Under the pieces are notes generated by a model. That model was not told where the DNA came from and did not search any database. It saw only the letters and a program-made list of their open reading frames with translations. This document shows, piece after piece, positions 1 through 62,950 of a stretch of 62,950 nt of DNA. How positions within the stretch are numbered: the stretch's first letter is position 1; each line of letters starts with the position of its first letter. Origin of the DNA: a virus; the IMG/VR virus record IMGVR_UViG_3300050343_000162, positions 1 through 62,950 of that record; one strand, given 5' to 3'. The translations under genes were made by a program, and so were the position numbers.

Positions 1-167
1 TAAGCTCGTCAAACGAGTTGCAAGGGGTAGAGGTCGGAGGGTTGGAGATAGTGCAGCAGAGCGCAGGAAAAAGCCTAAAAAATCTCCAAAGCTCTAAAGA
101 ATCAATAGCCCCCCCGCTAAAAAATTAATCACTTTTGTCGGCGGCAAGTGGCGGCTGTACACATATA
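1..167. repeat. Terminal direct repeat, left copy
   Basis: This stretch recurs at 62780-62950. Aligned by eye, the copies differ by four one-base indels and three substitutions, a pattern typical of long-read error at contig ends. It holds a 7-bp hairpin (3-9 with 13-19, loop CAA), a C-run near 110 and a G-rich block containing AGTGGCGG at 147-154. It shows that the contig closes on itself. Whether virions carry a true terminal repeat or permuted DNA cannot be decided from sequence alone. Confidence 0.9.
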
Positions 168-202
168 TTATCCAACACCTCTAATCGTCTAATAAAATTT
201 TG

Positions 203-210
203 TACCTTTG
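203..210 (+). promoter_or_regulatory. Bacteroidota promoter -7 box (TACCTTTG)
   Basis: TACCTTTG fits the Bacteroidota sigma-A -7 consensus TAnnTTTG. The ATG of the next gene is only three bases downstream, so the transcript would start at or next to the start codon and be practically leaderless. Confidence 0.65.
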
Positions 211-213
211 TGC

Positions 214-354
214 ATGCCGTGGGACTTAGAAATACATAACCGCATACAGTTAGGTTTTGCTTTAGGATGGTCATACTTTGCTAAAGACAATGAGCATAAC
301 TACAGTGAGTTAAATATTTATCTAGGACTTATCGGATTAACAATAAAATATTAG
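214..354 (+). CDS. Small conserved phage protein, 46 aa
   Basis: The reading frame begins MPWDLEIHNRIQLGF and ends GLIGLTIKY. It has alternating polar and hydrophobic residues suggesting beta strands, with no signal peptide. It follows a TAnnTTTG box by three bases and ends three bases before the next start, so it leads a small two-gene unit closed by the terminator at 591-620. I recognise it only as a type of short protein frequent in flavobacterial phages; its function is unknown. Confidence 0.6.
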   Translation: MPWDLEIHNRIQLGFALGWSYFAKDNEHNYSELNIYLGLIGLTIKY

Positions 355-356
355 AT

Positions 357-557
357 ATGAAAGATTACAGTAAAATAAGTGACTTCGTTGACGGACTATA
401 CGTTAAGGATGGAAGACTTATAAACGGAAGACCAAACAGCATGATGGGAATTGAGAAAGCAGCCAAGATGCGTAAGGCTGTAAAACGTCAAGACAACATT
501 GAGCAGATCGCTGAAGGAATTCAGAGAGCAAAAATGCTCGAAAGGTTTATGGATTAG
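357..557 (+). CDS. Small hypothetical protein, 66 aa
   Basis: It starts two bases after the upstream stop. The protein is helical and charged, with a C-terminal half rich in Lys, Arg, Glu and Ala (IEKAAKMRKAVKRQDNIEQ) that could form an amphipathic helix. There is no membrane segment. A strong terminator follows about 30 bases after the stop. I recognise no family. Confidence 0.6.
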   Translation: MKDYSKISDFVDGLYVKDGRLINGRPNSMMGIEKAAKMRKAVKRQDNIEQIAEGIQRAKMLERFMD

Positions 558-590
558 TTACCCATATTAGTTAGTTTTAATGTGTAAAAG

Positions 591-620
591 AGGTTACCTC
601 TAAGGGGTAGCCTTTTTTTT
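591..620 (+). terminator. Rho-independent terminator
   Basis: AGGTTACC (591-598) pairs with GGTAGCCT (606-613), one G-U pair, followed by a run of eight T. It closes the 214-557 unit and isolates the groEL control region. Confidence 0.85.
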
Positions 621-652
621 TATTTTAAAAAACTAGCCAAAAAACGTCATTT

Positions 653-853
653 ATGTTGAAAGTCAACATTTCTATGTTAAAAATATTTTTTTTCAACATG
701 GACTTAACTTACTTATTCTTAATTACTTAACTACTACTTTTATTGATTTATGTTGAAATGTTAAAAAGGAGTCAGGTTTTCCTTATATAAAAAAAAGAAA
801 AATAAAAAAAATATATATTGTAAGTTGGAGAGCTATTTTCAACATTTCAACAT
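653..853. promoter_or_regulatory. Repeated ATGTTGAAA/TTTCAACAT motif region
   Basis: About 280 bases between the terminator and groEL hold no gene but repeat one motif in both orientations: an inverted pair ATGTTGA-AAG-TCAACAT at 653-669, a weaker copy near 673, TTTCAACAT at 691-699, ATGTTGAAATGTTAAA at 750-765 and a tandem pair TTTCAACATTTCAACAT at 837-853. The last lies just upstream of the likely groEL promoter. Spaced inverted and direct copies suggest an operator array, or origin iterons; the sequence does not tell which. Confidence 0.6.
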
Positions 854-873
854 GTAGGTTTAAAATTATTTTA

Positions 874-881
874 TATCTTCG
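874..881 (+). promoter_or_regulatory. Probable groEL promoter (TATCTTCG)
   Basis: TATCTTCG differs from TAnnTTTG at one base and lies 21 bases before the groEL ATG. It is followed by the A-rich leader AAATTAAATCAAATCTAATG seen, with variants, before several other strongly placed genes here. The tandem TTTCAACAT sites end 20 bases upstream, where a regulator could act. Confidence 0.5.
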
Positions 882-902
882 TTTTAAATTAAATCAAATC
901 TA

Positions 903-2498
903 ATGAATACATCAGGGGGGTACTCACCGAAAGACTTACATTTTAGTCACAAAGCACAGAAGAAACTTATCAGCGGAATATCAAAGATGGCTATGGCCGT
1001 CAAGTCAACGCTTGGGCCTATGGGAAACACAGTTCTTATAGAGTCGCCTAGTCATACCCACGGTATAACCGTGACCAAGGATGGGGTGACGGTTGCCAAG
1101 TCCATACAACTATTAGATCCTGTGGAGAACCTAGCTGTTCAAATGCTGCGTGAAGCGGCATCGAAGACTGCAGCCAATGCAGGGGATGGGACAACTACGG
1201 CTATTGTTCTGACAGAAGCGATAGTGACTAAGGGTATGGAGCTTATACAGGAGGAGGATAATAAAACTCAGGTCCTTCGTGATATGGTCACACTAACCAA
1301 TGAGGTAGTGGACAATCTAAAGAAGAAGACTCGTAAGGTGAGCAAACAAAAACTGCTAGATGTGGCGACCATCTCCTCGAACAATGACAGGGGGGTAGGA
1401 AAAATAATAGCCGACACTTATAATAGTGTGGGTAAAAATGGGATAGTAACGGTGGAGAAATCCCAGGGAGCTGAGACAAGCTTCGAGACTACCAATGGTC
1501 TAAAGGTAGACAGGGGATATTCATCACCGCTGTTTATAAACAACCATAAAAAAGATGAGTGTATACTCGAGGATGTCTATGTGCTAGTATCTGATGCAGA
1601 GATTAGCAACATACTGTCCATAGAGAATATATTAAAACCAATAATAAACGAGGGGAAGAAATTATTAATTGTAGCCCCATGTTCACAAAACGTGATAAAC
1701 ACCCTAGCGGCGAATGTCATGAAGAACAGCTTGAAGCTTTGCGCCATAATTCCACCCTCCTTTGGCTATAAGCAACATGAACTGATGGGCGATATCGCAC
1801 TGTCAGTGGGTGCTACATATTTTTCAGAGAAGACCGGTGATGATTTGAGCATTATAAACTTTGAGGACCTAGGTCACGCACAAAGGATAATAGTGGGCAA
1901 GGACTCAACGATCATATTGAAAGACAATGACCATGTGGACCAGACGGCAATCAAAGAAAGAGTGGACCAGCTATGGGACGCACACAAAATTACACAGGCA
2001 AAAGTAGATAAGGAATTTATACTATCACGTATCGCTTCGCTCACAGGAGGCGTTGGTGTTATCTACGTGGGTGGAAACACAGACCTTGAACAAAAAGAAC
2101 TATTCGATAGGGTTGATGACGCAGTATGCGCAGTCCGTAGTGCCCTAGAGGAAGGCATACTCCCTGGGGCTGGACTGGCTCTGTATCAAGAGGGGCTGTT
2201 AATGCAAGGGGAGAAAAATTCTGATAAAAAAATCGCCAAGGCGATTTTGGGGGGAGCACTGTTAGAGCCCCTAAAGCAAATACAAGAGAACGCAGGGATA
2301 GAAAACCACCGAGTGTATAACGAGAAGAACATAGGGCTTGACGTTAAGACAGGACAGGAGGGAGATTTAATTGAGATGGGGATAATAGACCCACTGAAGG
2401 TTACCAAGCAGGCACTTCAAAACGCAGTCTCGGTAGCGGTGACTATACTTTCTACTAACGCTATAGTTACTATGGCAAGATCAATAGAAACACAATGA
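903..2498 (+). CDS. groEL: Chaperonin GroEL (Cpn60)
   Basis: A 531-aa group I chaperonin subunit, expected to form a double-ring ATP-driven folding cage. The ATP site is intact: TKDGVTVAKSI near residue 58, AGDGTTTAIVL near residue 92 (GDGTTT loop) and RVDDAVCAVR near residue 400, carrying the Asp matching E. coli Asp398. The hinge/apical motif DRGYSSPLFINN has Leu where many GroELs have Tyr203 but keeps Phe204. The C-terminal Gly-Gly-Met tail is absent, making it slightly shorter than the usual ~545 aa. Its stop overlaps the next start (ATGA), and GroES lies about 530 bases downstream. Base composition is visibly more GC-rich than its neighbours, which hints at separate acquisition. It probably folds capsid or tail proteins with the phage GroES. 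The assignment is very sure; the substrates are inferred. Confidence 0.97.
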   Translation: MNTSGGYSPKDLHFSHKAQKKLISGISKMAMAVKSTLGPMGNTVLIESPSHTHGITVTKDGVTVAKSIQLLDPVENLAVQMLREAASKTAANAGDGTTTAIVLTEAIVTKGMELIQEEDNKTQVLRDMVTLTNEVVDNLKKKTRKVSKQKLLDVATISSNNDRGVGKIIADTYNSVGKNGIVTVEKSQGAETSFETTNGLKVDRGYSSPLFINNHKKDECILEDVYVLVSDAEISNILSIENILKPIINEGKKLLIVAPCSQNVINTLAANVMKNSLKLCAIIPPSFGYKQHELMGDIALSVGATYFSEKTGDDLSIINFEDLGHAQRIIVGKDSTIILKDNDHVDQTAIKERVDQLWDAHKITQAKVDKEFILSRIASLTGGVGVIYVGGNTDLEQKELFDRVDDAVCAVRSALEEGILPGAGLALYQEGLLMQGEKNSDKKIAKAILGGALLEPLKQIQENAGIENHRVYNEKNIGLDVKTGQEGDLIEMGIIDPLKVTKQALQNAVSVAVTILSTNAIVTMARSIETQ

Positions 2499-2770
2499 AA
2501 TATATATCACTAACAAATTATAATCATATTTTAGAAAATTATGAAGACTACAAACAGTTTCTTTCAGAAAAGATGGTTATGATAAATAACACCTATAGGT
2601 TTTGTTTTATTAATTCAGATGGAAGCGTTGATTTTTCTAAAAAAATAAATGATGCTGATTTAAAGCTAGACCTTTTGGACGCTGGATATAAAGTGGGAGC
2701 TCGAGATTTTAAAAGATTTTTAAAGTCGGACAGGATGAAAAAAATAAAAGATCCTAATGCGGCTTTTTAA
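2495..2770 (+). CDS. Hypothetical protein, 91 aa
   Basis: The start codon overlaps the groEL stop (ATGA), implying translational coupling. The sequence is Lys/Asp/Phe-rich and soluble-looking, without motifs I recognise. AT-rich composition returns abruptly after groEL. A role linked to the chaperonin is suggested only by position. Confidence 0.6.
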   Translation: MKYISLTNYNHILENYEDYKQFLSEKMVMINNTYRFCFINSDGSVDFSKKINDADLKLDLLDAGYKVGARDFKRFLKSDRMKKIKDPNAAF

Positions 2771-2939
2771 GTTTACACTAATCTGGATAAGTCAAAACCT
2801 AGCCATACCTTTTTGGATTGTAGGGCATGTGCATTTATCGATACATTCGTTTCATGACCTAGTAGAGGTAGCGTCCTCAATTGGTATGAATCTACTTGTG
2901 GCTATTGGGTTTGTAATAGATTATAAAAGCAGTAAATGA
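2757..2939 (+). CDS. Small membrane protein, 60 aa
   Basis: It overlaps the upstream gene by 14 bases and its TGA overlaps the next ATG (ATGA). The N-terminal segment FTLIWISQNLAIPFWIVGHV and a second stretch GMNLLVAIGFVIDY are hydrophobic, giving two likely transmembrane helices. No family recognised; perhaps an accessory membrane or lysis-modulating peptide. Confidence 0.5.
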   Translation: MRLFKFTLIWISQNLAIPFWIVGHVHLSIHSFHDLVEVASSIGMNLLVAIGFVIDYKSSK

Positions 2940-3016
2940 AAAACTTTTTAGAAGAAATACTAGATTACCTAATACTTTTCTTTCTGTTAATTCTTTTTGT
3001 ATTAGCAGCATCTTAA
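2936..3016 (+). CDS. Tiny single-helix membrane peptide, 26 aa
   Basis: It opens with the ATGA overlap at 2936 and reads MKNFLEEILDYL, then a run of Leu, Phe, Ile and Val to a short AAS end: one transmembrane helix with an acidic N-terminal face. It ends ten bases before groES, so the chain of overlaps supports translation. It is one of two tiny membrane proteins between groEL and groES. Confidence 0.45.
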   Translation: MKNFLEEILDYLILFFLLILFVLAAS

Positions 3017-3026
3017 AATAAACAAT

Positions 3027-3284
3027 ATGAAACCAATCGGAAAAAACATAATCATCCAACCTATAGAAGAGGAAATCAAAACACAATCAGGATTACTACT
3101 TAGCTCTGAAGACACCAACCAACTAAGATACAAAAAAGGAATTGTGGTTATAGAGGGAACAGACGTGAGTGTAATTAAATCTCACGATACCATCTACTAT
3201 GACAAAAGGGCTGGGTTTACCATGCTAATTAACAATAAACCTTTCACTATTATTCAGGAGAAAGACGTCGTTGTTGTCGTATAA
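3027..3284 (+). CDS. groES: Co-chaperonin GroES (Cpn10)
   Basis: An 85-aa protein, slightly shorter than the usual 94-97 aa. It opens with the family pattern MKPIGKNIIIQPIEEE (compare PLxDRVxVKxxE), then a mobile-loop region around KTQSGLLLSS where GroEL contacts are made. It continues with a glycine-rich turn, KKGIVVIEGTD, and a closing beta strand ending KDVVVVV. The canonical roof loop is short. Clustering with groEL, separated only by three tiny genes, supports a matched pair capping the phage ring. Its last 35 bases overlap the convergent gene on the minus strand. Confidence 0.9.
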   Translation: MKPIGKNIIIQPIEEEIKTQSGLLLSSEDTNQLRYKKGIVVIEGTDVSVIKSHDTIYYDKRAGFTMLINNKPFTIIQEKDVVVVV

Positions 3285-3693
3285 CTTCATTCATCTGTAG
3301 AATCATATTGCGATATACTTTGTCTGTATACTTTACATTCTTTGCAAACATAGGATTGCCTGATAAAGAGGTTGGTATTTCTTCTCCAGAAAGCTTTTTA
3401 TAAATACCACTGATAACTCTTTCAGTTTTATAACTTAGGGTATACAAAGACTTTGTGGTTTTCTTACGATTACGAAACACCTCTATCCATCCTTCCTTGT
3501 ACAGGCGATTGAATCTTTCACCATCCCATATAAGCAGGTTGTCAAACTCTTCAAACTTTTTTTTAGAAAATATCTCTTCGCTGTATAGAAACAGTAGCAT
3601 GTCAAGATCAGCGGTTGAGAGTCCGTACTTAGCTTTGATAAAGTATCTGATAACTCTCCAGTATTTTAGGCAATCGTTTACTTGTGATTTCAT
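3250..3693 (-). CDS. Winged-helix (MarR-like) putative transcription regulator
   Basis: A 147-aa protein. The region from YWRVIRYFIKAKYGLSTADL through LLFLYSEEIF, FDNLLIWDGERFNRLYKEGW and a KSLYTLSYKTERVIS hairpin reads like the helices and wing of a MarR-type fold. It is the only minus-strand gene in the left half, transcribed away from the small-protein operon and tail to tail with groES. The leader before its ATG is AAATCTAATCTAATG. A regulator placed next to the 653-853 repeats is attractive but inferred. The winged-helix call rests on pattern only. Confidence 0.55.
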   Translation of the reverse strand: MKSQVNDCLKYWRVIRYFIKAKYGLSTADLDMLLFLYSEEIFSKKKFEEFDNLLIWDGERFNRLYKEGWIEVFRNRKKTTKSLYTLSYKTERVISGIYKKLSGEEIPTSLSGNPMFAKNVKYTDKVYRNMILQMNEVIRQQRRLSPE

Positions 3694-3707
3694 TAGATTA
3701 GATTTCT

Positions 3708-3715
3708 TATCTTTG
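3708..3715 (+). promoter_or_regulatory. Bacteroidota promoter -7 box (TATCTTTG)
   Basis: TATCTTTG followed by TATAAAT, with a TTG about 23 bases upstream (3682-3684). It drives the long run of small basic protein genes starting at 3746 and lies in the divergent gap with the winged-helix gene. Confidence 0.75.
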
Positions 3716-3745
3716 TATAAATATATTTATAAAATAATAACTATT

Positions 3746-4195
3746 ATGGCATTAGCTGGAAAAAAAGACCCATTAAAAAAACAGAAGGACTCATTAAACT
3801 TTAAAAACAATGCTATAACTAGAATGCACGGGTTTGCAATTAATAAACAAACTGGTCAGGTTGGTTTAACTGAAAAGCAAGCAAAGCTTACAAACCATCC
3901 AAATATTAGCCCAAAAGATAAAAAATTTGTCACTAAAGCGTATCAAAGAGTAAATCTTGAAAAAGCTTACAAGCCTATTAGAGAGTCTGGTAAAAAAACT
4001 ATAGATTCTTTAAACAACACAGAGAGACCTTTTATGGGTAGCTATAGTACTCATACAAAAGATTTCGCTGCTTATATGAAAAGAGAAAATAAAAGAGATA
4101 GTGTTAGGGAAAGAGCAAGACATAAAGCTTTTAACCGAGGTGTAGGACAAGAAGGCAATCCTTTTAAAAATAAATTTAAATCTAAAAAAAAATAA
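3746..4195 (+). CDS. Lys/Arg-rich basic protein, 149 aa
   Basis: The frame is open further upstream, but the ATG at 3746 (MALAGKKDPLKKQ) is chosen because it follows the TATCTTTG promoter by 30 bases; earlier starts would lie inside the divergent gene. The protein is strongly basic, with short low-complexity stretches and a Lys-rich end (NKFKSKKK). It is the first of about ten small basic proteins encoded in series. It may be packaged with DNA or act as a minor virion protein; no known domain is evident. Confidence 0.65.
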   Translation: MALAGKKDPLKKQKDSLNFKNNAITRMHGFAINKQTGQVGLTEKQAKLTNHPNISPKDKKFVTKAYQRVNLEKAYKPIRESGKKTIDSLNNTERPFMGSYSTHTKDFAAYMKRENKRDSVRERARHKAFNRGVGQEGNPFKNKFKSKKK

Positions 4196-4202
4196 GAATA
4201 TT

Positions 4203-4451
4203 ATGCCTAGAGGAACAAGACCTAGTAAAAAAAATAAGTCCAAGTCAGTAGGAATCCGTAAAATGGATAATTACGACTCTGTGGGATTTCGTAATTCAGC
4301 AATTAGAAGAATTAATTCCACGCCAGGGGATGTAGAGATTTATAACCCTTCGACAGGTATATCTAAATTGGTATACGCACCAAAGGGTTCAAGAGAAGAA
4401 AAAATTCTTCACGCTACTATGAAAACTAAAAATCCAATGGATAAAAGATAA
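4203..4451 (+). CDS. Small basic protein, 82 aa
   Basis: Begins MPRGTRPSKKNKSKSVG; basic N-terminus followed by a more ordered segment (GDVEIYNPSTGISKLVYAP) and a charged C-terminus. Seven bases after the previous gene. Similar in character to its neighbours. Function unknown. Confidence 0.6.
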   Translation: MPRGTRPSKKNKSKSVGIRKMDNYDSVGFRNSAIRRINSTPGDVEIYNPSTGISKLVYAPKGSREEKILHATMKTKNPMDKR

Positions 4452-4470
4452 TAATCAAAATAAATAAATT

Positions 4471-4623
4471 ATGCCAACAGTAAAATTTCCAGGCGGTAAA
4501 AAAACATTTCCCTACAACGCCGTAGGTAAAGCACAAGCTCACTCATTTGCAAAAATGATGAAGGGTAAAATAAAAAACAATCCAAACTACGGTATGGAGA
4601 AAAAAACGGTTTCAGGATATTAA
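4471..4623 (+). CDS. Small basic protein, 50 aa
   Basis: Reads MPTVKFPGGKKTFPYNAVGK and ends GMEKKTVSGY. Compact, Lys-rich, with a Gly-Lys-Lys turn. The stop overlaps the next start as TAATG. Such short proteins recur in marine phage genomes, but I know no function. Confidence 0.6.
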   Translation: MPTVKFPGGKKTFPYNAVGKAQAHSFAKMMKGKIKNNPNYGMEKKTVSGY

Positions 4624-4778
4624 TGGCTAAGAAAAAAACAGGACGTAAGAACAAAATTTGTCCAGCAGGTATTGCTTGGGCAAAGAGAACGTTTGATACG
4701 TACCCGTCTGCCTACGCTAATATGGCAGCAAGTAAATATTGTAAAGATCCTAACTACGCAAAAAAAAGTAAGAAATGA
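4623..4778 (+). CDS. Small basic two-cysteine protein, 51 aa
   Basis: Start overlaps the previous stop (TAATG), stop overlaps the next start (ATGA). It reads MAKKKTGRKNKICPAGIAWA, then a helix-like segment with Tyr and Ala, then KYCKDPNYAKKSKK. Two cysteines about 25 residues apart and a Lys-rich frame suggest a small folded nucleic-acid or virion-core protein. The pattern is familiar from marine phages; no function is established. Confidence 0.6.
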   Translation: MAKKKTGRKNKICPAGIAWAKRTFDTYPSAYANMAASKYCKDPNYAKKSKK

Positions 4779-5077
4779 GTAAATTAAACAAAAAGTCCAG
4801 AGACAGTAAAGGCCTAAAACTCGGTTAGTCCCAAGATAGGTATTGGAAGAAAAAAGCAAGGCTCAAAAAACCATAGCTCCACCAATCAAGCAATTAAATA
4901 TAATGATACGTTAATGGCTATCAAAAGAAGAATTGGAAAAGCAGGGGGCGTTACAACCTCTAACGAAAGTTTATATAATCAAAATATACAGTCTAGAAAA
5001 AGAAAAGCACGAGCACAAAGTATTTTTATGGAAATAAGGTTGGGCCAAAAAAACCTAAATTAAAACCTGGAAATTAA
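4775..5077 (+). pseudogene. Small basic protein gene with two apparent frameshifts
   Basis: The ATGA start at 4775 reads MSKLNKKSRDSKGLKLG and meets a stop near 4829. A one-base shift continues as SPKIGIGRKKQGSKNH through KRRIGKAGGV and SRKRKARAQSIF. A second shift near the T-run at about 5027 gives GNKVGPKKPKLKPGN ending at 5077. The composition matches its intact neighbours throughout, so a sequencing indel is more likely than decay. If restored it would be about 100 aa, very basic. Confidence 0.6.
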
Positions 5078-5092
5078 AATAAATAAAAAGTA

Positions 5093-5335
5093 ATGGGTGC
5101 TTTAAAAGATTGGGTAAATCAAGATTGGGTTCGCATTGGAACTGATGGTAAAATAAAAGGCAAATGCGGCACGAGTAAAGATAAAAAGAATCCAGACAGA
5201 TGTCTTCCAAGAAAAAAAGCATTAAGACTTTCTAAAAGACAATTAGCCCAAACAGCTCGTAAGAAAAAAAGAGAAGGAGCAAAAGGTAGAACAGTAGTAG
5301 CAAATACTAAAGCAGCAAAAGTAAGAAACGCATAA
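5093..5335 (+). CDS. Small basic DUF5872-like protein
   Basis: An 80-aa protein with WVNQDWVRIGTDGKIKGKCG, then KNPDRCLPRKKALRLSKRQ and an Ala/Lys-rich end. The W-V-x-I-x-x-D-G-K-I-x-G-x-CG pattern with a second Cys in NPDRCLPRKKA recalls DUF5872, a short family I associate with marine phages and large algal viruses. The C-terminal half resembles histone-tail-like basic sequence. Stop and next start overlap (TAATG). DNA condensation inside the head is possible but unproven. Confidence 0.65.
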   Translation: MGALKDWVNQDWVRIGTDGKIKGKCGTSKDKKNPDRCLPRKKALRLSKRQLAQTARKKKREGAKGRTVVANTKAAKVRNA

Positions 5336-5589
5336 TGGCAAGACCAAGACAAGGTAAAGCAAAAGTAAAAGTAACATCTGACGGTAGAAGAATAAGCTAT
5401 GGTCAGGCAGGTAAAGCTAAAGGTGGGGGTCCTAGAGTTAGACCTGGTACTACTAAAGGGGACAGCTACTGCGCAAGAAGTCTAGGTATTAAAAGACGTC
5501 TAAGCAAAAAGAAACAAAACGATCCAAACACTCCAAATAACTTATCTAGAAAGCGCTGGAAATGTAAAGGAGCTAAGTCTACCAAATAA
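5335..5589 (+). CDS. Small basic DUF6321-like protein
   Basis: An 84-aa protein starting MARPRQGKAKVKV. It contains SYGQAGKAKGGGPRVRPGT, then GDSYCARSLGIKRR and DPNTPNNLSRKRWKCKGAK. The Gly/Pro/Arg turn, the YCARS motif and the closing RKxWKCxGxK box resemble DUF6321, another short family of aquatic viruses (from memory, unverified). Two conserved cysteines and many Arg/Lys suggest a compact, possibly metal-binding, nucleic-acid-binding protein. It is coupled to the DUF5872-like gene. Confidence 0.65.
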   Translation: MARPRQGKAKVKVTSDGRRISYGQAGKAKGGGPRVRPGTTKGDSYCARSLGIKRRLSKKKQNDPNTPNNLSRKRWKCKGAKSTK

Positions 5590-5601
5590 TATAAACCATT
5601 A

Positions 5602-6189
5602 ATGTCATTATTATTTCAATTAGCAGACAGCAGTTTAACAGATAAAGGAACTCAACACTGCTACCTAGGTGTCTATGAGTATTTATTTTATAAAAAAAAA
5701 GAAACCGCAACCACTGTTATAGAGGTTGGTATAGGTTGTTTTTTTGATAAGAACGGTGGCAGCTTAAAACTGTGGAAAGACTTTTTTAAAAATGCAACAA
5801 TATACGGAGTTGACATACTTCCAAAAGACAGGGTAATTGATGACCTTTTAAACAATCCTAATATTGTTCTTCATTGTGAAAGCAACGCATATAGTCCAGA
5901 TTTTGTAAATAATAATTTTACTAAAAAAAATATTAAAGCGGATATAATTATAGATGATGGAGCTCACACTTATGAATCTATGATGGCTTATATAAGTTTA
6001 TATTTACCGCTTTTAAAAGACGACGGTATTTTGGTTATTGAAGACGTACAAGATATTAATTGGGTTGAGGGTTTAAAAAATTGTATTCCTGAAGATTTAA
6101 AAGACTGTATAGAAGTAATAGATTTAAGACACATGAAAAATCGTTATGATGATATTCTTTTTGTAGTAAACAAATCCAAAAAGACCTAA
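5602..6189 (+). CDS. Class I SAM-dependent methyltransferase-like protein
   Basis: A 195-aa protein. The segment DKGTQHCYLGVYEYLF precedes VIEVGIGCFFDKNGGSLKLW, which fits motif I (E-x-G-x-G) of Rossmann methyltransferases, followed by ATIYGVDILPKDR (motif II with an acidic residue after beta 2), ADIIIDDGAH (motif IV) and LKDDGILVIEDVQD. This layout is shared by O-methyltransferases encoded beside sugar-modification genes. It is shorter than full enzymes (~230 aa), so the cap region may be reduced. Surrounded by small basic proteins, it may methylate a sugar, a virion protein or a small molecule; the substrate is unknown. Confidence 0.7.
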   Translation: MSLLFQLADSSLTDKGTQHCYLGVYEYLFYKKKETATTVIEVGIGCFFDKNGGSLKLWKDFFKNATIYGVDILPKDRVIDDLLNNPNIVLHCESNAYSPDFVNNNFTKKNIKADIIIDDGAHTYESMMAYISLYLPLLKDDGILVIEDVQDINWVEGLKNCIPEDLKDCIEVIDLRHMKNRYDDILFVVNKSKKT

Positions 6190-6201
6190 TAAAAATATTA
6201 G

Positions 6202-6209
6202 TATCTTTG
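6202..6209 (+). promoter_or_regulatory. Bacteroidota promoter -7 box (TATCTTTG)
   Basis: TATCTTTGTATAAATAAA in the 41-base gap after the methyltransferase gene, 22 bases before the next ATG. Nearly identical to the box at 3708. Confidence 0.75.
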
Positions 6210-6230
6210 TATAAATAAAAATTTTATATT

Positions 6231-6386
6231 ATGAAAAAACAAGGATACAATTCAAGAGACGACGAAGCAATCGCAGCTCGTAACGGTAAGAAAAAACAAT
6301 CTTTAAAAGACAGAAGAAACGAGTCTAAAGGAATGTACAAGTATTACGGAGAACACCCATACTCAGCTGATTCAAACATGAAGTAA
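6231..6386 (+). CDS. Small basic protein, 51 aa
   Basis: Starts MKKQGYNSRDDEAIAARNGK and ends YYGEHPYSADSNMK. Central KKKQSLKDRRNESK stretch is highly charged. First gene after the 6202 promoter; stop overlaps the next start (TAATG). No family recognised. Confidence 0.6.
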   Translation: MKKQGYNSRDDEAIAARNGKKKQSLKDRRNESKGMYKYYGEHPYSADSNMK

Positions 6387-6592
6387 TGGCTGCAAAAGGT
6401 AGAACTAAAAAAAATGCGTTTCCTGAAATTAAAAAAAAGAATGAAGGAAAGTTTACTAACTGGGTAAATAAAAATATGCCAGGTAAGTCTACTTGTTCTG
6501 CTGCATCAGCAGTAATGAAAAATACAGACAAGTATTCTAAAGCGGTAGTAGCCATGGCTAACTACGCAAACAATTTTGGTTGTAAAAAATAA
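6386..6592 (+). CDS. Small basic protein, 68 aa
   Basis: Starts MAAKGRTKKNAFPEIKKKN. An N-terminal basic tail is followed by an Ala-rich helical part with two cysteines (STCSAASAV and NNFGCKK). Coupled to the previous gene by TAATG. Similar small virion-type proteins fill this region; function unknown. Confidence 0.6.
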   Translation: MAAKGRTKKNAFPEIKKKNEGKFTNWVNKNMPGKSTCSAASAVMKNTDKYSKAVVAMANYANNFGCKK

Positions 6593-6597
6593 ATATT

Positions 6598-6759
6598 ATG
6601 AAAAAACTAGGAGCATGGCTTATCAAAACATCGCACGCAATCGCAAGATGGTGGGGTGGTTTGACACATAATTTTAAATGTAACTGGAATAAGATTATAT
6701 TTGCAATATCATTTAAGATGAAAGATTGTAAAAAAGAAAAGTGTATATGTATAAAATGA
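6598..6759 (+). CDS. Small Trp/Cys-containing protein, 53 aa
   Basis: Reads MKKLGAWLIKTSHAIARWWG, then CNWNKIIFAISFKMKDCKKE and ends KCICIK. An amphipathic N-terminal helix with Trp pairs and four cysteines toward the end suggest membrane-surface association or metal binding. Stop overlaps the next ATG (ATGA). Confidence 0.55.
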   Translation: MKKLGAWLIKTSHAIARWWGGLTHNFKCNWNKIIFAISFKMKDCKKEKCICIK

Positions 6760-6920
6760 AGTCCAGGGGTCTGGGAGATGATATAGAAAAGTTTACTAAG
6801 TTTACAGGTATAAAAAAAGCTGTAGATGTAGTATCACAAAAACTTAATAAAGATTGCGGGTGCAGCGAAAGACGAGATGGTCTTAATCGTTTGTTTCCGT
6901 ATAGTAAAAAAAATAATTAA
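6756..6920 (+). CDS. Small Cys-motif protein, 54 aa
   Basis: ATGA-coupled to the previous gene. Ends with the segment KDCGCSERRDGLNRLFPYSK. The CxC-ERRxxLNRLFP ending is a recurrent signature of short proteins near virion genes of Bacteroidota phages, possibly metal-binding. Function unestablished. Short, so confidence rests on the overlap and the motif. Confidence 0.6.
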   Translation: MKSRGLGDDIEKFTKFTGIKKAVDVVSQKLNKDCGCSERRDGLNRLFPYSKKNN

Positions 6921-6922
6921 AA

Positions 6923-7390
6923 ATGGCATACCAAAAATTACAAGGATATAGAGCATGGCCTGTTAACAAATCAGACTTAACAGACATTCCAAACATAGGA
7001 ATAGTAGGTCCAAGTGGAACAACAACATCTGCTGCAACCAAGCAACTAATTGATAGCAATGCAAACTTTACAGCGGAAACAGTTCAAACTGGTATGATCG
7101 TAGTAAATACTACAGATGGTACTCAGACAACAGTCCTGAGTATAGAGAATACAACCACGTTAAACTTGACTGATGATATTATGGCAAATGCAAAGGCTTA
7201 TCAGTTATACGATGGTAATCAAGAAGGTGCCGTGTTGTATATAGGTACAGCAGGAAATTTAAAAGTAACAACCGTAGGTGGTGATGAGGTTACTTTTCAA
7301 GGAGTAAACACAGGAACTTTTTTCCCAGTGAATGTAGTTAAGGTTTTTGCGACAGGAACAAGTGCTGATAACATAATAGCTCTTTGGTAA
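6923..7390 (+). CDS. Virion protein, beta-rich, 155 aa
   Basis: Starts MAYQKLQGYRAWPVNKSDL. Ser/Thr/Gly/Ala/Val-rich with alternating hydrophobics typical of beta structure, and a closing segment EGAVLYIGTAGNLKVTTVGG before VNVVKVFATGTSADNIIALW, a form seen in head-decoration or tail accessory proteins of marine phages. It begins two bases after the basic-protein run and leads the fibre region. A structural role is inferred from composition and place. Confidence 0.6.
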   Translation: MAYQKLQGYRAWPVNKSDLTDIPNIGIVGPSGTTTSAATKQLIDSNANFTAETVQTGMIVVNTTDGTQTTVLSIENTTTLNLTDDIMANAKAYQLYDGNQEGAVLYIGTAGNLKVTTVGGDEVTFQGVNTGTFFPVNVVKVFATGTSADNIIALW

Positions 7391-7391
7391 T

Positions 7392-7532
7392 ATGCCGTCA
7401 TTTATTGCCATAGGGAATTGGATTGGACAAAGAGAAGCGGGGCAAGCTCCGTTCGGAAGTGAAGATATTATAACTGAACTTTCAATCCAAATGGTTTCAG
7501 AATTAAATAGTAATGACTTAATAACAGAATAA
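7392..7532 (+). CDS. Small hypothetical protein, 46 aa
   Basis: One base after the previous stop. Starts MPSFIAIGNWIGQREAGQAP and ends in an acidic, Ser/Asn-rich tail. No transmembrane helix. Likely a short virion-associated or linker protein; I recognise no family. Confidence 0.5.
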   Translation: MPSFIAIGNWIGQREAGQAPFGSEDIITELSIQMVSELNSNDLITE

Positions 7533-7543
7533 ATTAAAATAAA

Positions 7544-8214
7544 ATGGCAGTAAAATTTTCACAATTTACAACAGGTTCTTCCCTAGCAGATATAGATTAT
7601 TTCGTTGGGTATAAAGGAACTGACAATATACAAGTAGCGAAGTCCTTGTTATCTGGAACTACATATACGATAGATGTTCCAGCGGCAACTACAAACATCA
7701 ACTTAGCAGGTAGTGATTCTACGAATGATGCTATTACTCTGACAGGAGGAACAGGACATTGACTTTAACAAGAGTAAGTGCAAATGAGATATCATATTGC
7801 GTCACTGCGACTGTTGGAGACACGTATACTATAAAAGCGGGTGCAAAAGCTGGAAGTAGTGTTCCTTTACAATTAGACGCTGCTACTGGAACTGACTCAG
7901 CTGTAAATTTAACTCAAGGAGCTGGTATAACGCTAACTCAAACTTCTGCTACTGAAATTACAATTGCTGCTACTGCCACAGGAACATCAGTTGTTAAAGA
8001 TCAGTTTACAGGAAACAACTCAACAACAGCATTTACATTATCAGTAACGCCAACGGCAGCTGCTAATCTAAATATATTTATTAGCGGTGTATATCAAAAC
8101 TCCAAAGATTCTGGGGGAACGGCAAACTATACAGTTGCAGGAACGACATTAACTTTCGCAACAGCGCCACCGACAACCGCAGCAAATGGAATAGAAGTAG
8201 TAATAACACAATAA
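7544..8214 (+). CDS. Virion/tail protein interrupted by one frameshift
   Basis: The first frame (MAVKFSQFTTGSSLADIDYF to LTGGTGH) stops at 7762, while the overlapping frame continues LTRVSANEIS and runs to 8214, so one gene of about 222 aa is split by a single indel near 7755. The N-terminal FSQFTTGSSLADIDYFVGYK module is common at the start of phage tail or neck appendage proteins. A GITLTQTSATEITIAATATG repeat-like segment follows, then an FNGV-type domain (FISGVYQNSK). Probably part of the fibre or neck complex. Confidence 0.65.
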
Positions 8215-8224
8215 CGTTTAGCTC

Positions 8225-9290
8225 ATGGCAACAAACAAAGTAACTACAAACGTAATTGACATGAGTGGTAACACTGGAGGTCTAGTGTGGGCAAAGGGAA
8301 CTTCGAAGCTCAAAGACCAACGGGAGTTGCTGGAGACCTACGTTTAAATACAACAGACAGCAGACTCGAATACAAAGACAACGCAGACTGGAAGAGATTC
8401 TCTGAAGGAGCAGCATCACCTAGTGTAGATTTTGAAGCAGACTTTTTAGTAGTAGCTGGAGGTGGAGGAGGTGGTGCAAATAGTGGAGGTGGAGCTGGAG
8501 CAGGTGGACTTCGTACATCTTTTGGTAGTACATCGGGAGGTGGTGCGTCAAATGAATCTAAATTTGGTGTTGCTTTAAGCACTTCATACACTGTGACAGT
8601 TGGAGCGGGTGGTGCGGGAGTATCACAGGCGGAATCAAATAGTGGAAATGGTACTCATTCTAGTTTTTCAACTATAACTTCAATTGCAGGAGGTAGGGCT
8701 GCAAACCGTAAGCTTATACCAGAGGCTGCAGTAGGTGGTTCTGGTGGTGGAGGAGCAGGAACAAACCCTGGTGACTCAAGACGGGTGAGCTGGAACAGCT
8801 AACCAAGGATTTGGAGGTGGTAATGGAGATGGAGATGGTGGAGGAGGTGGAGGTGCTGCTGGTGGTGGAGGAGCGTGGAGCTGCTGTCTACGAACGCTAC
8901 GTCTTCAGCTTCAACAGGCAGGTGGAGTGGGGCTGTATCAGTAAGTATAACAGGAGCATGCAGTATCTTACGGAGGAGGTGGAGGTGCATCAGGAGCTTC
9001 TGGAGTATCACCAACTTCAGGTGGAACAGGACTGGTGGAGGTGGTAAGGTAAATATAATGCTAATGGAAATTCTGGCTCAACAAACACTGGAGGAGGTGG
9101 AGGAGGAGCACTAATTACACCGTGCAATGGTTAGAACCGGAGGTTCAGGTAGCGGAATAGTAATCATTAGATATCCCAACACCTATACAATATACAGTAG
9201 GTTCAGGTCTAACAAGTTCAACAGCTACGGATGGTAGTGATAAAGTAACCAGTTTCACAGCTGGGAACAGATACAATAAGTTTTAGTTAA
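8225..9290 (+). CDS. Glycine-rich tail fibre/adhesin 1, multiple frameshifts
   Basis: Begins MATNKVTTNVIDMSGNTGG, shifts frame near 8300 and continues AQRPTGVAGDLRLNTTDSRL then DADFLVVAGGGGGG-type sequence. The N-terminal module is shared with the fibres at 10276 and 10799. The rest is Gly-rich (GAGAGGLRTSFG, TVTVGAGGAG), a composition known from adhesin tips with polyglycine II sandwiches such as phage S16 gp38. At least four shifts break the frame between 8750 and 9250; the end at 9290 is chosen from GTDTISFS before a TAA. Likely receptor binding. Confidence 0.65.
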
Positions 9291-9291
9291 T

Positions 9292-10274
9292 ATGGCACAT
9301 TACGCATTTTTAAATAACGACCACACAACAGAAACTCTAAGAGAAGAGCTTGAAGTATTATGGAGTGAGATGAGCACGCTTACTTCTATCGAAGAGCCTA
9401 CAGAGGAAGATACAGCTGCGATTGAAGCAAAGCAAGAAGAGATAGATGCAAAGTACCAAGAAATAGACAATTGTCTTTGTGTAGTAACTGGAGTAATTAC
9501 TGGAGTGCTGAGACGTATGAGAAATCTGCAAGAGACGAAACGATTGAGCAGGAGATAAAAGATTTAGAAGACAGCAGAACTGCAGATAAAACACAAGAAG
9601 AAATTACAGCGATAGAGGCTGAGATACAAGTAAAGCTTGAAGAGCTTCATGCGCTTCCACCAGAGGTTATAGACAATACGATTTACTGGGAAGGGTATTA
9701 TGGAAAAGGCGGACTATGCAAAAGAACTTCTTACAATACAATAGGTGGTGTTCACCAAAATGGAGGCACACCGTTTAGAAAAAATTATGCAGGGGTAGGT
9801 ATACTTACGACCCTGTAAGAGATGCGTTTTATGCGCCACAGCCATTTGAGTCTTGGACTTTAAATGAAGAGTCTTGTCTATGGGAATGTCCAGTAGAAAA
9901 ACCAGAGGGAGAATACTGGTGGAAAGAAGATACTACTGAGTGGGTAGATTATTTGTATTTATCTCAGCCTTATAACTCAGAAGCTCCTTATCCTAGCTGG
10001 TCGTGGAGCACAGAGACAGGATGGACAGCTCCAGTAGAAAAAGTAGAAGGAAAGATTTTTGGTGTGAAGAAGCACAAGATGTGGTACAACAAGAATGCCT
10101 GTAGGCCCTAAACCTTATCCTAGCTGGATATTAGTAGATAAGATATAAGTCCTGAAGTTTTTTACAGACGGGACATCTATTTATTCCGATTGGGCAGCTC
10201 CTGTAGATAAACCAAATGATGGAAAATCGTATCTTTGGGATGAAGAAACAGTAAATTGGATAGAAAAAGAATAA
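9292..10274 (+). CDS. Fibre-associated MAHxA-type protein with coiled-coil insert, frameshifted
   Basis: Starts MAHYAFLNNDHTTETLREEL. The middle is acidic coiled coil (TEEDTAAIEAKQEEIDAKYQ and a second Glu-rich helix near 9570). The C-terminal part RKNYAGVGYTYDPVRDAFYA and APQPFESWTLNEES matches the protein at 14687. Indels near 9470-9560, 9810 and 10090 split it. The MAHxA..YAGxGYTYD family is common next to tail-fibre genes of marine T4-like and other phages; the coiled-coil insert is unusual. Probably a fibre chaperone or accessory part. Confidence 0.6.
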
Positions 10275-10275
10275 T

Positions 10276-10798
10276 ATGGCAACAACAAAAGTAATAGGAG
10301 ACGTACTAGATTTAAATGAGTCGACTTCAGAGAGCGGCCTAAAAATACCTACAGGTACAAAGCTGAACAGACCTGCTACCGATGTGGCTGGTATGATTAG
10401 AAACAATACCAATGAAAATGAAGCATCTTCAGAAGGTTCAGCTTCTTGTGAAGAATATTACAATGGAGCGGCTTGGAAAAAAATAAACAATGCATCGGTC
10501 ACGGATTATCACAAACACCCGACGTGGTTTTATATAAACAATCGAGTCAAATTGCAAGTTGGTGGTGGTACACTAGTCTTATAGATGGAAGTTTTGATTA
10601 TATTAAACTTAACGCAGGAGATGCAAAAGGTGATTCATCTGGCGCAGGTTTTGATTCAACAACAATATTTGCAGAATCAGGTTCAGGAGGGCAAACAATG
10701 AACGCATATTGTTTCCATTCAGTCGAAGGGTACTCAAAGTTTGGCGTATATACAGGAACAGGAGCTGCCGGTAATACGGTAACAGTAGGATTTCAATT
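10276..10798 (+). CDS. Short tail fibre 2, truncated module, frameshifted
   Basis: N-terminal MATTKVIGDVLDLNESTSES and LKIPTGTKLNRPATDVAG repeat the shared fibre start module. After a shift near 10480-10500 the frame reads TPDVVLYKQSSQIASWWWYT, DGSFDYIKLNAG and EGYSKFGVYTGTGAAG, matching a domain near 12540-12760 of the next fibre (DUF7483-like in my recollection). It stops being homologous at TVGFQ, exactly where the next ATGGCAACAACAAAA begins, so it looks like a fibre truncated by recombination at the conserved gene start. The exact end is uncertain. Confidence 0.5.
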
Positions 10799-13700
10799 AT
10801 GGCAACAACAAAAATTACATCAAACCCGGATTTATTTAACTTAGAAAGTTTAAACACTGCTTTAAAGTTGCCTAGTGGAACTACTGCGCAGAGACCGACT
10901 AGTCCAAGTACAGGTGAGTGGAGATATAACACGACTACTAACTTAGTAGAGTTTTGGGATGGAGGAGAATGGAGAGATTTACAATCAGAGATATACCCCC
11001 AATACCTAGCGAGAACTTTAATACGGTTATATGGACAGGAGATGGTTCAGCTCAAGAGCAATAACAGGAGTAGGTTTCCAACCAGATTGGTTTGGTACAA
11101 AAAGTGAGTGCTTCTAATGACCACAATGCAGTTTGACTCGACAAGAGGGCAACAAATCAATTAGTACAAAATAACCAATGCTAGCGGTTATAATGTCCAC
11201 AACTGACCAAATTACATCTTTTGATGCTGATGGATTTACTGTTGGTAATGCAATGGAGGTGATGCTAAATCAAAATGGAGCTACTTATGTAGCTTGGTGT
11301 TGGAAAGCAAACGGAGGAACTACAAGCAGCAATACTGATGGAACAATTACAAGTACAGTACAAGCAAATACAAAAGCAGGATTTAGTATTGTTCAAATAT
11401 ACAGGTAGATGGAACTTCAGCTATCAACTGTAGGTCATAATTTAGGAGTTGCACCAGAAAGTAGTTATTTATCAAGAGAACAGAATCAGTGCGAAGTTGG
11501 ATTGGGTAAGTCATACCAGCTTTAGGTTTAAGTGGACAAAATATTTAGCAGTTAAATTTAACTGACCAAGTTTTTTCAGATACTTGCAAATGTATTTTGC
11601 AATGGAACTGCACCAACTTCAACAGTATTTTTTAGGTAATACATGCAGGTAGTGTTAACGGAAGTGGAAGTGATTATATAGCTTATTGTTTTGCAGAAAA
11701 AGATGGCTTTTCAAAGTTTGGCTCATACACAGGTAATGGTTCAACAAATGGACCGATTGTAGAAACAGGATTTGAACCTGCTTTTGTTAATGATAAAAGA
11801 ACAGATGCTGCAGTGATAATTGGTTAATATTTGATAATAAAAGAAGTCACTTCTAACCCAAGAAATTTAGCATTAATTCCTAATAGTTCATCAGCTGAAG
11901 TGAACTGCATAGGAGATCAGGTATCACTGTAGATTTCTTTAACTAATGGATTTCCAAGTTAAAGGTTCAACAGAAACCAAGGTGGAGCTAATGAACTCAA
12001 TGGAGGTACATTATATCTACATAGCCTTTGCTGCTGACCGCTTCAGCTGCACCAGCTTTACCGGATAGTTTTGCAAATAAATTATATACAGGTACTGGTG
12101 TTCTGGTCAAAGCTGTTACAGGATTAGGTTTTAGACCAAGTATAGTTTGGATAAAAAATAGAGATTACAGTTAGAGACCATAATTTAGCTGATATAATTC
12201 AAGGGGTAAGTAAAGAGATAACACCTAATACAACGGAGGCTCAAGAAAGTAGAAGTGTAACATCATTTGATTCAGATGGTTTTACTTTAGATAATGCTTC
12301 AGGTAATTATAATGCTAATGGAGAAAATTACGTTGCATGGAACTGGAAAGCAAATCCAATACCAACAATCAACAATGACGGAACAATACAATCTTTAGTT
12401 AGCGCCAATCAAGCAGCTGGATTAAGTATTGTTAAGTGGACAACAAATGGTTCTGCATCACAAACAGTTGGTCACGGCCTTTCAGTAGCACCTTCAATTA
12501 TTATTTACAAAAGATTAGACGGGGCACAAGATTGGTTTTTTGAAACAGATATAGTAGACGGCTCTTACGATTATTTAAACTTAAACACCTCAGGGGCATC
12601 ACAAGATGGTGGGGCAGCATGGTCTACAAGGTCTACAAGCACAACTATTAGCGCTTTTACAAGTAGTAATAATTTTGATTACATAGCTTACTGTTTTACT
12701 TCTATATCTGGATTTAGCAAGATGGGAAGTTATACAGGAAATGGCTCTTCAACTGGGCCAGTTGTACCTACAGGGTTTGAACCTTCTTTTGTAATGATTA
12801 AAGAGGCCAGTCAGGCTAATGATTGGAATATATATGACAATAAAAGAACAACTACAAACCCAAGAGATGTACAATTACAAGCAAATTCAAATGCTGCTGA
12901 AAGTACTAATTCATCTTTAGAAATAGATTTCCTAAGTGATTCATTTCAGCCTAAAGGAACAGGAGGGGGTTCTAATCGTAATGGCTCAACATACATCTAC
13001 ATGGCTTATAAAGCCAACCTAGCGCAATATCCTATACCTTCTGGACAGATGGGATATTTAGTAGCAGCAGGTGGTGGTAGTGGATTTTATTCTACAGGTG
13101 CCGGTGGTGTTGGTGGTGGTGGTGCTGGTGGATTTAGAACTACTTATGGACTTACCTCTGGAGGTGGCGCAAGCGCAGAAACAAATTTAACTTTAGCAAC
13201 TGGTACTTACACAGTAACCATTGGTGCTGGTGGAGCAATGACTTCAGGTGCTGGTAATGATGGAAATGATTCATCAATAACAGGTTTAGTTACTATTACT
13301 ACTACTGGTGGTGGTGCTGGTGGAGGCGGTAATGCTGTAGGAAGTGCAGGTGGTTCAGGTGGAGGAGCAGGTGAATTAAACTCTGGTACATCATTAGCAG
13401 GTGGAGCAGGTACAGCAAACCAAGGATTTGCAGGAGGAACGTCTGTTGTAAACTTTAATGGTGCTGGTGGTGGTGGTGCAAGTTCAGTTGGCGCAAACAA
13501 TGGCGCTAATTTAGCAGGTAATGGAGGTGCAGGAATAACATCTGCAATCACAGGAAGCAATGTTGGTTATGCTGGTGGTGGTGGAGGAGCTGCATACCAA
13601 TCAAGTAGTACAGGAGGTAATGGAACTTATGGTGGTGGTGATGGAACTTTAAATGGTATTAGAACAGCTTCTACAGCAGGAGGTATTAACACCGGAGGAG

Positions 13701-14653
13701 GTGGAGGTGCATTAGGTGGAAGTATTGGAGCTGGTGGTTATACTACGGGAGGTTCAGGGATAGTTGTTCTTAGAATGAATACATCTGACTTTTCTGGAGC
13801 TACTTCAGGAAGCCCAACAATATCTGCAATTGGTTCAGAAACAATATTACAATATTTAGCAAGTGGAAGTTATACTCATAACCCAAGCACAGCAGCCGGC
13901 ACAATGAACTACATGGTTTTAGCTGGTGGAGCATCAGGAGCATCCAACGGTGGTGGTGGTGGTGCTGGTGGACTTAGAAGTTCTTGGTATGCTAGTGGTG
14001 GTGGTGCTGGCGGAGAAACACCTTTAACTTTATCAAGTGGAACATATACAATTACAATTGGTGCTGGTGGTGCAGAAGTAACAACATACCAAGACCCAGG
14101 TAATGACGGAACAGCGACTACGATCTCTGGAAATGCTACAGTGAATACTGTAGGAGGAGGAGGAGGAGGTTCTAATAACACTAATGCTGGTAGAAATGGT
14201 GGTTCTGGTGGTGGTGCGGGAGCTCATCCAGGTGCTGCATATAACGGAGGCTCTGGAACAGCTGGAGAAGGTTTTGATGGGGGTAGAGCTGGAGCAGTTA
14301 ATCAACCATACACAGGAGCTGGTGGAGGTGGAACGGGTGCTGTAGGAGAACCTAACAGCGCAAGTGCTGCGGGGGCTGGTGGAAATGGATTAGCATTAGG
14401 TATAACAGGAGCTTTAGTTAACTACGGTGGTGGTGGTGGAGGTACTGGAGGTACTGCAACAGGCGGGCTTAGTGGTGGTGCTGGTGGAGCTGGTGGAGGT
14501 GGTGCTGGTGGAGCCTGGTGGTTCAGGAAAAGTAATTTTAAGATTGATTACTTCTGAATACTCTGGAACAACAACAGGTTCTCCAACAGTAACAACAGAT
14601 GGAATGAAACAATATTAACATATACAGGGAGTGGAACATACGTTCACTCATAA
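10799..14653 (+). CDS. Large glycine-rich tail fibre 3
   Basis: About 1,280 residues if indels are repaired. The start module (MATTKITSNPDLFNLESLNT, PSGTTAQRPTSPSTGEW) is followed by repeated fibre domains ending NGATYVAWCWKANGG (near 11285) and NGENYVAWNWKANP (near 12320), then GFSKMGSYTGNGSS and DUF7483-like sequence to 13020. Two glycine-rich blocks follow (13050-13790 and 13910-14540), each opening LVAAGGG or LAGGAS and containing YTVTIGAGG/YTITIGAGG. Many indels break 11000-12300, whereas 12722-14557 is open. The frame resumes SEYSGTTTGSPTV and ends TGSGTYVHS. Likely the main receptor-binding fibre. Confidence 0.7.
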
Positions 14654-14665
14654 ATAAAATTTAAT

Positions 14666-14673
14666 TAACTTTG
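14666..14673 (+). promoter_or_regulatory. Bacteroidota promoter -7 box (TAACTTTG)
   Basis: TAACTTTGTAAAAATAATATT directly follows the fibre stop and lies 13 bases before the next ATG. It matches TAnnTTTG and probably drives the fibre-accessory and lysis genes. Confidence 0.7.
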
Positions 14674-14686
14674 TAAAAATAATATT

Positions 14687-15065
14687 ATGGCACATTTTGC
14701 AGAACTTGACGAAAACAACATAGTACTACAAGTAATTGTTGTACACAACAATGAACTGCTTAGATGGTGAAACAGAAAGCGAAGCTAAAGGAGTAGAGTT
14801 TTGTTCTACGCTCTTTGGTCATACGAACTGGGTGCAAACTTCTTACAATCATAATATAAGAAAACAGTTTGCTGGAACAGGCTATACCTACGACTCAGAC
14901 AGTGATGTCTTTGTTGCACCTCAGCCCTACCCAAGTTGGTCTTTAGACGATAACTTTGATTGGCAACCCCCAACGCCAATGCCAGAGGATGATAACCTAT
15001 ATAACTGGAATGAGGAAACTCAAAATTGGGATTTAGTTGAACTTAATAATGATGACACAGAATAA
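14687..15065 (+). CDS. Fibre-associated MAHxA-type protein, one frameshift
   Basis: MAHFAELDENNIVLQVIVV is followed by one extra base near 14757; the other frame continues CLDGETESEAKGVEF. Conserved landmarks are GHTNWVQTSYNHNIRKQFAG, TGYTYDSDSDVFVAPQPYP and a Trp/Pro/acidic end. About 125 aa. The family is widespread in marine phages beside tail fibres, with no proven role that I can name. It is a paralogue of the C-terminal part of the 9292 gene, so the fibre plus MAH module occurs twice. Confidence 0.75.
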
Positions 15066-15066
15066 C

Positions 15067-15216
15067 ATGAATTTAGATTTTGAACCTACGGTACTTGGTA
15101 TTACTGTTTTAGTAGTTAGTATAGCGGAAATTAACCAAGGGTTGCAAAGTTTATTGTTTCTTGCTACCTTAGTGTATACAATCATTAAAATTGTTCAACT
15201 AATAAAGAAAAAGTGA
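15067..15216 (+). CDS. Small membrane protein, possible holin partner, 49 aa
   Basis: Starts MNLDFEPTVLGITVLVVSIA, then LQSLLFLATLVYTIIKIVQL and a KKK tail: two hydrophobic helices with a positive C-terminus. Its TGA overlaps the GTG start of the endolysin (GTGA). Position and topology suggest a small holin, antiholin or pinholin-like peptide; a separate three-TM holin follows the endolysin, so the division of labour is unclear. Confidence 0.55.
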   Translation: MNLDFEPTVLGITVLVVSIAEINQGLQSLLFLATLVYTIIKIVQLIKKK

Positions 15217-15569
15217 AATACTTTACACATGCAGAATTTGATTCTCCTGACTCTACTGACAGTGGAAGTAACATGGATGAATCTTTTTTACGTATGTTAG
15301 ACAGCGCACGTGAGGCTGCAGGAACACCATTCAGAATTAATTCAGGATTTAGAACACCTAAGCATAACAAGAAAGTGGGTGGCTCAGAGAACTCATCACA
15401 CCTAAGAGGGTTTGCAGCTGACATACATGTAGCGTCAAACAGCACAAGATATGTAATACTAGAAGCTTTGCTTAATGTAGGCTTTAATAGAATAGGAATA
15501 GCAGATACATTTATTCATGTAGATGCTGACCCAATAAAAACAAAAAACGTAATTTGGACGTATGCTTAA
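15213..15569 (+). CDS. Endolysin, M15-family D-Ala-D-Ala peptidase
   Basis: A 118-aa zinc peptidase that would cut peptidoglycan cross-bridges during lysis. The metal-binding pattern of the M15A group is present: SGFRTPKHNKKVGG, then SSHLRGFAADIHV (His and Asp ligands) and FIHVDAD (third His). The start is GTG at 15213, overlapping the upstream TGA, because the N-terminus KYFTHAEFDSPDS fits the family and no ATG precedes it in frame. No signal peptide, so a holin is needed; one overlaps its 3' end by 8 bases. The length is that of a minimal single-domain enzyme. Confidence 0.85.
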   Translation: MKYFTHAEFDSPDSTDSGSNMDESFLRMLDSAREAAGTPFRINSGFRTPKHNKKVGGSENSSHLRGFAADIHVASNSTRYVILEALLNVGFNRIGIADTFIHVDADPIKTKNVIWTYA

Positions 15570-15933
15570 GCTTTTAAAAAAATTATTAGGATTTAGTGAC
15601 TCAGGCGTTGATGGCTTAGGTTTAGAGATAAGACAGCTTATTAAGGGAAAAGAGATTGACCCTCAAAAACTTATAGAGATGCAAACTGCTATCAATGAGA
15701 TGGAGGCAAAGCACAGAACAATCTTTGTGGCCGGATGGCGTCCCTTCATAGGCTGGGTGTGCGGGATTGCCCTTGCATATAATTTTATAATAAGAGATAT
15801 GCTAGTGTGGTATATGGGCGTAGAAACAGCGCCACCTGCTCTTCAGATGGAACATCTTATGACCGTGCTTATCGGTATGCTAGGACTGGGTGGTATGAGA
15901 ACGTTTGAAAAAATAAATAATAAATCTAATTAA
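15562..15933 (+). CDS. Holin, GTA_holin_3TM-like
   Basis: A 123-aa protein. An amphipathic N-terminus (MLKLLKKLLGF) and a charged helix (QKLIEMQTAINEMEAKH) precede WRPFIGWVCGIALAYNFII, MLVWYMGVETAPPALQ and LMTVLIGMLGLGGMRTFEK. The WRPxIGW...GLGGxRTxEK arrangement is the hallmark of the three-TM holin family first named from gene transfer agents. It overlaps the endolysin gene by 8 bases, completing a compact lysis cassette at the inner membrane. Confidence 0.8.
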   Translation: MLKLLKKLLGFSDSGVDGLGLEIRQLIKGKEIDPQKLIEMQTAINEMEAKHRTIFVAGWRPFIGWVCGIALAYNFIIRDMLVWYMGVETAPPALQMEHLMTVLIGMLGLGGMRTFEKINNKSN

Positions 15934-16068
15934 ATGGCACAATCAATGTCCGGTCTGCGCTACGAAAAACCAAAGACTCGTAGGCCAGGGGTACACGCAA
16001 AAACAAAATCTTCTAAGGTAAAATCATCTAAGTATTACCAAAAAAAATACAGAGGTCAAGGCAGGTAA
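15934..16068 (+). CDS. Small basic protein, 44 aa
   Basis: ATG immediately follows the holin stop. Reads MAQSMSGLRYEKPKTRRPGV and ends YYQKKYRGQGR. Nearly one third Lys/Arg. Short proteins ending KKYRGQGR recur in aquatic phages between lysis and packaging genes; function unknown. Confidence 0.6.
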   Translation: MAQSMSGLRYEKPKTRRPGVHAKTKSSKVKSSKYYQKKYRGQGR

Positions 16069-16076
16069 ATAATTTA

Positions 16077-16084
16077 TATCTTTG
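16077..16084 (+). promoter_or_regulatory. Bacteroidota promoter -7 box (TATCTTTG)
   Basis: TATCTTTGTATTAAT, 20 bases before the ATG at 16105 and followed by the repeated leader form AATCAAATTTAATCAAATG. Likely promoter of the packaging and head operon. Confidence 0.75.
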
Positions 16085-16104
16085 TATTAATCAAATTTAA
16101 TCAA

Positions 16105-16329
16105 ATGGATATAAGAAAAGTATCAATAGGCGCTGATTATAAATCAGGAGCGATGCACTATATAGTAGGGCAGGAAGTATTAGGAAAGAATTACATTATA
16201 CACTTAATACAGTTCGACCAAGAATCTAAAGGTTTTAAAATTTGGATTCAACATAAAGATGAAATACTTTTATGGAAGGAGTTCAATGTCAACATGCCTG
16301 TATCAATCGAATATAATATAAACTTTTAA
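16105..16329 (+). CDS. Conserved hypothetical protein, 74 aa
   Basis: Starts MDIRKVSIGADYKSGAMHYI; predicted beta-rich small protein with IHLIQFDQ and IWIQHKDEILLWKEFN strands. It is the first gene behind the 16077 promoter and its stop touches the start of the tandem GroES-like gene (TAATG). Function unknown; position suggests a link to the head or packaging programme. Confidence 0.6.
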   Translation: MDIRKVSIGADYKSGAMHYIVGQEVLGKNYIIHLIQFDQESKGFKIWIQHKDEILLWKEFNVNMPVSIEYNINF

Positions 16330-16901
16330 TGAGGTCACCTTTTTATTTTATCGTTAAGCCAGTAGATGATAAGCGATATAACAATACAAAAAATGTAAGT
16401 GGTATTGAACTCATCACAAGTACATCAGAGGAGAATCACAAAGCTTCTAACCGAGAAGGAATAGTTGAGGCTACCCCGCTAGGGTACACTGGCGATATAA
16501 GGGTAGGTGATACACTGCTAGTACATCACAACGTATTTAAGTTTTACAATGACATGAAGGGGAGAAGGCAGAGTGGTAAAAGTTATTTTAAAGACAACCT
16601 GTTCTTTATAGAGAACGACCAGTTCTTTATGTACAAACAAGATGGACAGTGGCATTGTCATGACAGGTATTGTTTTGTGAAGCCTGCGGCAAAAGAAGAT
16701 TCAATTATAATGAAGAGAGGAGAAGAAGAGCCGTTGATTGGTTATATGAAATATCCTAATAAGTATTTATTATCTAAAGGGGTAAACAAAGGAGACAAGA
16801 TATCATTTAAACCAGAGAGTGAATATGAGTTTATGGTAGATGATGAAAAGTTATATAGAATGTATGACCACCAAATAACATGGTATTATGAACTCAGATG
16901 A
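16329..16901 (+). CDS. Tandem GroES-like co-chaperonin family protein
   Basis: A 190-aa protein with two GroES-like halves. The first carries FYFIVKPVDDKRYNNTKNVS, a mobile-loop-like Ser/Thr-rich stretch, REGIVEATPLGYTGDIRVGD (the Gly-x-Val...VGD core of Cpn10), TLLVHHNVF and a closing FFIENDQFFMYK strand. The second half repeats the plan: RYCFVKPAAKED, EPLIGYMKYPNKYLLSKGV, KGDKISFKPESEYEF and LYRMYDHQITW. It lies just upstream of the terminase genes, far from groEL. It may act with the phage or host GroEL on capsid protein, like T4 gp31, or use the fold for another purpose. Confidence 0.75.
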   Translation: MRSPFYFIVKPVDDKRYNNTKNVSGIELITSTSEENHKASNREGIVEATPLGYTGDIRVGDTLLVHHNVFKFYNDMKGRRQSGKSYFKDNLFFIENDQFFMYKQDGQWHCHDRYCFVKPAAKEDSIIMKRGEEEPLIGYMKYPNKYLLSKGVNKGDKISFKPESEYEFMVDDEKLYRMYDHQITWYYELR

Positions 16902-17166
16902 ATTAAAAAAAGAAATCATACACGCAGGGCGTAGAGCTGTAGAGCAACTAATAAAGGTAGCGAAAGAAGATATTATAAAGCCTGACCCAGACGATGAGTT
17001 GGCGGCAGATAGATTAAAGAACGCAGCAGCAACTAAGAAGCTTGCTATATTTGATGCGTTTGAGATACTAAATAAAATAGATTCAGAGGAAGAAGTAATA
17101 AACTCTGGAGGACACGTAGATAAAACAAATACAAAACAAGGGTTTGCAGAACGAAGGTCAAAATAA
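16888..17166 (+). CDS. Putative small terminase subunit, 92 aa
   Basis: Starts MNSDELKKEIIHAGRRAVEQ; helical with an Ala-rich stretch AADRLKNAAATKKLAIFDAF and ends KQGFAERRSK. It overlaps both neighbours and directly precedes the large terminase, where small terminases usually sit. The sequence alone does not prove a DNA-binding helix-turn-helix, so the call is positional. The GFAERR ending is typical of a short conserved family in this spot in related phages (from memory). Confidence 0.45.
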   Translation: MNSDELKKEIIHAGRRAVEQLIKVAKEDIIKPDPDDELAADRLKNAAATKKLAIFDAFEILNKIDSEEEVINSGGHVDKTNTKQGFAERRSK

Positions 17167-19393
17167 ACTATATCAAGAATTAAGTAATTATATTCCTAAG
17201 TCTGGTGTATTTAAAAAAAAGAATACAAGCAAGACGTGGCTATATGGGTATAGTGAAAAATATGATTTAGTTATTATATCTAAAACAGGTCGAATAGGAA
17301 AGATATTAAATTAACGGTTTGGTTATTGGTATGCCACCAGAGCCTAAAGAGATGTTTAAAAGAGGTAAAGAAAAAAAAGAGCAATACTGGGAGCGTGAAG
17401 AGCTTGCCTAAAGATTTATCTCGTATAAACATCTATCTTCCAGTGGAACGATAGACCTCTGCTAGTTTTAAAAACAAATGGGTTGATTACATAGAGGCTG
17501 AGTTTGATAGAAGAGAGCTGGGATATTGGTTTTATAATAATGGAAAGCCTACTTATATGACAGGTTCGCATTATATGTATCTTCAGTGGACAAGTATAGA
17601 TGTTGGGTATCCAGACTTTAGAGAAGCTAATAGAATCTTTTTTATATACTGGGAAGCTTGTAAGGCTGACAAGAGGTGTTTTGGTATGGATTATTTAAAG
17701 ATAAGACGTTCAGGGTTTTCTTTTATGGGTTCATCTGAGTGTGTAAACACAGGAACTCTGGCTAGAGATTCAAGAGTTGGTATATTATCAAAGACTGGTT
17801 CGGATGCTAAAAAATGTTTACAGATAAAGTTGTTCCTATAGCTAATAGACTGCCATTCTTTTTTAAACCTATTCAGGATGGTATGGATAAACCTAAAACA
17901 GAGTTAGCTTTTAGGATTCCAGCTTCTAAAGATTACCAAGAAAAATATGCACGAGGTGATGGATGATGAGATGACAGGCTTAGATACAACAATTGACTGG
18001 AAGAATACGGATGATAACTCGTATGATGGTGAGAAACTTTTGCTTTTAGTTCATGATGAATCAGGTAAGTGGCTTAAGCCAAACAACATTCAAAACAACT
18101 GGCGTGTTACTAAAACTTGTTTAAGACTAGGTAGTAAGATAATAGGTAAGTGTATGATGGGTTCTACTTCAAATGCGCTTAGTAAAGGTGGTGAGAACTT
18201 TAAGCGTTTGTTTGAGGATTCAGATTTAAAGACTCGTAATGCAAATGGTCAGACTAAATCAGGACTGTATAATCTATTTATTCCTATGGAGTGGAACATG
18301 GAAGGGTTTATAGATAGGTTTGGTATGCCTGTGTTTAGAAAGCCTGAGAAAAAAATTAGAGGGGTAGATGATGAGTGGATTACAAACGGAGCAATAGATT
18401 ATTGGGAAGCAGAGGTAGAGTCATTAAAGAAAGATGCGGATGCACTGAATGAATTTTACAGACAGTTCCCTCGAACCGAGTCGCACGCATTTAGAGATGA
18501 GAGTAAGTCATCGCTGTTTAACTTAACTAAGATATATCAGCAGATAGATTATAATGATTCATTAATCATGGAGCATCACGTTAACAAGAGGTAGGTTTTA
18601 CTGGAAAGATGGAATCAAAGACTCAGAGGTTATATGGACGCCAGATTCAAGAGGACGATTCAAAGTGTCCTGGACTCCTAAGAAAGGTTTAAACAATGCT
18701 AAGTATTCTAAACACGGAGTGTTCTTTCCATCAAATGAACATATAGGAGCATTTGGATGTGACTCGTATGATATATCTGGAACTGTAGGAGGAGGAGGTT
18801 CTAATGGAGCGCTACATGGTTTGACAAAGTATAGTATGGAAGAAGCTCCAAGCAATGAGTTTTTTTTAGAGTATGTTGCTAGACCACAAACAGCAGAGAT
18901 ATTTTTTGAAGAAGTATTAATGGCTTGTGTGTTTTATGGGATGCCTATACTGGTTGAGAATAACAAGCCTAGGCTACTCTATCACTTTAAAAACAGAGGG
19001 TATAGAGGGTTTAGCATGAACAGGCCGGACAAACATTACACTAAACTATCTAAGACAGAAAAAGAACTTGGAGGTATACCGAATACTTCTGAGGATATTA
19101 AGCAGTCTCATGCTGCCGCTATAGAGTCGTACATAGAAAAATATGTAGGTTTAGATTTAGATGGTGGTTATAGAGCTGGAGAAATGGGTAGTATGTATTT
19201 TACTAGGACTTTAGAAGATTGGGCTAGGTTTGATATAAGTGCTAGAACTAAGTTTGATGCTAGTATTAGTTCAGGTTTAGCTATTATGGCAAATCAAAAG
19301 CATGTATATCTACCGCAGAAAAAAGAGTCAAAAATAAGTCTTAACTTTGCAACATATAATAACAAAGGAACATTAAGTGAATTAATTAGATGA
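17144..19393 (+). CDS. terL: Terminase large subunit (TerL), frameshifted
   Basis: About 750 aa after repair. A TTG start at 17144 (then QNEGQNKLYQELSNY) is proposed since no ATG lies in frame. Landmarks: WVDYIEAEFDRRELGYWFYN, LKIRRSGFSFMGSSE near a deviant Walker A, LLLLVHDESGKW (Walker B with catalytic DE), GKCMMGSTSNALSKGG (motif III-like) and the C-terminal RNase H-type nuclease with AFGCDSYDISGT and ARFDISARTK. Indels near 17312, 17405-17470, 17808, 17935 and 18594 break the frame. Packages DNA into the prohead through the portal encoded next, with which it overlaps (ATGA). Confidence 0.85.
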
Positions 19394-21824
19394 AAGAGGT
19401 AAACATAAACATTTCATCAGTAGGATTCCCTAGTCAATTTGTATCTGATGCTGAGAAAGCGACCGATGAGTTTGGGTTACAAATAGGACAAGCTATTCAA
19501 TATGAATGGTTTCGTAAAGATTCTAACGGATGCCGATACTATAGTCAGTGGAGGGACTTTAACAGACTACGTCTATATGCAAGAGGCGAACAATCAATTG
19601 CAAAATATAAAAATGAATTAGCAGTAGACGGAGATTTGTCTTACTTAAATCTTGACTGGACTCCAGTTCCTATTATTCCAAAGTTTGTGGATATAGTTGT
19701 GAACGGAATGTCAGATAGGCTGTTTAAAGTAAAAGCGTATGCTCAAGATGCATTGTCACAAGGAAAAAGAAGTAAGTATCAAGAAATGATTGAAGGTCAA
19801 ATGGCTGCTAAAGATGTTCTTGAAATAGTTAAAGGAAATACAGGCTTTGATCCATTTATAATGAATCCAGATGAACTTGCCTGCAAGTGATGAAGAGTTA
19901 TCTCTTTATATGAATTTAAATTATAAACCAGCTATAGAGATTGCAGAAGAAGAAGCAATTGATACAATGTTTGCTGAGAATCATTATGATGATATTCGTA
20001 AACGATTAGATTATGATATGATGGTAACTGGTATGTCTGTAGCAAAACATGAATTTCTTCCTGGCTCTGGAGTTAAAGTATCTTATGTAGACCCAGCTAA
20101 TGTAGTTTATAGTTATACAGAAGACCCTCACTTTAAAGATTGTTTTTACTGGGGTGAAATTAAAACGGTTCCTATTGCTGAGTTAATGAAGATTGACCCT
20201 ACCCTTACAAATGATGATTTAGATAAAATATCTAAATATTCTCAAAGCTGGTATAATTATTTTAATACAGCTCAGTTTTACGAAAACGATATATTCTATC
20301 GTGACACTTGTACGTTGATGTACTTTAATTATAAAACCACTAAGAAGATGGTTTATAAGAAAAAAGTTAAAGAGAACGGTAATATGAGTATGATAGAAAA
20401 AGATGATGGTTTTAATCCACCTGATGAGATGATGGAAGAAAACAATTTTGAAAAAGTAGAAAAGACAATTGATGTTTGGTATGATGGAGTAATGGTTATG
20501 GGTACAAACATAATTTTAAAATGGGAGCTTGCTAAGAATATGGTAAGACCTAAGTCTTCATCTCAACACGCAATACCTAATTATGTAGCTGTAGCTCCTA
20601 GAATGTATAAAGGAGTTATTGAGTCTTTAGTTAGAAGAATGATTCCGTATGCTGATTTGATTCAGATGACACATTTAAAGTTACAACAAGTTATTGCTCG
20701 AACAGTACCTGATGGTGTGTATATAGATGCAGATGGTTTAAATGAGGTTGACTTGGGTACGGGAGCAGCATATAATCCAGAAGATGCCTTCGTTTATATT
20801 TTCAAACAGGTAGTGTTATTGGTAGAAGTTATACGCAAGAAGGAGATTACAATCAAGGTAAAATTCCTATACAGCAGCTAACAAGCAATTCAGGAGCTTC
20901 TAAGACGTCAAATGCTTAATAGCTAACCTAAATCACTATTTAGATATGATTCGAGCTGTAACAGGCTTAAATGAAGCGAGAGATGGTAGTGGAGCTAACT
21001 CTGATGCACTAGTTGGTGTACAAAAATTAGCAGCATTAAGTTCTAATACCGCTACTCGTCATATATTAGATGGAAGTCTTTACATATATAGAACGTTAGC
21101 TGAAGCTTTAACTTACAGGGTAGCGGATATTTTAGAATACGCAGACTTTAAAGATGACTTTATAAATAAAATTGGTAAATACAATGTAAGTATACTTGGA
21201 GATATATCTGATTTATATATTTATGACTTTGGTGTATTTATTGAGATTGTCTCCAGACGAAGAACAAAAAGCTATGCTTGAGCAAAATATTCAAATGGCT
21301 TTATCAAAACAAGATATAAACCTAGAAGATGCTATTGATATACGTGAGATTAAAATCTTAAACTTGCAAATCAATTACTTAAAGTAAAACGTAAAGCTAA
21401 GCAAGAGCAAGATCAGCAAATGGAAATGCAAAAGCAAGCAATGATTACTCAGCAACAATTGAAATCTCAACAAATGCAGCACAAGTAGCTATGCAAAAAA
21501 TACAAGCTGAGACTCAAGCTAAGATGCAGTATAGACAAGCAGACGTTGCTTTTGAAATTGAAAAACAAAAAGCTGAAGCTCAATTAAAAGCTCAGTTAAT
21601 GCAGCAAGAGTTTAATTATAACCTGCAATTGCAGGGTATGACTCAAGCTCAATTATCTCAAAGAGAAAGCGATAAAGAGCAAGCAAAAAGCGATAGAATA
21701 AGTCAGCAAAATACTGAGCAATCTAAATTAATTACTCAAAGAAAAATAATTTACCTCCGCAAAATTTTGAATCTAATGAAGATTCTTTAGATGGTTTGAC
21801 TTAGCTGAATTTGAACCAAGATAA
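19390..21824 (+). CDS. Portal protein, frameshifted
   Basis: About 810 aa after repair, ATGA-coupled to terL. Typical portal pieces: YSQWRDFNRLRLYARGEQS, VDIVVNGMSDRLF, DYDMMVTGMSVAKHEF, SYVDPANVVYSYTEDP, IESLVRRMIPYADLIQMTHL and MIRAVTGLNEARDGSGANSD (the helix and loop lining the channel). A long Gln/Ala/Lys coiled coil (21400-21740) forms the C-terminal crown-like region, ending FDLAEFEPR. Frame breaks near 19880, 20795, 20920, 21250, 21355, 21465 and 21740. It forms the dodecameric DNA gate at the capsid vertex. Confidence 0.85.
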
Positions 21825-21841
21825 TATGTTTAAATTTTGCG

Positions 21842-21849
21842 TAACTTTG
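21842..21849 (+). promoter_or_regulatory. Bacteroidota promoter -7 box (TAACTTTG)
   Basis: TAACTTTGTAATATAAATTAAATCAAATCAAATG joins a perfect TAnnTTTG box to the A-rich leader of the scaffold gene; the ATG is 23 bases downstream. Likely a strong promoter for scaffold and major capsid protein. Confidence 0.75.
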
Positions 21850-21872
21850 TAATATAAATTAAATCAAATCAA

Positions 21873-23029
21873 ATGGATATTAAAGTAAGAGAAGTAACGG
21901 CTGATGAAAAATCAACTCAGCAAATAGAACAAGAACTCCTTGATAAGCATGAGGAGAAACAACAGTCAGAGACTGAACAAGAATCAATAGAGGTAAAGGC
22001 TGTAGAGCCAGAAGCAGAAGTTGAGGTTAAAGAAGATAATACACAGGAAGAAACTCCTGTTGAAGAGGTAGTTGAAGAACAACCTCCACAGCTAGAAGCT
22101 CAACCTGAATTAAATGAAGACGAAGTTCTTTCATATATTGGAAAAAGATACGGTAAGGAAATTAATTCTATTGATGAATTAGTTAGCAAACGTGAAGAAA
22201 GCGAACCGCTTCCAGAAGACGTTGCCGCTTACCTAAAGTATAAAAAAGAAACTGGACGTGGTTTTAATGATTTTGCAAAATTGCAAAAAGATTATTCTGA
22301 TTTAAGTCCAGATGCTTTGCTAAAAGAATATTATACTATAACAGAAGAAGGTTTAGACCCTGAAGATATAGATGATCTAATGGAAGATTATTTTTTTGAT
22401 GAAGAAATACATGAACCAACTGAGATTAAAAAAATAAAACTAGCAAAGAAAAAAGAGATTGCTAAAGCAAAAAAGTTTTTAAACAACAGCAAGAACAATA
22501 CAAACAGCCCCTTGAGTCAAGGGAAAGTTCTGCCTGCTGAAATGAATGAACTGATAGAATATAGGCAATATTTAGAGTCAGCTAAAACTCAAGAGGAGCA
22601 AGCAAATCATAAAAGACAATGGTTTGTCAAAAAAAGCGACGAAGTATTTAGCACCGAATTTAAAGGTTTTAAATTCAATGTAGGTGAAAATGATGTAGTT
22701 TATACTCCAGGCAGTGCTTCTGAACTTAAAAAAGCTCAAGAGACTCCACTAAATTTTGTAAATAAATTTTTGGATTCTAATGGGTTTTAAAAGATGCAGA
22801 AGGATATCACCGCTCTTTAGCAATTGCAATGAATCCTGAAAAGTTTGCTCAGTTCTTTTATGAACAAGGCAAATCGCAGGCAACAGATGATGTAATACGT
22901 AAAACGAAAAACATAAACATGAGTGAGCGTACTGCACCAGAGGTTACTACAAAATCAGGACTTCAAGTAAAATCAGTTTCACAACCTTCGAGTCGTGGAC
23001 TAAAAATTAAGAGTATTAAAAGAAGTTAA
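21873..23029 (+). CDS. Putative scaffolding protein, one frameshift
   Basis: About 385 aa. The first third is extremely acidic and low complexity (Glu/Val/Gln), followed by Lys-rich helices (KKIKLAKKKEIAKAKKFL) and FVNKFLDSNG, where one indel near 22785 switches frame to EGYHRSLAIAMNPEKFAQFF and a basic C-terminus LKIKSIKRS. The acidic N-terminus, helical middle and basic tail between portal and capsid genes are classic for scaffolds, which bind capsid through a basic C-terminal end. No protease was seen nearby. Confidence 0.7.
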
Positions 23030-23056
23030 TAATTTAAATAAATAAATAATAATATT

Positions 23057-24524
23057 ATGGCAGGACAAGTATTAGCAACCCCAGGGTTTGCTTTGACACC
23101 GAGTTCAGAAAGAACTCCAACACCGGAAAACTATTTAACTAATGCAGATTTCAATTGGTTGAATCAGTACTTACCAGATACTTACGAAAAAGAATTTGAA
23201 AGATATGGTAATAGAACAATCTCCTCATTCCTTAGAATGGTAGGAGCAGAAATGCCTACAAACTCAGACCTTATCAAATGGGCAGAGCAAGGTAGGTTAC
23301 ACACGAAATATACACAAGTAGGTTGTGCCGCTGCGAGCAGGAGGTAATGACCAAGTTGTATTTCAAGTAAATGATGCGCTAGACCCAGCAGCAGCTCAAC
23401 AAGTAATCAGAGTAGGACAAACTATTGTAGTTGTTCAAAACGATGGTTCAGGAGTTAACAAAGCGGTTGTAAGTGCAGTTAATAATGCCGGTGGTGGTAG
23501 AGGACAGTTCACAGCTGACTTTTACGAAGCAGGTGGTTTAGTAACTACAGGTACTGGAGTCGGTAACGCAGACGTTACAGTATTCATTTACGGTTCAGAA
23601 TTTAGAAAAGGAACAGCAGGAATGGTTGGTTCATTAGAAGCTAATGACTTCATCTTCGACAACAAGCCTATTATCATTAAAGATACTTACACAGTATCTG
23701 GTTCTGATATGGCTCAAATTGGTTGGGTTGAAATCACTACTGAAGATGGCGCAACTGGTTACCTATGGTACTTAAAGTCTGAGCACGAAACAAGATTAAG
23801 ATTCGATGACTATTTAGAAACAGCAATGATTGAAGCTGTACCTGCAGAGCAAAACTCTGGAGCTGCTGCTATCTTAGGTAGTGCCGGTGGTGCTGCTGAC
23901 CCAGGAGCTGGTTCAGATGGTATATTCTACGTAGTAGGATTAAGAGGAAATGTTTGGGATGGTGGAAATCCAGTAGCCCTAGCAGACTTCGATTCTATAA
24001 TCAGTAGATTAGATAAGCAAGGTTCTATTGAGGAAAACGTTATTTTCCTTAACAGACAATTTGGATTTGACATTGACGATATGTTAGCAGCACAAAACTC
24101 TTACGGAGCAGGTGGTACTTCTTATGGTCTATTTGACAATGACGAAGAAATGGCTTTAAACTTAGGATTCACAGGATTCAGAAGAGGTTACGACTTCTAT
24201 AAGACTGACTGGAAATACCTAAATGACCCTACAATGAGAGGTGGATTACCATCAGGAGCAACATCAGGGAAGATCAATGGTCTTCTAGTTCCAGCTGGTT
24301 CAACAAGTGTTTATGACCAAATTCTTGGTAAAAACGCTAAGAGACCTTTCTTACATGTTAGATATAGAGCTTCAGAAACTGAAGACAGAAGATATAAGAC
24401 TTGGATTACTGGTTCTGCTGGTGGTGCTGCAACGTCAGATATCGATAACATGCAAGTAAACTTCTTGTCTGAGAGAGCTGTATGTACTTTAGGTGCAAAC
24501 AACTTCTTCTTATTTCAAGACTAG
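23057..24524 (+). CDS. Major capsid protein, one frameshift
   Basis: About 488 aa. Starts MAGQVLATPGFALTPSSER; one indel near 23330 joins KYTQVGCAA to AGGNDQVVFQVNDALDPAAA. Features: WLNQYLPDTYEKEFERYGNR, TYTVSGSDMAQIGWVEITTE, then YLETAMIEAVPAEQ and VNFLSERAVCTLGANNFFLF at the end. The central GGxxDGIF and repeated structural Gly/Ala stretches fit an HK97-type shell protein of Bacteroidota podoviruses. It follows the scaffold, has favourable codons and is closed by a strong terminator, as expected for the most abundant virion protein. Confidence 0.85.
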
Positions 24525-24537
24525 TAATTAAATATTA

Positions 24538-24563
24538 GGGGCGTAGCAATGCGCCCCTTTTTT
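24538..24563 (+). terminator. Rho-independent terminator after capsid gene
   Basis: GGGGCG (24538-24543) pairs with CGCCCC (24552-24557), loop of eight bases, followed by six T. Strong and directly behind the capsid gene. Confidence 0.9.
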
Positions 24564-24588
24564 AAATAATCAAATTAAATTAAATCAA

Positions 24589-25413
24589 ATGAAAAAAGAA
24601 AATACTACCCCAGAAGTAGTTGAGAAAGCTGAAACTAAAACAGTTGCTCAACCAAAACCAAAAAAACAATCACCTAAATTTGTTGACAAATCTTATAAGC
24701 TTACAAGAGAGGTTGCACCTTTATCTTTAATCTTAGCATCAAGGCATACTAATAGGTTTCCCTTATTGCATTTTGATGAAGAGACAGGAATTAACAGACC
24801 TTTAAGATATGCAAGAAATCAGAACAGTCCATTTCAAGACGAACAAGATGACAATGCTATTTTAGAGCCTGTAATATTTGAAGATGGATTTTTGTTTGTT
24901 CCAAAAAACAATCAAATACTACAAAAGTTTTTACATTATCATCCTGGTAATGGAAGAATATTTGTTGAAGTTAACAAAGCAAAAGAAGCTGCTGACCTTG
25001 TAGAAGATTTAAACTTAGAAGTTGATGCTCTTATAGAGGCTAGACAGTTAGATGTTGCGCAAGTGGAGAATGTTGCTAGAGTTTTATTTCAACAAGACGT
25101 TACTAAGGTAACAACTGCTGAGCTTAGACGAGATATATTAATATTTGCTAAACAAAACCCAGGTGGTTTTATGCAGCTATTGAGCGACCCTATGCTAAAA
25201 CTTAATGCAACGGTACAAGAGTTTTTAGATAAAAACTTAATACAGTTAAGAAATAGCAAAAAAGAAGTGTGGTTTAATACACCATCTAATAAAAAGAAAA
25301 TGTGTAATATACCATTTGGTGAAGATCCAATGTATATTATGACATCTTTTTTTCAAAGTGATGATGGACTAGAAGTATTTAAACACTTAAAAGCATTAGC
25401 TAAAAATTCGTAA
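24589..25413 (+). CDS. Conserved structural protein downstream of capsid, 274 aa
   Basis: The ATG follows the leader AAATTAAATTAAATCAAATG. A Lys/Pro-rich flexible N-terminus precedes YKLTREVAPLSLILASRHTN, PLLHFDEETGINRPLRYA and a Gln/Asn-rich helical part, then NPGGFMQLLSDPML and EVWFNTPSNKKKM. The gene position after the capsid and its soluble mixed character suggest a head-associated or completion protein. I do not recognise an annotated family with certainty. Confidence 0.6.
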   Translation: MKKENTTPEVVEKAETKTVAQPKPKKQSPKFVDKSYKLTREVAPLSLILASRHTNRFPLLHFDEETGINRPLRYARNQNSPFQDEQDDNAILEPVIFEDGFLFVPKNNQILQKFLHYHPGNGRIFVEVNKAKEAADLVEDLNLEVDALIEARQLDVAQVENVARVLFQQDVTKVTTAELRRDILIFAKQNPGGFMQLLSDPMLKLNATVQEFLDKNLIQLRNSKKEVWFNTPSNKKKMCNIPFGEDPMYIMTSFFQSDDGLEVFKHLKALAKNS

Positions 25414-25452
25414 CTTTACGACTTGTTTAACCCATTAAAAACTTTTTATAAA

Positions 25453-25731
25453 ATGGAAAAATTTATCAAAATTACAAACGCTCCTATTACTAATGCACTA
25501 ATTAGTGTTAACGGAATAAAGTCAATAGGTACTGCAACAGCAACTGCAACAACTGTGGTAATTAAGTATGCAGACGGAACAGCAACTACAGTAACAACTG
25601 CAGCACAAGTTGGTCATGATGTTTATACAGCTATCCTAAATGCTACTGAAGGCGCTTTAGTTACAAGCTGGACAAACCCAATGTTTTCTTTAGCTTTACC
25701 TAAAGCTGTAACAAGTATTGTAAATGCTTAA
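25453..25731 (+). CDS. Small Ala/Thr-rich virion protein, 92 aa
   Basis: The frame is open from 25423, but MEKFIKITNAPITNALISVN at 25453 is preferred because of the A-rich leader TTTATAAAATG. The protein is Thr/Ala/Val-rich (GTATATATTVVIKYADGTAT), with no charged core, like capsid decoration or head-fibre subunits. It is followed 31 bases later by a strong terminator. Confidence 0.6.
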   Translation: MEKFIKITNAPITNALISVNGIKSIGTATATATTVVIKYADGTATTVTTAAQVGHDVYTAILNATEGALVTSWTNPMFSLALPKAVTSIVNA

Positions 25732-25762
25732 CTAGTTTAAGTATTGTACTAAATTAAGAAGA

Positions 25763-25787
25763 AGCACCCAAATAAGGGTGCTTTTTT
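25763..25787 (+). terminator. Rho-independent terminator
   Basis: AGCACCC (25763-25769) pairs with GGGTGCT (25776-25782), loop AAATAA, then a T-run. It ends only nine bases before the next promoter box. Confidence 0.9.
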
Positions 25788-25795
25788 ATTTTGTG

Positions 25796-25803
25796 TATCT
25801 TTG
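25796..25803 (+). promoter_or_regulatory. Bacteroidota promoter -7 box (TATCTTTG)
   Basis: TATCTTTGTAAAAAG follows the terminator at 25763-25787 and lies 15 bases before the ATG at 25819. It starts the adaptor and tail operon. Confidence 0.8.
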
Positions 25804-25818
25804 TAAAAAGATTTTCAA

Positions 25819-26551
25819 ATGATAAATTCTGTAAGAAATACTGTGCTTGCTATTATCAACAAAAATAACTATGGGTATATATCTCCTAGTGATTTTAATT
25901 TGTTTGCTAAACAAGCACAGTTAGATTTGTTTGACGAATATTTTATAAATTATAATCAGCAAATTAACGAGGAAAATGCAAGGGTTTCGGGAACGGGATA
26001 TGCTGATATAAAACTTGGTTATGAAGAAGTGATTGATACTTTTTCTGTTACAAAAACTTTAGTACAAAACTCTAATAACATATATTATCTTCCTAGTCAA
26101 ACGACTACTGGTGATGATTATTATTTATTAAATAAAGTTCTGTGTTTTGAGGGAGGTGTTTAAAGGGTCAAGCTGAAAAAGTTAGTATTAATAAAATAGA
26201 TTTGTTAAATAAATCTCTTTTAACCGCTCCCTCATCTCAATATCCAGCATATACTCAAAAGGGAGATTCTATAACTATTTTTCCTGATACATTCAATGGA
26301 GCTTTAGATATACAAGCACAACTTACGTTCGATATCCATTAGACCCAAAATGGACTTATGTTACTTTATATAATGGTGAACCTTTGTTTGACCAAACGCA
26401 AAGTGATTACCAAGATTTTGAATTACCGATTGATGACTCTAATAATTTAGTAGCAAGAATATTACAATATGCAGGTATATCAATAAGAGAAGCTGATGTA
26501 TTTCAGTTTGGACAAATAGAAGAGCAACAACAAAATCAAACTAATACATAA
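25819..26551 (+). CDS. Head-tail connector/structural protein, frameshifted
   Basis: About 244 aa after repair. Starts MINSVRNTVLAIINKNNYGY, with ISPSDFNLFAKQAQLDLFDE, where early helices resemble connector proteins. Breaks near 26160 and 26330 separate LNKVLCFEGGV from KVSINKIDLLNKSLL and RYPLDPKWTYVTLYNGEPL; ends READVFQFGQIEEQQQ. It lies right before the larger adaptor gene. Probable head completion or adaptor protein; not recognised by family. Confidence 0.6.
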
Positions 26552-26553
26552 TT

Positions 26554-27474
26554 ATGGCATATATAAATCAACGAAAATATTATACTAATGATGGGGTTGC
26601 ACCCACAGATAGTAATTGGGGGTCTTATCAATACGTAAGCTTGGATAACATAATGACTAATTTTGAATTAATGTATGATGGAAATCATTCGTTAGTTAAT
26701 AATGAAAATAGATATAAGATATTATTTCACGCAAAGAGAGCAATTCAAGAATTAAACTACGATGCTTTTAAAGAAATAAAAGCATTAGAGTTAACAGTAT
26801 ATGATGATTTGCGTTTTGTTTTACCATCTGATTATGTAAACTGGGTAAAGCTTTATTTGTTTCAAGGTAACACCTTAAGAGAATTAACTGAAAATATTCA
26901 AGTACAATCTTCCATTCAATACCTACAAAACTCTACTGCTGTTTTTGGGTATGATGGAAATAATAATGTATCAACTATAGAGTCAAATTTAGATACTGCA
27001 AGAAAAGATGGGTCTTTAAATAGTATTTATTTAAATCAAAATAATGAAGCGGATGAGAACGGTAACTGTATTGATTGTGATGGCGACATATACAATTCTC
27101 GTATTGGAGCTAGATATGGTTTAAATACAGAAACAGCCAACATTAATCCTACTTTTACTATTGATAAAAAAGCTGGTGTTATTAATTTTGATTCAACTAT
27201 GGCCAATAGACAATGTGTGTTACAATACATATCTGATGGAATGGAAAATGGTGATGACTCACAAATAAGTGTAAATAAATTATTTGAAGATTATATTTAT
27301 GCTTATATACAATATGCTATATTAAATAGTAAATTTGGAGTGCAAGAGTATATTATTAATAGAGCAAGAAAAAACAAACAAGCTTTATTAAGAAATGCTA
27401 AAATCAGATTAAGTAACATTCACCCAAGTAGATTGCTTATGAATCTTAGAGGTGAAGATAAGTGGATAAAATAA
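26554..27474 (+). CDS. Head-tail adaptor protein, 306 aa
   Basis: Starts MAYINQRKYYTNDGVAP. Contains NRYKILFHAKRAIQELNYDA, followed by LRFVLPSDYVNWVKLYLFQG, an insertion with NENGNCIDCDGDIYN-type Cys/Asp residues (ENGNCIDCDGD), and YIYAYIQYAILNSKFGVQEY near the end. This helix plus beta plan is that of adaptor (tail tubular A/gp4-like) proteins of Bacteroidota podoviruses, including crAss-like phages. It precedes the muzzle gene by one base. It would link the portal to the tail nozzle. The CxxCxGD segment could bind metal. Confidence 0.65.
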   Translation: MAYINQRKYYTNDGVAPTDSNWGSYQYVSLDNIMTNFELMYDGNHSLVNNENRYKILFHAKRAIQELNYDAFKEIKALELTVYDDLRFVLPSDYVNWVKLYLFQGNTLRELTENIQVQSSIQYLQNSTAVFGYDGNNNVSTIESNLDTARKDGSLNSIYLNQNNEADENGNCIDCDGDIYNSRIGARYGLNTETANINPTFTIDKKAGVINFDSTMANRQCVLQYISDGMENGDDSQISVNKLFEDYIYAYIQYAILNSKFGVQEYIINRARKNKQALLRNAKIRLSNIHPSRLLMNLRGEDKWIK

Positions 27475-27475
27475 A

Positions 27476-30400
27476 ATGGCAAACATTCAAAGAAATTTTG
27501 TAGCTGGGCGTATGAATAAAAGCCTTGACGAAAGGCTTATACCAAACGGAGAGTATATAGATGCTTTGAATGTTAGACTTGGTTCTACTGAAGAATCAGA
27601 AATAGGGGCTGTTGAAAATGCTAAGGGTAATACTACAGGTTACATCACTACAATATATAGACGGTACTGCACTAAGCAGCTCAGCTAGATGTATAGGAGC
27701 TTTTGAAGATGGTGCAAATGAAACTATTTATTGGTTTGTTCACGACCCTGCATTTACTGTAGGAGCAACTGGTAAATTAGATTTAATTGTTTCTTATAAT
27801 GTAATAACAGGCTCTCTTATTTATCATGTTATTAGTATTAATTCTGGTGATAATACAAATACTACTTTAAATTTTAATCCAAATTTTTTTAATAACATCT
27901 GTAAATAAAATAGATAATTTAATTTTTTTTACAGATAATTTAAATGCTCCAAGAGTAATTAATATAGATTTTAATTACTCTGTTCCATTTAATAATGTAG
28001 ACCAATTTAGCAATGAAGAAATTTTAGTAATAAAAAAACCGCCTCTGGCTGCACCAACATTAAATTTATTAAGCACTACTTTAGAAGATTCTTTTTTAGA
28101 AGATAATTTTATTTGTTTTGCTTATAGATATAAATATTCAAATGGCGAATATTCAGCTGTTTCGCAGTTTAGTGAACCTGCTTTTGACCCAAGTTTTTTT
28201 GAATTTTCTTCAAATAGTTTTTTAAACGAAGGAATGGTTAACTCCAAAAATGGAGTACAAATTACATATAATACGGGAAGTTCATTAGTAGTTGGTATAG
28301 ATTTATTATTTAAAGAAGCAAACGATCCTACTATAAAAATAATTGAAAAAATAAAAAAATCACCATTAGGACCACATAACACTAATGCAACTTATGTTTT
28401 TACAAACAGTAAAATATTTACTGTTCTTCCTGAAAGTGAAATATTAAGATTATATGATAATGTACCTAGACAAGCGAAAGCTCAAACTTTAATGGGTAAT
28501 AGATTGATTTATGGTAATTATACAGAAGGATATAATTTAATAGATATAAATAATCAACCACTAAATTTACAATTACACTGTTGCTTTAGACACTGAAGAT
28601 GCTAGTGGAGGTAGATTTAAATTCATCTAATTTATTGACATTTACTTATGACAGCTTTTGGTAATAATCAAAACATAAATACGGCTGGGTTTACTTTTGA
28701 TTTAGGTGGATATGAAAGTAAATTAATTCAAGGAGCTAATTAAATTTTCTTTTACTTATCAACATTTATCTTACAATAATGGGACAGATACCCAACTCAA
28801 CTGCAAGGAGAAACCCTAATTAATTTTCAATATGTTTTAGTTGATAATTATACTACAGTTTCAGCTTATATAATAGCTCAGATTTTCAATCAAAAATAGG
28901 GTTTAATAAGTTCTCAATTCAAACTGTAGCAGATGCTCAAAATGGTTTAGGTGCTAACGTTAACTGATGCGTTTAATTTTTCTTTATCACCAACTTTTCA
29001 GGTGGGGGAGTTAGTTAATATCTATAAATCAAACTGGATTAACTTCAAGCACAAGCTCAGTTCCTCCATCCTAATAAAGGTGAACCAATAATTCAATTTT
29101 AGTCGGAACTGAAATACAACTTTTATTTCCTGTAGCTCAATATATTCAAACATCACCAGGAACAAGTAATTTAATTGTATCATACAATACCTTTACATCT
29201 ATTAGTGCTACATTACAAGCTACTGCAGATTTACAAAGCTTACATAGTAATAGAGGTTATGAATTAGGAATAGTATACATGGATGAATATAACAGAGCTT
29301 CGACAGCTTTAGTTAGCAATAATAACACAGTAAATATTCCGTGCAGAAACTCTAAACTTTAAATAAAATTATTGCTACAATACCAACTACCCAAAGAGCT
29401 CCTTCTTGGGCAACAAGATATAAGTTTTGTTTAAAACCAGATAGAACAACTTATGAGACCATATATTCAAGCATATTTATTAATGACCCAAATTCAATAA
29501 TACTTTTTATTATTAGAAGGAGATAATATTGCTAAAGTTGAAGAAGGCGATAGATTAATTGTAAAAAGAGATGCTAACGGCCCGGTTGACAATCTTGTGT
29601 ATTATGCAACTGTTTTAGAAAAACAAACACAAGTCTGCGGACTTTATTACCCCTGCTAGTGGAAATCCTGTTCCAGGAGGAACATATATGAAAATGAACA
29701 TCTCAAGATTTTTCTACTGAGGAAAGTGCTATTGATATTATTTCTTTAGGAACTTTTCAGCAAAAAGCAGATAATCCTAATGAAAATCCAGTAGCAGCAT
29801 ATCCTTTTATACACTCAGAAACAGATGGAGCAACAAGCACAAATTATTAATGTGCCTAGCGGAAGTAGAATAGTAATGAAAATAAAACAAAGAAGAGAGG
29901 TGGGGGTGGGCCATGTGAAGAAAGAGACTAGTGTAATAGAAGAACAATTTATTGCGCAAGATACTTACACAGATATGTATCAATGGTTTATTGGCGATAA
30001 CAATGCAACATATGTAATAGAAAATAATGCTACTACTTATAGTGGAAACCTTTTCATGACCCGGTAGGAAACGTTGTTATTTCAGGTTTAGTTCCTGGTT
30101 CACCTACAGGTACTCCAGAAACAAATGGATACGCAGGAAATAATTTAGGTAATTGAACAATGTACACTATATTTGGAGGACAATCAAACAGCCCATCGAC
30201 GTGAAAGTGATTTACTTTTAAATAACTATTATAGGTTTTATGAAAAAAATACAAACAATACATATTCAATTTTTGTAAGCGGAACTGAAGCTTGTAATAA
30301 TGCTAGTACAGGAAGTAGATATAGGTCTCGTGTTGAAATTACTTTTACTGTTTTAGAAGAGATTCTGTGATTGTTTTTGAAACTGAACCACAAGAAGCTT

Positions 30401-33400
30401 TACCTGATGTGTGGTATGAAAATGAAGAATCATTTTCTATTGATTCAAAGGAAATCATAGTGGTAACATAACTAATCAAGATATATCTACAGGTGTTGCT
30501 GGAGTAGTTAATACAAATTTTTTAATTGTTTTGCTTTTGGTAATGGTGTAGAAAGTTATAAAATAAGAGATTCTTTAAATGGTAAATCTTTTAATTTAGG
30601 TAATAGAGTATTTACAACTTCTAACGTAGAATATAAAGAAGCTCATAGGTTTGCTGATTTAACTTATAGTGGTGTATATAATGATGAAACTAATGTTAAT
30701 AAATTAAATGAATTTAATTTAGGTTTAGCTAAATTTTAAACCACTTGAAGAAAGTTATGGGGATGTTGAAATATTATATGCAAGAAGAACTGATATACTT
30801 AGTTTTACAAGAAGATAAAATATCATACGTATTAGCATCTAAAAATATTATATCTGATTCTACTGGAGGAGGTTTAGTAGCTTCAGTTCCAGAAGTTTTA
30901 GGAAATCAAATAGCACGTATAGAAAACTATGGTATTAGTAATAACCCAGAAAGTTTTGTGGCTTGGGGTGAAAATAAATATTTTACTGATGTTAAAAGAG
31001 GTGCTGTAACTTCAATTAATGGGTGGCTCTGCTTCAGATGAAAGACTTATAGTTATATCTGAAACTGGAATGAGAAGCTGGTTTAGAGATTTATTTACAG
31101 AGCATTTACTACTCAAAAATTAGGAGGTTACGACCCTTACATGGATGAGTATGTTTTAACTTCAAATACAATATTAAAACCTGAAATACCAGTTTGTTTA
31201 GCGTGTGGTGTTACTAAAGATATAACAATAATAGCTAATCAAGACTTTGTTTATTGTGTAGATGTTACTGAGCAAACAGGAACTGTAACAGTAAGTTATG
31301 TAATCCCACAAGAAGGAGAGCAAGATATTGAAAGCGAAACTAGCGTATTGATGACAGATGAATCTGGAATTCAACTAATTACAGAGGGTCTCAATCTCAA
31401 ATTGGTTATACAATAAAAGCTATATATAAAGGTGTAACATATACATCAGGTTCTGTTACTGCTTCAGGTAGTTTTACATTTGATAAAAATGTTCCAAGTG
31501 TAGAAGAGGTTACATAGTGGTTAGTTCAAATTCAGACCAAAACGATACTATTCAAATAAATGTAAGTTGTCCAGAGAGCAGGCGCATTAAACATATATAA
31601 CATTTGTGTTACTGACCCACTTGAAGCTGGACAATTTATACACAACGAATTTAGTTGGACTGACGGAACTACTGTTTCACCAATAGAATCTAATTTAGTA
31701 GAATTTACAAGCACATCTTCTTCTTTTGCTATATCACAATACCAGTTATTTTCTGGACCACAGGGAAGTGGAGTTTTCCAACTGACGGGTCTACTGTAAC
31801 TGTATCTTCAAACAAAATTAATTTTGATGATTTTGTATTTAACCCTTCAACAGATAGATTAAAATATTTAAGAACAAACACTTTTTATCAAAATAATGTA
31901 ACAGACATAACAAGTTTACTTTCTTTAGCAATTGATGCAACACCAATATCTACAGTTGGCGCTCCAACAATTTATTCGGTAGATTTCACTATGCCAGCAA
32001 GCGGAAGTATTTTATATTTAGTGTGGGATTATAGGTCTACAGCATCTCCAACGCCAACACCTACGCCTACACCAACTTCCACTGGCCCAACGCCGACTCC
32101 GACTCAGACGCCTACGCCGACTCCGACTCCGACTCCGACTCCGACTCCTGGTCCAACACCAACTCCGACACCGGTTGGTCCAAGCCCAACTCCGACTCCG
32201 ACTCCTGGCCCAACACCAACTCCGACTCCTGGTCCGAGCCCAACACCTGGTCCGAGCCCAACACCTGGTCCAACGCCTACTCCAGGTCCAACGCCTAGTC
32301 CTTCTACTAGTTGTAGTGAGTGGACGCTAGCTTGTCCAAGTGGAAGCAGTGGATGTGGTTATTCCTACACTGATTGTGATGGAAACACTCAATCAGGAGT
32401 ATTACCTGGAGATTATGATATAGACGTTTGTGTATTAGACGGAACAACACCTATTATTAGTAATGGTAGTGCAAACAATACAAATATAGCTTGTCAACCT
32501 ACACCATCGCCTAGTCCTGGACCAACACCAACACCAACACCAACTGGTCCAAGTCCAACACCTACACCTTCTGCAAATTGTACGGAGTGGGTATTAGCTT
32601 GTCCAAGTGGTTCAGGAGGATGTAACTTTAGTTATACTAATTGTGATGGAGATGTTATAAGCGGATCATTAGCACCAGACTTTGATGTAGATGTATGTGT
32701 GTTAGTTGGAACAACCCCTACAGTAACCGGAGGTAGCGCTAATGACACTGGTGTAAGTTGTCCTACACCATCGCCTGGACCTAGTCCATCGCCTAGTCCG
32801 TCACCTAGTCCATCGCCTAACCCTGGACCTAGTCCTACACCTACCCCGACGCCAACACCTGTACCATCACCAGCTTGTACAGAGTGGACGTTAACGTGTC
32901 CTAGCGGAGGAACAGGATGTAGCTATTCTTATACAGATTGTGACGGAAACACTCAGACAGGAAATTTACCAGGCGATTATGATATTGATGTTTGTGTTCA
33001 AACTGGAACCACTCCAAATGTAAATGGAGGAACAGCCTCTAATACAAACGTCGCTTGTGTTCCACCACCAGCGCCTACACCTACACCTGTAGCGCCTACA
33101 CCTACACCTACACCTGTAGCGCCTAGTCCTACACCAACGCCTAGTCCTACACCGAGTCCAGTTGCACCGACGCCTACACCAACACCTGTAGCACCGACAC
33201 CTACGCCTACACCTACTATATCGTATGATGATTATACAATTACAAGGTGTGATGGAGGATTTAATAATTATACTGTAGGTAGAGCAGTGGCGGGAACATT
33301 CCCAACCAATTCTGTGCTGTTGATGCCAGATGGTAACTGTTATGAAATAATTGACCCTACTGGAACATTAGGTACAATAGCTAATGCAATATACTCGAAT

Positions 33401-33865
33401 TGTTCTGCATGTTCAACGCCTACGCCTAGTCCTACGCCTACGCCTACGCCTACTATACCTAGTCCTACGCCTAGTCCTACGCCTAGTCCTACGCCAAGCC
33501 CTACGCCAAGCCCTACACCAAGTCCTACGCCTACGCCAACTGTGCCAAGCCCTACACCTACGCCGGTGCCGGTGCCGTCTCCAACCCCTGCGCCAAGACC
33601 TACGCCTACACCTACAGCGTGTATTGGAATTGAAGTTGGATACTCCACAGGTCTTTATTACGGTTGTTGTGCACCTCCAGATAATAGTGGTATTAAATAC
33701 TTTAATGCAAATTCTATAGCTACAGCTACAAGAATGTATGATGGGTTTACTTGCTCTACACTTGAGAGCGGAACAATTTATGTTAGTGAGTTTGGTTCTA
33801 CTTATTATGAATTTTTCAACGGAGTTAAAACTGCAGGACCAATATCTTGTCCATCATGTCCGTAA
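27476..33865 (+). CDS. Tail muzzle/stabilisation protein with Thr-Pro linkers and Cys-rich repeats, frameshifted
   Basis: About 2,130 aa after repair. The N-terminus [20 protein letters not shown] with [16 protein letters not shown] is the opening of muzzle (tail nozzle, beta-propeller) proteins of crAss-like and related podoviruses. Indels riddle 27650-31930; from 31991 the frame is open. The C-terminal third alternates (Thr/Ser-Pro)n tracts (32047-32305, 32503-32574, 32764-32872, 33062-33221, 33417-33618) with three six-Cys repeats (about 32311-32494, 32579-32761, 32876-33058; pattern C-EW-L-CPSG-GC-Y) and a different Cys domain near 33226-33410. It ends in a Cys-rich cap (ISCPSCP). The linkers are candidate substrates for the oxygenase encoded next. 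Likely at the tail tip. Confidence 0.7.
32047..32305 (+). repeat. Short tandem repeat encoding (Thr/Ser-Pro)n
   Basis: A GC-rich run of six-base units such as ACTCCG, ACGCCT and CCAACA, with TGGTCC and GAGCCC interruptions, encoding alternating Thr/Ser-Pro with Gly-Pro breaks. Different codons are used for the same dipeptide, so selection acts on the protein. Four more tracts follow in the same gene and five occur in the 37522 gene. Exact unit counts may be affected by sequencing error or slippage. Confidence 0.85.
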
Positions 33866-34291
33866 AAACAAAAGAGTTTATACATAAAGTCAATAAACAT
33901 TTAAATGGCAATGTAATTGTTTTAGGCGGTTGGTCTAAACATTTTAATGGTTACATAGAGAATTATGACAAACACTGGATAGATATAAGTATTACTCCTG
34001 AATCTGTAGATTTAGTTTGTGAGTTAGGATTAAAATTAGATATAAATGGAGGTCATTCCTGGGGAGGATCATATAATAAATCAATTTACTGTCATGTGTG
34101 GTGTTAAACCAAACCGATATTTTTTAGATGTTTTTGTGTCAAATAAATTAGAGGGGTATAAAGAAATAAATGATTTAAAAATATTAACACCTCAAGCAAA
34201 TATAAAGTGGCATAAAGAAGCTTATGATATGCTTCAATACGAATGGTTGTCAGAAAAAATTACGAATCTAAAAAACCTTTACAATATTTAA
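33856..34291 (+). CDS. Putative nucleotidyltransferase-like protein, one frameshift
   Basis: The ATG at 33856 lies inside the end of the muzzle gene (an in-frame TTG at 33847 is less likely). Reads [20 protein letters not shown], then [30 protein letters not shown] and, after an indel near 34080, [14 protein letters not shown]. About 145 aa. The G-G-W...W-x-D-x-S pattern with a later DVFVS strand loosely resembles minimal nucleotidyltransferases, but the canonical GSxxxG...DxD is not clear. First gene of the modification cassette; its role is unknown. Confidence 0.45.
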
Positions 34292-34317
34292 TATTTTTTT
34301 AATTGGTTTATAATTAA

Positions 34318-34325
34318 TAACTTTA
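34318..34325 (+). promoter_or_regulatory. Possible promoter box (TAACTTTA)
   Basis: TAACTTTA departs from TAnnTTTG only at the last base. It is followed by the leader ATTAAATTTAATCTAATCTAATG of the oxygenase gene, the longest copy of this A-rich leader type in the genome. It would let the modification cassette be transcribed on its own. Confidence 0.5.
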
Positions 34326-34345
34326 ATTAAATTTAATCTAATCTA

Positions 34346-35618
34346 ATGCAAGAATATAAAAATTTCCTCACACCCGAGGAGTGTCAAGAATTAATTAAAA
34401 TGATTGACGCAAACCACAGTAGATCATCAGTTGTTGAGGGTGGAACCGATAGAACTGCAATATCTGATTACAGAACATCAAGCACCTGTAATCTTGACTC
34501 CTAACAACCCATTAATTAAAAGTATACATAACAGAATAGCTGATTTATTAGGTATAGATATTAAAAAAGGTGAAGCTTTACAAGGGCAACTTTATGAGGT
34601 AGGACAATATTTTAAACAACATAATGATTTTTTTGAAGGAGCTGGATACGATATGCATTGCAAAGCCTCTGGCAATAGAACGCATACTTTTATGGTATAT
34701 TTAAATGAAGGAATTAAAGGAGGTGGAACTAATTTTCCAAATCTTAATAAAGTTGTAGAGCCTGAATTAGGTAAGGCTTTAATGTGGGAAAATATGAAAG
34801 ATGGAGAATTGCAACACCAATACCTGCATGAAGGTGTTTCTGTTGAAGAGGGTAAAAAATATATTGTTACATCTTGGTGGAGAGAAAAATCGTGGGATGG
34901 AGCTGGGGATGAAAAATTAGCATCCCAACCGCAAGAAAAACCTAAACAAGAAATACAAAAAAAATCATATATAGTTAAATCCTCTGAATTAACTAAAGAA
35001 GCTGAAAAAGAACAAATAAAAATTCAACCAGTTAAATATACCCATAAAGACCAGATACCTAAATTTACAGAATTAGGATTTTCTTTAGTAAAATGCCCTG
35101 AAGAAACATGGAATATTATAAAAGATTCTTATGAGATACTAAAGGGTAAGATTACCAACGAGCAATTTGCGGGTAAAGAAGATATTATAAAAGGTGGAGA
35201 AAGCGAAATAATGTCATTCGATCATTTGCCTTCAATTAAAAAAATTATACACGAACAACTTTTAACAATTCATCAAAACTGGATTAAGGTTCAAAATATA
35301 ATTCCATCTGCTATATATGGAATTAGGTCATATAAAAGAGGTGCAACTTTATCAAAGCATGTAGACCGAGTAGAAACTCATCATATAAGTTCTATTATTA
35401 TTGTAGATAAAGATTTAAATTGTGGCTGTCAAAACAGAAAATATGGAGACGATTGGCCATTAGATATTCAAGGGCATGATGGAGAATGGTATAAAGTTTT
35501 TGCTGAGCCAGGAGACATGATTATGTATGAGTCAGCAATATGTGAACACGGAAGAGAAGAAGCTTTTCAAGGCACTCATTATAGAAATTTTTATGTTCAT
35601 TATAAATTAACAAATTAA
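34346..35618 (+). CDS. Two-domain prolyl 4-hydroxylase-type 2OG/Fe(II) oxygenase, one frameshift
   Basis: About 423 aa. It opens MQEYKNFLTPEECQELIKMI (the F-L-xx-E-C-xx-I-I entry of P4H domains); one indel near 34495 precedes PLIKSIHNRIADLLG. Domain 1: LYEVGQYFKQHNDFF (His-x-Asp), MVYLNEGIKGGGTNFPNL, LQHQYLHEGV (distal His) and KKYIVTSWWRE (Lys for 2-oxoglutarate). After a Lys/Gln linker, domain 2: YKRGATLSKHVDR (His-x-Asp), ISSIIIVDKDLN, FAEPGDMIMYESAICEHGR (distal His) and HYRNFYVHY (Arg). Both triads look complete. Such enzymes hydroxylate proline in repeats. It lies between two genes encoding Pro-Thr tracts, which I infer are its substrates; substrate and product are unproven. Confidence 0.85.
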
Positions 35619-35625
35619 ATTTTAT

Positions 35626-36642
35626 ATGAGTAAAACAATACTTATAACAGGCGGCGCAGGTTTTATTGCTCATCATGTGATTGAAGAAATATTAAATAAA
35701 ACTGATTGGAACGTTATAAGTTTAGACAGGTTAGATTTTAGTGGCAACTTAAATAGGCTACAAGATATAGTTGGAGAACGAAAAGATAAGAAAAGAGTTA
35801 AAGTCGTTTATCATGATTTAAAAGCACCTTTAAATTCACAAATTATTTCCTCTATAGGCAGGGTAGATTACATTGCACATCTTGCCGCAGGCTCACATGT
35901 AGATAGAAGTATAGATTATCCAATGGAATTTGTTCTTGATAATGTAGTCGGAACTGCTAATATTCTTGATTATGCTAAAAGCATAGACAGCTTAGATAAG
36001 TTTGTATATTTCAGCACGGATGAAGTATTTGGTCCAGCTCCTAAAGAAATAAACTACAAAGAGAACGACAGATATAACTCTACTAATCCATACAGCGCAA
36101 CCAAAGCAGGGGCAGAAGAATTAGTTGTGGCTTATGAAAATACTTATAGGATGCCAAACATAATCACTCATACCATGAATGTATTTGGTGAAAGACAACA
36201 TCCTGAAAAGTTTATACCTATGTGTATTAACAAGATTTTAAAAGGAGAAAAAATATTTATACACGGCAACAAAGAAAAAACCTTAGCTGGGAGCAGGCAC
36301 TATATTCATGCTAAAGATGTAGCTGATGCCCTGTTGTTTTTACTCCAAAATAACACCCCATCTGTTGCTGATGAAACTGGCATCAAGTGTCCTAAATTTA
36401 ACATAGTCGGTTCAGAGGAAATTGATAATCTATCATTAGCTTTATATATTGCTGATGTACTTGATAAAAAATTAAATTATGAAATAATTGATTTTCATTC
36501 TTCAAGACCAGGGCATGATTTACGCTACGCTCTTTGTGGAAATAAAATGAAACAAATGGGGTGGACACCGAGTGAAGTATATAAAAAGTTAAAAGAAACA
36601 GTCAATTGGACTGTGTCTAACAATATATGGCTTAAAATATAA
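35626..36642 (+). CDS. NDP-sugar 4,6-dehydratase/epimerase (RmlB-like extended SDR)
   Basis: A 338-aa extended short-chain dehydrogenase. The NAD-binding turn TGGAGFIAHHVIEEIL opens the protein; HLAAGSHVDRSIDYP and STDEVFGPA closely match dTDP-glucose 4,6-dehydratase (RmlB), including the Thr-Asp-Glu of the active site. The catalytic YSATKAGAEEL (Tyr-xxx-Lys) and NVFGERQHPEKFIP follow, with RHYIHAKDVADALLF and RPGHDLRYAL near the end. It probably makes a 4-keto-6-deoxy sugar nucleotide for the glycosyltransferase encoded next, which starts one base after its stop. The exact sugar cannot be read from sequence. Confidence 0.85.
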   Translation: MSKTILITGGAGFIAHHVIEEILNKTDWNVISLDRLDFSGNLNRLQDIVGERKDKKRVKVVYHDLKAPLNSQIISSIGRVDYIAHLAAGSHVDRSIDYPMEFVLDNVVGTANILDYAKSIDSLDKFVYFSTDEVFGPAPKEINYKENDRYNSTNPYSATKAGAEELVVAYENTYRMPNIITHTMNVFGERQHPEKFIPMCINKILKGEKIFIHGNKEKTLAGSRHYIHAKDVADALLFLLQNNTPSVADETGIKCPKFNIVGSEEIDNLSLALYIADVLDKKLNYEIIDFHSSRPGHDLRYALCGNKMKQMGWTPSEVYKKLKETVNWTVSNNIWLKI

Positions 36643-37476
36643 ATGATAAGATTTTTACCTAGCGCAATAGTTGATCCTCGATATAAATGGATGGCAAACT
36701 TTTGGGCATACTGCCAAAAAAAAGTATACGGTAAGGATGCTTTATATAATAGTCTAGTAACTATTGTTAATCAAAATACATATAATAGTAAAGTATATAA
36801 TTCAGTCGATTGGGATTTACTTGGATTGCCTCATTACATAAGCCCTCCCGTTTGGAATTACGTTGATAGTAAAAATGATTTATGTATAGTAATTAATGTA
36901 GTATCTTCTTTAAAACCCCTGCTTAAAGATTTTGATGACAACGATACTTTAGTATTGTGTGATATGGATATGGTTTTATTAAAACCGTATGATAGTATTT
37001 TACCTGACGACAACACTATTATTTGTTATGATGGTTACGAGGATTGGCACATGTTTATAGCTAATAAAGAAAAACAAAACTATAATAAAATAGTACCGTA
37101 TTTAAAACATCAAGACCAGGGGTATATGAATGGTGGCTTTGTTCCTATTTTTATAAAAGCAAAACTATTAAAAAAAATTATAGATGAATTAATAGCAACT
37201 GCTGAAGAAATTGTGGAGTCTGAAGAAGATCCACCATGGAAATGGTGGAGCTGTATGACTGCTTTATCAATAGTATGCCATAACAATAAAATTAAAATGG
37301 TTGGTCAAGATAATACCTATATACCTAATTTTAATAAGTATAACCAAGACAAACATTACTTCGCCCATTATAGCGTAGACCCTATATTTAACAAAAGAAC
37401 TTTTCCTAATCATAAAATAGACGAGTATCCAAACAACTCTTTTTATAACGTTATTAAGGAATGGATTGTCCGATAA
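36643..37476 (+). CDS. Glycosyltransferase, GT-A DxD type
   Basis: A 277-aa protein. The core LVLCDMDMVLLKPYDS holds the Asp-x-Asp that binds divalent metal and nucleotide sugar in GT-A enzymes; DQGYMNGGFVPIFIKA and the Trp-rich PPWKWWSCMTALS give acceptor-side loops, and HYFAHYSVDPIF closes the fold. No signal peptide or membrane helix, so it acts in the host cytoplasm before assembly. It follows the RmlB-like gene immediately, forming an oxygenase, sugar and transferase cassette between two Thr-Pro-rich virion genes. A plant-like hydroxyproline or serine glycosyltransferase role is a hypothesis; a Ser/Thr O-glycosyltransferase would equally fit. Confidence 0.75.
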   Translation: MIRFLPSAIVDPRYKWMANFWAYCQKKVYGKDALYNSLVTIVNQNTYNSKVYNSVDWDLLGLPHYISPPVWNYVDSKNDLCIVINVVSSLKPLLKDFDDNDTLVLCDMDMVLLKPYDSILPDDNTIICYDGYEDWHMFIANKEKQNYNKIVPYLKHQDQGYMNGGFVPIFIKAKLLKKIIDELIATAEEIVESEEDPPWKWWSCMTALSIVCHNNKIKMVGQDNTYIPNFNKYNQDKHYFAHYSVDPIFNKRTFPNHKIDEYPNNSFYNVIKEWIVR

Positions 37477-37497
37477 AAGACATTGCATTTAAATTCG

Positions 37498-37505
37498 TAT
37501 TTTTG
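37498..37505 (+). promoter_or_regulatory. Bacteroidota promoter -7 box (TATTTTTG)
   Basis: TATTTTTG fits TAnnTTTG and lies 16 bases before the ATG at 37522. It restarts transcription of virion genes after the modification cassette. Confidence 0.6.
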
Positions 37506-37521
37506 TAGTTATTAATCAATA

Positions 37522-40113
37522 ATGAGTTGTAAAGAATCTAAAATAATATGTCCAATAGGGGCAACAGGAGGAGAGTGTACATTTGATATTTTATGTTGTG
37601 GTGATTTAGAAGACCAGTATTCATCCCATACTATAAGCGCTGGTGTACAAAAAACAGTTTGTGTACAAGACAGTGATTTAGAACCTGTAATTGTTACATC
37701 TATATCAGGTAGTAGAACGAACTCATCAGTAGTTTGTAGTTCTTTTTGTGGAGAATTAAATCCTGCTCCAAGCCCAAGCCCTTCACCTGCTCCAAGCCCA
37801 AGCCCTTCACCAACACCTACTCCAACTTCAGGATGTCAATGTTATCAATTGTTATATGAAGATGCTGGAACAGCAACTATAAATTACACAGCGTGTGGTG
37901 GTGGAGCAACAAGTATAGTAATAAATCCTTTAACGTTATATTATATATGTTCTACAACAACTCCTACTACTAGTGACCCGGCTGTAACAATATCAGCGTT
38001 TGGCAGTCCAGGCGGGTGTACAACAAATACAGATTGTGACCCAAATCCTCCGACTCCAACACCAGTACCGACGCCTACGCCGACACCAGGGCCAACACCA
38101 ACACCCGTGCCAGCCCCTACTCCGACACCTACGCCTCTTCCGACACCCACACCTGTGCCAACTGGTGTTCAGTGTTATGAATGGACATTGGTATGTCCAA
38201 GTGGCTCCATAGGTTGTTCTTATGAATTTATAGATTGTAATGCAGTAACACAAACAGGAACTCTTGCTCCTGACACAGATATAGATGCGTGTGTTTTATT
38301 CCCAAACACACCTCAAGTAACAAATGGAACAGCTATAGAAACAGGAGTGGCTTGTCAAGCCCCTAGCCCTAGCCCTAGCCCTAGCCCTGGTCCTGCTCCA
38401 ACACCTACACCTAGCCCTACTCCAACTCCTTCATCTGGATGTACCGAATGGACTTTATTATGTCCGAGTGGCGCTTCTAGTTGTACTTATTATTATAGGG
38501 ACTGTGATAACGTAGTACAAACTGGTACTATGTCACCAGATTTTGATTTTGATGCTTGTGTTTTAGCGGGCAACATACCTACTGTGCAAAACGGAAGCAC
38601 GTTTAACACAAATCAACCTTGTGATCCAACGCCAAGTCCTGCACCCTCACCAGTTTATGAATATAAAGAATACAGTAAGTGTAACGACAGCAGTACAGTT
38701 CAAGTATTTTATGGACCTAGTGGATATAATTTTCCTTCAGTAGTGGTTTACAATGAAAGTTGTTATGAAAATCCACAGCCCACTGGAACTTCTACAGGAG
38801 CTAACATTTTAGGACTCCCAACATATTCTAATTGTACAGATTGTTTGGATGTAAATCCAGACCCTAACTTTTGTTTAGGGTTAACCAATACAGTATTAAT
38901 TGTTAATAGAGGTTCAGGTAATGAATATGAATTTAATGGGCAAGATGGTAACCCATACGGAACATCAACAGGAACATACACGCTATTATCTGTTCCATCT
39001 GCACACCCTATTGCTATATTAAATAATGGTAAAGAGTCTTTAATTTCATACACAGGAACTACTAGCGCAGGTACAGGGACAGCTCCAGATGGAAACACAT
39101 ACACATATTATATCGGTGACGTTACATTGACGGTAACCGGAGATTACCAGACAGTAAGTTATGCTTGTTTATATCACGGATATATGGGTGGTCAAGACAA
39201 CTTAGGATTTAATTCTACAGTTTGTAGTGTGCCGCCAGCGCCTAGTCCATCGCCTGGACCAAGCCCTACACCGACACCCTCAAGCGTAGTTCCTCCTATA
39301 CCATCGCCTGTAGATACGGAGTACACTTTAACATATAGTCAAACGTCTAAAGGGTGGCCTTCTTTTTATTCTTATATACCAAATTTTATGCTTGGTATGA
39401 ATCAGTATTTTTATTCATTTGATGCAGGAAATCTTTATCAACATAATGTAAATGGAAGTAGAAATAATTTTTATGGACAGCAATATAGTTCTCAAATAAC
39501 GACGGTGTTTAATCAAAACCCGCTTGAGAATAAAATATTTAAAACTATCAATTTAGAATCAGATCAGGCGTGGCAAGCGAATTTAGAAACAGATATACAA
39601 CAAAACGGATTTATTGAAAGCACTTGGTTTAAAGAAAAAGAAGGTGCTTATTTTGCATTCCTAAGACAAAACGGAGAAGTGCCAGCGCTTCCAGGACAAT
39701 ACGCAATGAGGTCAGCTAACGGAATAGGAAAATCAGTAAGTTATACAACTGTCGGCAGCACCACAACTTTAAATTTTTCTACTAACCCTGTTGTTGAAAT
39801 TGGAAACATTGTAAGTATTGGAGATTATTTATATTTTTCCCTACCAAGCTATACTAGTATAAGTTTAGCTGGAAAGATAACAAATATTAATATTAATATA
39901 CGTACAGGCATAAACCAGATATCAATAGATACAAGTATATCTGGTGCTATACCGATAACTATTCAAGATGCGTTTATACTTTATATTAAAAGTTCTGTTG
40001 CAGAATCCCACGGTTTACTTGGTCACTATTGTATATTTACTTTAATAAATGATAGCACTAAATCCACCGAACTCTTTGCAGTTGAATCCGAAGTAATGAA
40101 AAGCTATCCGTAA
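37522..40113 (+). CDS. Cys-rich Ser/Thr-Pro-linked tail protein
   Basis: An 863-aa open frame. The Cys-rich N-terminus (MSCKESKIICPIGATGGECT) leads to tracts PAPSPSPSPAPSPSPSPTP (near 37765), [17 protein letters not shown] (near 38060), more near 38360, 38635 and 39235, alternating with two six-Cys repeats (38172-38355 and 38438-38620, CxEWTLxCPSG) and a YSNCTDC domain. The last 270 aa are different: YSQTSKGWPSFYSYIPNFML, MNQYFYSFDAGNLYQHNV, SRNNFYGQQYSSQI and a beta-rich end. That part resembles the C-terminal portion of podoviral muzzle/stabilisation proteins, so this gene and the 27476 gene may be two pieces of one ancestral gene. Likely surface exposed and possibly glycosylated. Confidence 0.7.
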   Translation: MSCKESKIICPIGATGGECTFDILCCGDLEDQYSSHTISAGVQKTVCVQDSDLEPVIVTSISGSRTNSSVVCSSFCGELNPAPSPSPSPAPSPSPSPTPTPTSGCQCYQLLYEDAGTATINYTACGGGATSIVINPLTLYYICSTTTPTTSDPAVTISAFGSPGGCTTNTDCDPNPPTPTPVPTPTPTPGPTPTPVPAPTPTPTPLPTPTPVPTGVQCYEWTLVCPSGSIGCSYEFIDCNAVTQTGTLAPDTDIDACVLFPNTPQVTNGTAIETGVACQAPSPSPSPSPGPAPTPTPSPTPTPSSGCTEWTLLCPSGASSCTYYYRDCDNVVQTGTMSPDFDFDACVLAGNIPTVQNGSTFNTNQPCDPTPSPAPSPVYEYKEYSKCNDSSTVQVFYGPSGYNFPSVVVYNESCYENPQPTGTSTGANILGLPTYSNCTDCLDVNPDPNFCLGLTNTVLIVNRGSGNEYEFNGQDGNPYGTSTGTYTLLSVPSAHPIAILNNGKESLISYTGTTSAGTGTAPDGNTYTYYIGDVTLTVTGDYQTVSYACLYHGYMGGQDNLGFNSTVCSVPPAPSPSPGPSPTPTPSSVVPPIPSPVDTEYTLTYSQTSKGWPSFYSYIPNFMLGMNQYFYSFDAGNLYQHNVNGSRNNFYGQQYSSQITTVFNQNPLENKIFKTINLESDQAWQANLETDIQQNGFIESTWFKEKEGAYFAFLRQNGEVPALPGQYAMRSANGIGKSVSYTTVGSTTTLNFSTNPVVEIGNIVSIGDYLYFSLPSYTSISLAGKITNININIRTGINQISIDTSISGAIPITIQDAFILYIKSSVAESHGLLGHYCIFTLINDSTKSTELFAVESEVMKSYP

Positions 40114-40120
40114 AAATTAG

Positions 40121-40128
40121 TATCTTTA
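40121..40128 (+). promoter_or_regulatory. Possible promoter box (TATCTTTA)
   Basis: TATCTTTA, one base from consensus, lies 7 bases before the ATG at 40136, so the leader would be only a few bases long. Confidence 0.5.
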
Positions 40129-40135
40129 CACTAGT

Positions 40136-40543
40136 ATGGACTTTAGTATAAGAAAATTAAAGACATCTGATTATGATGAGTTATTGGTAGGGTGGTGGAA
40201 AGATTGGGGGTGGAAACCTCCAGAAAGAGAAGTATTGCCAGATAATGCTAAATCAGGGTTAATAATTTTTGATAAAACTAAACCTATATGCGCTGGTTTT
40301 ATTTATTTAACTAACTCCAAGGTTGCGTTAATTGAATGGGTAATATCAGATAAAAAATATAATGATAAAAGAAAAAAAGTAAAAGCTTTAAATTTATTAA
40401 TAGACGCATTAATATTAACTTGCAGCATATTAAAGATTAAATATATAAAAGCTGATAATGAAAGTAAAAGTTTAACAAAAGCTTTTATAAAAAAAGGTTT
40501 TGAAAAAGGAGATATAGTTACACATCTAATAAAAAAAATATAA
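40136..40543 (+). CDS. GNAT-family acetyltransferase-like protein
   Basis: A 135-aa protein with the GNAT order: N-terminal MDFSIRKLKTSDYDELLVGW, a beta strand KPICAGFIYLTNSKVALIEW that matches beta 4 and the hydrophobic run before the acetyl-CoA loop, KALNLLIDALILTC, and a closing AFIKKGFEKGDIVTHLIKKI (the xGF motif). The canonical Q/RxxGxG/A loop is degenerate. Such genes often sit among virion genes of marine phages; targets are unknown. Possibly another modifier of virion proteins or sugars. Confidence 0.6.
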   Translation: MDFSIRKLKTSDYDELLVGWWKDWGWKPPEREVLPDNAKSGLIIFDKTKPICAGFIYLTNSKVALIEWVISDKKYNDKRKKVKALNLLIDALILTCSILKIKYIKADNESKSLTKAFIKKGFEKGDIVTHLIKKI

Positions 40544-40544
40544 T

Positions 40545-41207
40545 ATGGGAGCAGGATTCGGAAACATAGCAGATACAGCAACTAAAGCCACTGGCGCAGC
40601 GGGAGGTGGTGGATTCTTAGGTAGTTTAGGTGGAGCTTTAGGTAAAATAGCTGGGCCATTAGGGTTGGTTACAGGTATTGCTGGTTCAATAATGAGTTTT
40701 AGTCAAGCAAAAAAACAAAGAGAAATGCAACAAGAAGCTCAACGTGAAGCTGATAAAGCATTTAAAGAAGCTCAAGACAAATTAGAAGTTAATTATTTAG
40801 AAGGTCTCTCAATAGCTAAAGAACCTTATGAATTAGAAAGAGAAGCCTTACTTCAAGCTGGAGCTTCAGCCTTACAAGCTGGAGTAGAAGGAGAAACTAG
40901 AGGGGCGGCTGCAGTAGCAGGGCAAGCCTTGATGGCTCAGCAAGCAGGGGCAGCAGGACAAAGAGCGGCAATGTCTAGAGAAATGCAACAACTACAGCAG
41001 TTAGCCGCACAAGAAGAGTCAAGGCTACAAGGCGCAAGAGTTGAATTAGATTTAGGAAAAGCTAAAGGATATCAAGCGCAGTTAGCTGATTTAAGAGCTA
41101 GTGAGGCAGCATCAAGATTACAGGGGGTGCAAGGAATTGCTCAAACATCTGGTGATTTATTTAAAGCATTTACTCCTTTATATAATCCTAACGAACAAGA
41201 TTCATAG
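40545..41207 (+). CDS. Internal virion protein, gp14-like
   Basis: A 220-aa protein. A glycine-rich hydrophobic stretch at the N-terminus (GGGGFLGSLGGALGKIAG, then LGLVTGIAGSIMSF) precedes long Ala/Gln/Glu coiled coil (AKKQREMQQEAQREADKAFK). A small membrane-active segment followed by a helical body fits T7 gp14 and other podovirus ejection proteins, which enter the cell envelope ahead of DNA. First of three consecutive core-type genes. Confidence 0.7.
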   Translation: MGAGFGNIADTATKATGAAGGGGFLGSLGGALGKIAGPLGLVTGIAGSIMSFSQAKKQREMQQEAQREADKAFKEAQDKLEVNYLEGLSIAKEPYELEREALLQAGASALQAGVEGETRGAAAVAGQALMAQQAGAAGQRAAMSREMQQLQQLAAQEESRLQGARVELDLGKAKGYQAQLADLRASEAASRLQGVQGIAQTSGDLFKAFTPLYNPNEQDS

Positions 41208-41210
41208 ATT

Positions 41211-42848
41211 ATGGCATACGGATACGTAAGAGATAAAGAACCGCTAGGTATAAACTGGGCAGAGATATCAAAAAATTTTAATGATAGACTAGCTGCTGAT
41301 GAGGCAGAGAGACAGGGTAAAAGAGATGACATACAAAAACAGTATGATGAGTTATCTCAAGAGCTTATAGATAAACCTACTGGGGCTGATATAGATTTAA
41401 ATAGCGCTATATCATCTTTTTCTACACAAGCTTCACAAGCTTCATTAGATGCATTAAACAGACTTAAAAGAGGGGAAATATCAGAGCAAGAATATTACAA
41501 TCGTAGAGCTAATCTTAAAAGTAGTACAAGTAATTTATTTTTGTATGCTAATAATTTTAATAGTCAATTAGAGGAAAATTTAAAATTAATACAGTCGCAA
41601 GACCCAGACAACCAAGGTTCAGGTAGGATGGCTTTTCAAATGGCTTTGGCTCAAGACATGTTAAATTTTAAAAATACCGTAGCTATAATAGATCCAGCAA
41701 CTGATGAGGTGATGTTGGTTAAAACAGATGAAGAAGGAAATCCAACTAATGAAGTGGTGAGTGTTTCACAGTTAGGAAATCTTTCAAGTCAAAAAGAAAA
41801 TTCATATAACTATAAAGGTAGGATAGCTAGAGCTTTAGAAAATAGAGGAGTGGCAAAATACACCAAGGATGGTAAAGTGATAACAACAATACAAGGAGTG
41901 GATATAAAGCCTGGGACTGCTACAGCAACAATAGATAAATTAGCGGAATCATTTGTAGGAGATGAGTCACAAATTCTAAGTATATTATATCAAAATGGCT
42001 ATCAATATACTCAAGATGAAAGTTTAAAAGGAAAAGATAAGTACATATATTATGATATAAAAAATGGTACTTACGATTATGATAAAGATAAAGCTGTTGA
42101 TTTTGTAAAAGAAGATATAAATAATTCTATACCGGTAGAAGTAAAAGATGAATTAACTACTTTTCAGAAAGCAAATTTAGAAAATCAAAAATTAAACAGA
42201 GAAGAATCAATTAGACAATTTAATATTAAAATTGCGTTAGATAGAGAAAGACTGGGTATAGAAAGTGGAAATCAAGAAGGAGTTAATTCACCATTAAATA
42301 TAATTCAAACTACTGACGGAAGACAGATTGCTGGAAATAATTATATAAGAACAATTTCTGAAAATAATTTTAAAAATTTTAAAAATAAAAAAGATGTATC
42401 TATTAATTTATCAGAAGTATTAAAAGAGGCAGATATTCCAGGTGTCACTATTACATATACAGAAGGAGGTCAAGATGTTTCGCCTATAACTGACTTAGTT
42501 AAATCACAAGGAGGGCTTACAAATGTCCCAATGGGTCACTTTGTAACTGGTTCAAGCAGTAATCCTACCATTAGAACACTGGAAACAATAGATATATTTG
42601 TTCCTGAAATAATGGATCAACCAATTAGAATTCCTATAACCGAAACAATTAGCGAGGATATTGAAAGAGTTTTTACTGTAATTGAATTAAGAAAAAAAGG
42701 AGGCGATAAAATCATTGGAAACGAAATAAACTTTATACCTTTTAATGAGTACTATAACCCTATATCAAGACAAGAAGAGGTAGTAGAAGAGGTTGAAAAC
42801 GAATCGGTAAATAATAGTAATAGAGCAACTGGTTTTAATCCTGATTAA
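41211..42848 (+). CDS. Internal virion/core protein, 545 aa
   Basis: Starts MAYGYVRDKEPLGINWAEIS. Mostly Asn/Lys/Glu/Gln-rich helical sequence, with a mixed segment TENNFKNFKNKKDV-like region and an acidic C-terminus. No enzyme motif seen. It lies between a gp14-like gene and the giant 1,967-aa gene, matching the order of T7 gp14-gp15-gp16. A role in the ejection channel inside the head is inferred from order and size. Confidence 0.6.
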   Translation: MAYGYVRDKEPLGINWAEISKNFNDRLAADEAERQGKRDDIQKQYDELSQELIDKPTGADIDLNSAISSFSTQASQASLDALNRLKRGEISEQEYYNRRANLKSSTSNLFLYANNFNSQLEENLKLIQSQDPDNQGSGRMAFQMALAQDMLNFKNTVAIIDPATDEVMLVKTDEEGNPTNEVVSVSQLGNLSSQKENSYNYKGRIARALENRGVAKYTKDGKVITTIQGVDIKPGTATATIDKLAESFVGDESQILSILYQNGYQYTQDESLKGKDKYIYYDIKNGTYDYDKDKAVDFVKEDINNSIPVEVKDELTTFQKANLENQKLNREESIRQFNIKIALDRERLGIESGNQEGVNSPLNIIQTTDGRQIAGNNYIRTISENNFKNFKNKKDVSINLSEVLKEADIPGVTITYTEGGQDVSPITDLVKSQGGLTNVPMGHFVTGSSSNPTIRTLETIDIFVPEIMDQPIRIPITETISEDIERVFTVIELRKKGGDKIIGNEINFIPFNEYYNPISRQEEVVEEVENESVNNSNRATGFNPD

Positions 42849-42850
42849 AA

Positions 42851-45800
42851 ATGAACGAAGCATTAGAAACAGCGTATACGTTTTTTACAGAACAAGGTTA
42901 CAATGGGAGCATTGAAGAGTTTGTTAAATTAATAAATACCAATACTGACGCATTAGATTTATCGTACACGCTATTTACAGAAGAAGGTTACGCTGGTTCA
43001 CTCGATGATTTTTCAGGATTGATGGGTGTAAAAAAAAAAGTCGAACCCGATATGGTTTCACCATTGGAAACTGGCACTTCTCAGCCCAGCGCATTATCAC
43101 GAAACCAACGTCTTAACGTAGGAGCTGGACCTGAAAAAGATACAGCAATAGAAAGAGCTTTTGGTAAAAACGAAGTCACAGATTTTTTTGGAGATATATA
43201 TAGAGCTTGGAAAACAGGAGCTGGACAAGGGGCAACTGTTGATGATGCTATAAAAGTATTTGCTTCAGGTTCAAATGTCTCAGATAAAAACCTACAACAA
43301 TATATAAACGCAGTTGAAAACATGGAGTCCTTTGCACCCTCAGAAGAGATGCAAGATTTTAGTAGAATATACGAAGCGGAAGGAAAAGGAATTAAAGGTT
43401 TTATAAAAGGTATTGCTAAAAATCCTACAGCAGCTATACAGGTAGCTACCTCTTCCCTCAGAGCTATGTTAAACCCAGCCTCTATTGGAGCGGGAGCGGC
43501 AGGAGCAGGAGCGGGAGCATTAGCTGGCCCAGCAGGTGTAGGTGCAGGAGCAATACTTGGAATGACGGGAGCTCTTGAAACAGGCTTATCTTTTACTGAG
43601 TTTTTAAAAGAAGAATTAAATGAAAAAAGTTTAGATTTTACAGACGACAATATTAGAACCATACTAGAAGATGATGAGGCTATGGGTAATATTACTAGAA
43701 GATCATTAGCAAGAGGTGCTACTATATCAACAATAAGCGCACTAACAGGTGGTTTAGCAGCTGGAGTTGGAGCTAATGTAGGTAGAAATGTAGCCCTAAA
43801 ATTAGGAACGCAAGCAGGAAGAGCTGCATCAGGAGTAGCAGGTCTTGGAGTACAAGCAGTAGGAGGTGGAGCAGGAGAAGCCATCGGTAGAGCGGCGGCA
43901 GGCCAAGAAATGGATGTAGCAGAGATTGGTTTTGAAGCTATTGGAGAAATAGCAAGTCCATCTTTAATAGGTACTGTAACAGCTGTAGCTAAAGTTCCTA
44001 AATACAAAGTAAATACCGAAGAGGTTTCCGAGGACTTTGTAAAAGATATAATTGGTAAATCTAAAAATTATTTAGAATTAGATAATATAGATATAGAAAT
44101 TATAGACAATCCTGTATTAGAAGCAGAGGTACAAAAAAGAAAAAAGGAGTTATTAGATATTGAAAATTATAAAAAAGGAATGAGTCCACAACAGCTAGCT
44201 AATGCTACTGAAGAGGATATATTAGAATTAGTATCTTTACAAAATGAATTAACTAAGTATAACGAGAGCGGAAATGAAGCTGGAAAAGATAATGCAGCAA
44301 ATAAAAAAGCTCAAATAATAAATAAATTAAATGCCCTTCAAGAGCCAAGCACAGAGAAAGTGGATGTACAAGAACCTGCCGCAGATAGCGAAACAGTGGG
44401 AGAGGGAGACGCCCAACAACAGCAGCCTGCCACAGAGGCTCCATCCGAGCAAGCCGAAACCCCAGCGCAACCAGCCGAAGAGGTCGAGACTGAGGTTGAG
44501 GCTGAGGAGAGCGAGGTAGTAGAGGAAACCTATACACTACCAGAAGATCCGAGAAAAGCCAAGAAAGATTTTCAAATTATAGACAACAGAGATGGCTCTA
44601 TAATAGAATTAGATGAAGATGGAAGTAATAAGTGGATTCTTAGAAATATTAAAACAGATTTTATAGGAACCTCTACTACTAAAACTGAGGCTCAACAATT
44701 TTTAAATAATACAGTAAACAGGGAGGGAATGACTATGGATTACGGAGAAGGTGAACCTGTACTTGAAGAGTTTAGAACTCAGGTAGAAGAAGAGGTTGTT
44801 GAGGAAGTAGCTCCAGCTACAAATAAAATAGGAAACTTTGATGTAGTAATAAAAGACAATAAGATTGTTAGTATTACTAAGGATGGAAAGAAACCATCTG
44901 CAAGATCTTTATCTAGAGTACAGAAAAAAATATTAGACCAAGGGTTAATTAATGTAGAAGAGGGAGAATCAGTAGTTTTTGAAGGAGGTGAGGAAGTAGA
45001 TTTTTCAACTGAAGTTTCTATTAAAAGTAATAATCCCAAAGAAGTAGCTCAGCAATTTGAAAGAGTTCAGGAAAAAATAAAAGAACAAAAGCAAACAAGC
45101 TCCGATATATCATTAAATCCTTTAGGTGTATTATTTTCAATAAAATTTACTCCCGAATCTTATGAATTTGTAACAGGTAAAAAATTAATAAATACTTCTC
45201 CTGAGTTTAGAAAAACTTGGATTGCAAAAAAAGATAAAGGCGGAGTCAGTTTAGAAGACGGATGGGCAGAAACTTTTATTGATAATAATTTACCTATTCC
45301 GGACTTAGTCGAAGTTACAGATTTTATAAATGAATTTCAAACAAAAGCTCAATTTAATAGATCGTTAGAGGTTTTTACGCCTAACCTACTAACAGATTTA
45401 AAAAATAGATTTGAAGAATTAACAGGACTAAACGCTTCTCCAACAAACATTCAAAGAGTTATTGACGCATCACCAGAGACAACTCAAAGAATTGCAGAAG
45501 AGGAGGCGGTGGATGTAAATGTAAAAGAAGAAAAACAAAAAGAACAGGCGCAGAAAAAACTAACTAAAAAAGAAATAAGTGAGGCTAAAAAAGAAGCGGT
45601 TGAAAAAGAAAGAAAGAAAACCATTGATAACAGAAATAGAAAAAATGCGTTAGGTAATATTAAAAAAGGTAAGCTGGGTACAGAGGAGACAACAGTGGTT
45701 CTTAAAAATATATTTACAATTCAACCTAAAATAATAAGAGCTGCAATTAAAGAAGGGGTTTTACCTGCGGAAATATTAACTAGGTATAATGAGCTAGCAA

Positions 45801-48754
45801 AACTGATAGGGCAAAGAAAGGCTGTTCTTAGAGATCTTCCAGAGGTTAGAGAGATAAAGAAAAAAGCGGACGCTTTATATAATGAATTAATAGATGGTAT
45901 AAATAAAGAGATAGAGGAGGCGGGAGAAGCTGAGGTTGAAGAAGTAGATGTTGAAAAACTTAAGTCTGACATTCTTTCTATGCCGGTAAAAATAAACACA
46001 GGGCTCGATAAAGCTTCACGTGATTTAGCTACTAAAATAAAAAGATTGTCTGATGCAGATTTAGATTTATTAATAGAAGAAACTGAAGATGGCTCACAAG
46101 ATATAAGAAAATTAAATCAACTAGAGTTAATTAAAAAAAATATAAACGCAGGGTTTGTTCCTGCAGCTGCTAACGATATAATAAATACAATAGAAACAAG
46201 AAAAGATACTAAGTCTTTAACGCCTAAATTTGAAAAAATTTCAACTAAAGGTTTGCAAGGAGGTTTAAGAAAATCCTTTTTTAATATTGGAAGAGCCCTT
46301 GGTTTAATAAAAACAGGAAACTTTTTTGAAGCTGTGTTTAAATCAAATCCCAAAACAGTTTTTGATGATTTGATGGGTAATGCAAATGACACAACCATAT
46401 TTGAAAAGTTAATTAGACCTTTAGCTGCTGCGTTTTCACAGTATGATGTACAGAGAAGTAATGTGCTAAAAGAATCAATTGAAAAAATTGAAAAATTAAT
46501 TGCATTTGATGGTAATAAAAGAATTGAAAGATCTCAAAATGAAATTATAAAAGATAAAATGAAAATCATGACCTATCTTTTACAGTTAGAGCATGAATCA
46601 AACCCTATCGAAAGCAATCAAGAACAGAACTTAACACCACCTGCGCTTGCTTTTATTGAAGAAACAATTAATTATTATATAGAAAATTCACCAGCTGAAG
46701 CTGATGTTACAGTAGAAATGTTACAGGAAATAAAAAAAGAATTTACTGTTAACGGAAAGATTGATTTAGGTAAACTTAAAAATTCTTTTTCAACTAATAT
46801 AAATAAAGCAGTAGATGAATACCGTAAGGCTTTTGATAATCTAGCTGATAAAACAGATTTTGTTTCTGCAGTTCTTAGAAGAAACAAAGTAAACCTTTTT
46901 AATAACTACGTGAAACACGTGGTATTATATAACCCAAGTGATAAAGAAGCTGTATACAATGCGCAAAGAGATAAGTTTACACAAAAAGCTTCTGCTAAAT
47001 CAGGGTCAATAGAGGAAAGAATTCCTGGAGCAAAAGCATTAAGCTTTGACCCTTCTTATGCTCTTATGAAAGCTACGGATGATATTTTATTAGATTTCAA
47101 TATGACTAATGAAATAAGAAAATTTAGAATGAAAATAAATTCTTTAAAGAAAACAGAAGGATTAACTCCTTTACAACAACAAGCAGTTATAGCTTTAGAA
47201 AGATCAATGGAGAAAGCATTGGCGTCAACTTTTGATTCTATAAACTCTGACCCATCAGCAACTACTACTCTTATAAATGAAATAAGAAGAATTGGTTACG
47301 AGGCTGCATTAGTTTCTGCTCCAAGAGCAGTGGCGGAATTATCATCAAACTTTTTGTTTGCTATATCTGCAAACCCTGACGCTACATTGGATGGTATTAA
47401 AAACTACGGAGGTGTAGCAAAAGAAAATGGAACTATGTTGAATTTTCTAAGCAACATAGGCTCAACAGAGGCAACTAAATTAGCTAATGTAGATGAGATT
47501 ACAGGTAAATTAACAGATGATTTAGGTGTAGATAAATACGTTAGTAAATCAGGGAAGGCTGCTCCACAATTAAAAAGCATATTATTACAAATAAATAATT
47601 ACGGTCCAAAACAATTAAGGAATTTTACAGCTGACTTATCTAATAAAATACTTTCTTATCCTGACCAAATGATAGGAAGACCTTTATATTTGGGTGAGTT
47701 TGTGAGGGTGTTTGAACAGGAAACAGGTATAAGATTGACTGAAGACGACATAAGAAAAATGGCTAAAGGTCCTGGAGAGTCTAAATATTTAAGTCAAGAA
47801 TATGCAGAGGCTATAAAAAAAGCTGCAATTGCTGCTGACAAGCAAGCCATTATGTCTACAACTTCACGTAATCCAATATTAGCTATAGAAAAATTTAAAA
47901 GAAAAAAAGACGCTGGTGCATTTCAGGAAATATATAGGGAGGCAAATGCTTTTATGTCTAACTTTTTTGCCTTTGAATATACAACAGCTAGAACAGCTGT
48001 AAATGCTTTATTTAACCAAGGGGCAATTAGTAACAAGCAAGCCTTAGGATTACTCCTAGGAATTACCATGAGAATGTCAATGTATCAAATAATTTACAAA
48101 GTATTAAGTGATAATGTTGACCAGGCATTTAGAGAAAAAGATGAGGATGATATCGATGAGACTCAAGAGATAGTAGATGAAACAGCAAGATCCTTAACTG
48201 GGTCTATACTTACCCTTCTAACAAGACAGACCATGGGTAATGTTCCTTTTGCAGCTATTGCTTATGGTTTAGAAAGATTTAATGAAAACAATTTAGGAAT
48301 ACTAAGAAGTGATGAAGAGTATGATGCTTTTAAACATTCAATTGTTTACTCTCAACTTGGTAAAAAAGATTTAGAGTCAGAAAACTTAATGACTAATTTA
48401 GCGACACTTTTTGCTGGGCCTTATGGAACTATACTTAGAAGGTCAGAGAGAGCTTTAGAGTTAATTCAAAGAACTCAAACAAGAAAAACAGAATCAGCTA
48501 GACAAGAAGCTCAAGATGAGTTAAATAGAAATATAATTTTAGATATTTCTGGTAACGCAGGTCTTCTTCCATTTTATAAAGATGTAAGAAGAATTATAAA
48601 CGCTAAGCGTAATAAAGAATATAAGGAAAAACAAGGAGCAATGTCTAAGTCTGAGCTTAGAAAATTAAATCCAAAGCTTTACAAAAAACTATATGGTCCT
48701 GGTAGTGCAGAGGCGAGACTTAGAGCTTTAAAAAGAAAGCTTAAGCCTAATTAA
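42851..48754 (+). CDS. Giant internal virion (ejection) protein, 1,967 aa
   Basis: An intact frame, the longest here. The first 60 residues hold two copies of a motif: AYTFFTEQGYNGSIEEF and SYTLFTEEGYAGSLDDF. At about 190-370 Gly/Ala-rich hydrophobic stretches (GAGAAGAGAGALAGPAG, TISALTGGLAAGVGANVG) suggest membrane-inserting segments. A Glu/Pro/Gln-rich spacer spans about 495-560, then Lys/Glu helices, and near 1,500 a second conserved-looking part with NFTADLSNKILSYPDQMIGR. The C-terminus is basic (RLRALKRKLKPN). Size, place and composition match T7 gp16-type core proteins. I see no lysozyme or transglycosylase catalytic motif. Likely ejected to build the DNA channel. Confidence 0.7.
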   Translation: MNEALETAYTFFTEQGYNGSIEEFVKLINTNTDALDLSYTLFTEEGYAGSLDDFSGLMGVKKKVEPDMVSPLETGTSQPSALSRNQRLNVGAGPEKDTAIERAFGKNEVTDFFGDIYRAWKTGAGQGATVDDAIKVFASGSNVSDKNLQQYINAVENMESFAPSEEMQDFSRIYEAEGKGIKGFIKGIAKNPTAAIQVATSSLRAMLNPASIGAGAAGAGAGALAGPAGVGAGAILGMTGALETGLSFTEFLKEELNEKSLDFTDDNIRTILEDDEAMGNITRRSLARGATISTISALTGGLAAGVGANVGRNVALKLGTQAGRAASGVAGLGVQAVGGGAGEAIGRAAAGQEMDVAEIGFEAIGEIASPSLIGTVTAVAKVPKYKVNTEEVSEDFVKDIIGKSKNYLELDNIDIEIIDNPVLEAEVQKRKKELLDIENYKKGMSPQQLANATEEDILELVSLQNELTKYNESGNEAGKDNAANKKAQIINKLNALQEPSTEKVDVQEPAADSETVGEGDAQQQQPATEAPSEQAETPAQPAEEVETEVEAEESEVVEETYTLPEDPRKAKKDFQIIDNRDGSIIELDEDGSNKWILRNIKTDFIGTSTTKTEAQQFLNNTVNREGMTMDYGEGEPVLEEFRTQVEEEVVEEVAPATNKIGNFDVVIKDNKIVSITKDGKKPSARSLSRVQKKILDQGLINVEEGESVVFEGGEEVDFSTEVSIKSNNPKEVAQQFERVQEKIKEQKQTSSDISLNPLGVLFSIKFTPESYEFVTGKKLINTSPEFRKTWIAKKDKGGVSLEDGWAETFIDNNLPIPDLVEVTDFINEFQTKAQFNRSLEVFTPNLLTDLKNRFEELTGLNASPTNIQRVIDASPETTQRIAEEEAVDVNVKEEKQKEQAQKKLTKKEISEAKKEAVEKERKKTIDNRNRKNALGNIKKGKLGTEETTVVLKNIFTIQPKIIRAAIKEGVLPAEILTRYNELAKLIGQRKAVLRDLPEVREIKKKADALYNELIDGINKEIEEAGEAEVEEVDVEKLKSDILSMPVKINTGLDKASRDLATKIKRLSDADLDLLIEETEDGSQDIRKLNQLELIKKNINAGFVPAAANDIINTIETRKDTKSLTPKFEKISTKGLQGGLRKSFFNIGRALGLIKTGNFFEAVFKSNPKTVFDDLMGNANDTTIFEKLIRPLAAAFSQYDVQRSNVLKESIEKIEKLIAFDGNKRIERSQNEIIKDKMKIMTYLLQLEHESNPIESNQEQNLTPPALAFIEETINYYIENSPAEADVTVEMLQEIKKEFTVNGKIDLGKLKNSFSTNINKAVDEYRKAFDNLADKTDFVSAVLRRNKVNLFNNYVKHVVLYNPSDKEAVYNAQRDKFTQKASAKSGSIEERIPGAKALSFDPSYALMKATDDILLDFNMTNEIRKFRMKINSLKKTEGLTPLQQQAVIALERSMEKALASTFDSINSDPSATTTLINEIRRIGYEAALVSAPRAVAELSSNFLFAISANPDATLDGIKNYGGVAKENGTMLNFLSNIGSTEATKLANVDEITGKLTDDLGVDKYVSKSGKAAPQLKSILLQINNYGPKQLRNFTADLSNKILSYPDQMIGRPLYLGEFVRVFEQETGIRLTEDDIRKMAKGPGESKYLSQEYAEAIKKAAIAADKQAIMSTTSRNPILAIEKFKRKKDAGAFQEIYREANAFMSNFFAFEYTTARTAVNALFNQGAISNKQALGLLLGITMRMSMYQIIYKVLSDNVDQAFREKDEDDIDETQEIVDETARSLTGSILTLLTRQTMGNVPFAAIAYGLERFNENNLGILRSDEEYDAFKHSIVYSQLGKKDLESENLMTNLATLFAGPYGTILRRSERALELIQRTQTRKTESARQEAQDELNRNIILDISGNAGLLPFYKDVRRIINAKRNKEYKEKQGAMSKSELRKLNPKLYKKLYGPGSAEARLRALKRKLKPN

Positions 48755-48845
48755 ATAAGTTCCAAAAGATAACGTAAAGTATCACTGCGTTTATTATAAA
48801 GACAATTATAAAGTTTAGTTGAGGCTTTGAGAATTTATATTTCAT
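48747..48845 (-). CDS. Tiny membrane protein, 32 aa
   Basis: Reads MKYKFSKPQLN, a hydrophobic helix FIIVFIINAVILYVIFWNLF and ends N. Its start overlaps the end of the upstream minus gene (48835) by 11 bases and its stop overlaps the convergent giant gene by 8 bases. One transmembrane helix with a short positive N-terminus. It is the last gene of the minus-strand region; function unknown. Confidence 0.5.
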   Translation of the reverse strand: MKYKFSKPQLNFIIVFIINAVILYVIFWNLFN

Positions 48846-49023
48846 TCTCTAAAGAATCAGTGATGGTTTTAAGTTGGGCGTTAATCTTGGAAACCTCACC
48901 CTTTAAAGCACCATATTCATGGTCTATTAGTAGTTCATATATATTGTTTACAGACTCATGAAGATCATTCATAATATAATTTATATTACGGATGCGTTTC
49001 TTTTCTAGTGGAGAGATATTCAT
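48835..49023 (-). CDS. Small helical protein, 62 aa
   Basis: The frame extends upstream, but the ATG at 49023 (MNISPLEKKRIRNINYIMND) is chosen since it follows the previous stop by two bases. Helical and charged with heptad-like Leu/Ile spacing (KINAQLKTITDSLENEI). No known family. Confidence 0.55.
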   Translation of the reverse strand: MNISPLEKKRIRNINYIMNDLHESVNNIYELLIDHEYGALKGEVSKINAQLKTITDSLENEI

Positions 49024-49025
49024 AA

Positions 49026-49256
49026 CTACTTTATTTCTCTTAGCATCATTCCGCCCCAATACTCATCGAGTGATTTAACTGCTTTGTAAATTTTACGTGA
49101 TTGTTTGTGTGTGGTATCAAGCTCTGTCTTAGTGGAGTCCTTTCCTTGATTGCAATACAGGTCAGCGTCAATCTCAAATAAGGCGTCGATTTTTCTTTTA
49201 TTACTCCAACTAGTAAAGCTTAAAATTTTATCTATATCATCTATATTGTAAGACAT
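49026..49256 (-). CDS. Small hypothetical protein, 76 aa
   Basis: Starts MSYNIDDIDKILSFTSWSNK and ends GGMMLREIK. Charged, soluble, with one Cys. It follows the DnaA-like gene by about 20 bases and may belong to the replication operon. No motif recognised. Confidence 0.55.
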   Translation of the reverse strand: MSYNIDDIDKILSFTSWSNKRKIDALFEIDADLYCNQGKDSTKTELDTTHKQSRKIYKAVKSLDEYWGGMMLREIK

Positions 49257-49277
49257 AAGTATACCTGATACTTAAAG

Positions 49278-49700
49278 TTAGGAAATTTTTTCTTTACTTC
49301 TTTTTAAATTATAATATTTTTGTTTCAAGTTTATGTAATGGTTTAATAGAAATTGAAACTTATCCTCCTCTGACTTGGCTAATAAATTGTTTGCAAACTT
49401 GAATTTACTTTTAAGAATTAGTCTGATTTCGTGATACAATTGTAAAAGATAAGTCTCCTCCCAAGCCCTAAAGTTTTTAAATATTTTTAAACCATGAAGC
49501 ACACTAGCGTGGTCTTTATTTACCACCGAACCTATATCGGTTAATGAATGTGTAGTGAAATCTTTACATAACTGATAGTATAAAGCTCTACCATATACAT
49601 AAGAACGTTGTCGCCTACCATCTGATATATCTATTTTAAGTGAAGAGTTCACATATTCTTTTATTGTTTCTAATTCGTTGACCTGTCTAGTCCTGTTCAT
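49278..49700 (-). CDS. DnaA domain IV-like DNA-binding protein
   Basis: A 140-aa protein with RRQRSYVYGRALYYQLCKDF, then SLTDIGSVVNKDHASVLHGL, the DnaA signature (R-x-x-x-V-x-x-R...S-L-x-x-I-G-x-x-x-N-x-D-H-x-x-V-x-H), about residues 28-80. There is no AAA+ ATPase part, so it is a free DnaA-box reader, not an initiator ATPase. A long helical tail follows (residues 85-140). It may recruit or block host initiation at the phage origin, or act as a regulator. A second similar protein is encoded at 56246-56557. Confidence 0.8.
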   Translation of the reverse strand: MNRTRQVNELETIKEYVNSSLKIDISDGRRQRSYVYGRALYYQLCKDFTTHSLTDIGSVVNKDHASVLHGLKIFKNFRAWEETYLLQLYHEIRLILKSKFKFANNLLAKSEEDKFQFLLNHYINLKQKYYNLKRSKEKIS

Positions 49701-50031
49701 TCTTTATGGTTTTGTTTAGGTTAATGTAATCTAAGTAAGCATCACTATCTATGACGTTAAATTTAAAAAAAAGAGGATGCATTGATTTACTGTTTAAATA
49801 TTCAACGCTAAAAAACAAAGGACTTTTTAGCTGAACAACTCCAGCTATTAAGCCAAACCTTTTACTTGGTTTAGATAGTTTATTTTGTTCATACATCTCT
49901 TCAGCTAAACGATCTAACTGCATTATAATTCCTGCGCTATAAATAGAAGGCAAGTTTTCTAGCTCTTCTAGAAAGGTTTCTTCCATTTCATAGTAGTGCT
50001 CATCCCCTGTATATCTCTGCGGTAAATCCAT
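49687..50031 (-). CDS. Hypothetical protein, 114 aa
   Basis: Starts MDLPQRYTGDEHYYEMEETF; acidic helical N-terminus followed by a beta-like middle (GLIAGVVQLKSPLFFSVEYL). It overlaps both neighbours (14 bases with the DnaA-like gene, about 30 with the nuclease gene), so it is translated within the replication operon. No family recognised. Confidence 0.55.
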   Translation of the reverse strand: MDLPQRYTGDEHYYEMEETFLEELENLPSIYSAGIIMQLDRLAEEMYEQNKLSKPSKRFGLIAGVVQLKSPLFFSVEYLNSKSMHPLFFKFNVIDSDAYLDYINLNKTIKNEQD

Positions 50032-50239
50032 ATTGTCTTAATTCTTTTAATCGGTACTCCTGAAGCTTAGACACTCTACCCTTCTTGGTTTTGATTTCGT
50101 AGAACTCAATCCCATACTCAGGGTGCAATGCAAGTACATCTGGTATACCATTCTTGTTTGTCTTTATTAACTTTAAAACAAAGTAACCATCAGCTTCCAA
50201 CTCTTTAATCTTTTTTGTTTGAATCTGTTGCTCTGTCAT
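50000..50239 (-). CDS. VRR-NUC domain nuclease, 79 aa
   Basis: A minimal VRR-NUC protein. After a helical start, the motif order is GIPDVLALHPEYGIEFYEIK (metal-binding Asp, then E-x-K), TKKGRVSKLQEYRLKELRQ (Gln of the motif) and YGFTAEIYRG. Standalone phage VRR-NUC enzymes are structure-specific nucleases, for example for branched DNA. It lies between the helicase and DnaA-like genes, consistent with processing of replication or recombination intermediates. Confidence 0.85.
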   Translation of the reverse strand: MTEQQIQTKKIKELEADGYFVLKLIKTNKNGIPDVLALHPEYGIEFYEIKTKKGRVSKLQEYRLKELRQYGFTAEIYRG

Positions 50240-50252
50240 ATTATAAATTTAG

Positions 50253-50456
50253 TTAATCTTTTGATTGCTTTTTTTCTTTTTCAGCATCTGCTTTTAATTC
50301 CTTCAGAGCTTTGTCATACCCCTTCATTCTCTTGATGGTTTCCAGGGTACCAACCGATAGGTTTTTTAGGTTATACATTTCCTGTATTACCTGTTGCATA
50401 ATTTCGTCAAGCTTGTTGACTTTGTTCATCATCTCAATTAATTTTTGTTCTTTCAT
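50253..50456 (-). CDS. Small coiled-coil protein, 67 aa
   Basis: Starts MKEQKLIEMMNKVNKLDEIM. Almost wholly helical with heptad spacing and a Lys/Glu-rich tail. It lies between the nuclease and helicase genes and may be an adaptor in replication. Function unknown. Confidence 0.55.
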   Translation of the reverse strand: MKEQKLIEMMNKVNKLDEIMQQVIQEMYNLKNLSVGTLETIKRMKGYDKALKELKADAEKEKKQSKD

Positions 50457-50458
50457 AT

Positions 50459-51685
50459 TTATAAACTTAGTAAATCTTTTTCAAAATGTTTTAGCGTGTA
50501 ATCTTTTTTCTTAGTGACCGCTCGGTATATCTTTTCCTCAATACCATTCTCTGAAAATATCCAGTACACATCATTCTGGATAGAGTCTTTGGTTGTCATT
50601 CTGTCACGTGACTGCCAATAGCTAAGGGCAGAGAAATCTATGTTGTAATTCACAAGACAATCCGCTTCCTTTAAACTAATACCTTCACGTCCACTCACCA
50701 CTTGGAGCGCTATGTTTTTATCAGTGGTTTTAAATTCTTTTAATTCATTAGTCAAGTCATCCCCGTAGACCTCTTTTAAAGCATCATACTCGGCTTTAAA
50801 CTTATAGAATATACCTATCTTCTGATTCTTAAATTGAGTGCGTATAAACTCAGCTTTCGATAGGTCTATAACGGTTGCTTTTCCGCTCTCAAACTTTACT
50901 GTTCCAGAGAAGAGTTGGTGTAATTTAGACATCAGCTTCACACCGGTATCTGCCAGCACCACCTCATCAGTTCCCTCGATAACTAAATTCTTTTTCAGTT
51001 GCTTGACCATGTTATAGGTAAGGTCAGACATCTTAACCTTCAATACCTTTTCAATGGTTTCTACTTTAAACCCTGCTTCCTTTTGAGTATAGCTAATCAT
51101 ATATGGTTTCATCTGATCTAATATAGACTGCTTGCCTTTTGTGTAGTTATTGTGAGGCATAGCCCCTATTCTAATTTGCACCACATCCACATAATGTTTA
51201 GCAAACTTATAAAAGTTGGTATAGTTTCTAAAAGGATTTTGTGGGCAGGCAAATACCTGGTGATACATCTGACTAAAAGATTCTGGAGTTGGAGTTCCAG
51301 ACATTAAGATAACAAACGGGTTCTGCTTTTTAATTATCTGCTTTATCATCTTAGTTCTCTTGCTCGGCTTGGGATATGCACCCATACCATGAGCTTCATC
51401 CAGAACTATGCATTCATATTCACCTTCAACCTTATGTAGACTCTCGTAGTTAATAACAGTAAGATGAAACTTAGGACTAAGTAATTTATAGTCATCCTCT
51501 ATGGAGGAGATGGCTTTCTTCTTGGTTACGAATAACATATTGTCAACGCCTAGCTTCTGGGCTGTACCCATAGCGGTCAAAGTCTTTCCTGTTCGCACCT
51601 GCATAGACAGATAAACAAACCTATACTTAACAAGCACATCAAAAGCCTTGTCTATAATTTCCGATTGGTATTTTCTAAATTTCAA
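50459..51685 (-). CDS. SF2 helicase (SNF2/DEAH type)
   Basis: A 408-aa helicase. Motif I SMQVRTGKTLTA (Walker A), motif II VLDEAHGMG (Walker B DEAH), motif III LMSGTPTPES and, in the second RecA domain, IALQVVSGREGISLKEAD and SYWQSRDRMTTKD (motif VI with an Arg finger). The compact DEAH/SNF2-like form is common in phage replication clusters, where it may remodel forks or load proteins. It overlaps the primase/helicase gene by 4 bases. ATP-driven DNA translocation is well supported by the motifs; its exact role is inferred. Confidence 0.9.
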   Translation of the reverse strand: MKFRKYQSEIIDKAFDVLVKYRFVYLSMQVRTGKTLTAMGTAQKLGVDNMLFVTKKKAISSIEDDYKLLSPKFHLTVINYESLHKVEGEYECIVLDEAHGMGAYPKPSKRTKMIKQIIKKQNPFVILMSGTPTPESFSQMYHQVFACPQNPFRNYTNFYKFAKHYVDVVQIRIGAMPHNNYTKGKQSILDQMKPYMISYTQKEAGFKVETIEKVLKVKMSDLTYNMVKQLKKNLVIEGTDEVVLADTGVKLMSKLHQLFSGTVKFESGKATVIDLSKAEFIRTQFKNQKIGIFYKFKAEYDALKEVYGDDLTNELKEFKTTDKNIALQVVSGREGISLKEADCLVNYNIDFSALSYWQSRDRMTTKDSIQNDVYWIFSENGIEEKIYRAVTKKKDYTLKHFEKDLLSL

Positions 51686-54105
51686 AATGGTATATAATTT
51701 GATTCATCCTCGTCTTTTTCTTCCTCTTTATCGCTAATAACTATCCACTTTCCTACAAGGTCCCTACCCTCTTGTGGTTTCTCTCCGGTTTTGTAAACAC
51801 AATAGGCATTGATCCATTTGTAAAACCTCTGCCTACTTATAGTCATCTTAGACTTCGGCCCGTAGTCAGGATACTCGTTTATAAAATCAAAGTACACCTC
51901 GTTTAAATGTATGGTTATCTCTGGTGCTATCTTTAAGTTTGGCTCCGCACCCTCAAGCAATCCACACCACTCAATAAAATCATGACTCGTCTCGGCAGAA
52001 AGTTGTCTAATTTTTAGATTAACAAACTCACTCTGTATTAACCCTTTATTTAAGTAAAGTTGAATGCATTGTATCATATAGTTATCAAACACACACCACT
52101 CATCATCATCCCAATCTCCAAAGAACAACCTGCCAAACTCATCTTGTGGTGTATAGTTTTTGTTGTAATGCTGGTGAAGCTCTAGCTCCCACTTCCTTCT
52201 TTGAAATGAATTACCCGCCCCTTTAATTGCATAATTTGTCGTGATGGAAATCTTAGGACTCTTGCTGAATGGAATTTTTATAGCATCTTTATTCTTTTTC
52301 TCAAGAGTTAATCCTTCAGTCACTACACTAAACAATCTTTCAAAGTCAAAGTATTTCTTTACATCATCAAAGCAAAGTATCTGAGTATCTGCTGATACTA
52401 ATTGATAAGCAAATGATTTAGAGAAATCGAAAGCCTTACCATCGATAGTCACTAGCTTTTTCATGTGACTCAGAGCATTCATAAAGATTCCCTTACCTGT
52501 TCCTCCCTCTGGATTGTCAGAGATAACCTCATCATTTAGAATTACCGCAGGACAATACGATAAATTCTTGTGACCATGCATTAGAAATCCTATCGTTGAC
52601 TGCATTGACTCTGTTCTGACAGGATTGTTAGCGCTTATGTTTTCAATAAACTTCTTGTAATCACAATCAACTTGCTCACATCTTTTATAAACTCTATCTA
52701 TGACATGATCTTTCCATACATACCCTCCTAAATCTACATAGTCAATGTCTATTACCTCGTCCTTCTTGACTTGTACTGCGCAGTTCCTGTAATACAAGTA
52801 AGATGAATCCTTAGTATCCGCTATAAAATATATATCAATAGTACCAAGCAGAGTTAAAAACTCTTCACGAAAAAACCTGGTTTGTTCTGCAAAGTAATTG
52901 TATATCGATACATCCTCGAAATGGTATAGCTTGTCAAGTATAAAATCTTTTATCTCCTTCTCGCTTGTATGGTCTATAAGATTATTGGTAACCTTTACAA
53001 ACACATAGTTCTTCCCACCCTCTGGACAATACTTATAAAAGCCATTGTCCTCTAAGAATCTTTTAAAAAGCAAAGGAACAATCTTAATGGTACCCTTCTC
53101 GTTTTTAGTCCAGAAATGCTCATCTTCCTGCTCCTCTGCTTTGTCGATAACGGCCTCAATGTCATCGATTTTTAAATTAGTTTCTTGTAAATCTCTTCGT
53201 ATGTCTTTTTTAGAATCTCCCCTTTTGATTCTTTGCTTTATATCATTGATGGTTTCAGTATCTTCATAGAACTTAGTGTTAAAATCTGCGGTGTTTCTGT
53301 ATGCTGAATCAATCGTGGTTTGTATCTCTACTTTACTAAAGCCTGATGACTCATACTGCGAACACACAAACGAGGCTATGTTTTTACTAACACCAAACTC
53401 ATTCAACGCCATAGCTAGTATATATAAGTTGTGGTTTCTTTGACCTTCAACCATAGGGTATTTGCTCTGGTGCCACTTTGTTAGTATCTCTATTATCTTA
53501 TTCTCGCTTGTAATTTTTAGAACAGGTACATCTTTGATAACACTTCTCTCTTCATACTCCTCCTCCTCAATCTTCTCCCAAACAGATGATGTCTCGTTTA
53601 TAAAAAGCAAACGATCATAAGACTCGTAACATACCCTTGATATATTTTTAGAGGTAGAATCAAAATAAGAAGAGTTAAACTCTTTCTTTAGTGAGTTGAA
53701 ATACTTGGTGTGATTCTCTGGCTCTGGTGGTATCTTAACTAAAACCTTTAGACCATTACCTGATGGAGAAACAAATACAGAATAAACAAACTTATTGTTT
53801 TGGAAGTTCTCCTTGTCTTCCAACATATCCTTTTTCTTTTTGTAACCATCAAAGTCTAAACAAATAAGTCCACTATGTTTTTCTATTGATGAGTCTGCTC
53901 TCTTTTTAAATTCACCCGAGAAGCATATAGCTGGAAGATTTTTCTTTAAATCATTTCTTTTACTCTTATCCTTTTCAGCTCTAATTTTTTTTACTAAGTC
54001 CTGGTTCTTTCCATTCTTAATTCTTTGTAAGATGTATGTTACATCTTTTATAAATGGCGTTTCTGTTTCTCTTATGTTCTGAAATATTGTTACTATGTGA
54101 GGCAT
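51682..54105 (-). CDS. VirE_N-type primase / SF3 helicase
   Basis: An 807-aa replication protein. The N-terminal half contains HSGLICLDFDGYKKK and VFVSPSGNGLKVLVKIPPE, the core of the VirE_N/BT4734-like domain (residues about 60-180) of Bacteroidota primase-helicases. A second helical part follows. The helicase lies near residues 530-640: NPEGGTGKGIFMNAL (Walker A), ILCFDDVKK (Walker B) and SPKISITTNYAIKG (sensor region), matching SF3/D5-type helicases. It may prime and unwind for host DNA polymerase, since no phage polymerase is seen. The leader AAATCAAATCATG fits the A-rich start class. Confidence 0.85.
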   Translation of the reverse strand: MPHIVTIFQNIRETETPFIKDVTYILQRIKNGKNQDLVKKIRAEKDKSKRNDLKKNLPAICFSGEFKKRADSSIEKHSGLICLDFDGYKKKKDMLEDKENFQNNKFVYSVFVSPSGNGLKVLVKIPPEPENHTKYFNSLKKEFNSSYFDSTSKNISRVCYESYDRLLFINETSSVWEKIEEEEYEERSVIKDVPVLKITSENKIIEILTKWHQSKYPMVEGQRNHNLYILAMALNEFGVSKNIASFVCSQYESSGFSKVEIQTTIDSAYRNTADFNTKFYEDTETINDIKQRIKRGDSKKDIRRDLQETNLKIDDIEAVIDKAEEQEDEHFWTKNEKGTIKIVPLLFKRFLEDNGFYKYCPEGGKNYVFVKVTNNLIDHTSEKEIKDFILDKLYHFEDVSIYNYFAEQTRFFREEFLTLLGTIDIYFIADTKDSSYLYYRNCAVQVKKDEVIDIDYVDLGGYVWKDHVIDRVYKRCEQVDCDYKKFIENISANNPVRTESMQSTIGFLMHGHKNLSYCPAVILNDEVISDNPEGGTGKGIFMNALSHMKKLVTIDGKAFDFSKSFAYQLVSADTQILCFDDVKKYFDFERLFSVVTEGLTLEKKNKDAIKIPFSKSPKISITTNYAIKGAGNSFQRRKWELELHQHYNKNYTPQDEFGRLFFGDWDDDEWCVFDNYMIQCIQLYLNKGLIQSEFVNLKIRQLSAETSHDFIEWCGLLEGAEPNLKIAPEITIHLNEVYFDFINEYPDYGPKSKMTISRQRFYKWINAYCVYKTGEKPQEGRDLVGKWIVISDKEEEKDEDESNYIPF

Positions 54106-54124
54106 GATTTGATTTTATTTGATT

Positions 54125-54180
54125 AAAAAAAGATGGGAGGATGACTAATAATATGAAAAAAAAACGATTCCTCCCACCTT
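54125..54180 (-). terminator. Intergenic hairpin with T-run (partial terminator)
   Basis: On the minus strand GGTGGGAGGA (near 54179-54168) pairs with TCCTCCCATC (near 54142-54132), one G-U pair, loop about 25 bases, followed by seven T. It lies between the SSB-like gene and the primase gene, and may reduce read-through between recombination and replication genes. Confidence 0.6.
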
Positions 54181-54202
54181 AACATTAAAATTAATTTTAA
54201 AA

Positions 54203-54454
54203 CTAGAAAGGCAGATTGTCCTTTTCCTCAGACTTATCTGCTTTATCTCCTGTTTTTACATAGGGTGTACTAACTTGAATGGACAGCTTGTAGTCTCCTG
54301 CCTGGGTAGTTCCCTCCCATGCAGAAATCTCAAACTCTTTACCATCTAGGTCAGTCATTGTTCCCTTTAAATCCGGTTGGGTATCCTTTTCTTTGTAACT
54401 ATTTTTGAAAAGTGAACCTCTTCCTTCTTTGTGTTTGTATTTAGTTGTACTCAT
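54203..54454 (-). CDS. Single-stranded DNA-binding-like protein, 83 aa
   Basis: An 83-aa protein with GSLFKNSYKEKDTQPDLKGT, DGKEFEISAWEGTTQAGDYK and an acidic end EEKDNLPF. The final D-N-L-P-F is the acidic tip typical of SSB proteins, which recruits partners. The body resembles short SSB-like (DUF736-type) proteins of phages rather than classic OB-fold SSB. It lies beside the RecE-like exonuclease and annealing protein, fitting the ssDNA role. Confidence 0.7.
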   Translation of the reverse strand: MSTTKYKHKEGRGSLFKNSYKEKDTQPDLKGTMTDLDGKEFEISAWEGTTQAGDYKLSIQVSTPYVKTGDKADKSEEKDNLPF

Positions 54455-54469
54455 AGATTATATATTAAA

Positions 54470-55252
54470 TTAAAATTCTCCTTTAAAAATTATATCCTCG
54501 ATACTTTCCTCTGCACCTTTTGCAAAATATTTATCGTAGTGATACAATGCTTGTTCCACCTTCTCCTTTGCTCTCGCAATTGTTTCAGGAGTTGGATTAA
54601 ATATACCGACATCATAAGTCATTGTGCCTGGTTTTGTTCCGATAGGCTTTTTGGTTTTTCCAATTACAAAAAATACCATAGGCATACCTGACAAGGTTTG
54701 ATATATATACGATTGTGTATCGTAATAGTAGTAAGGTGCATTTCTGGTAAACTTAGCGACATCTCCAGATGTCTTGAGATCTATTACCATTCCCTTGCTT
54801 ATACAATCTGCCTTCCCTTTAAACTGATGCCCCATAATTTCGCCAATCATTGGCTCTTCATACTTAGCATCAAAGTCTAAAAGGTAATCCTTCATAAACT
54901 TAACCTTGTTGTTATTCTCGTTCATAAACCAATCGACTAACTCTTTAATCTCATCTGCCTCTGATGTTTTTAAAGCAAAGTCCACCTTGTTGTCTTCCAA
55001 AAACTTTTTATAAGAAGCGTCTCTCCTGGATACATCTGCTATTAAAAAGTCTTTAGCTTTGTCAGGTTGTAGAATTAATTCGTGAAACAATTTACCCTTC
55101 TCTAAGTTCTCGTTAGATTTTACCGGCAAATGAAACGCCTCTGGATTTTCTCTAAGTACTTTGATGTCACTGTTTGAAATCCATTGTTGTCCATATTTCC
55201 CGTAGTAATGTTTGTCCTCTCTTAGCTTCTCAATAATCTTTTTATTTTCCAT
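54470..55252 (-). CDS. RecE-like PD-(D/E)XK exonuclease
   Basis: A 260-aa nuclease. YGQQWISNSDIKVLRENPEA and LEKGKLFHELILQPDK are typical of the YqaJ/RecE (DUF3799) group; the metal site is FKGKADCISKGMVIDLKTSG (Asp...Asp-x-Lys) with DTQSYIYQTLSGMPMVFFVI following (the Q-x-x-x-Y motif). It would resect 5' ends to load the annealing protein encoded upstream. Near-complete motifs; length usual for the family. Confidence 0.85.
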   Translation of the reverse strand: MENKKIIEKLREDKHYYGKYGQQWISNSDIKVLRENPEAFHLPVKSNENLEKGKLFHELILQPDKAKDFLIADVSRRDASYKKFLEDNKVDFALKTSEADEIKELVDWFMNENNNKVKFMKDYLLDFDAKYEEPMIGEIMGHQFKGKADCISKGMVIDLKTSGDVAKFTRNAPYYYYDTQSYIYQTLSGMPMVFFVIGKTKKPIGTKPGTMTYDVGIFNPTPETIARAKEKVEQALYHYDKYFAKGAEESIEDIIFKGEF

Positions 55253-55859
55253 AGAGTTCTTTGTTAAGTTTTTCTATCTGAGTCTCGTCCACTATGTACT
55301 TATCCATAAGTCTTGATAAGATAGTATCCCACTTTACTTTCTGAGACTGAAGCCTCTTTGATGTCTCTACTATCTTAGACCAATTGTCGTCTGTTACCTT
55401 GACTTTTTTAACCGAACTCTCTTGGTTTGACTTGCTAATTTCCTCAGCAGTTATTTGAGGTATATCCTCCCCTGCGTATATATATAGTCCCATTCCATGC
55501 ATAGCTAAGTTTTTAGTTAAACATCTCATAAGTGTACTATTGATCTGAGTTGAATTTGGTTTCAAAACCGATTGGTTTCTATTGTCCATAACAGGAAGCC
55601 ACATCTCTAGTGTTTCCTCTTTAATCGTTACAGAAGTATGACAAAAAGCACCCACCCCCTCCTTGTAGGAGAATGGTAAGTTGGTTTCTGAGTCTCTGTA
55701 ATATGTATAGGTAGCATCAGGAAAAGTTTTCTTTACCTCTTGCCACGCCCACGACCAAGACAGATAAGTAAGTTGACCTTTCTTTTCTGTCCTATCGTTC
55801 ACATTGACTGCATTCAGCACATCAAATGTGGATTTTTTATTAATAGTTTTACTTGGCAT
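55242..55859 (-). CDS. Single-strand annealing protein (Sak/DUF1071 family)
   Basis: A 205-aa protein. Core motifs GQLTYLSWSWAWQEVKKTFP, VGAFCHTSVTIKEETLEMWL, MDNRNQSVLKPN and MRCLTKNLAMHGMGLYIYAG are those of the DUF1071/Sak annealing proteins related to Rad52. The C-terminal third is charged and variable. It overlaps the exonuclease by 11 bases, giving the usual exonuclease plus annealase pair of phage recombination. Used for repair, end joining or genome circularisation. Confidence 0.85.
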   Translation of the reverse strand: MPSKTINKKSTFDVLNAVNVNDRTEKKGQLTYLSWSWAWQEVKKTFPDATYTYYRDSETNLPFSYKEGVGAFCHTSVTIKEETLEMWLPVMDNRNQSVLKPNSTQINSTLMRCLTKNLAMHGMGLYIYAGEDIPQITAEEISKSNQESSVKKVKVTDDNWSKIVETSKRLQSQKVKWDTILSRLMDKYIVDETQIEKLNKELYGK

Positions 55860-56259
55860 TTGTTTTAATTTTAGTTAGTTTTTGAGTAACCTTATAATAC
55901 TTATTTAGGATTTGCTGTCTGGCTTCTTTTAAATATAAAAGCCTTTTGTTACTCTTGTTCCCATTAAGTTCGCTTGATATTCCTAATTTAATTCTATCAA
56001 GTTTTTTTTTATATTTTTCTAATGTAATTTTATATACTCCTACACTCCACCCCTGATTTAAAATAATTTCTAAATTTTCTCCTTGCATTTCTACATAATA
56101 ATTACCCGCAGAGGATAAGTCATATATCTTTACCCTCTTTGTCTCTATATCTTGAGCTATTTTTATTCCTAATTTCATTCTGGCTTTGTAACCTTTTCCG
56201 TCCATTGAAGTTGTCCCTGGATCATTTACTGCCTCCATAAAAATACTACTCAACATCAT
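55849..56259 (-). CDS. Hypothetical protein, 136 aa
   Basis: Starts MMLSSIFMEAVNDPGTTSMD; a mixed beta region (VKIYDLSSAGNYYVEMQG) followed by a Lys-rich helical half. Overlaps neighbours on both sides. The gene belongs to the recombination operon but has no motif I can name. Confidence 0.5.
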   Translation of the reverse strand: MMLSSIFMEAVNDPGTTSMDGKGYKARMKLGIKIAQDIETKRVKIYDLSSAGNYYVEMQGENLEIILNQGWSVGVYKITLEKYKKKLDRIKLGISSELNGNKSNKRLLYLKEARQQILNKYYKVTQKLTKIKTNAK

Positions 56260-56557
56260 GGTTTATCTTACTTAATTTATCTATAATATAAACATAATCT
56301 TTATCTTCCTCAATTAGTTTTTTAAATGCAGTTATACCATAGTGTATGATTTCTTGCGGTACATCTTGGTTAATCTTTTTAAGATAACCGCTTATTTCTT
56401 TTTGTCCCATGTTTGATTTAACACTACATAAATAAAACAGCATTTGTCTTGGCTTTACTATTTCATCTTTCTTCGTTTTTTCAAATAATTCTTCAACAGA
56501 AATATCTAAATAGTTAAGTATGTTCTCCAGGTATTGTTTGAATATGTGTTCTTTCAT
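56246..56557 (-). CDS. DnaA domain IV-like protein, second copy
   Basis: A 103-aa protein. KKDEIVKPRQMLFYLCSVKS followed by MGQKEISGYLKKINQDVPQE and IIHYGITAFKKL fits the DnaA domain IV plan (R-x-I-V-x-x-R-Q-x-x-x-Y-L, then S-L-x-x-I-x-x-x-x), though the D-H-x-x-V-x-H signature is degraded. It is clearly different from the 49278 protein. Possibly a divergent origin or promoter binder; moderate confidence. Confidence 0.5.
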   Translation of the reverse strand: MKEHIFKQYLENILNYLDISVEELFEKTKKDEIVKPRQMLFYLCSVKSNMGQKEISGYLKKINQDVPQEIIHYGITAFKKLIEEDKDYVYIIDKLSKINHDVE

Positions 56558-56721
56558 TGTATTTCTTTTAAGTCGGTTATAATTTCTTCAAGTTGATTGC
56601 CTTGTACGTATGATAGGTTTCCAGAGGTATCTTGCAGTTTCTCTAGCTTGTCAATGGACTCAGAGACTCTATTTATGATAGCCTCTATTCTATACTCATA
56701 CAATTTTATTTGTTCTTCCAT
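56554..56721 (-). CDS. Small coiled-coil protein, 55 aa
   Basis: Starts MEEQIKLYEYRIEAIINRVS and ends ITDLKEIQ; wholly helical with Leu/Ile heptads. ATGA coupling with the gene at 56557 and a position in the operon support translation. Function unknown. Confidence 0.5.
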   Translation of the reverse strand: MEEQIKLYEYRIEAIINRVSESIDKLEKLQDTSGNLSYVQGNQLEEIITDLKEIQ

Positions 56722-56724
56722 AAA

Positions 56725-56922
56725 TTAAAAGTTTAAGAGTTGTAATCTTTTGCTATATTTTTTTTGAAGTTTTGTTTTGAATATTATTTTACGAATAAGA
56801 GTTTTATCATTGACGGATCTTAACCTCTTTCTCAAATTGTCGCATTCAAAATCTAAACATAATATATACTCAGCAATATATTGTCTATGTTTTTTCTTTC
56901 TGATTAGTTTTTTTAGTTTCAT
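56725..56922 (-). CDS. Small basic protein, 65 aa
   Basis: Reads MKLKKLIRKKKHRQYIAEYI with a very Lys/Arg-rich rest. It overlaps the zinc-ribbon gene by 38 bases in another frame. Likely nucleic-acid binding by charge; no family recognised. Confidence 0.5.
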   Translation of the reverse strand: MKLKKLIRKKKHRQYIAEYILCLDFECDNLRKRLRSVNDKTLIRKIIFKTKLQKKYSKRLQLLNF

Positions 56923-57091
56923 TTTTAATAAAATAGTTGTTAGTTATAGTGTATTTGACATCATAAAATAATGTTCCTTGATGTTTGCAGTCCAGACAAA
57001 TGTAATCATGTGAAGCATAATCGCCTAAATATTCAAAAGTTTCTAGCACTATGTTTTTACTCTCACACTTTTTACAAAACTGATTGTCCAT
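56885..57091 (-). CDS. Zinc-ribbon protein, 68 aa
   Basis: Reads MDNQFCKKCESKNIVLETFE, then SHDYICLDCKHQGTLFY: two CxxC knuckles 25 residues apart, as in small zinc ribbons. It sits directly behind the TATATTTG promoter box with only four bases before the ATG. May be an early regulatory or host-takeover protein. Confidence 0.65.
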   Translation of the reverse strand: MDNQFCKKCESKNIVLETFEYLGDYASHDYICLDCKHQGTLFYDVKYTITNNYFIKNETKKTNQKEKT

Positions 57092-57095
57092 TTTG

Positions 57096-57103
57096 CAAAT
57101 ATA
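57096..57103 (-). promoter_or_regulatory. Bacteroidota promoter -7 box (TATATTTG), minus strand
   Basis: TATATTTG on the minus strand, four bases before the ATG at 57091, implying a leaderless or near-leaderless mRNA, as at 203-214. It lies in a 60-base AT-rich gap, the start of the recombination-replication half of the minus-strand genes. Confidence 0.65.
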
Positions 57104-57151
57104 TTAATTTTAATAATAATTTAAATAAATTTTAATAATAATCATATCATT

Positions 57152-57391
57152 TTATTTATTTTTTATATTCATTTCATATATAATTTCAGTCGCTTCTTTA
57201 TATATTTCTTTATTGTTTTTTGAATTAGGTGTTAAGTAAACGTCCTCTTTATATACATCAATGTTTTCTACTCCAGAATCAGAATAATAATCACAGCTAA
57301 CTCTATAAATATTTTTATTGTACTGAAATTTAACATCTACCAGGAAGATGTGAGCCTGGACTTTTTGGTTTAATATTTTTCTCATTACCAA
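57152..57391 (-). CDS. Small hypothetical early protein, 79 aa
   Basis: Starts MVMRKILNQKVQAHIFLVDV; the core VKFQYNKNIYRVSCDYYSDS is similar to IYFVYKNEKYGAYCYYEVNG of the next gene, so the two look like tandem paralogues. Beta-rich, no known domain. Confidence 0.5.
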   Translation of the reverse strand: MVMRKILNQKVQAHIFLVDVKFQYNKNIYRVSCDYYSDSGVENIDVYKEDVYLTPNSKNNKEIYKEATEIIYEMNIKNK

Positions 57392-57666
57392 TCCAAAGTT
57401 TTTTGATCTATATGAAACTGCTCTCTGAAAAACACATCAACTTGATGTTCTAATTCATCAGTAATTTCTAAATCCTTGTCCACCCCATATATATTTATAT
57501 CATATATACCTTGACCATTGACTTCGTAATAACAATACGCCCCATACTTTTCATTTTTATATACAAAGTATATAGTTAAGGAGAAGTGGTTAACTTCTGC
57601 TAATTCTGAGGTAACATTAATTACGCTATCCTCTCTTTCTTTTAATTCGTAGTCGTGTCGTTCCAT
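57385..57666 (-). CDS. Small hypothetical early protein, 93 aa
   Basis: Starts MERHDYELKEREDSVINVTS; includes the Y-K/N-x-K-Y-x-x-x-C-Y-Y core shared with the preceding minus-strand neighbour, and an acidic end. Overlaps that gene by seven bases. Probably an early host-interaction protein; function unknown. Confidence 0.5.
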   Translation of the reverse strand: MERHDYELKEREDSVINVTSELAEVNHFSLTIYFVYKNEKYGAYCYYEVNGQGIYDINIYGVDKDLEITDELEHQVDVFFREQFHIDQKTLDW

Positions 57667-57670
57667 AATT

Positions 57671-57937
57671 TTAAATGTTTAAATAATTTGTTTCATGAAT
57701 CCAATCGTATTGAATATCCTCTGAATCTTCAAAAAATCTTTCTAATGCTAAATCATAATTAACATTATTTTTGTCCAATATTTCTAATGTAGAGTTTAAC
57801 TCATTTAATTCTTGTGGGTGTATGTTATAATATACATCAGTATCTTTAAGGTATTTTTTATAATCTTTTTGATCGCACATTATTACAAAAGCTAATTTTG
57901 TTTTATTTCTATTTAATTTTTTTACTAAGTTTTCCAT
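57671..57937 (-). CDS. Small hypothetical early protein, 88 aa
   Basis: Starts MENLVKKLNRNKTKLAFVIM after the leader AAAAACTAAAACTATG. Acidic C-terminal half with Asp/Glu/Tyr. No motif recognised. Confidence 0.5.
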   Translation of the reverse strand: MENLVKKLNRNKTKLAFVIMCDQKDYKKYLKDTDVYYNIHPQELNELNSTLEILDKNNVNYDLALERFFEDSEDIQYDWIHETNYLNI

Positions 57938-57941
57938 AGTT

Positions 57942-58208
57942 TTAGTTTTTAGATGATGTTTTCTTTGTTACAATTTTATTTAAAGAATCTCCAATTCTTT
58001 TTAGAGTTTTATTATCAAACCAATTTATCCAATCATAAGCTGATAGCTGAATAATAATTTCTTTATTATCCCAATCTAACATTTGAATTGTTAAGTGATC
58101 TGATTCTTTATCTGGATAGGATAGCCCTATTATTTCTTTTATTTCTGATTTGATAACCTTTGCCTTTCCTAAGCAAATGGTTGCTTCTTTGTTGTCTGTT
58201 AGAGTCAT
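57942..58208 (-). CDS. Small hypothetical early protein, 88 aa
   Basis: Starts MTLTDNKEATICLGKAKVIK behind CTCTAAAACTATG. Mixed alpha/beta; ends in a Lys/Ser tail KIVTKKTSSKN. No motif recognised. Confidence 0.5.
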   Translation of the reverse strand: MTLTDNKEATICLGKAKVIKSEIKEIIGLSYPDKESDHLTIQMLDWDNKEIIIQLSAYDWINWFDNKTLKRIGDSLNKIVTKKTSSKN

Positions 58209-58238
58209 AGTTTTAGAGTTTAGTTAGCTTTAATTAAA

Positions 58239-58276
58239 AAAAAAGCCTTGAGTTTATCGAATCGGTCATGCTCAAG
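58239..58276 (-). terminator. Hairpin terminator, minus strand
   Basis: On the minus strand CTTGAG (58276-58271) pairs with CTCAAG (58252-58247), followed by GC and nine T. It lies in a 116-base gap that is otherwise without a gene. The long 18-base loop makes it a weaker candidate than others here. Confidence 0.55.
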
Positions 58277-58324
58277 TGAAGCGTATCGCCCTTTTAGTTT
58301 CGTGCCTTTGCCTACTTTTTTATT

Positions 58325-58633
58325 TTATTTTTTTAGTTCGTTGTTTGTTATTACTCCTAAATCTTCTAGTTCAGAGAATATTTCATACTCGTTGTCTATA
58401 ACATAGTCGTAAATTTTATCGTTAATAAATTCAATAATCTTTTCTGAATATACTTCAATAGATTCTTGACAGATTTCAAGAAAAAAATCTTTTTGTTTTT
58501 TAGTTAATTCTTCATCTTGTTTTATATCTATTTTATATCCAGAGTCCGATCTCATTTCTACTTGGTGTGATACTTTGTAAAATGTATCTAAGTATCTCCA
58601 ATCTAATGTGCAATGTTTTACTTTTTTGTCCAT
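58325..58633 (-). CDS. Small hypothetical early protein, 102 aa
   Basis: The ATG at 58633 (MDKKVKHCTLDWRYLDTFYK) is chosen over the in-frame ATG at 58660 because it follows the previous stop by a few bases and has the AACTAAAACTATG leader. Acidic, helical C-terminus. No known domain. Confidence 0.5.
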   Translation of the reverse strand: MDKKVKHCTLDWRYLDTFYKVSHQVEMRSDSGYKIDIKQDEELTKKQKDFFLEICQESIEVYSEKIIEFINDKIYDYVIDNEYEIFSELEDLGVITNNELKK

Positions 58634-58637
58634 AGTT

Positions 58638-58766
58638 TTAGTTATTTTTAAGTTGCTCATTTAGTTTTACATATTCTTTCCATACTTCCTGGAATGTTCC
58701 TTTCATCTGGAATACCTTTTCTCCTTTGTTTACTCTGTCTCTATTTGATTTGTTCTTGTTTTTCAT
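58638..58766 (-). CDS. Tiny basic protein, 42 aa
   Basis: Reads MKNKNKSNRDRVNKGEKVFQ, with FQEVWKEYVKLNEQLKNN at the end. Short, Lys/Asn-rich. Tight spacing to the next gene (4 bases) supports translation. Confidence 0.45.
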   Translation of the reverse strand: MKNKNKSNRDRVNKGEKVFQMKGTFQEVWKEYVKLNEQLKNN

Positions 58767-58790
58767 TGTTTATTATTTTAAGTTTGACAT

Positions 58791-59081
58791 TTATACCCCC
58801 TCAAGATCTTCAAAAAAGTTCTCTGGAGTTGTTGTTGTTGGTATTGGCTTATCGCAGTAAGCACAATAGAATTTACCAAATTCTCCATTAGTTAGGAATT
58901 TAGTTTGTTTATTTACTTCTAATTTTTTATGGTCTGGCAAGTCCTTGAATTGAACTACAATCTCGTTGCCCCTACAATCTTCTTGTGCCTCGTTTTTGTC
59001 GGCAAAGAATACAATGTCTCCATTGTTAAATGTATACAAGCTATCGTTAGCTTTATCATATAAGTAATAATCTGTATTCAT
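58791..59081 (-). CDS. Small CxxC protein, 96 aa
   Basis: Starts MNTDYYLYDKANDSLYTFNN, an N-terminal beta part like small phage proteins that mimic display or tudor-like folds, then GKFYCAYCDKPIPTTTTPEN with one CxxC. A single CxxC might bind zinc in a dimer. Function unknown. Confidence 0.5.
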   Translation of the reverse strand: MNTDYYLYDKANDSLYTFNNGDIVFFADKNEAQEDCRGNEIVVQFKDLPDHKKLEVNKQTKFLTNGEFGKFYCAYCDKPIPTTTTPENFFEDLEGV

Positions 59082-59103
59082 ATTAGTTATTTAATTAAAG
59101 TTA

Positions 59104-59131
59104 AAATAAACCTGGAGAATCAATCCAGGTT
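59104..59131 (-). terminator. Hairpin terminator after tRNA-like gene
   Basis: ACCTGG and CCAGGT pair around a nine-base loop (59109-59131); on the minus strand TTATTTT follows. It would end the tRNA-like transcript before the 59081 gene. Confidence 0.6.
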
Positions 59132-59202
59132 TTTTTGGCTATGGAGTCATAACTTCCATTGATTCAGATATTACGGTTTATGTTGAATATCCGCCACTTA
59201 GT

Positions 59203-59355
59203 AATAGGGGGGAGGACTCGAACCTCCGACTTCTATACCCACCATTTCCGCTTGTTCTAGAATTGAGTTCCTGGTGTTGTTAGAATTAATTAATAGCTTA
59301 ATTACGGCTTTAAATTAACTTCAAGTATAGCTTCTACCTACTGAATTACCCCTTT
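59203..59355 (-). tRNA. tRNA-like gene interrupted in the anticodon loop
   Basis: Read on the minus strand: acceptor AAAGGGG (59355-59349) pairs with CCCCTAT (59210-59204) except one A-A; U8-A9; D-arm TTCAGTAGGTAGAA with GG; a five- to six-bp anticodon stem CTATAC (59330-59325) with GTATAG (59238-59233); and a perfect T-arm GGAGG-TTCGAGT-CCTCC (59227-59211). Between the anticodon-stem halves lie 86 bases instead of 7. If the first seven form the loop (TTGAAGT) the anticodon is GAA (Phe). The extra 79 bases are too short for a group I intron. CCA is not encoded. It may be an intron-containing, degenerate or composite tRNA. Confidence 0.5.
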
Positions 59356-59361
59356 TAATTG

Positions 59362-59817
59362 TTACCAGGAAGCTTTATAGGAAAACTCATCTTCTAAAGC
59401 TTCACTATTGCTTAATATTTCCTCAAGCTCATCAGCAGTTACCTGGAGATCTTGCCAATAATCTTCGTCATATTCATCAGAGCCAAAGAAAAAACCTCTT
59501 GAAGTCGGAAGCACCGACTCCGCATGGTCTTTGTTTTTCAATGAATATAATATATCGTCCAGGAGGTTTGCTAATTGCTCGCTACTTACATAATATTCAG
59601 CACAATTATCAATTCCGTTTTGAATATTCTTAACAAACCATTGATGAATTTGATTAGCTTTACGCCAATAAATTTCCTCAAATTCTATTGTCATTACTTT
59701 TGAGGAGTCAATACTTCTTCCATTTCTGGAAATTTTGACATTATGTTTTTGTTCCTCTGGAGTATGCTCCCAATTTTTAACATACTTTTTCCTGGTTAAA
59801 TACATATCTAATCCCAT
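59362..59817 (-). CDS. Conserved phage protein, MGLDMYL family
   Basis: A 151-aa protein with MGLDMYLTRKKYVKNWEH, then EEIYWRKANQIHQWFVKNIQ and acidic C-terminus. The G-L-D-M-Y-L start and Y-W-R-K-A-N-Q-I-H-x-W-F box are hallmarks of a family common in phages and some plasmids with no established function. Its ATG overlaps the stop of the next upstream gene (TAATG). Confidence 0.7.
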   Translation of the reverse strand: MGLDMYLTRKKYVKNWEHTPEEQKHNVKISRNGRSIDSSKVMTIEFEEIYWRKANQIHQWFVKNIQNGIDNCAEYYVSSEQLANLLDDILYSLKNKDHAESVLPTSRGFFFGSDEYDEDYWQDLQVTADELEEILSNSEALEDEFSYKASW

Positions 59818-59957
59818 TATTTCAAAATTTTATGAAGAGCGTTAATCTCCTGGTTAGACATTTTATTTATTTTATCCCAATTTATAACGCTTGGTTTTTT
59901 ACCGCCAAATGCATTATTAATGAAATCTAAATCATCTTTAATTTTATTTTTGCTCAT
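59817..59957 (-). CDS. Tiny early protein, 46 aa
   Basis: Reads MSKNKIKDDLDFINNAFGGK, then KPSVINWDKINKMSNQEINA. Stop overlaps the start of the MGLDMYL-type gene (TAATG). No motif recognised. Confidence 0.5.
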   Translation of the reverse strand: MSKNKIKDDLDFINNAFGGKKPSVINWDKINKMSNQEINALHKILK

Positions 59958-60300
59958 AATTTTTAATTTTAGTTATCATATTAGTAATTTGGTCGGTCGT
60001 TTGCCAACCTAAAACATCATCAAAAGAATCTTCAAACTCCTTTGTAATGAATTTATTTTCTTGGTCTAATACCGCTACTTCAAAACTTGTTTTTCCGTTG
60101 CCGTAATATCCCTGATTTTCTCCCGCTACTACTGAAAGCGTGAAGCCGTTTTCAAAGGTATATTTTGCCTTTTTTTCTCCTAACATTCCTACTTTGAATA
60201 TTAGTTCCTCGAAATAACTAATGTCTTCAACATTCTTTACTTCGTCAATAATACTATATTTTATTAAATCTTTTAATATTTCTGTATTTGATTTTTCCAT
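59944..60300 (-). CDS. Small hypothetical early protein, 118 aa
   Basis: Starts MEKSNTEILKDLIKYSIIDE. Contains FENGFTLSVVAGENQGYYGN, a GxxxGYYGxGKTSFEVAV segment typical of a small phage family without known role. Overlaps the next gene by 14 bases. Confidence 0.55.
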   Translation of the reverse strand: MEKSNTEILKDLIKYSIIDEVKNVEDISYFEELIFKVGMLGEKKAKYTFENGFTLSVVAGENQGYYGNGKTSFEVAVLDQENKFITKEFEDSFDDVLGWQTTDQITNMITKIKNYEQK

Positions 60301-60312
60301 AATTTTTGAATT

Positions 60313-60338
60313 TTTAAAAGGGGAGACTAGGTCTCCCC
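60313..60338 (-). terminator. Strong hairpin terminator, minus strand
   Basis: GGGGAGAC (60338-60331 on the minus strand) pairs perfectly with GTCTCCCC (60327-60320) around a three-base loop, followed by TTTT. It lies between 60351 and 60300 genes. Confidence 0.85.
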
Positions 60339-60350
60339 ATGTTAAACTAA

Positions 60351-60737
60351 TTAATTGACTAACATTGATTCCATTTCTGAAATCAAATTCTTTATATCAT
60401 CTTCGGTTAATCGGTCGGATAGTTCAACCTCTAATGAATTTAGAAGCTCTTGTCCTTTCCAATATGCGTAATGATTTACTAGGGTTTCGGAATTGTCAAA
60501 AGTCGTCTGAATTTCCCCGAAATTGACCTTTTCTTGCTCGTTGCAGTAACTCATCACTTCCCAAACTGATAAATCGTTATCTTTAAGCCATTGGTTAGCT
60601 CTGGAGTAATAAGTTATAAAATAATCTTCATTAAATAAATAATGGTGCAGATCATCAGAATATTTATCCTCTAGGGATCCGTCTTCGAGTTTATCAATTG
60701 CGTGTTCAATTATACTCGATTCAATTGTTTTTGTCAT
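60351..60737 (-). CDS. Hypothetical early protein, 128 aa
   Basis: Starts MTKTIESSIIEHAIDKLEDG. Contains YSRANQWLKDNDLSVWEVMS, acidic helical throughout; similar short proteins occur in many Bacteroidota phages (DUF7222-like, from memory). A strong terminator follows. Function unknown. Confidence 0.6.
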   Translation of the reverse strand: MTKTIESSIIEHAIDKLEDGSLEDKYSDDLHHYLFNEDYFITYYSRANQWLKDNDLSVWEVMSYCNEQEKVNFGEIQTTFDNSETLVNHYAYWKGQELLNSLEVELSDRLTEDDIKNLISEMESMLVN

Positions 60738-60741
60738 AATT

Positions 60742-61107
60742 TTAAAATTTAAGTTGAAATTGTTTTGCTTTTTTTACTTCCTCCTGGAGTTGTTTTATTT
60801 TCTCCTTGAGTTCTTTTATCTCTTTACTTTTACCTTTATCAGCCCATATCTGTTTTTGTTCGTCTTCTTTTTCAGATTGTCTATAATCCTCTATATATAG
60901 AAATATTCTATTTAAAACTAAGCCGACATTTTTTGCCTTTATAGTTTCTCTTGTAGATTTTTCCGCACCTCTAAAAAAAACTTCTTTCCATGCTTCCTGG
61001 ACTTCTTTTAAATCTGTTTCTTCGGGTCGCATTAAAACTCCTATCGGAATTCCACTCAAGTAAAAATCATAATCGTAAAATTTTATATCTGGGTATTTAT
61101 AAGCCAT
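60742..61107 (-). CDS. Hypothetical early protein with coiled-coil end, 121 aa
   Basis: Starts MAYKYPDIKFYDYDFYLSGI; N-terminal mixed fold, C-terminal coiled coil KEIKELKEKIKQLQEEVKKA. Four bases before the next gene, behind the AAAATTATG leader. No family recognised. Confidence 0.5.
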   Translation of the reverse strand: MAYKYPDIKFYDYDFYLSGIPIGVLMRPEETDLKEVQEAWKEVFFRGAEKSTRETIKAKNVGLVLNRIFLYIEDYRQSEKEDEQKQIWADKGKSKEIKELKEKIKQLQEEVKKAKQFQLKF

Positions 61108-61111
61108 AATT

Positions 61112-61388
61112 TTATTTTTTTATATAATTTGGAAGATGTTTGATGTATTCATTTAAATCATCATTTGTAAATACATCTGCGTATTTTGACGGGTTTTTAT
61201 CTTCTTTGATAAAATCATAATCTCGGGAACAATCCCAAAATTTCATAGCTCGGTCATCTGTATCACAAATAAATGCGTCAATGTTTTGAAATTCATCGCA
61301 AAGCTCCAGAGCCGTTTTTTTTATCTGGAGCTTTTATATTAAAGTCATATTCATAAGTTACAACCATTCTAAATTTAAATTGTTTCAT
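61112..61388 (-). CDS. Hypothetical early protein, one homopolymer frameshift
   Basis: MKQFKFRMVVTYEYDFNIKA runs into an A8 homopolymer near 61320 that shifts the frame; removing one A continues TALELCDEFQNIDAFICDTD, RAMKFWDCSRDYDFI and ends HLPNYIKK at 61112. About 91 aa. The break lies in a homopolymer, so a sequencing error is the simplest cause. Confidence 0.6.
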
Positions 61389-61413
61389 GTTAGTATTTAT
61401 TAGTTATTAAAAG

Positions 61414-61641
61414 TTATCTCTCATTGCGTTTTTTAAGTAGCATTTGAGTAGTGTTAGCAATACCCCATTTTCTAAATGTTGGGATATTTTTTCGGCAATG
61501 AAACATTATTGTCTCATCCTCGTCTAAATTTCTGCACTCTAATTGTTTTCCTGTTATATCAGTTACAGGAAACCATTTATTTCCAAAGTCGTCATCTAGA
61601 AAAGTTATCCAAGCCATTTCTTTATTTAAGTTAATTTTCAT
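61414..61641 (-). CDS. Small hypothetical early protein, 75 aa
   Basis: Starts MKINLNKEMAWITFLDDDFG, then KQLECRNLDEDETIMFHCRK. Two Cys/His positions might bind metal but no clear motif. Between two terminators. Confidence 0.5.
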   Translation of the reverse strand: MKINLNKEMAWITFLDDDFGNKWFPVTDITGKQLECRNLDEDETIMFHCRKNIPTFRKWGIANTTQMLLKKRNER

Positions 61642-61660
61642 TTTATTAATTTTTAGTTAG

Positions 61661-61689
61661 AAAAAAAATGGGGGGTTTTTAATTCCCCC
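61661..61689 (-). terminator. Hairpin terminator, minus strand
   Basis: GGGGG (61689-61685 on the minus strand) pairs with CCCCC (61675-61670) around a nine-base loop, followed by A and eight T. It overlaps the end of the 61927 gene. Confidence 0.8.
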
Positions 61690-61927
61690 AATCATCATAA
61701 GTTAAAGTTTCTGTGAGATATATTTTTTGATTTCCCTCAGATGAATTGAAATAAAATTCAAATTCTGTATCTGTATAAATTTCAAAAATTCCGTTTTCTT
61801 CTTTAGCTTTTGCAATTTGATTTTTTGTGAATTCTTCCGCTTTCTCTCTATCTGTGAAAACGTAATAATCATTATAATCTTGTAACTCTTCAGTTAATGC
61901 AACTAGATAAATTAAAATTTTTTTCAT
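61679..61927 (-). CDS. Small hypothetical early protein, 82 aa
   Basis: Starts MKKILIYLVALTEELQDYND. Mixed alpha/beta with YVFTDREKAEEFTKNQIAKA and a beta region; ends TLTYDDWGN. Leader TTACTAACATG. No known family. Confidence 0.5.
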   Translation of the reverse strand: MKKILIYLVALTEELQDYNDYYVFTDREKAEEFTKNQIAKAKEENGIFEIYTDTEFEFYFNSSEGNQKIYLTETLTYDDWGN

Positions 61928-61950
61928 GTTAGTAATTTTTTTAATTAGTC

Positions 61951-61977
61951 AAAAAAAGCGGAGCAATTAAGCTCCGC
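61951..61977 (-). terminator. Strong hairpin terminator, minus strand
   Basis: GCGGAGC (61977-61971 on the minus strand) pairs perfectly with GCTCCGC (61964-61958) around a six-base loop, followed by seven T. Confidence 0.9.
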
Positions 61978-61989
61978 CAATTAATTAGT

Positions 61990-62253
61990 TTATTCTTCCA
62001 GAGCTTCCAGAATTTCATAATAATCAACTTTGTCAAAGTCAATATCGTCTATAAATAAATTCTTGAATTGCTTGATAGTAAATAATAAAATCAAAGCTCT
62101 TCGCTCTTTGTTCTCTGGCTCTATTTCTTGCCAGGCACATTTGCGATTGAATGACTCCAGAAGTGGAGTATAAATTTCGCTAGTGTTCATTATGTTGAGA
62201 TTACATCTCCAAGTATCAATATTAGCCCAACCATTATAATTAATTTTTGTCAT
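61990..62253 (-). CDS. Conserved phage protein, 87 aa
   Basis: Starts MTKINYNGWANIDTWRCNLN. The NGWxNxDTWxxxL start is shared by short proteins found in many phages (DUF7249-like, from memory). Helical remainder, with LLFTIKQFKNLFIDDIDFD. ATGA coupling with the upstream gene. Function unknown. Confidence 0.6.
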   Translation of the reverse strand: MTKINYNGWANIDTWRCNLNIMNTSEIYTPLLESFNRKCAWQEIEPENKERRALILLFTIKQFKNLFIDDIDFDKVDYYEILEALEE

Positions 62254-62477
62254 AGCTCTAAAATATTGTTTTCAATGTCATCTCCTAATCTTCCTGATAA
62301 GTCAAAAATTTCATCTTGAATTATCATTTGTGTATCTTCTGGAAGCTCTTCAATTTGGCTTTCCAGAGCGTCCCAAATCAGACGTTCTATTTTCGTCTGG
62401 AAATGTAATTCCAGATTTTGAGTTTTATCCTGGAGAACTTTTAAAAGTCCGCTCTCCTGGAGTTCATAATATTCCAT
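62250..62477 (-). CDS. Small early protein, 75 aa
   Basis: Starts MEYYELQESGLLKVLQDKTQ; acidic, helical (IERLIWDALESQIEELPEDT). First gene of the minus-strand region from the right end, so likely among the earliest expressed. No family recognised. Confidence 0.55.
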   Translation of the reverse strand: MEYYELQESGLLKVLQDKTQNLELHFQTKIERLIWDALESQIEELPEDTQMIIQDEIFDLSGRLGDDIENNILEL

Positions 62478-62779
62478 TTTTTTAAGTTTAAAGTTTCAGT
62501 ATTTCAAAGACGGATTTTTTACTAATACCTAGTCTGTGGCTAGTGGCGGAAATCTGGTAACGCCCATTTGAATTATAAAATTAATCAAATAAACTGAAAA
62601 AACAAATAAATTACTTATCAAATATTATCCAGCTAGATCCCCAGAGATATTTATTTGCTTCTCTGGAGAGCAAGTTTTTAATTTTCAAAGCTTTGAGCTT
62701 CAAAAAATCTCCGTTTAATTTGTTCTCTCTGGAAGTGGTGGAGGTATAAAAGGGAAGGTGTGAACACCTCTTCCTCTTC
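62478..62779. promoter_or_regulatory. Right-end non-coding control region
   Basis: About 300 bases without a gene. A minus-strand CGTCTTTG near 62505-62512, one base off TAnnTTTG, is the likely early promoter. AGTGGCGG at 62542-62549 repeats the octamer of the terminal repeat, and CTGGA/TCCAG motifs cluster at 62620-62740. A hairpin AGGTGT-GA-ACACCT near 62757-62770 with flanks AGGGA/TTCCT extends to the repeat boundary. This may hold the packaging signal, the early promoter or part of an origin. Confidence 0.55.
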
Positions 62780-62950
62780 TAAGCTCGTCAAACGAGTTAG
62801 CAAGGGGTAGGAGGTCGGAGGGTTGGAGATAGTGCAGCAGGAGCGCAGGCAAAAAGCCTAAAAAATCTGCAAAGCTCTAAAAAATCAATAGCCCCCCCGC
62901 TAAAAAATTAATGACTTTTGTCGGCGGCAAGTGGCGGCTGTACACATATA
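62780..62950. repeat. Terminal direct repeat, right copy
   Basis: Second copy of positions 1-167, four bases longer because of one-base insertions (after GTT, in GTAGG, in CAGG and in GCAGGC). Shows the circular or terminally redundant nature of the unit. Confidence 0.9.

Follow-up and report, generated by a model that had tools for sequence, protein, structure and literature searches.

The Oxygenase Locus and Its Flanking Repeat Proteins

The stretch of viral DNA analysed here (the window, 62,950 nucleotides) contains a gene for a double 2-oxoglutarate (2OG)/Fe(II) oxygenase, followed by genes for a nucleotide-sugar enzyme and a glycosyltransferase (Table 1). This cassette of oxygenase and sugar genes is flanked by two proteins that carry long arrays of Ser-Pro and Thr-Pro motifs. 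The first is a repeat protein of 624 residues, 146 of which are prolines; 101 of these follow a serine or a threonine. The motif (S/T)P(S/T)P occurs 71 times, while shuffled versions of the same protein have 3.0 copies on average and 10 at most, and roughly half of the residues in the repeats are Thr or Ser. The second is a crAss-like muzzle protein, whose N-terminal extension has 24 copies of the motif against a shuffled mean of 0.6. Such arrays are found nowhere else in the window, where the other long reading frames have one copy at most.

The C-terminal muzzle domain PF25729 is present in the window and in six of six relatives, and by this domain the window very likely derives from a Crassvirales-like phage. 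The muzzle is a virion protein, on the evidence of gp44 of phi-crAss001 (PMC10172136); that the 624-residue repeat protein is also part of the virion is inferred from the repeat domains that it shares with the muzzle and from its position. In nearly all relatives an SP/TP-repeat protein is encoded just upstream of the oxygenase and the muzzle downstream, with a variable slot for sugar genes between them.

Table 1. Features of the oxygenase locus, in window coordinates
Feature	Position	Strand	Remarks
Ser/Thr-Pro repeat protein	31991..33865	+	Candidate substrate, upstream; N-terminal part hit by further frame breaks
147-aa gene of close relatives	33847..34291	+	Split across two frames at ~34068-34070 in the window
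Double 2OG/Fe(II) oxygenase	34346..35618	+	Interrupted in the window by an indel of one base around 34495-34505
D1, prolyl-4-hydroxylase domain (very likely)	34346..34903	+	H92xD94, H161, K171; PF13640, PDB P4H, 3gze
D2, second DSBH oxygenase domain (very likely)	35037..35615	+	H338xD340, H401, R413; PHROG 2954, 6n1f
NAD-dependent nucleotide-sugar epimerase/dehydratase	35626..36642	+	PF16363 2e-51, PF01370; PHROG 540 1e-96
HPAT-like glycosyltransferase	36643..37476	+	D-x-D at residues 107-109; homologues match PF23452
crAss-like muzzle	37522..40113	+	Second candidate substrate; PF25729 2.2e-20; N-terminal Ser/Thr-Pro-rich extension

A Frame Break That Is Likely a Contig Defect

The oxygenase gene is interrupted in the window. 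The frame that opens at 34346 ends at a TAA at 34504, and a second frame from 34404 to 35618 encodes 404 residues; a single shift at about 34501 joins the two into a protein of 423 residues. This reading has matches in 24 IMG/VR loci, with 52-76% identity from end to end where the contig holds the whole protein. In all full-length IMG/VR relatives examined the protein is encoded by one open frame, of 391-433 residues when complete, and the break is thus private to the window. Comparison with close relatives places frame breaks in the region 30343-34505 at about 30447, 30521, 30736, 30800, 31389, 31790, 34070 and 34500. Because the relatives read through and because other frame breaks cluster nearby, the indel is treated as a defect of this contig, likely due to an error-prone consensus or sequencing, or else to a recent mutation.

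A programmed +1 frameshift at TCC-TAA was considered and rejected, since the break occurs in no relative and is not the only one in this part of the window. It is also observed that the breaks fall within 4 kb, and that the downstream genes from 35626 to 42245 match their relatives in single frames.

The Nei-Gojobori omega is 0.01-0.2 in D1 as well as in D2, and therefore both halves are selected as proteins. Among 50,697 records of isolated phages there is no protein that covers 80% of the fused enzyme.

Two Different Oxygenase Domains in One Polypeptide

The window has all eight catalytic and 2OG-binding residues listed in Table 1, and none of them varies among 15 aligned proteins. D1 matches PF13640 (E = 1.2e-13) and PHROG 61 and, by sequence, the prolyl-4-hydroxylases (P4Hs) of the PDB (4e-25; 8e-33 with a P4H profile). 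The best match to its predicted structure is 3gze, the Chlamydomonas P4H co-crystallised with (Ser-Pro)5, at a Z score of 21.4; three residues before the first histidine of the HxD motif D1 has Phe89, where the algal enzyme has Tyr. By sequence and fold D1 is very likely a prolyl-4-hydroxylase, while hydroxylation of peptidyl proline at C4 is inferred without chemical evidence.

D2 has no significant match in Pfam: PF13661 stays below threshold, at 0.089 in the window, and the D2 of another locus (L215; L numbers denote viral loci) reaches 1.7e-4, yet remains under the cut-off. Its predicted fold is a double-stranded beta-helix (DSBH), with a Z score of 15.6 to the Burkholderia 2OG oxygenase 6n1f over 163 residues. 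The structure model of the fused enzyme has a pLDDT of 73.7, with low values at residues 28-43, at 90-100 and in the linker 185-227; the fold call for D2 rests on values of about 80-90 across most of 235-422. With a DSBH fold, an HxD...H triad and a basic 2OG residue, D2 is very likely a 2OG/Fe(II) oxygenase, where the fold is predicted by a model and the activity is inferred.

D2 also matches PHROG 2954 (1e-12), a family labelled 'ferrochelatase'. This identity was rejected for D2, since the predicted fold is that of a DSBH oxygenase. Proteins of PHROG 2954 and PHROG 3531, called 'ferrochelatase' in cyanophages and pelagiphages, look like D2-related 2OG oxygenases, and the label is likely a misannotation that has been carried over.

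The preliminary description, made from sequence alone, had proposed two complete 2OG/Fe(II) oxygenase domains after one indel, and that the halves are not recent duplicates. Both claims held. Each half is a DSBH domain with a complete triad, kept in the window reading and in every aligned relative; profiles and structure prediction leave neither half outside the DSBH oxygenases, which would have refuted the proposal, as would the loss of a triad residue. Duplication was rejected as the origin of D1 and D2, since a profile-profile comparison detects no similarity between them (probability 0.3%).

Variable Cargo in the Glycosyltransferase Slot

The glycosyltransferase of the window has itself no Pfam match and lies below detection; it is called HPAT-like by way of its homologues, to two of which (in L002 and L060) it is 38% identical. 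Members of this family score 28.8 (L002), 31.6 (L219), 46.5 (L221) and 26.2 bits (L226) against PF23452, the Pfam family of HPAT (hydroxyproline O-arabinosyltransferase, GT95), which has a cut-off of 23.9 bits; the best E value is 4e-12. These matches are distant, and transfer of L-Araf to hydroxyproline (Hyp) by the window enzyme is inferred. Its predicted structure, with a pLDDT of 46 and no PDB match at Z 2, is too poor to use. GT96, a family of serine-galactosyltransferases, is a relative of GT95 (PMC8012813).

HPAT-like enzymes occupy the slot in 19 of about 62 loci. Elsewhere it holds GlcNAc-transferases of PF11397, of GT60 type (eight of eight members match above the Pfam cut-off, the best at 1.5e-40; G007 scores 214.8 bits), short Gly_transf_sug glycosyltransferases, O-fucosyltransferases, a carbamoyltransferase or radical SAM/SPASM proteins; in L022 it is empty, with oxygenase and repeat protein retained. 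In two close relatives, L122 and L137, the oxygenase, the epimerase and the HPAT-like gene are replaced by a 408-residue PF11397 glycosyltransferase and a 762-residue protein. Because the cargo varies between constant flanks, and because of the replacement in L122, the slot looks like a swappable modification cassette.

Some further gene contents are recorded here as separate observations. Radical SAM/SPASM genes beside the double oxygenase, in L021:2619-3518 (PF04055/PF13186), L076 and L077, suggest further peptide modification. L047:9115-9675 and similar genes encode slot proteins of 183-187 residues with HxD...H motifs, maybe another 2OG oxygenase. In a jumbo phage (L226:7383-8834) the HPAT-like enzyme carries a fused GDSL-like lipase region at its N-terminus, and the next gene downstream encodes a P4H.

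The HPAT-like gene is absent from the 50,697 isolated-phage records (two queries). Scans of GTDB genomes for relatives of D2 and of the HPAT-like enzyme found none; this absence is weak, since the scans depend on short peptide patterns.

Co-occurrence across Viral Loci

A scan of IMG/VR from the glycosyltransferase side gave 69 HPAT-like loci; its seeds came from the crAss-like family, and the backbones are therefore not a random sample. In 65 of the 69 a D1 or D2 gene lies at most 8 kb from the HPAT-like gene, and three of the remaining four are cut by the contig end. SP-rich reading frames are present in 57 of the 69, including non-muzzle and jumbo-phage backbones.

Several unrelated backbones are represented. 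No muzzle was detected in L197-L211 (D2 alone, or fused), in L215-L217 (fused), or in L226/L237 and L218/L219, where both oxygenases are separate neighbouring genes. In the jumbo-phage loci L226/L237 the genes for the repeat protein, the HPAT-like enzyme, a P4H and the second oxygenase follow one another; in L218/L219 those for the repeat protein, the HPAT-like enzyme and the second oxygenase are followed by a P4H gene on the opposite strand. The separate second oxygenases show D2-type motifs; in a profile comparison with D2 the split-gene partner reaches a probability of 83% (E 9e-6), which is suggestive only. L215 and L226, as judged by eye, share flanking genes, and one has the fused enzyme where the other has separate genes: likely the classical sign of two fused activities that serve one pathway.

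Because these loci encode a P4H and a D2-type oxygenase separately in the same neighbourhood of SP repeats and HPAT-like genes, the suggestion of the preliminary description that two activities act on the same substrate gains support. From its proposed pairing of Pro-4 with Pro-3 or Lys hydroxylation only the P4H part, D1, is backed, and the residue and position acted on by D2 are undetermined; a likely substrate and the glycosyltransferases had not been part of that description. D2 is found without D1 in L116 and L197/L198/L204-L211, and because D2 rather than D1 is the more constant partner (as in L116 and the L204-type loci), it is possible that D2 is itself a prolyl hydroxylase.

In a sample centred on the muzzle, at least three SP/TP motifs are found in 29 of 30 loci with an oxygenase and in 2 of 33 without (Fisher 1.8e-14); short muzzles of about 270 residues mostly lack both the arrays and the oxygenase. 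The muzzle tree shows only about three changes in these traits, with two independent pairs, and the muzzle-based association is not significant after correction for ancestry. With only two such pairs, the case rests more on the differing backbones. L122 and L137 keep SP-rich proteins and the muzzle, with no oxygenase found on their contigs and only PF11397-type glycosyltransferases; hydroxylation is therefore not obligatory.

Two other arrangements deserve mention. L116:6709-7272 encodes a standalone D2 of 188 residues; its neighbours encode SP-rich proteins, a radical SAM-like protein and a glycosyltransferase with sequence features of the PF11397 group, and no P4H was found on its 25-kb contig. 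In Pelagibacter phage HTVC023P (gp65-gp67; L027:3585-5468) three oxygenase-like genes are adjacent, one of them a D2 homologue, among what seem to be tail or virion genes with Gly-rich repeats.

Discussion

A Putative Pathway for Hydroxyproline-Linked Stalks

The gene content, folds, catalytic residues, purifying selection, repeat arrays and recurrent co-occurrence rest on data. The substrate, the hydroxylated residue and its position, the sugar, the order of reactions and the benefit to the phage are inferred. In the proposed pathway the fused protein would be a bifunctional phage protein hydroxylase. D1 would hydroxylate prolines in the Thr-Pro and Ser-Pro repeats of the 624-residue protein and of the muzzle extension, and D2 would add a second hydroxylation to the same stalks, most likely at a proline in another position or context. 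The glycosyltransferase of the slot, HPAT-like here and a PF11397 GlcNAc-transferase or O-fucosyltransferase-like enzyme elsewhere, would then glycosylate the hydroxyls, while the neighbouring epimerase may tune the sugar nucleotides. The product would be a stalk around the tail tip, glycosylated in the manner of extensins, with possible roles in receptor access, protection or surface variation.

The steps of this pathway are not equally secure. That the oxygenase hydroxylates prolines in the virion stalks is favoured by a modest margin, without chemical evidence and with the substrate inferred; that the hydroxylated stalks carry a Hyp-linked sugar could as well be wrong as right. A bolder reading, for and against which the evidence seems balanced, is that marine crAss-like and unrelated phages share a horizontally exchanged cassette for making extensin-like Hyp-linked glycoproteins; that such a cassette would consist of one or two prolyl hydroxylases and a hydroxyproline glycosyltransferase is held with equally divided confidence.

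Hyp-linked O-glycosylation is known from plants, green algae and protists. In the open-licence literature searched, no report of a P4H in crAss-like phages and no paper on phage hydroxyproline glycosylation was found, and if the chemistry is as inferred, the cassette would be the first hydroxyproline O-glycosylation pathway in bacteriophages. It would then give a function to 2OG oxygenases, a class of genes that is among the most frequent in marine phages of those without an explanation and is usually filed as auxiliary metabolic genes; it would suggest that one step of virion maturation depends on oxygen and iron, and offer small soluble tools for producing Hyp glycoproteins.

Alternative Explanations

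The alternative that survives best, and remains possible, is that the stalks are mucin-like: the glycosyltransferases would act directly on Thr and Ser, and the oxygenase would modify something else, such as a sugar, another residue of the virion protein or a host protein. In its favour, L122 and L137 pair SP-rich proteins with PF11397 enzymes, and no 2OG gene was found on either contig; GT60 includes alpha-GlcNAc transferases that act on Ser/Thr (PMC8724618), and about half of the repeat residues are Thr or Ser. However, it leaves unexplained why HPAT-like genes adjoin D1 or D2 in nearly all loci of the scan, and why D1 resembles P4Hs that act on SP peptides.

Hydroxylation without sugar is unlikely. 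Here the P4H would stiffen stalks of polyproline-II-like structure, and the glycosyltransferases would act on other parts of the virion or on glycans of the host surface. The variable glycosyltransferase content of the slot, and the empty slot of L022, speak for this, but most loci have a slot glycosyltransferase, often of a hydroxyproline-type family.

Very unlikely is a 2OG sink, or hydroxylation of host proteins that reprograms the host, as by the Bacillus P4H on EF-Tu: Bacillus P4H/EF-Tu structures are among the structural matches, and a 2OG-modulating role has been proposed for the 2OG oxygenases common in cyanophages (PMC3037559), but in nearly every locus the gene lies within a block of virion-structural genes, next to those for Pro-repeat proteins, and a sink would need neither two intact substrate pockets nor synteny.

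Comparison with Known Systems

The preferred reading, hydroxylation of the stalks followed by glycosylation, can be set beside several known systems. The muzzle gp44 of phi-crAss001 has the same C-terminal domain as the muzzles of the window and its relatives, which differ from it by N-terminal extensions rich in SP/TP; neither 'proline' nor 'glycosyl' appears as a word in the main text of the phi-crAss001 paper (PMC10172136).

A further parallel is the Hyp-rich glycoprotein pathway of plants and algae, in which a P4H is followed by HPAT/GT95. D1 has its P4H fold and catalytic residues in common with the type I P4H of Chlamydomonas (3gze/2jig), and the phage has a candidate SP/TP-repeat substrate and an HPAT-family glycosyltransferase alongside. 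In contrast to the plant and algal pathway, the phage has a compact cassette, no secretory pathway, a fused second oxygenase and distant glycosyltransferases, and its chemistry is untested. The Skp1 pathway of Dictyostelium and Toxoplasma, where a P4H is followed by a Hyp GlcNAc-transferase, is similar in its cytoplasmic logic and in the pairing of a P4H with PF11397-type neighbours. Skp1, however, is modified at a single proline, whereas the phage candidate is a multi-site virion repeat, and the PF11397 members of the phage loci may act on Ser/Thr.

The collagen P4H of PBCV-1 (5c5t), which D1 matches with a Z score of 19.9, is likewise viral and acts on Pro-rich sequences, but it is a single-domain enzyme of a eukaryotic virus and is not known to be adjoined by an HPAT cassette. 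A phage polypeptide with two 2OG domains has been noted before, ORF248 of cyanophage S-SCSM1 (PMC9602691), where, by eye, the domains stand in reverse order, D2-like and then P4H-like; ORF114 of the same phage, encoded next to an O-fucosyltransferase and a further 2OG gene, is homologous to D2 and stands alone. The tandem prolyl hydroxylases Tpa1 and OGFOD1 also have two DSBH domains per protein. In these enzymes the metal triad is missing from the C-terminal DSBH, while in the phage enzyme both triads are intact.

Follow-up and report, generated by a model that had tools for sequence, protein, structure and literature searches.

We have identified a tRNA-like RNA element with an extended anticodon arm on the minus strand (59356..59201) of the window, the virus record of 62,950 bases that was analyzed here as a whole. 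The element is probably a divergent member of a family of RNAs, found in viral contigs, in which the acceptor, D, and T arms of tRNA are kept and the anticodon arm is closed by a covarying helix. We also lean, by a little, toward reading it as a stand-alone, non-decoding tRNA-like RNA, made up of an acceptor/D/T elbow, a 7-bp helix that consumes the anticodon loop, and an apical module.

A tRNA-like element with an extended anticodon arm

ARAGORN in its default mode found no tRNA in the window; in intron mode it reported a single one, c[59201,59356], a cloverleaf in which the anticodon loop holds an insert of 79 bases. When 300 dinucleotide shuffles of the window were searched in intron mode, an insert limit of 300 bases gave one match and a limit of 150 bases gave none, which bears out the initial annotation of a tRNA-like gene interrupted by 79 bases at this loop. 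In the tRNA covariance search that had been suggested as a check, Rfam detected no tRNA (RF00005) in the element even at E values of up to 10. Covariance model CM R1 aligned to 59357..59198 with 53.8 bits (the runner-up in the window reached 11 bits), although this model scores ordinary tRNAs equally high, does not tell family members apart from them, and passed over the apical part of the element in its alignment.

Read along the minus strand, the element starts five bases past the stop codon of a 151-aa gene (59362..59817, minus strand; phrog_7971, with no assigned function). Its acceptor is formed by AAAGGGG (59349..59355) and, as aligned by CM R1, CCCCUAU (59204..59210); the discriminator would be U, and CCA is not encoded. 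The D-arm, with the D-loop AGTAGGTA, occupies 59332..59345, and the T-arm, GGAGG-UUCGAGU-CCUCC, occupies 59211..59227. U8, A14, G15, G18, G19, A21, C48, and the T-loop TTCGAGT are elements of the tRNA elbow, and all of them can be read from the sequence of the element. The initial statement that all arms pair as expected holds for the extended anticodon helix, where CUAUACU (59324..59330) makes seven standard pairs with GGUAUAG (59233..59239, placed by the CM R1 alignment), but not for the acceptor, which is not fully paired and has an A.A mismatch at pair 2-71, or for the D-stem, which has three good pairs. In a constrained fold, the 5' side of the insert is predicted to form an A/U-rich hairpin (59285..59320), also found in the sister phage described below, and an upper helix pairs CACCA (59272..59276) with UGGUG (59240..59244). 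The sequence CTAA directly follows the acceptor (59198..59201), and a terminator-like hairpin located by a consensus scan some 70 bases further on (59108..59132), which is kept in the sister phage, marks the likely 3' end of the transcript; all of these features lie on the minus strand.

A seven-base anticodon loop with U33 is absent, in that ARAGORN found no tRNA without an insert, and the anticodon varies with the parse: ARAGORN read Thr(GGT), or Phe(GAA) when the insert was fixed at 37/38, and a parse with a five-base variable loop gave UGA. Because of this ambiguity, the Phe identity initially assigned to the gene was rejected. A group I intron was also rejected, since the insert has only 79 bases and Rfam matched no catalytic core, in agreement with the earlier judgment that it is too short for one. 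A tmRNA was rejected because the ARAGORN tmRNA search at the 80% threshold listed nothing at 59 kb, and the Rfam families were rejected because none of them matches the element.

We also considered whether the locus is an attachment site or the captured 3' half of a host tRNA, since bacterial tRNA genes contain the 3' piece GGAGGTTCGAGTCCTCCCCCC (at least 119 places in 118 loci; among the matches listed, 80 are tRNA-Met and 13 are unassigned). This explanation is highly improbable: the identity ends at the acceptor CCCC in the 118 loci listed, a longer 25-mer had no match in genome contigs, a scan of 23 different window proteins detected no integrase, and the 5' half of the element pairs with the 3' half, which would be needless for an attachment core.

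A family of closed-arm tRNA-like RNAs

Three starting loci (L168, L170, and L344) have a common apical sequence and an anticodon stem that continues beyond position 31. A scan of viral contigs for the apical core motif ATCGTGAAAAGCAAANGGG, which used neither the D-loop nor the T-arm, yielded 15 loci, and in all 15 the motif lies within the same tRNA-like layout: acceptor, D, and T arms, an anticodon stem prolonged into a 7-bp helix (27-33/37-43), and a large structured apex. These 15 loci represent 12 distinct sequences, which were aligned over 153 columns. The 7-bp lower helix is 100% paired in all 12, including positions 32-38 and 33-37, and over the whole structure 94.8% of 384 cells are paired. 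Two-sided changes occur in 19 of 34 pairs, whereas slid versions reach no more than 5. All 500 shuffles have a lower covariation score than the family.

The outer end of the acceptor is irregular in many members, pairs 1 and 2 being broken in 7 and 6 of the 12, respectively. The D-loop AGTAGG and the T-arm GGTTCGAGTCC are present in every member, and CTAA stands just past the acceptor in 11 of them. In 11 of the 12, no single excision can leave a loop of seven bases that has U33 and a purine at position 37; these RNAs are therefore better understood as tRNA mimics than as intron-bearing tRNAs. For most members, the fetched locus contains no tRNA gene. In L527, L530, L535, L170, and L531, the tRNA-like RNA is preceded, at a distance of a few bases, by a TTCGTATATT-like sequence that may be its promoter. 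Two further closed-arm tRNA-like RNAs, L185:3863-4005 and L202:2259-2405, have in common an upper helix of the form GGCNTAACTTAC...GTAAGGTC and are possibly a second subgroup.

The core motif was found in none of 395 Bacteroidota genomes, blastn with two family members against 50,697 phage records returned nothing, and no Rfam 15 family matched, the one member tested giving only a subthreshold tRNA match. A search of literature mostly outside the subscription journals yielded no description of a closed-arm tRNA-like family.

In L168, L344, and L528, the RNA and the gene queC are no more than about 150 bases apart; in L524, described below, queC is located about 140 bases upstream and is separated from the RNA by a tRNA-Met, and in the record of L533 it is farther from the RNA. 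As a general partner queC was rejected, since 15 of 20 records, many of which are fragments, had no match above the cutoff. The closest QueC among phage records, 69% identical, is that of a Flavobacterium phage, a hint that the hosts are Bacteroidota. No family RNA is present in the first 50 kb of the 160 kb of that isolated phage. A protein search with a neighbor gene of L533 gave nothing.

Relationship of the window element to the family

The window element has the closed-arm layout, with its seven standard pairs in the lower helix, and it carries the AGTAGG D-loop, the GGTTCGAGTCC T-arm, and CTAA past the acceptor. These three marks occur together in none of 2,426 distinct ordinary tRNAs, among which AGTAGG is found in 60 and CTAA in 135. 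This control was drawn from the fetched loci, omitting genome loci L350 to L467 and tRNAs near locus ends, and it is conservative, because some of its loci had been picked for AGTAGG. The marks were partly spotted by comparison with the window; none of them entered the motif scan by which they were established.

Further agreement is found in the shape of the RNA. The upper helix CACCA/UGGUG of the window element stacks on the lower helix with no 3'-strand base between them, as CCN/N'GG does in the family, and the A.A mismatch at acceptor pair 2 is the same outer defect as that of L344. A structural rule whose only sequence requirements were a general tRNA D-loop and T-loop was run on the window and the fetched loci; its 30 rows comprised the family with duplicates, L185, L524, the window element, its sister, and 5 others, and it gave no match in 300 shuffles of the window. 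A further scan yielded 52 stretches, of which the sister phage was left out, 51 were examined, 43 were dropped, and 8 were kept.

The apex of the window element is where it diverges: the core ATCGTGAAAAGCAAANGGG is absent, and its apical similarity to the family was matched by 1,228 of 2,000 shuffles. L524 is instructive in this respect. It also lacks the core motif, it has the same queC neighbor as L168, L344, and L528, and its apex consists of a 5' hairpin and a stacked upper helix, as in the window element. Since L524 stands beside queC yet is without ATCGTGAAAAGCAAANGGG, the core motif may define only a subgroup. Excision of the insert could leave the window element, unlike 11 of the 12 members, with a loop that has U33 and a purine at position 37.

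The initial annotation had offered a miniature intron, a tRNA-derived regulatory RNA, and a decayed gene. The regulatory RNA comes closest to the evidence, because the layout and the three sequence marks match a covarying phage family that has no anticodon loop; at this single locus, the other two keep some probability and are weighed below.

Conservation in a sister phage

A sister phage (IMGVR_UViG_3300047157_000114, locus L002) also has the element, which differs there at 4 of 156 bases. The D-loop, T-loop, and anticodon stem are identical in the two phages, and the acceptor of the sister phage has one further mismatch in the register used for the window. Over the element and its tail, 5 of 256 bases differ, compared with 17 of 152 third codon positions in the upstream gene. 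Divergence in the neighborhood is uneven, a nearby 118-aa gene differing at 5 of 357 bases, and the conservation of the element is therefore weak evidence, which supports constraint and falls short of proof. The element is carried by two close genomes only, and the covariation evidence is that of the family and not of the window's own helices.

These data bear on the reading of the element as a decayed tRNA or tRNA-like gene that is retained by linkage alone, which we regard as unlikely, though deserving of serious weight. The acceptor is imperfect in both phages, which form a single pair of closely related genomes, and the free fold of the element favors another pairing, beating the forced cloverleaf by 2.4 kcal/mol (-32.2 versus -29.8); the folding energy itself is ordinary (z score of -0.44). 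Decay would not lead one to expect unchanged D-loop, T-loop, and anticodon stem sequences or the low divergence of the element and its tail relative to the third codon positions next door, and the irregular acceptor is a trait that the element has in common with a covarying family.

The combination of D-loop and T-arm was found in 2 of 50 primase-relative records, those of the window and its sister. The window primase is 66.6% identical to one in the uncultured phage record MW202828, and weaker, partial matches were obtained with Flavobacterium, Cellulophaga, and Polaribacter phages. Other tRNA-like sequences were observed in related loci: two tRNA-like elements lie side by side in the primase relatives L091 (11039-11217) and L112 (16030-16208), one with two T-arm-like hairpins, and an ordinary tRNA-Asp follows relatives of the 151-aa gene within about 100 bases at L027:6568-6642 and L028:6585-6659. 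Elsewhere in the window, a chaperonin (Cpn60/GroEL) is encoded at 903-2498 on the plus strand, and the terminase large subunit extends over two plus-strand frames, 17947-18594 and 18665-19393 (phrog_6681 positions 268-470 and 527-754), a split that may reflect a frameshift, a small insert, or a sequence error.

Other interrupted phage tRNAs

Interrupted tRNAs of another kind are frequent in viral contigs. A scan for a D-loop and a T-arm 70 to 99 bases apart gave at least 120 stretches; among the matches listed, a plain tRNA explains 49, and 71 are without one. Good acceptor, T, and anticodon stems are present in 22 of these 71, and in 15 of the 22 the insert can be placed between bases 28 and 29; within the same listed matches, the insert motif C[AT]GCAA occurs in 13 of the 22 and GTTACT in 4. 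The Rfam tRNA model scores several of these interrupted tRNAs at 46 to 48 bits. Another scan produced at least 121 matches, of which 114 were dropped and 7 were kept.

Inserts of about 46 to 63 bases at or next to the 28/29 joint of otherwise good tRNAs were seen at L119, L124, L132, L137, L138, L139, L141, L160, L180, L191, L206, L215, L220, L223, L227, L230, and other loci. Many of them consist of a hairpin followed by ACAGCAA or have GTTACTT at the end, and an identical insert interrupts a tRNA-Asn in both L137 and L141, where the stem differs by a paired change (CTTGG/CCAAG versus CTAGG/CCTAG). Taken together, these very short introns or inserts look like one coherent class. At L195:4191-4348, L228, L234, L505:6610-6754, L115, and L123, the insert itself holds a T-arm, which gives the locus the look of a tRNA within a tRNA; a case of this sort is reported for Lak phages.

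The likeness between the 28/29 class and the window element is that both are missed by a plain tRNA search. The class differs in that its inserts lie inside the anticodon stem, leave a normal anticodon loop, and often contain CAGCAA or GTTACT. An insert at 28/29 was rejected for the window element, which falls outside the class because its insert follows the complete 5' strand of the anticodon stem.

The abundance of short-insert phage tRNAs (71 stretches without a plain tRNA among the matches listed, from at least 120) lends something to the reading of the window element as an intron-bearing tRNA that loses the 79 bases, a process proposed for tRNAs of Lak and other jumbo phages. Loops with U33 and a purine at position 37 are possible in the window element, and tRNA introns of Lak phages have been published (PMC6784885). 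The best loop on this reading is CUUGAAG, with the anticodon UGA and a five-base variable loop. A tRNA-Ser with the anticodon UGA demands a long variable arm, and the element has none. In addition, the insert lies elsewhere than at 28/29 and contains neither the CAGCAA nor the GTTACT motif, acceptor pair 2-71 is mismatched and the sister phage has a still poorer acceptor in the same register, CCA is not encoded, and the three marks point to a family in which 11 of 12 members are unable to yield a decoding loop. We consider a spliced tRNA improbable at this locus.

Proposed role and significance

The reading we prefer is that of a tRNA-like RNA that does not decode. In such an RNA, the acceptor end, D-arm, and T-arm would build the tRNA elbow, and the anticodon stem would continue as the 7-bp helix, use up the anticodon loop, and bear the apical module, which in the window element would be the A/U-rich hairpin and the second helix stacked on the first. 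Across the family, the chassis would be fixed and the apical modules exchangeable. The RNA may be cut out of the operon transcript of the 151-aa gene or be transcribed separately, with its 3' end presumably at the terminator; it would keep a partly open acceptor with a CUAA tail and stay uncharged, and the module on the anticodon arm may add a second activity. As a proposal to which we give less than even odds, the RNA, itself incapable of decoding, may act by presenting its tRNA elbow to a factor that binds tRNA; candidate factors would be RNase P, the CCA-adding enzyme, a modification enzyme, or a tRNA-targeting defense protein.

More broadly, we tentatively suggest that phages, probably of Bacteroidota, may carry a new class of small RNA in which an elbow chassis with swappable modules hijacks or blocks a tRNA-binding host factor, the window element having a variant module. 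If this is true, some phage tRNAs reported as intron containing would not contain introns, and a covarying elbow RNA without a decoding loop would explain part of the puzzle of phage tRNA introns with no need for splicing. The family also provides a concrete RNA with which to ask which tRNA-binding protein meets it.

Comparison with known systems

Plant viruses, bacterial Y RNAs, and tmRNA provide known cases of tRNA mimicry. The Y RNAs that mimic tRNA, YrlA among them, resemble the RNAs described here in being non-decoding RNAs with a tRNA-like fold. The Rfam YrlA model matched only at an E value of 3.5, and a link to a Y RNA/Ro and RtcB system was rejected because no Ro60 (TROVE) or RtcB gene was detected in 20 records of members, possible relatives, and the window or its sister; as far as these records, many of them fragments, show, this argues against a phage-encoded Y RNA system.

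Introns in tRNA genes of Lak phages were first reported, and called enigmatic, by Devoto 2019 (PMC6784885), and tRNA introns were reported again for 262 jumbo phages (PMC13037316). The likeness is that tRNA-like genes of phages contain extra bases whose processing is puzzling. The difference is that the extra bases in Lak and other jumbo phages are presented as introns that interrupt otherwise normal tRNAs, whereas the family described here has a closed, covarying helix, and 11 of its 12 members cannot be spliced to a decoding loop.

Phage T4 produces rnaC (species 1, 139 bases) and rnaD (species 2, 119 bases), which are likewise small, stable RNAs, comparable in length to those described here and encoded beside tRNA genes. 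Like the family, rnaC has a T-arm and an acceptor-like end, and CM R1 reaches it mainly through its 3' end (16.6 bits). The two T4 RNAs differ from the family in having neither an AGTAGG D-arm nor an extended anticodon arm. We know of no function for either of them, and we take them to be the nearest precedents for stable tRNA-like RNAs in phages.
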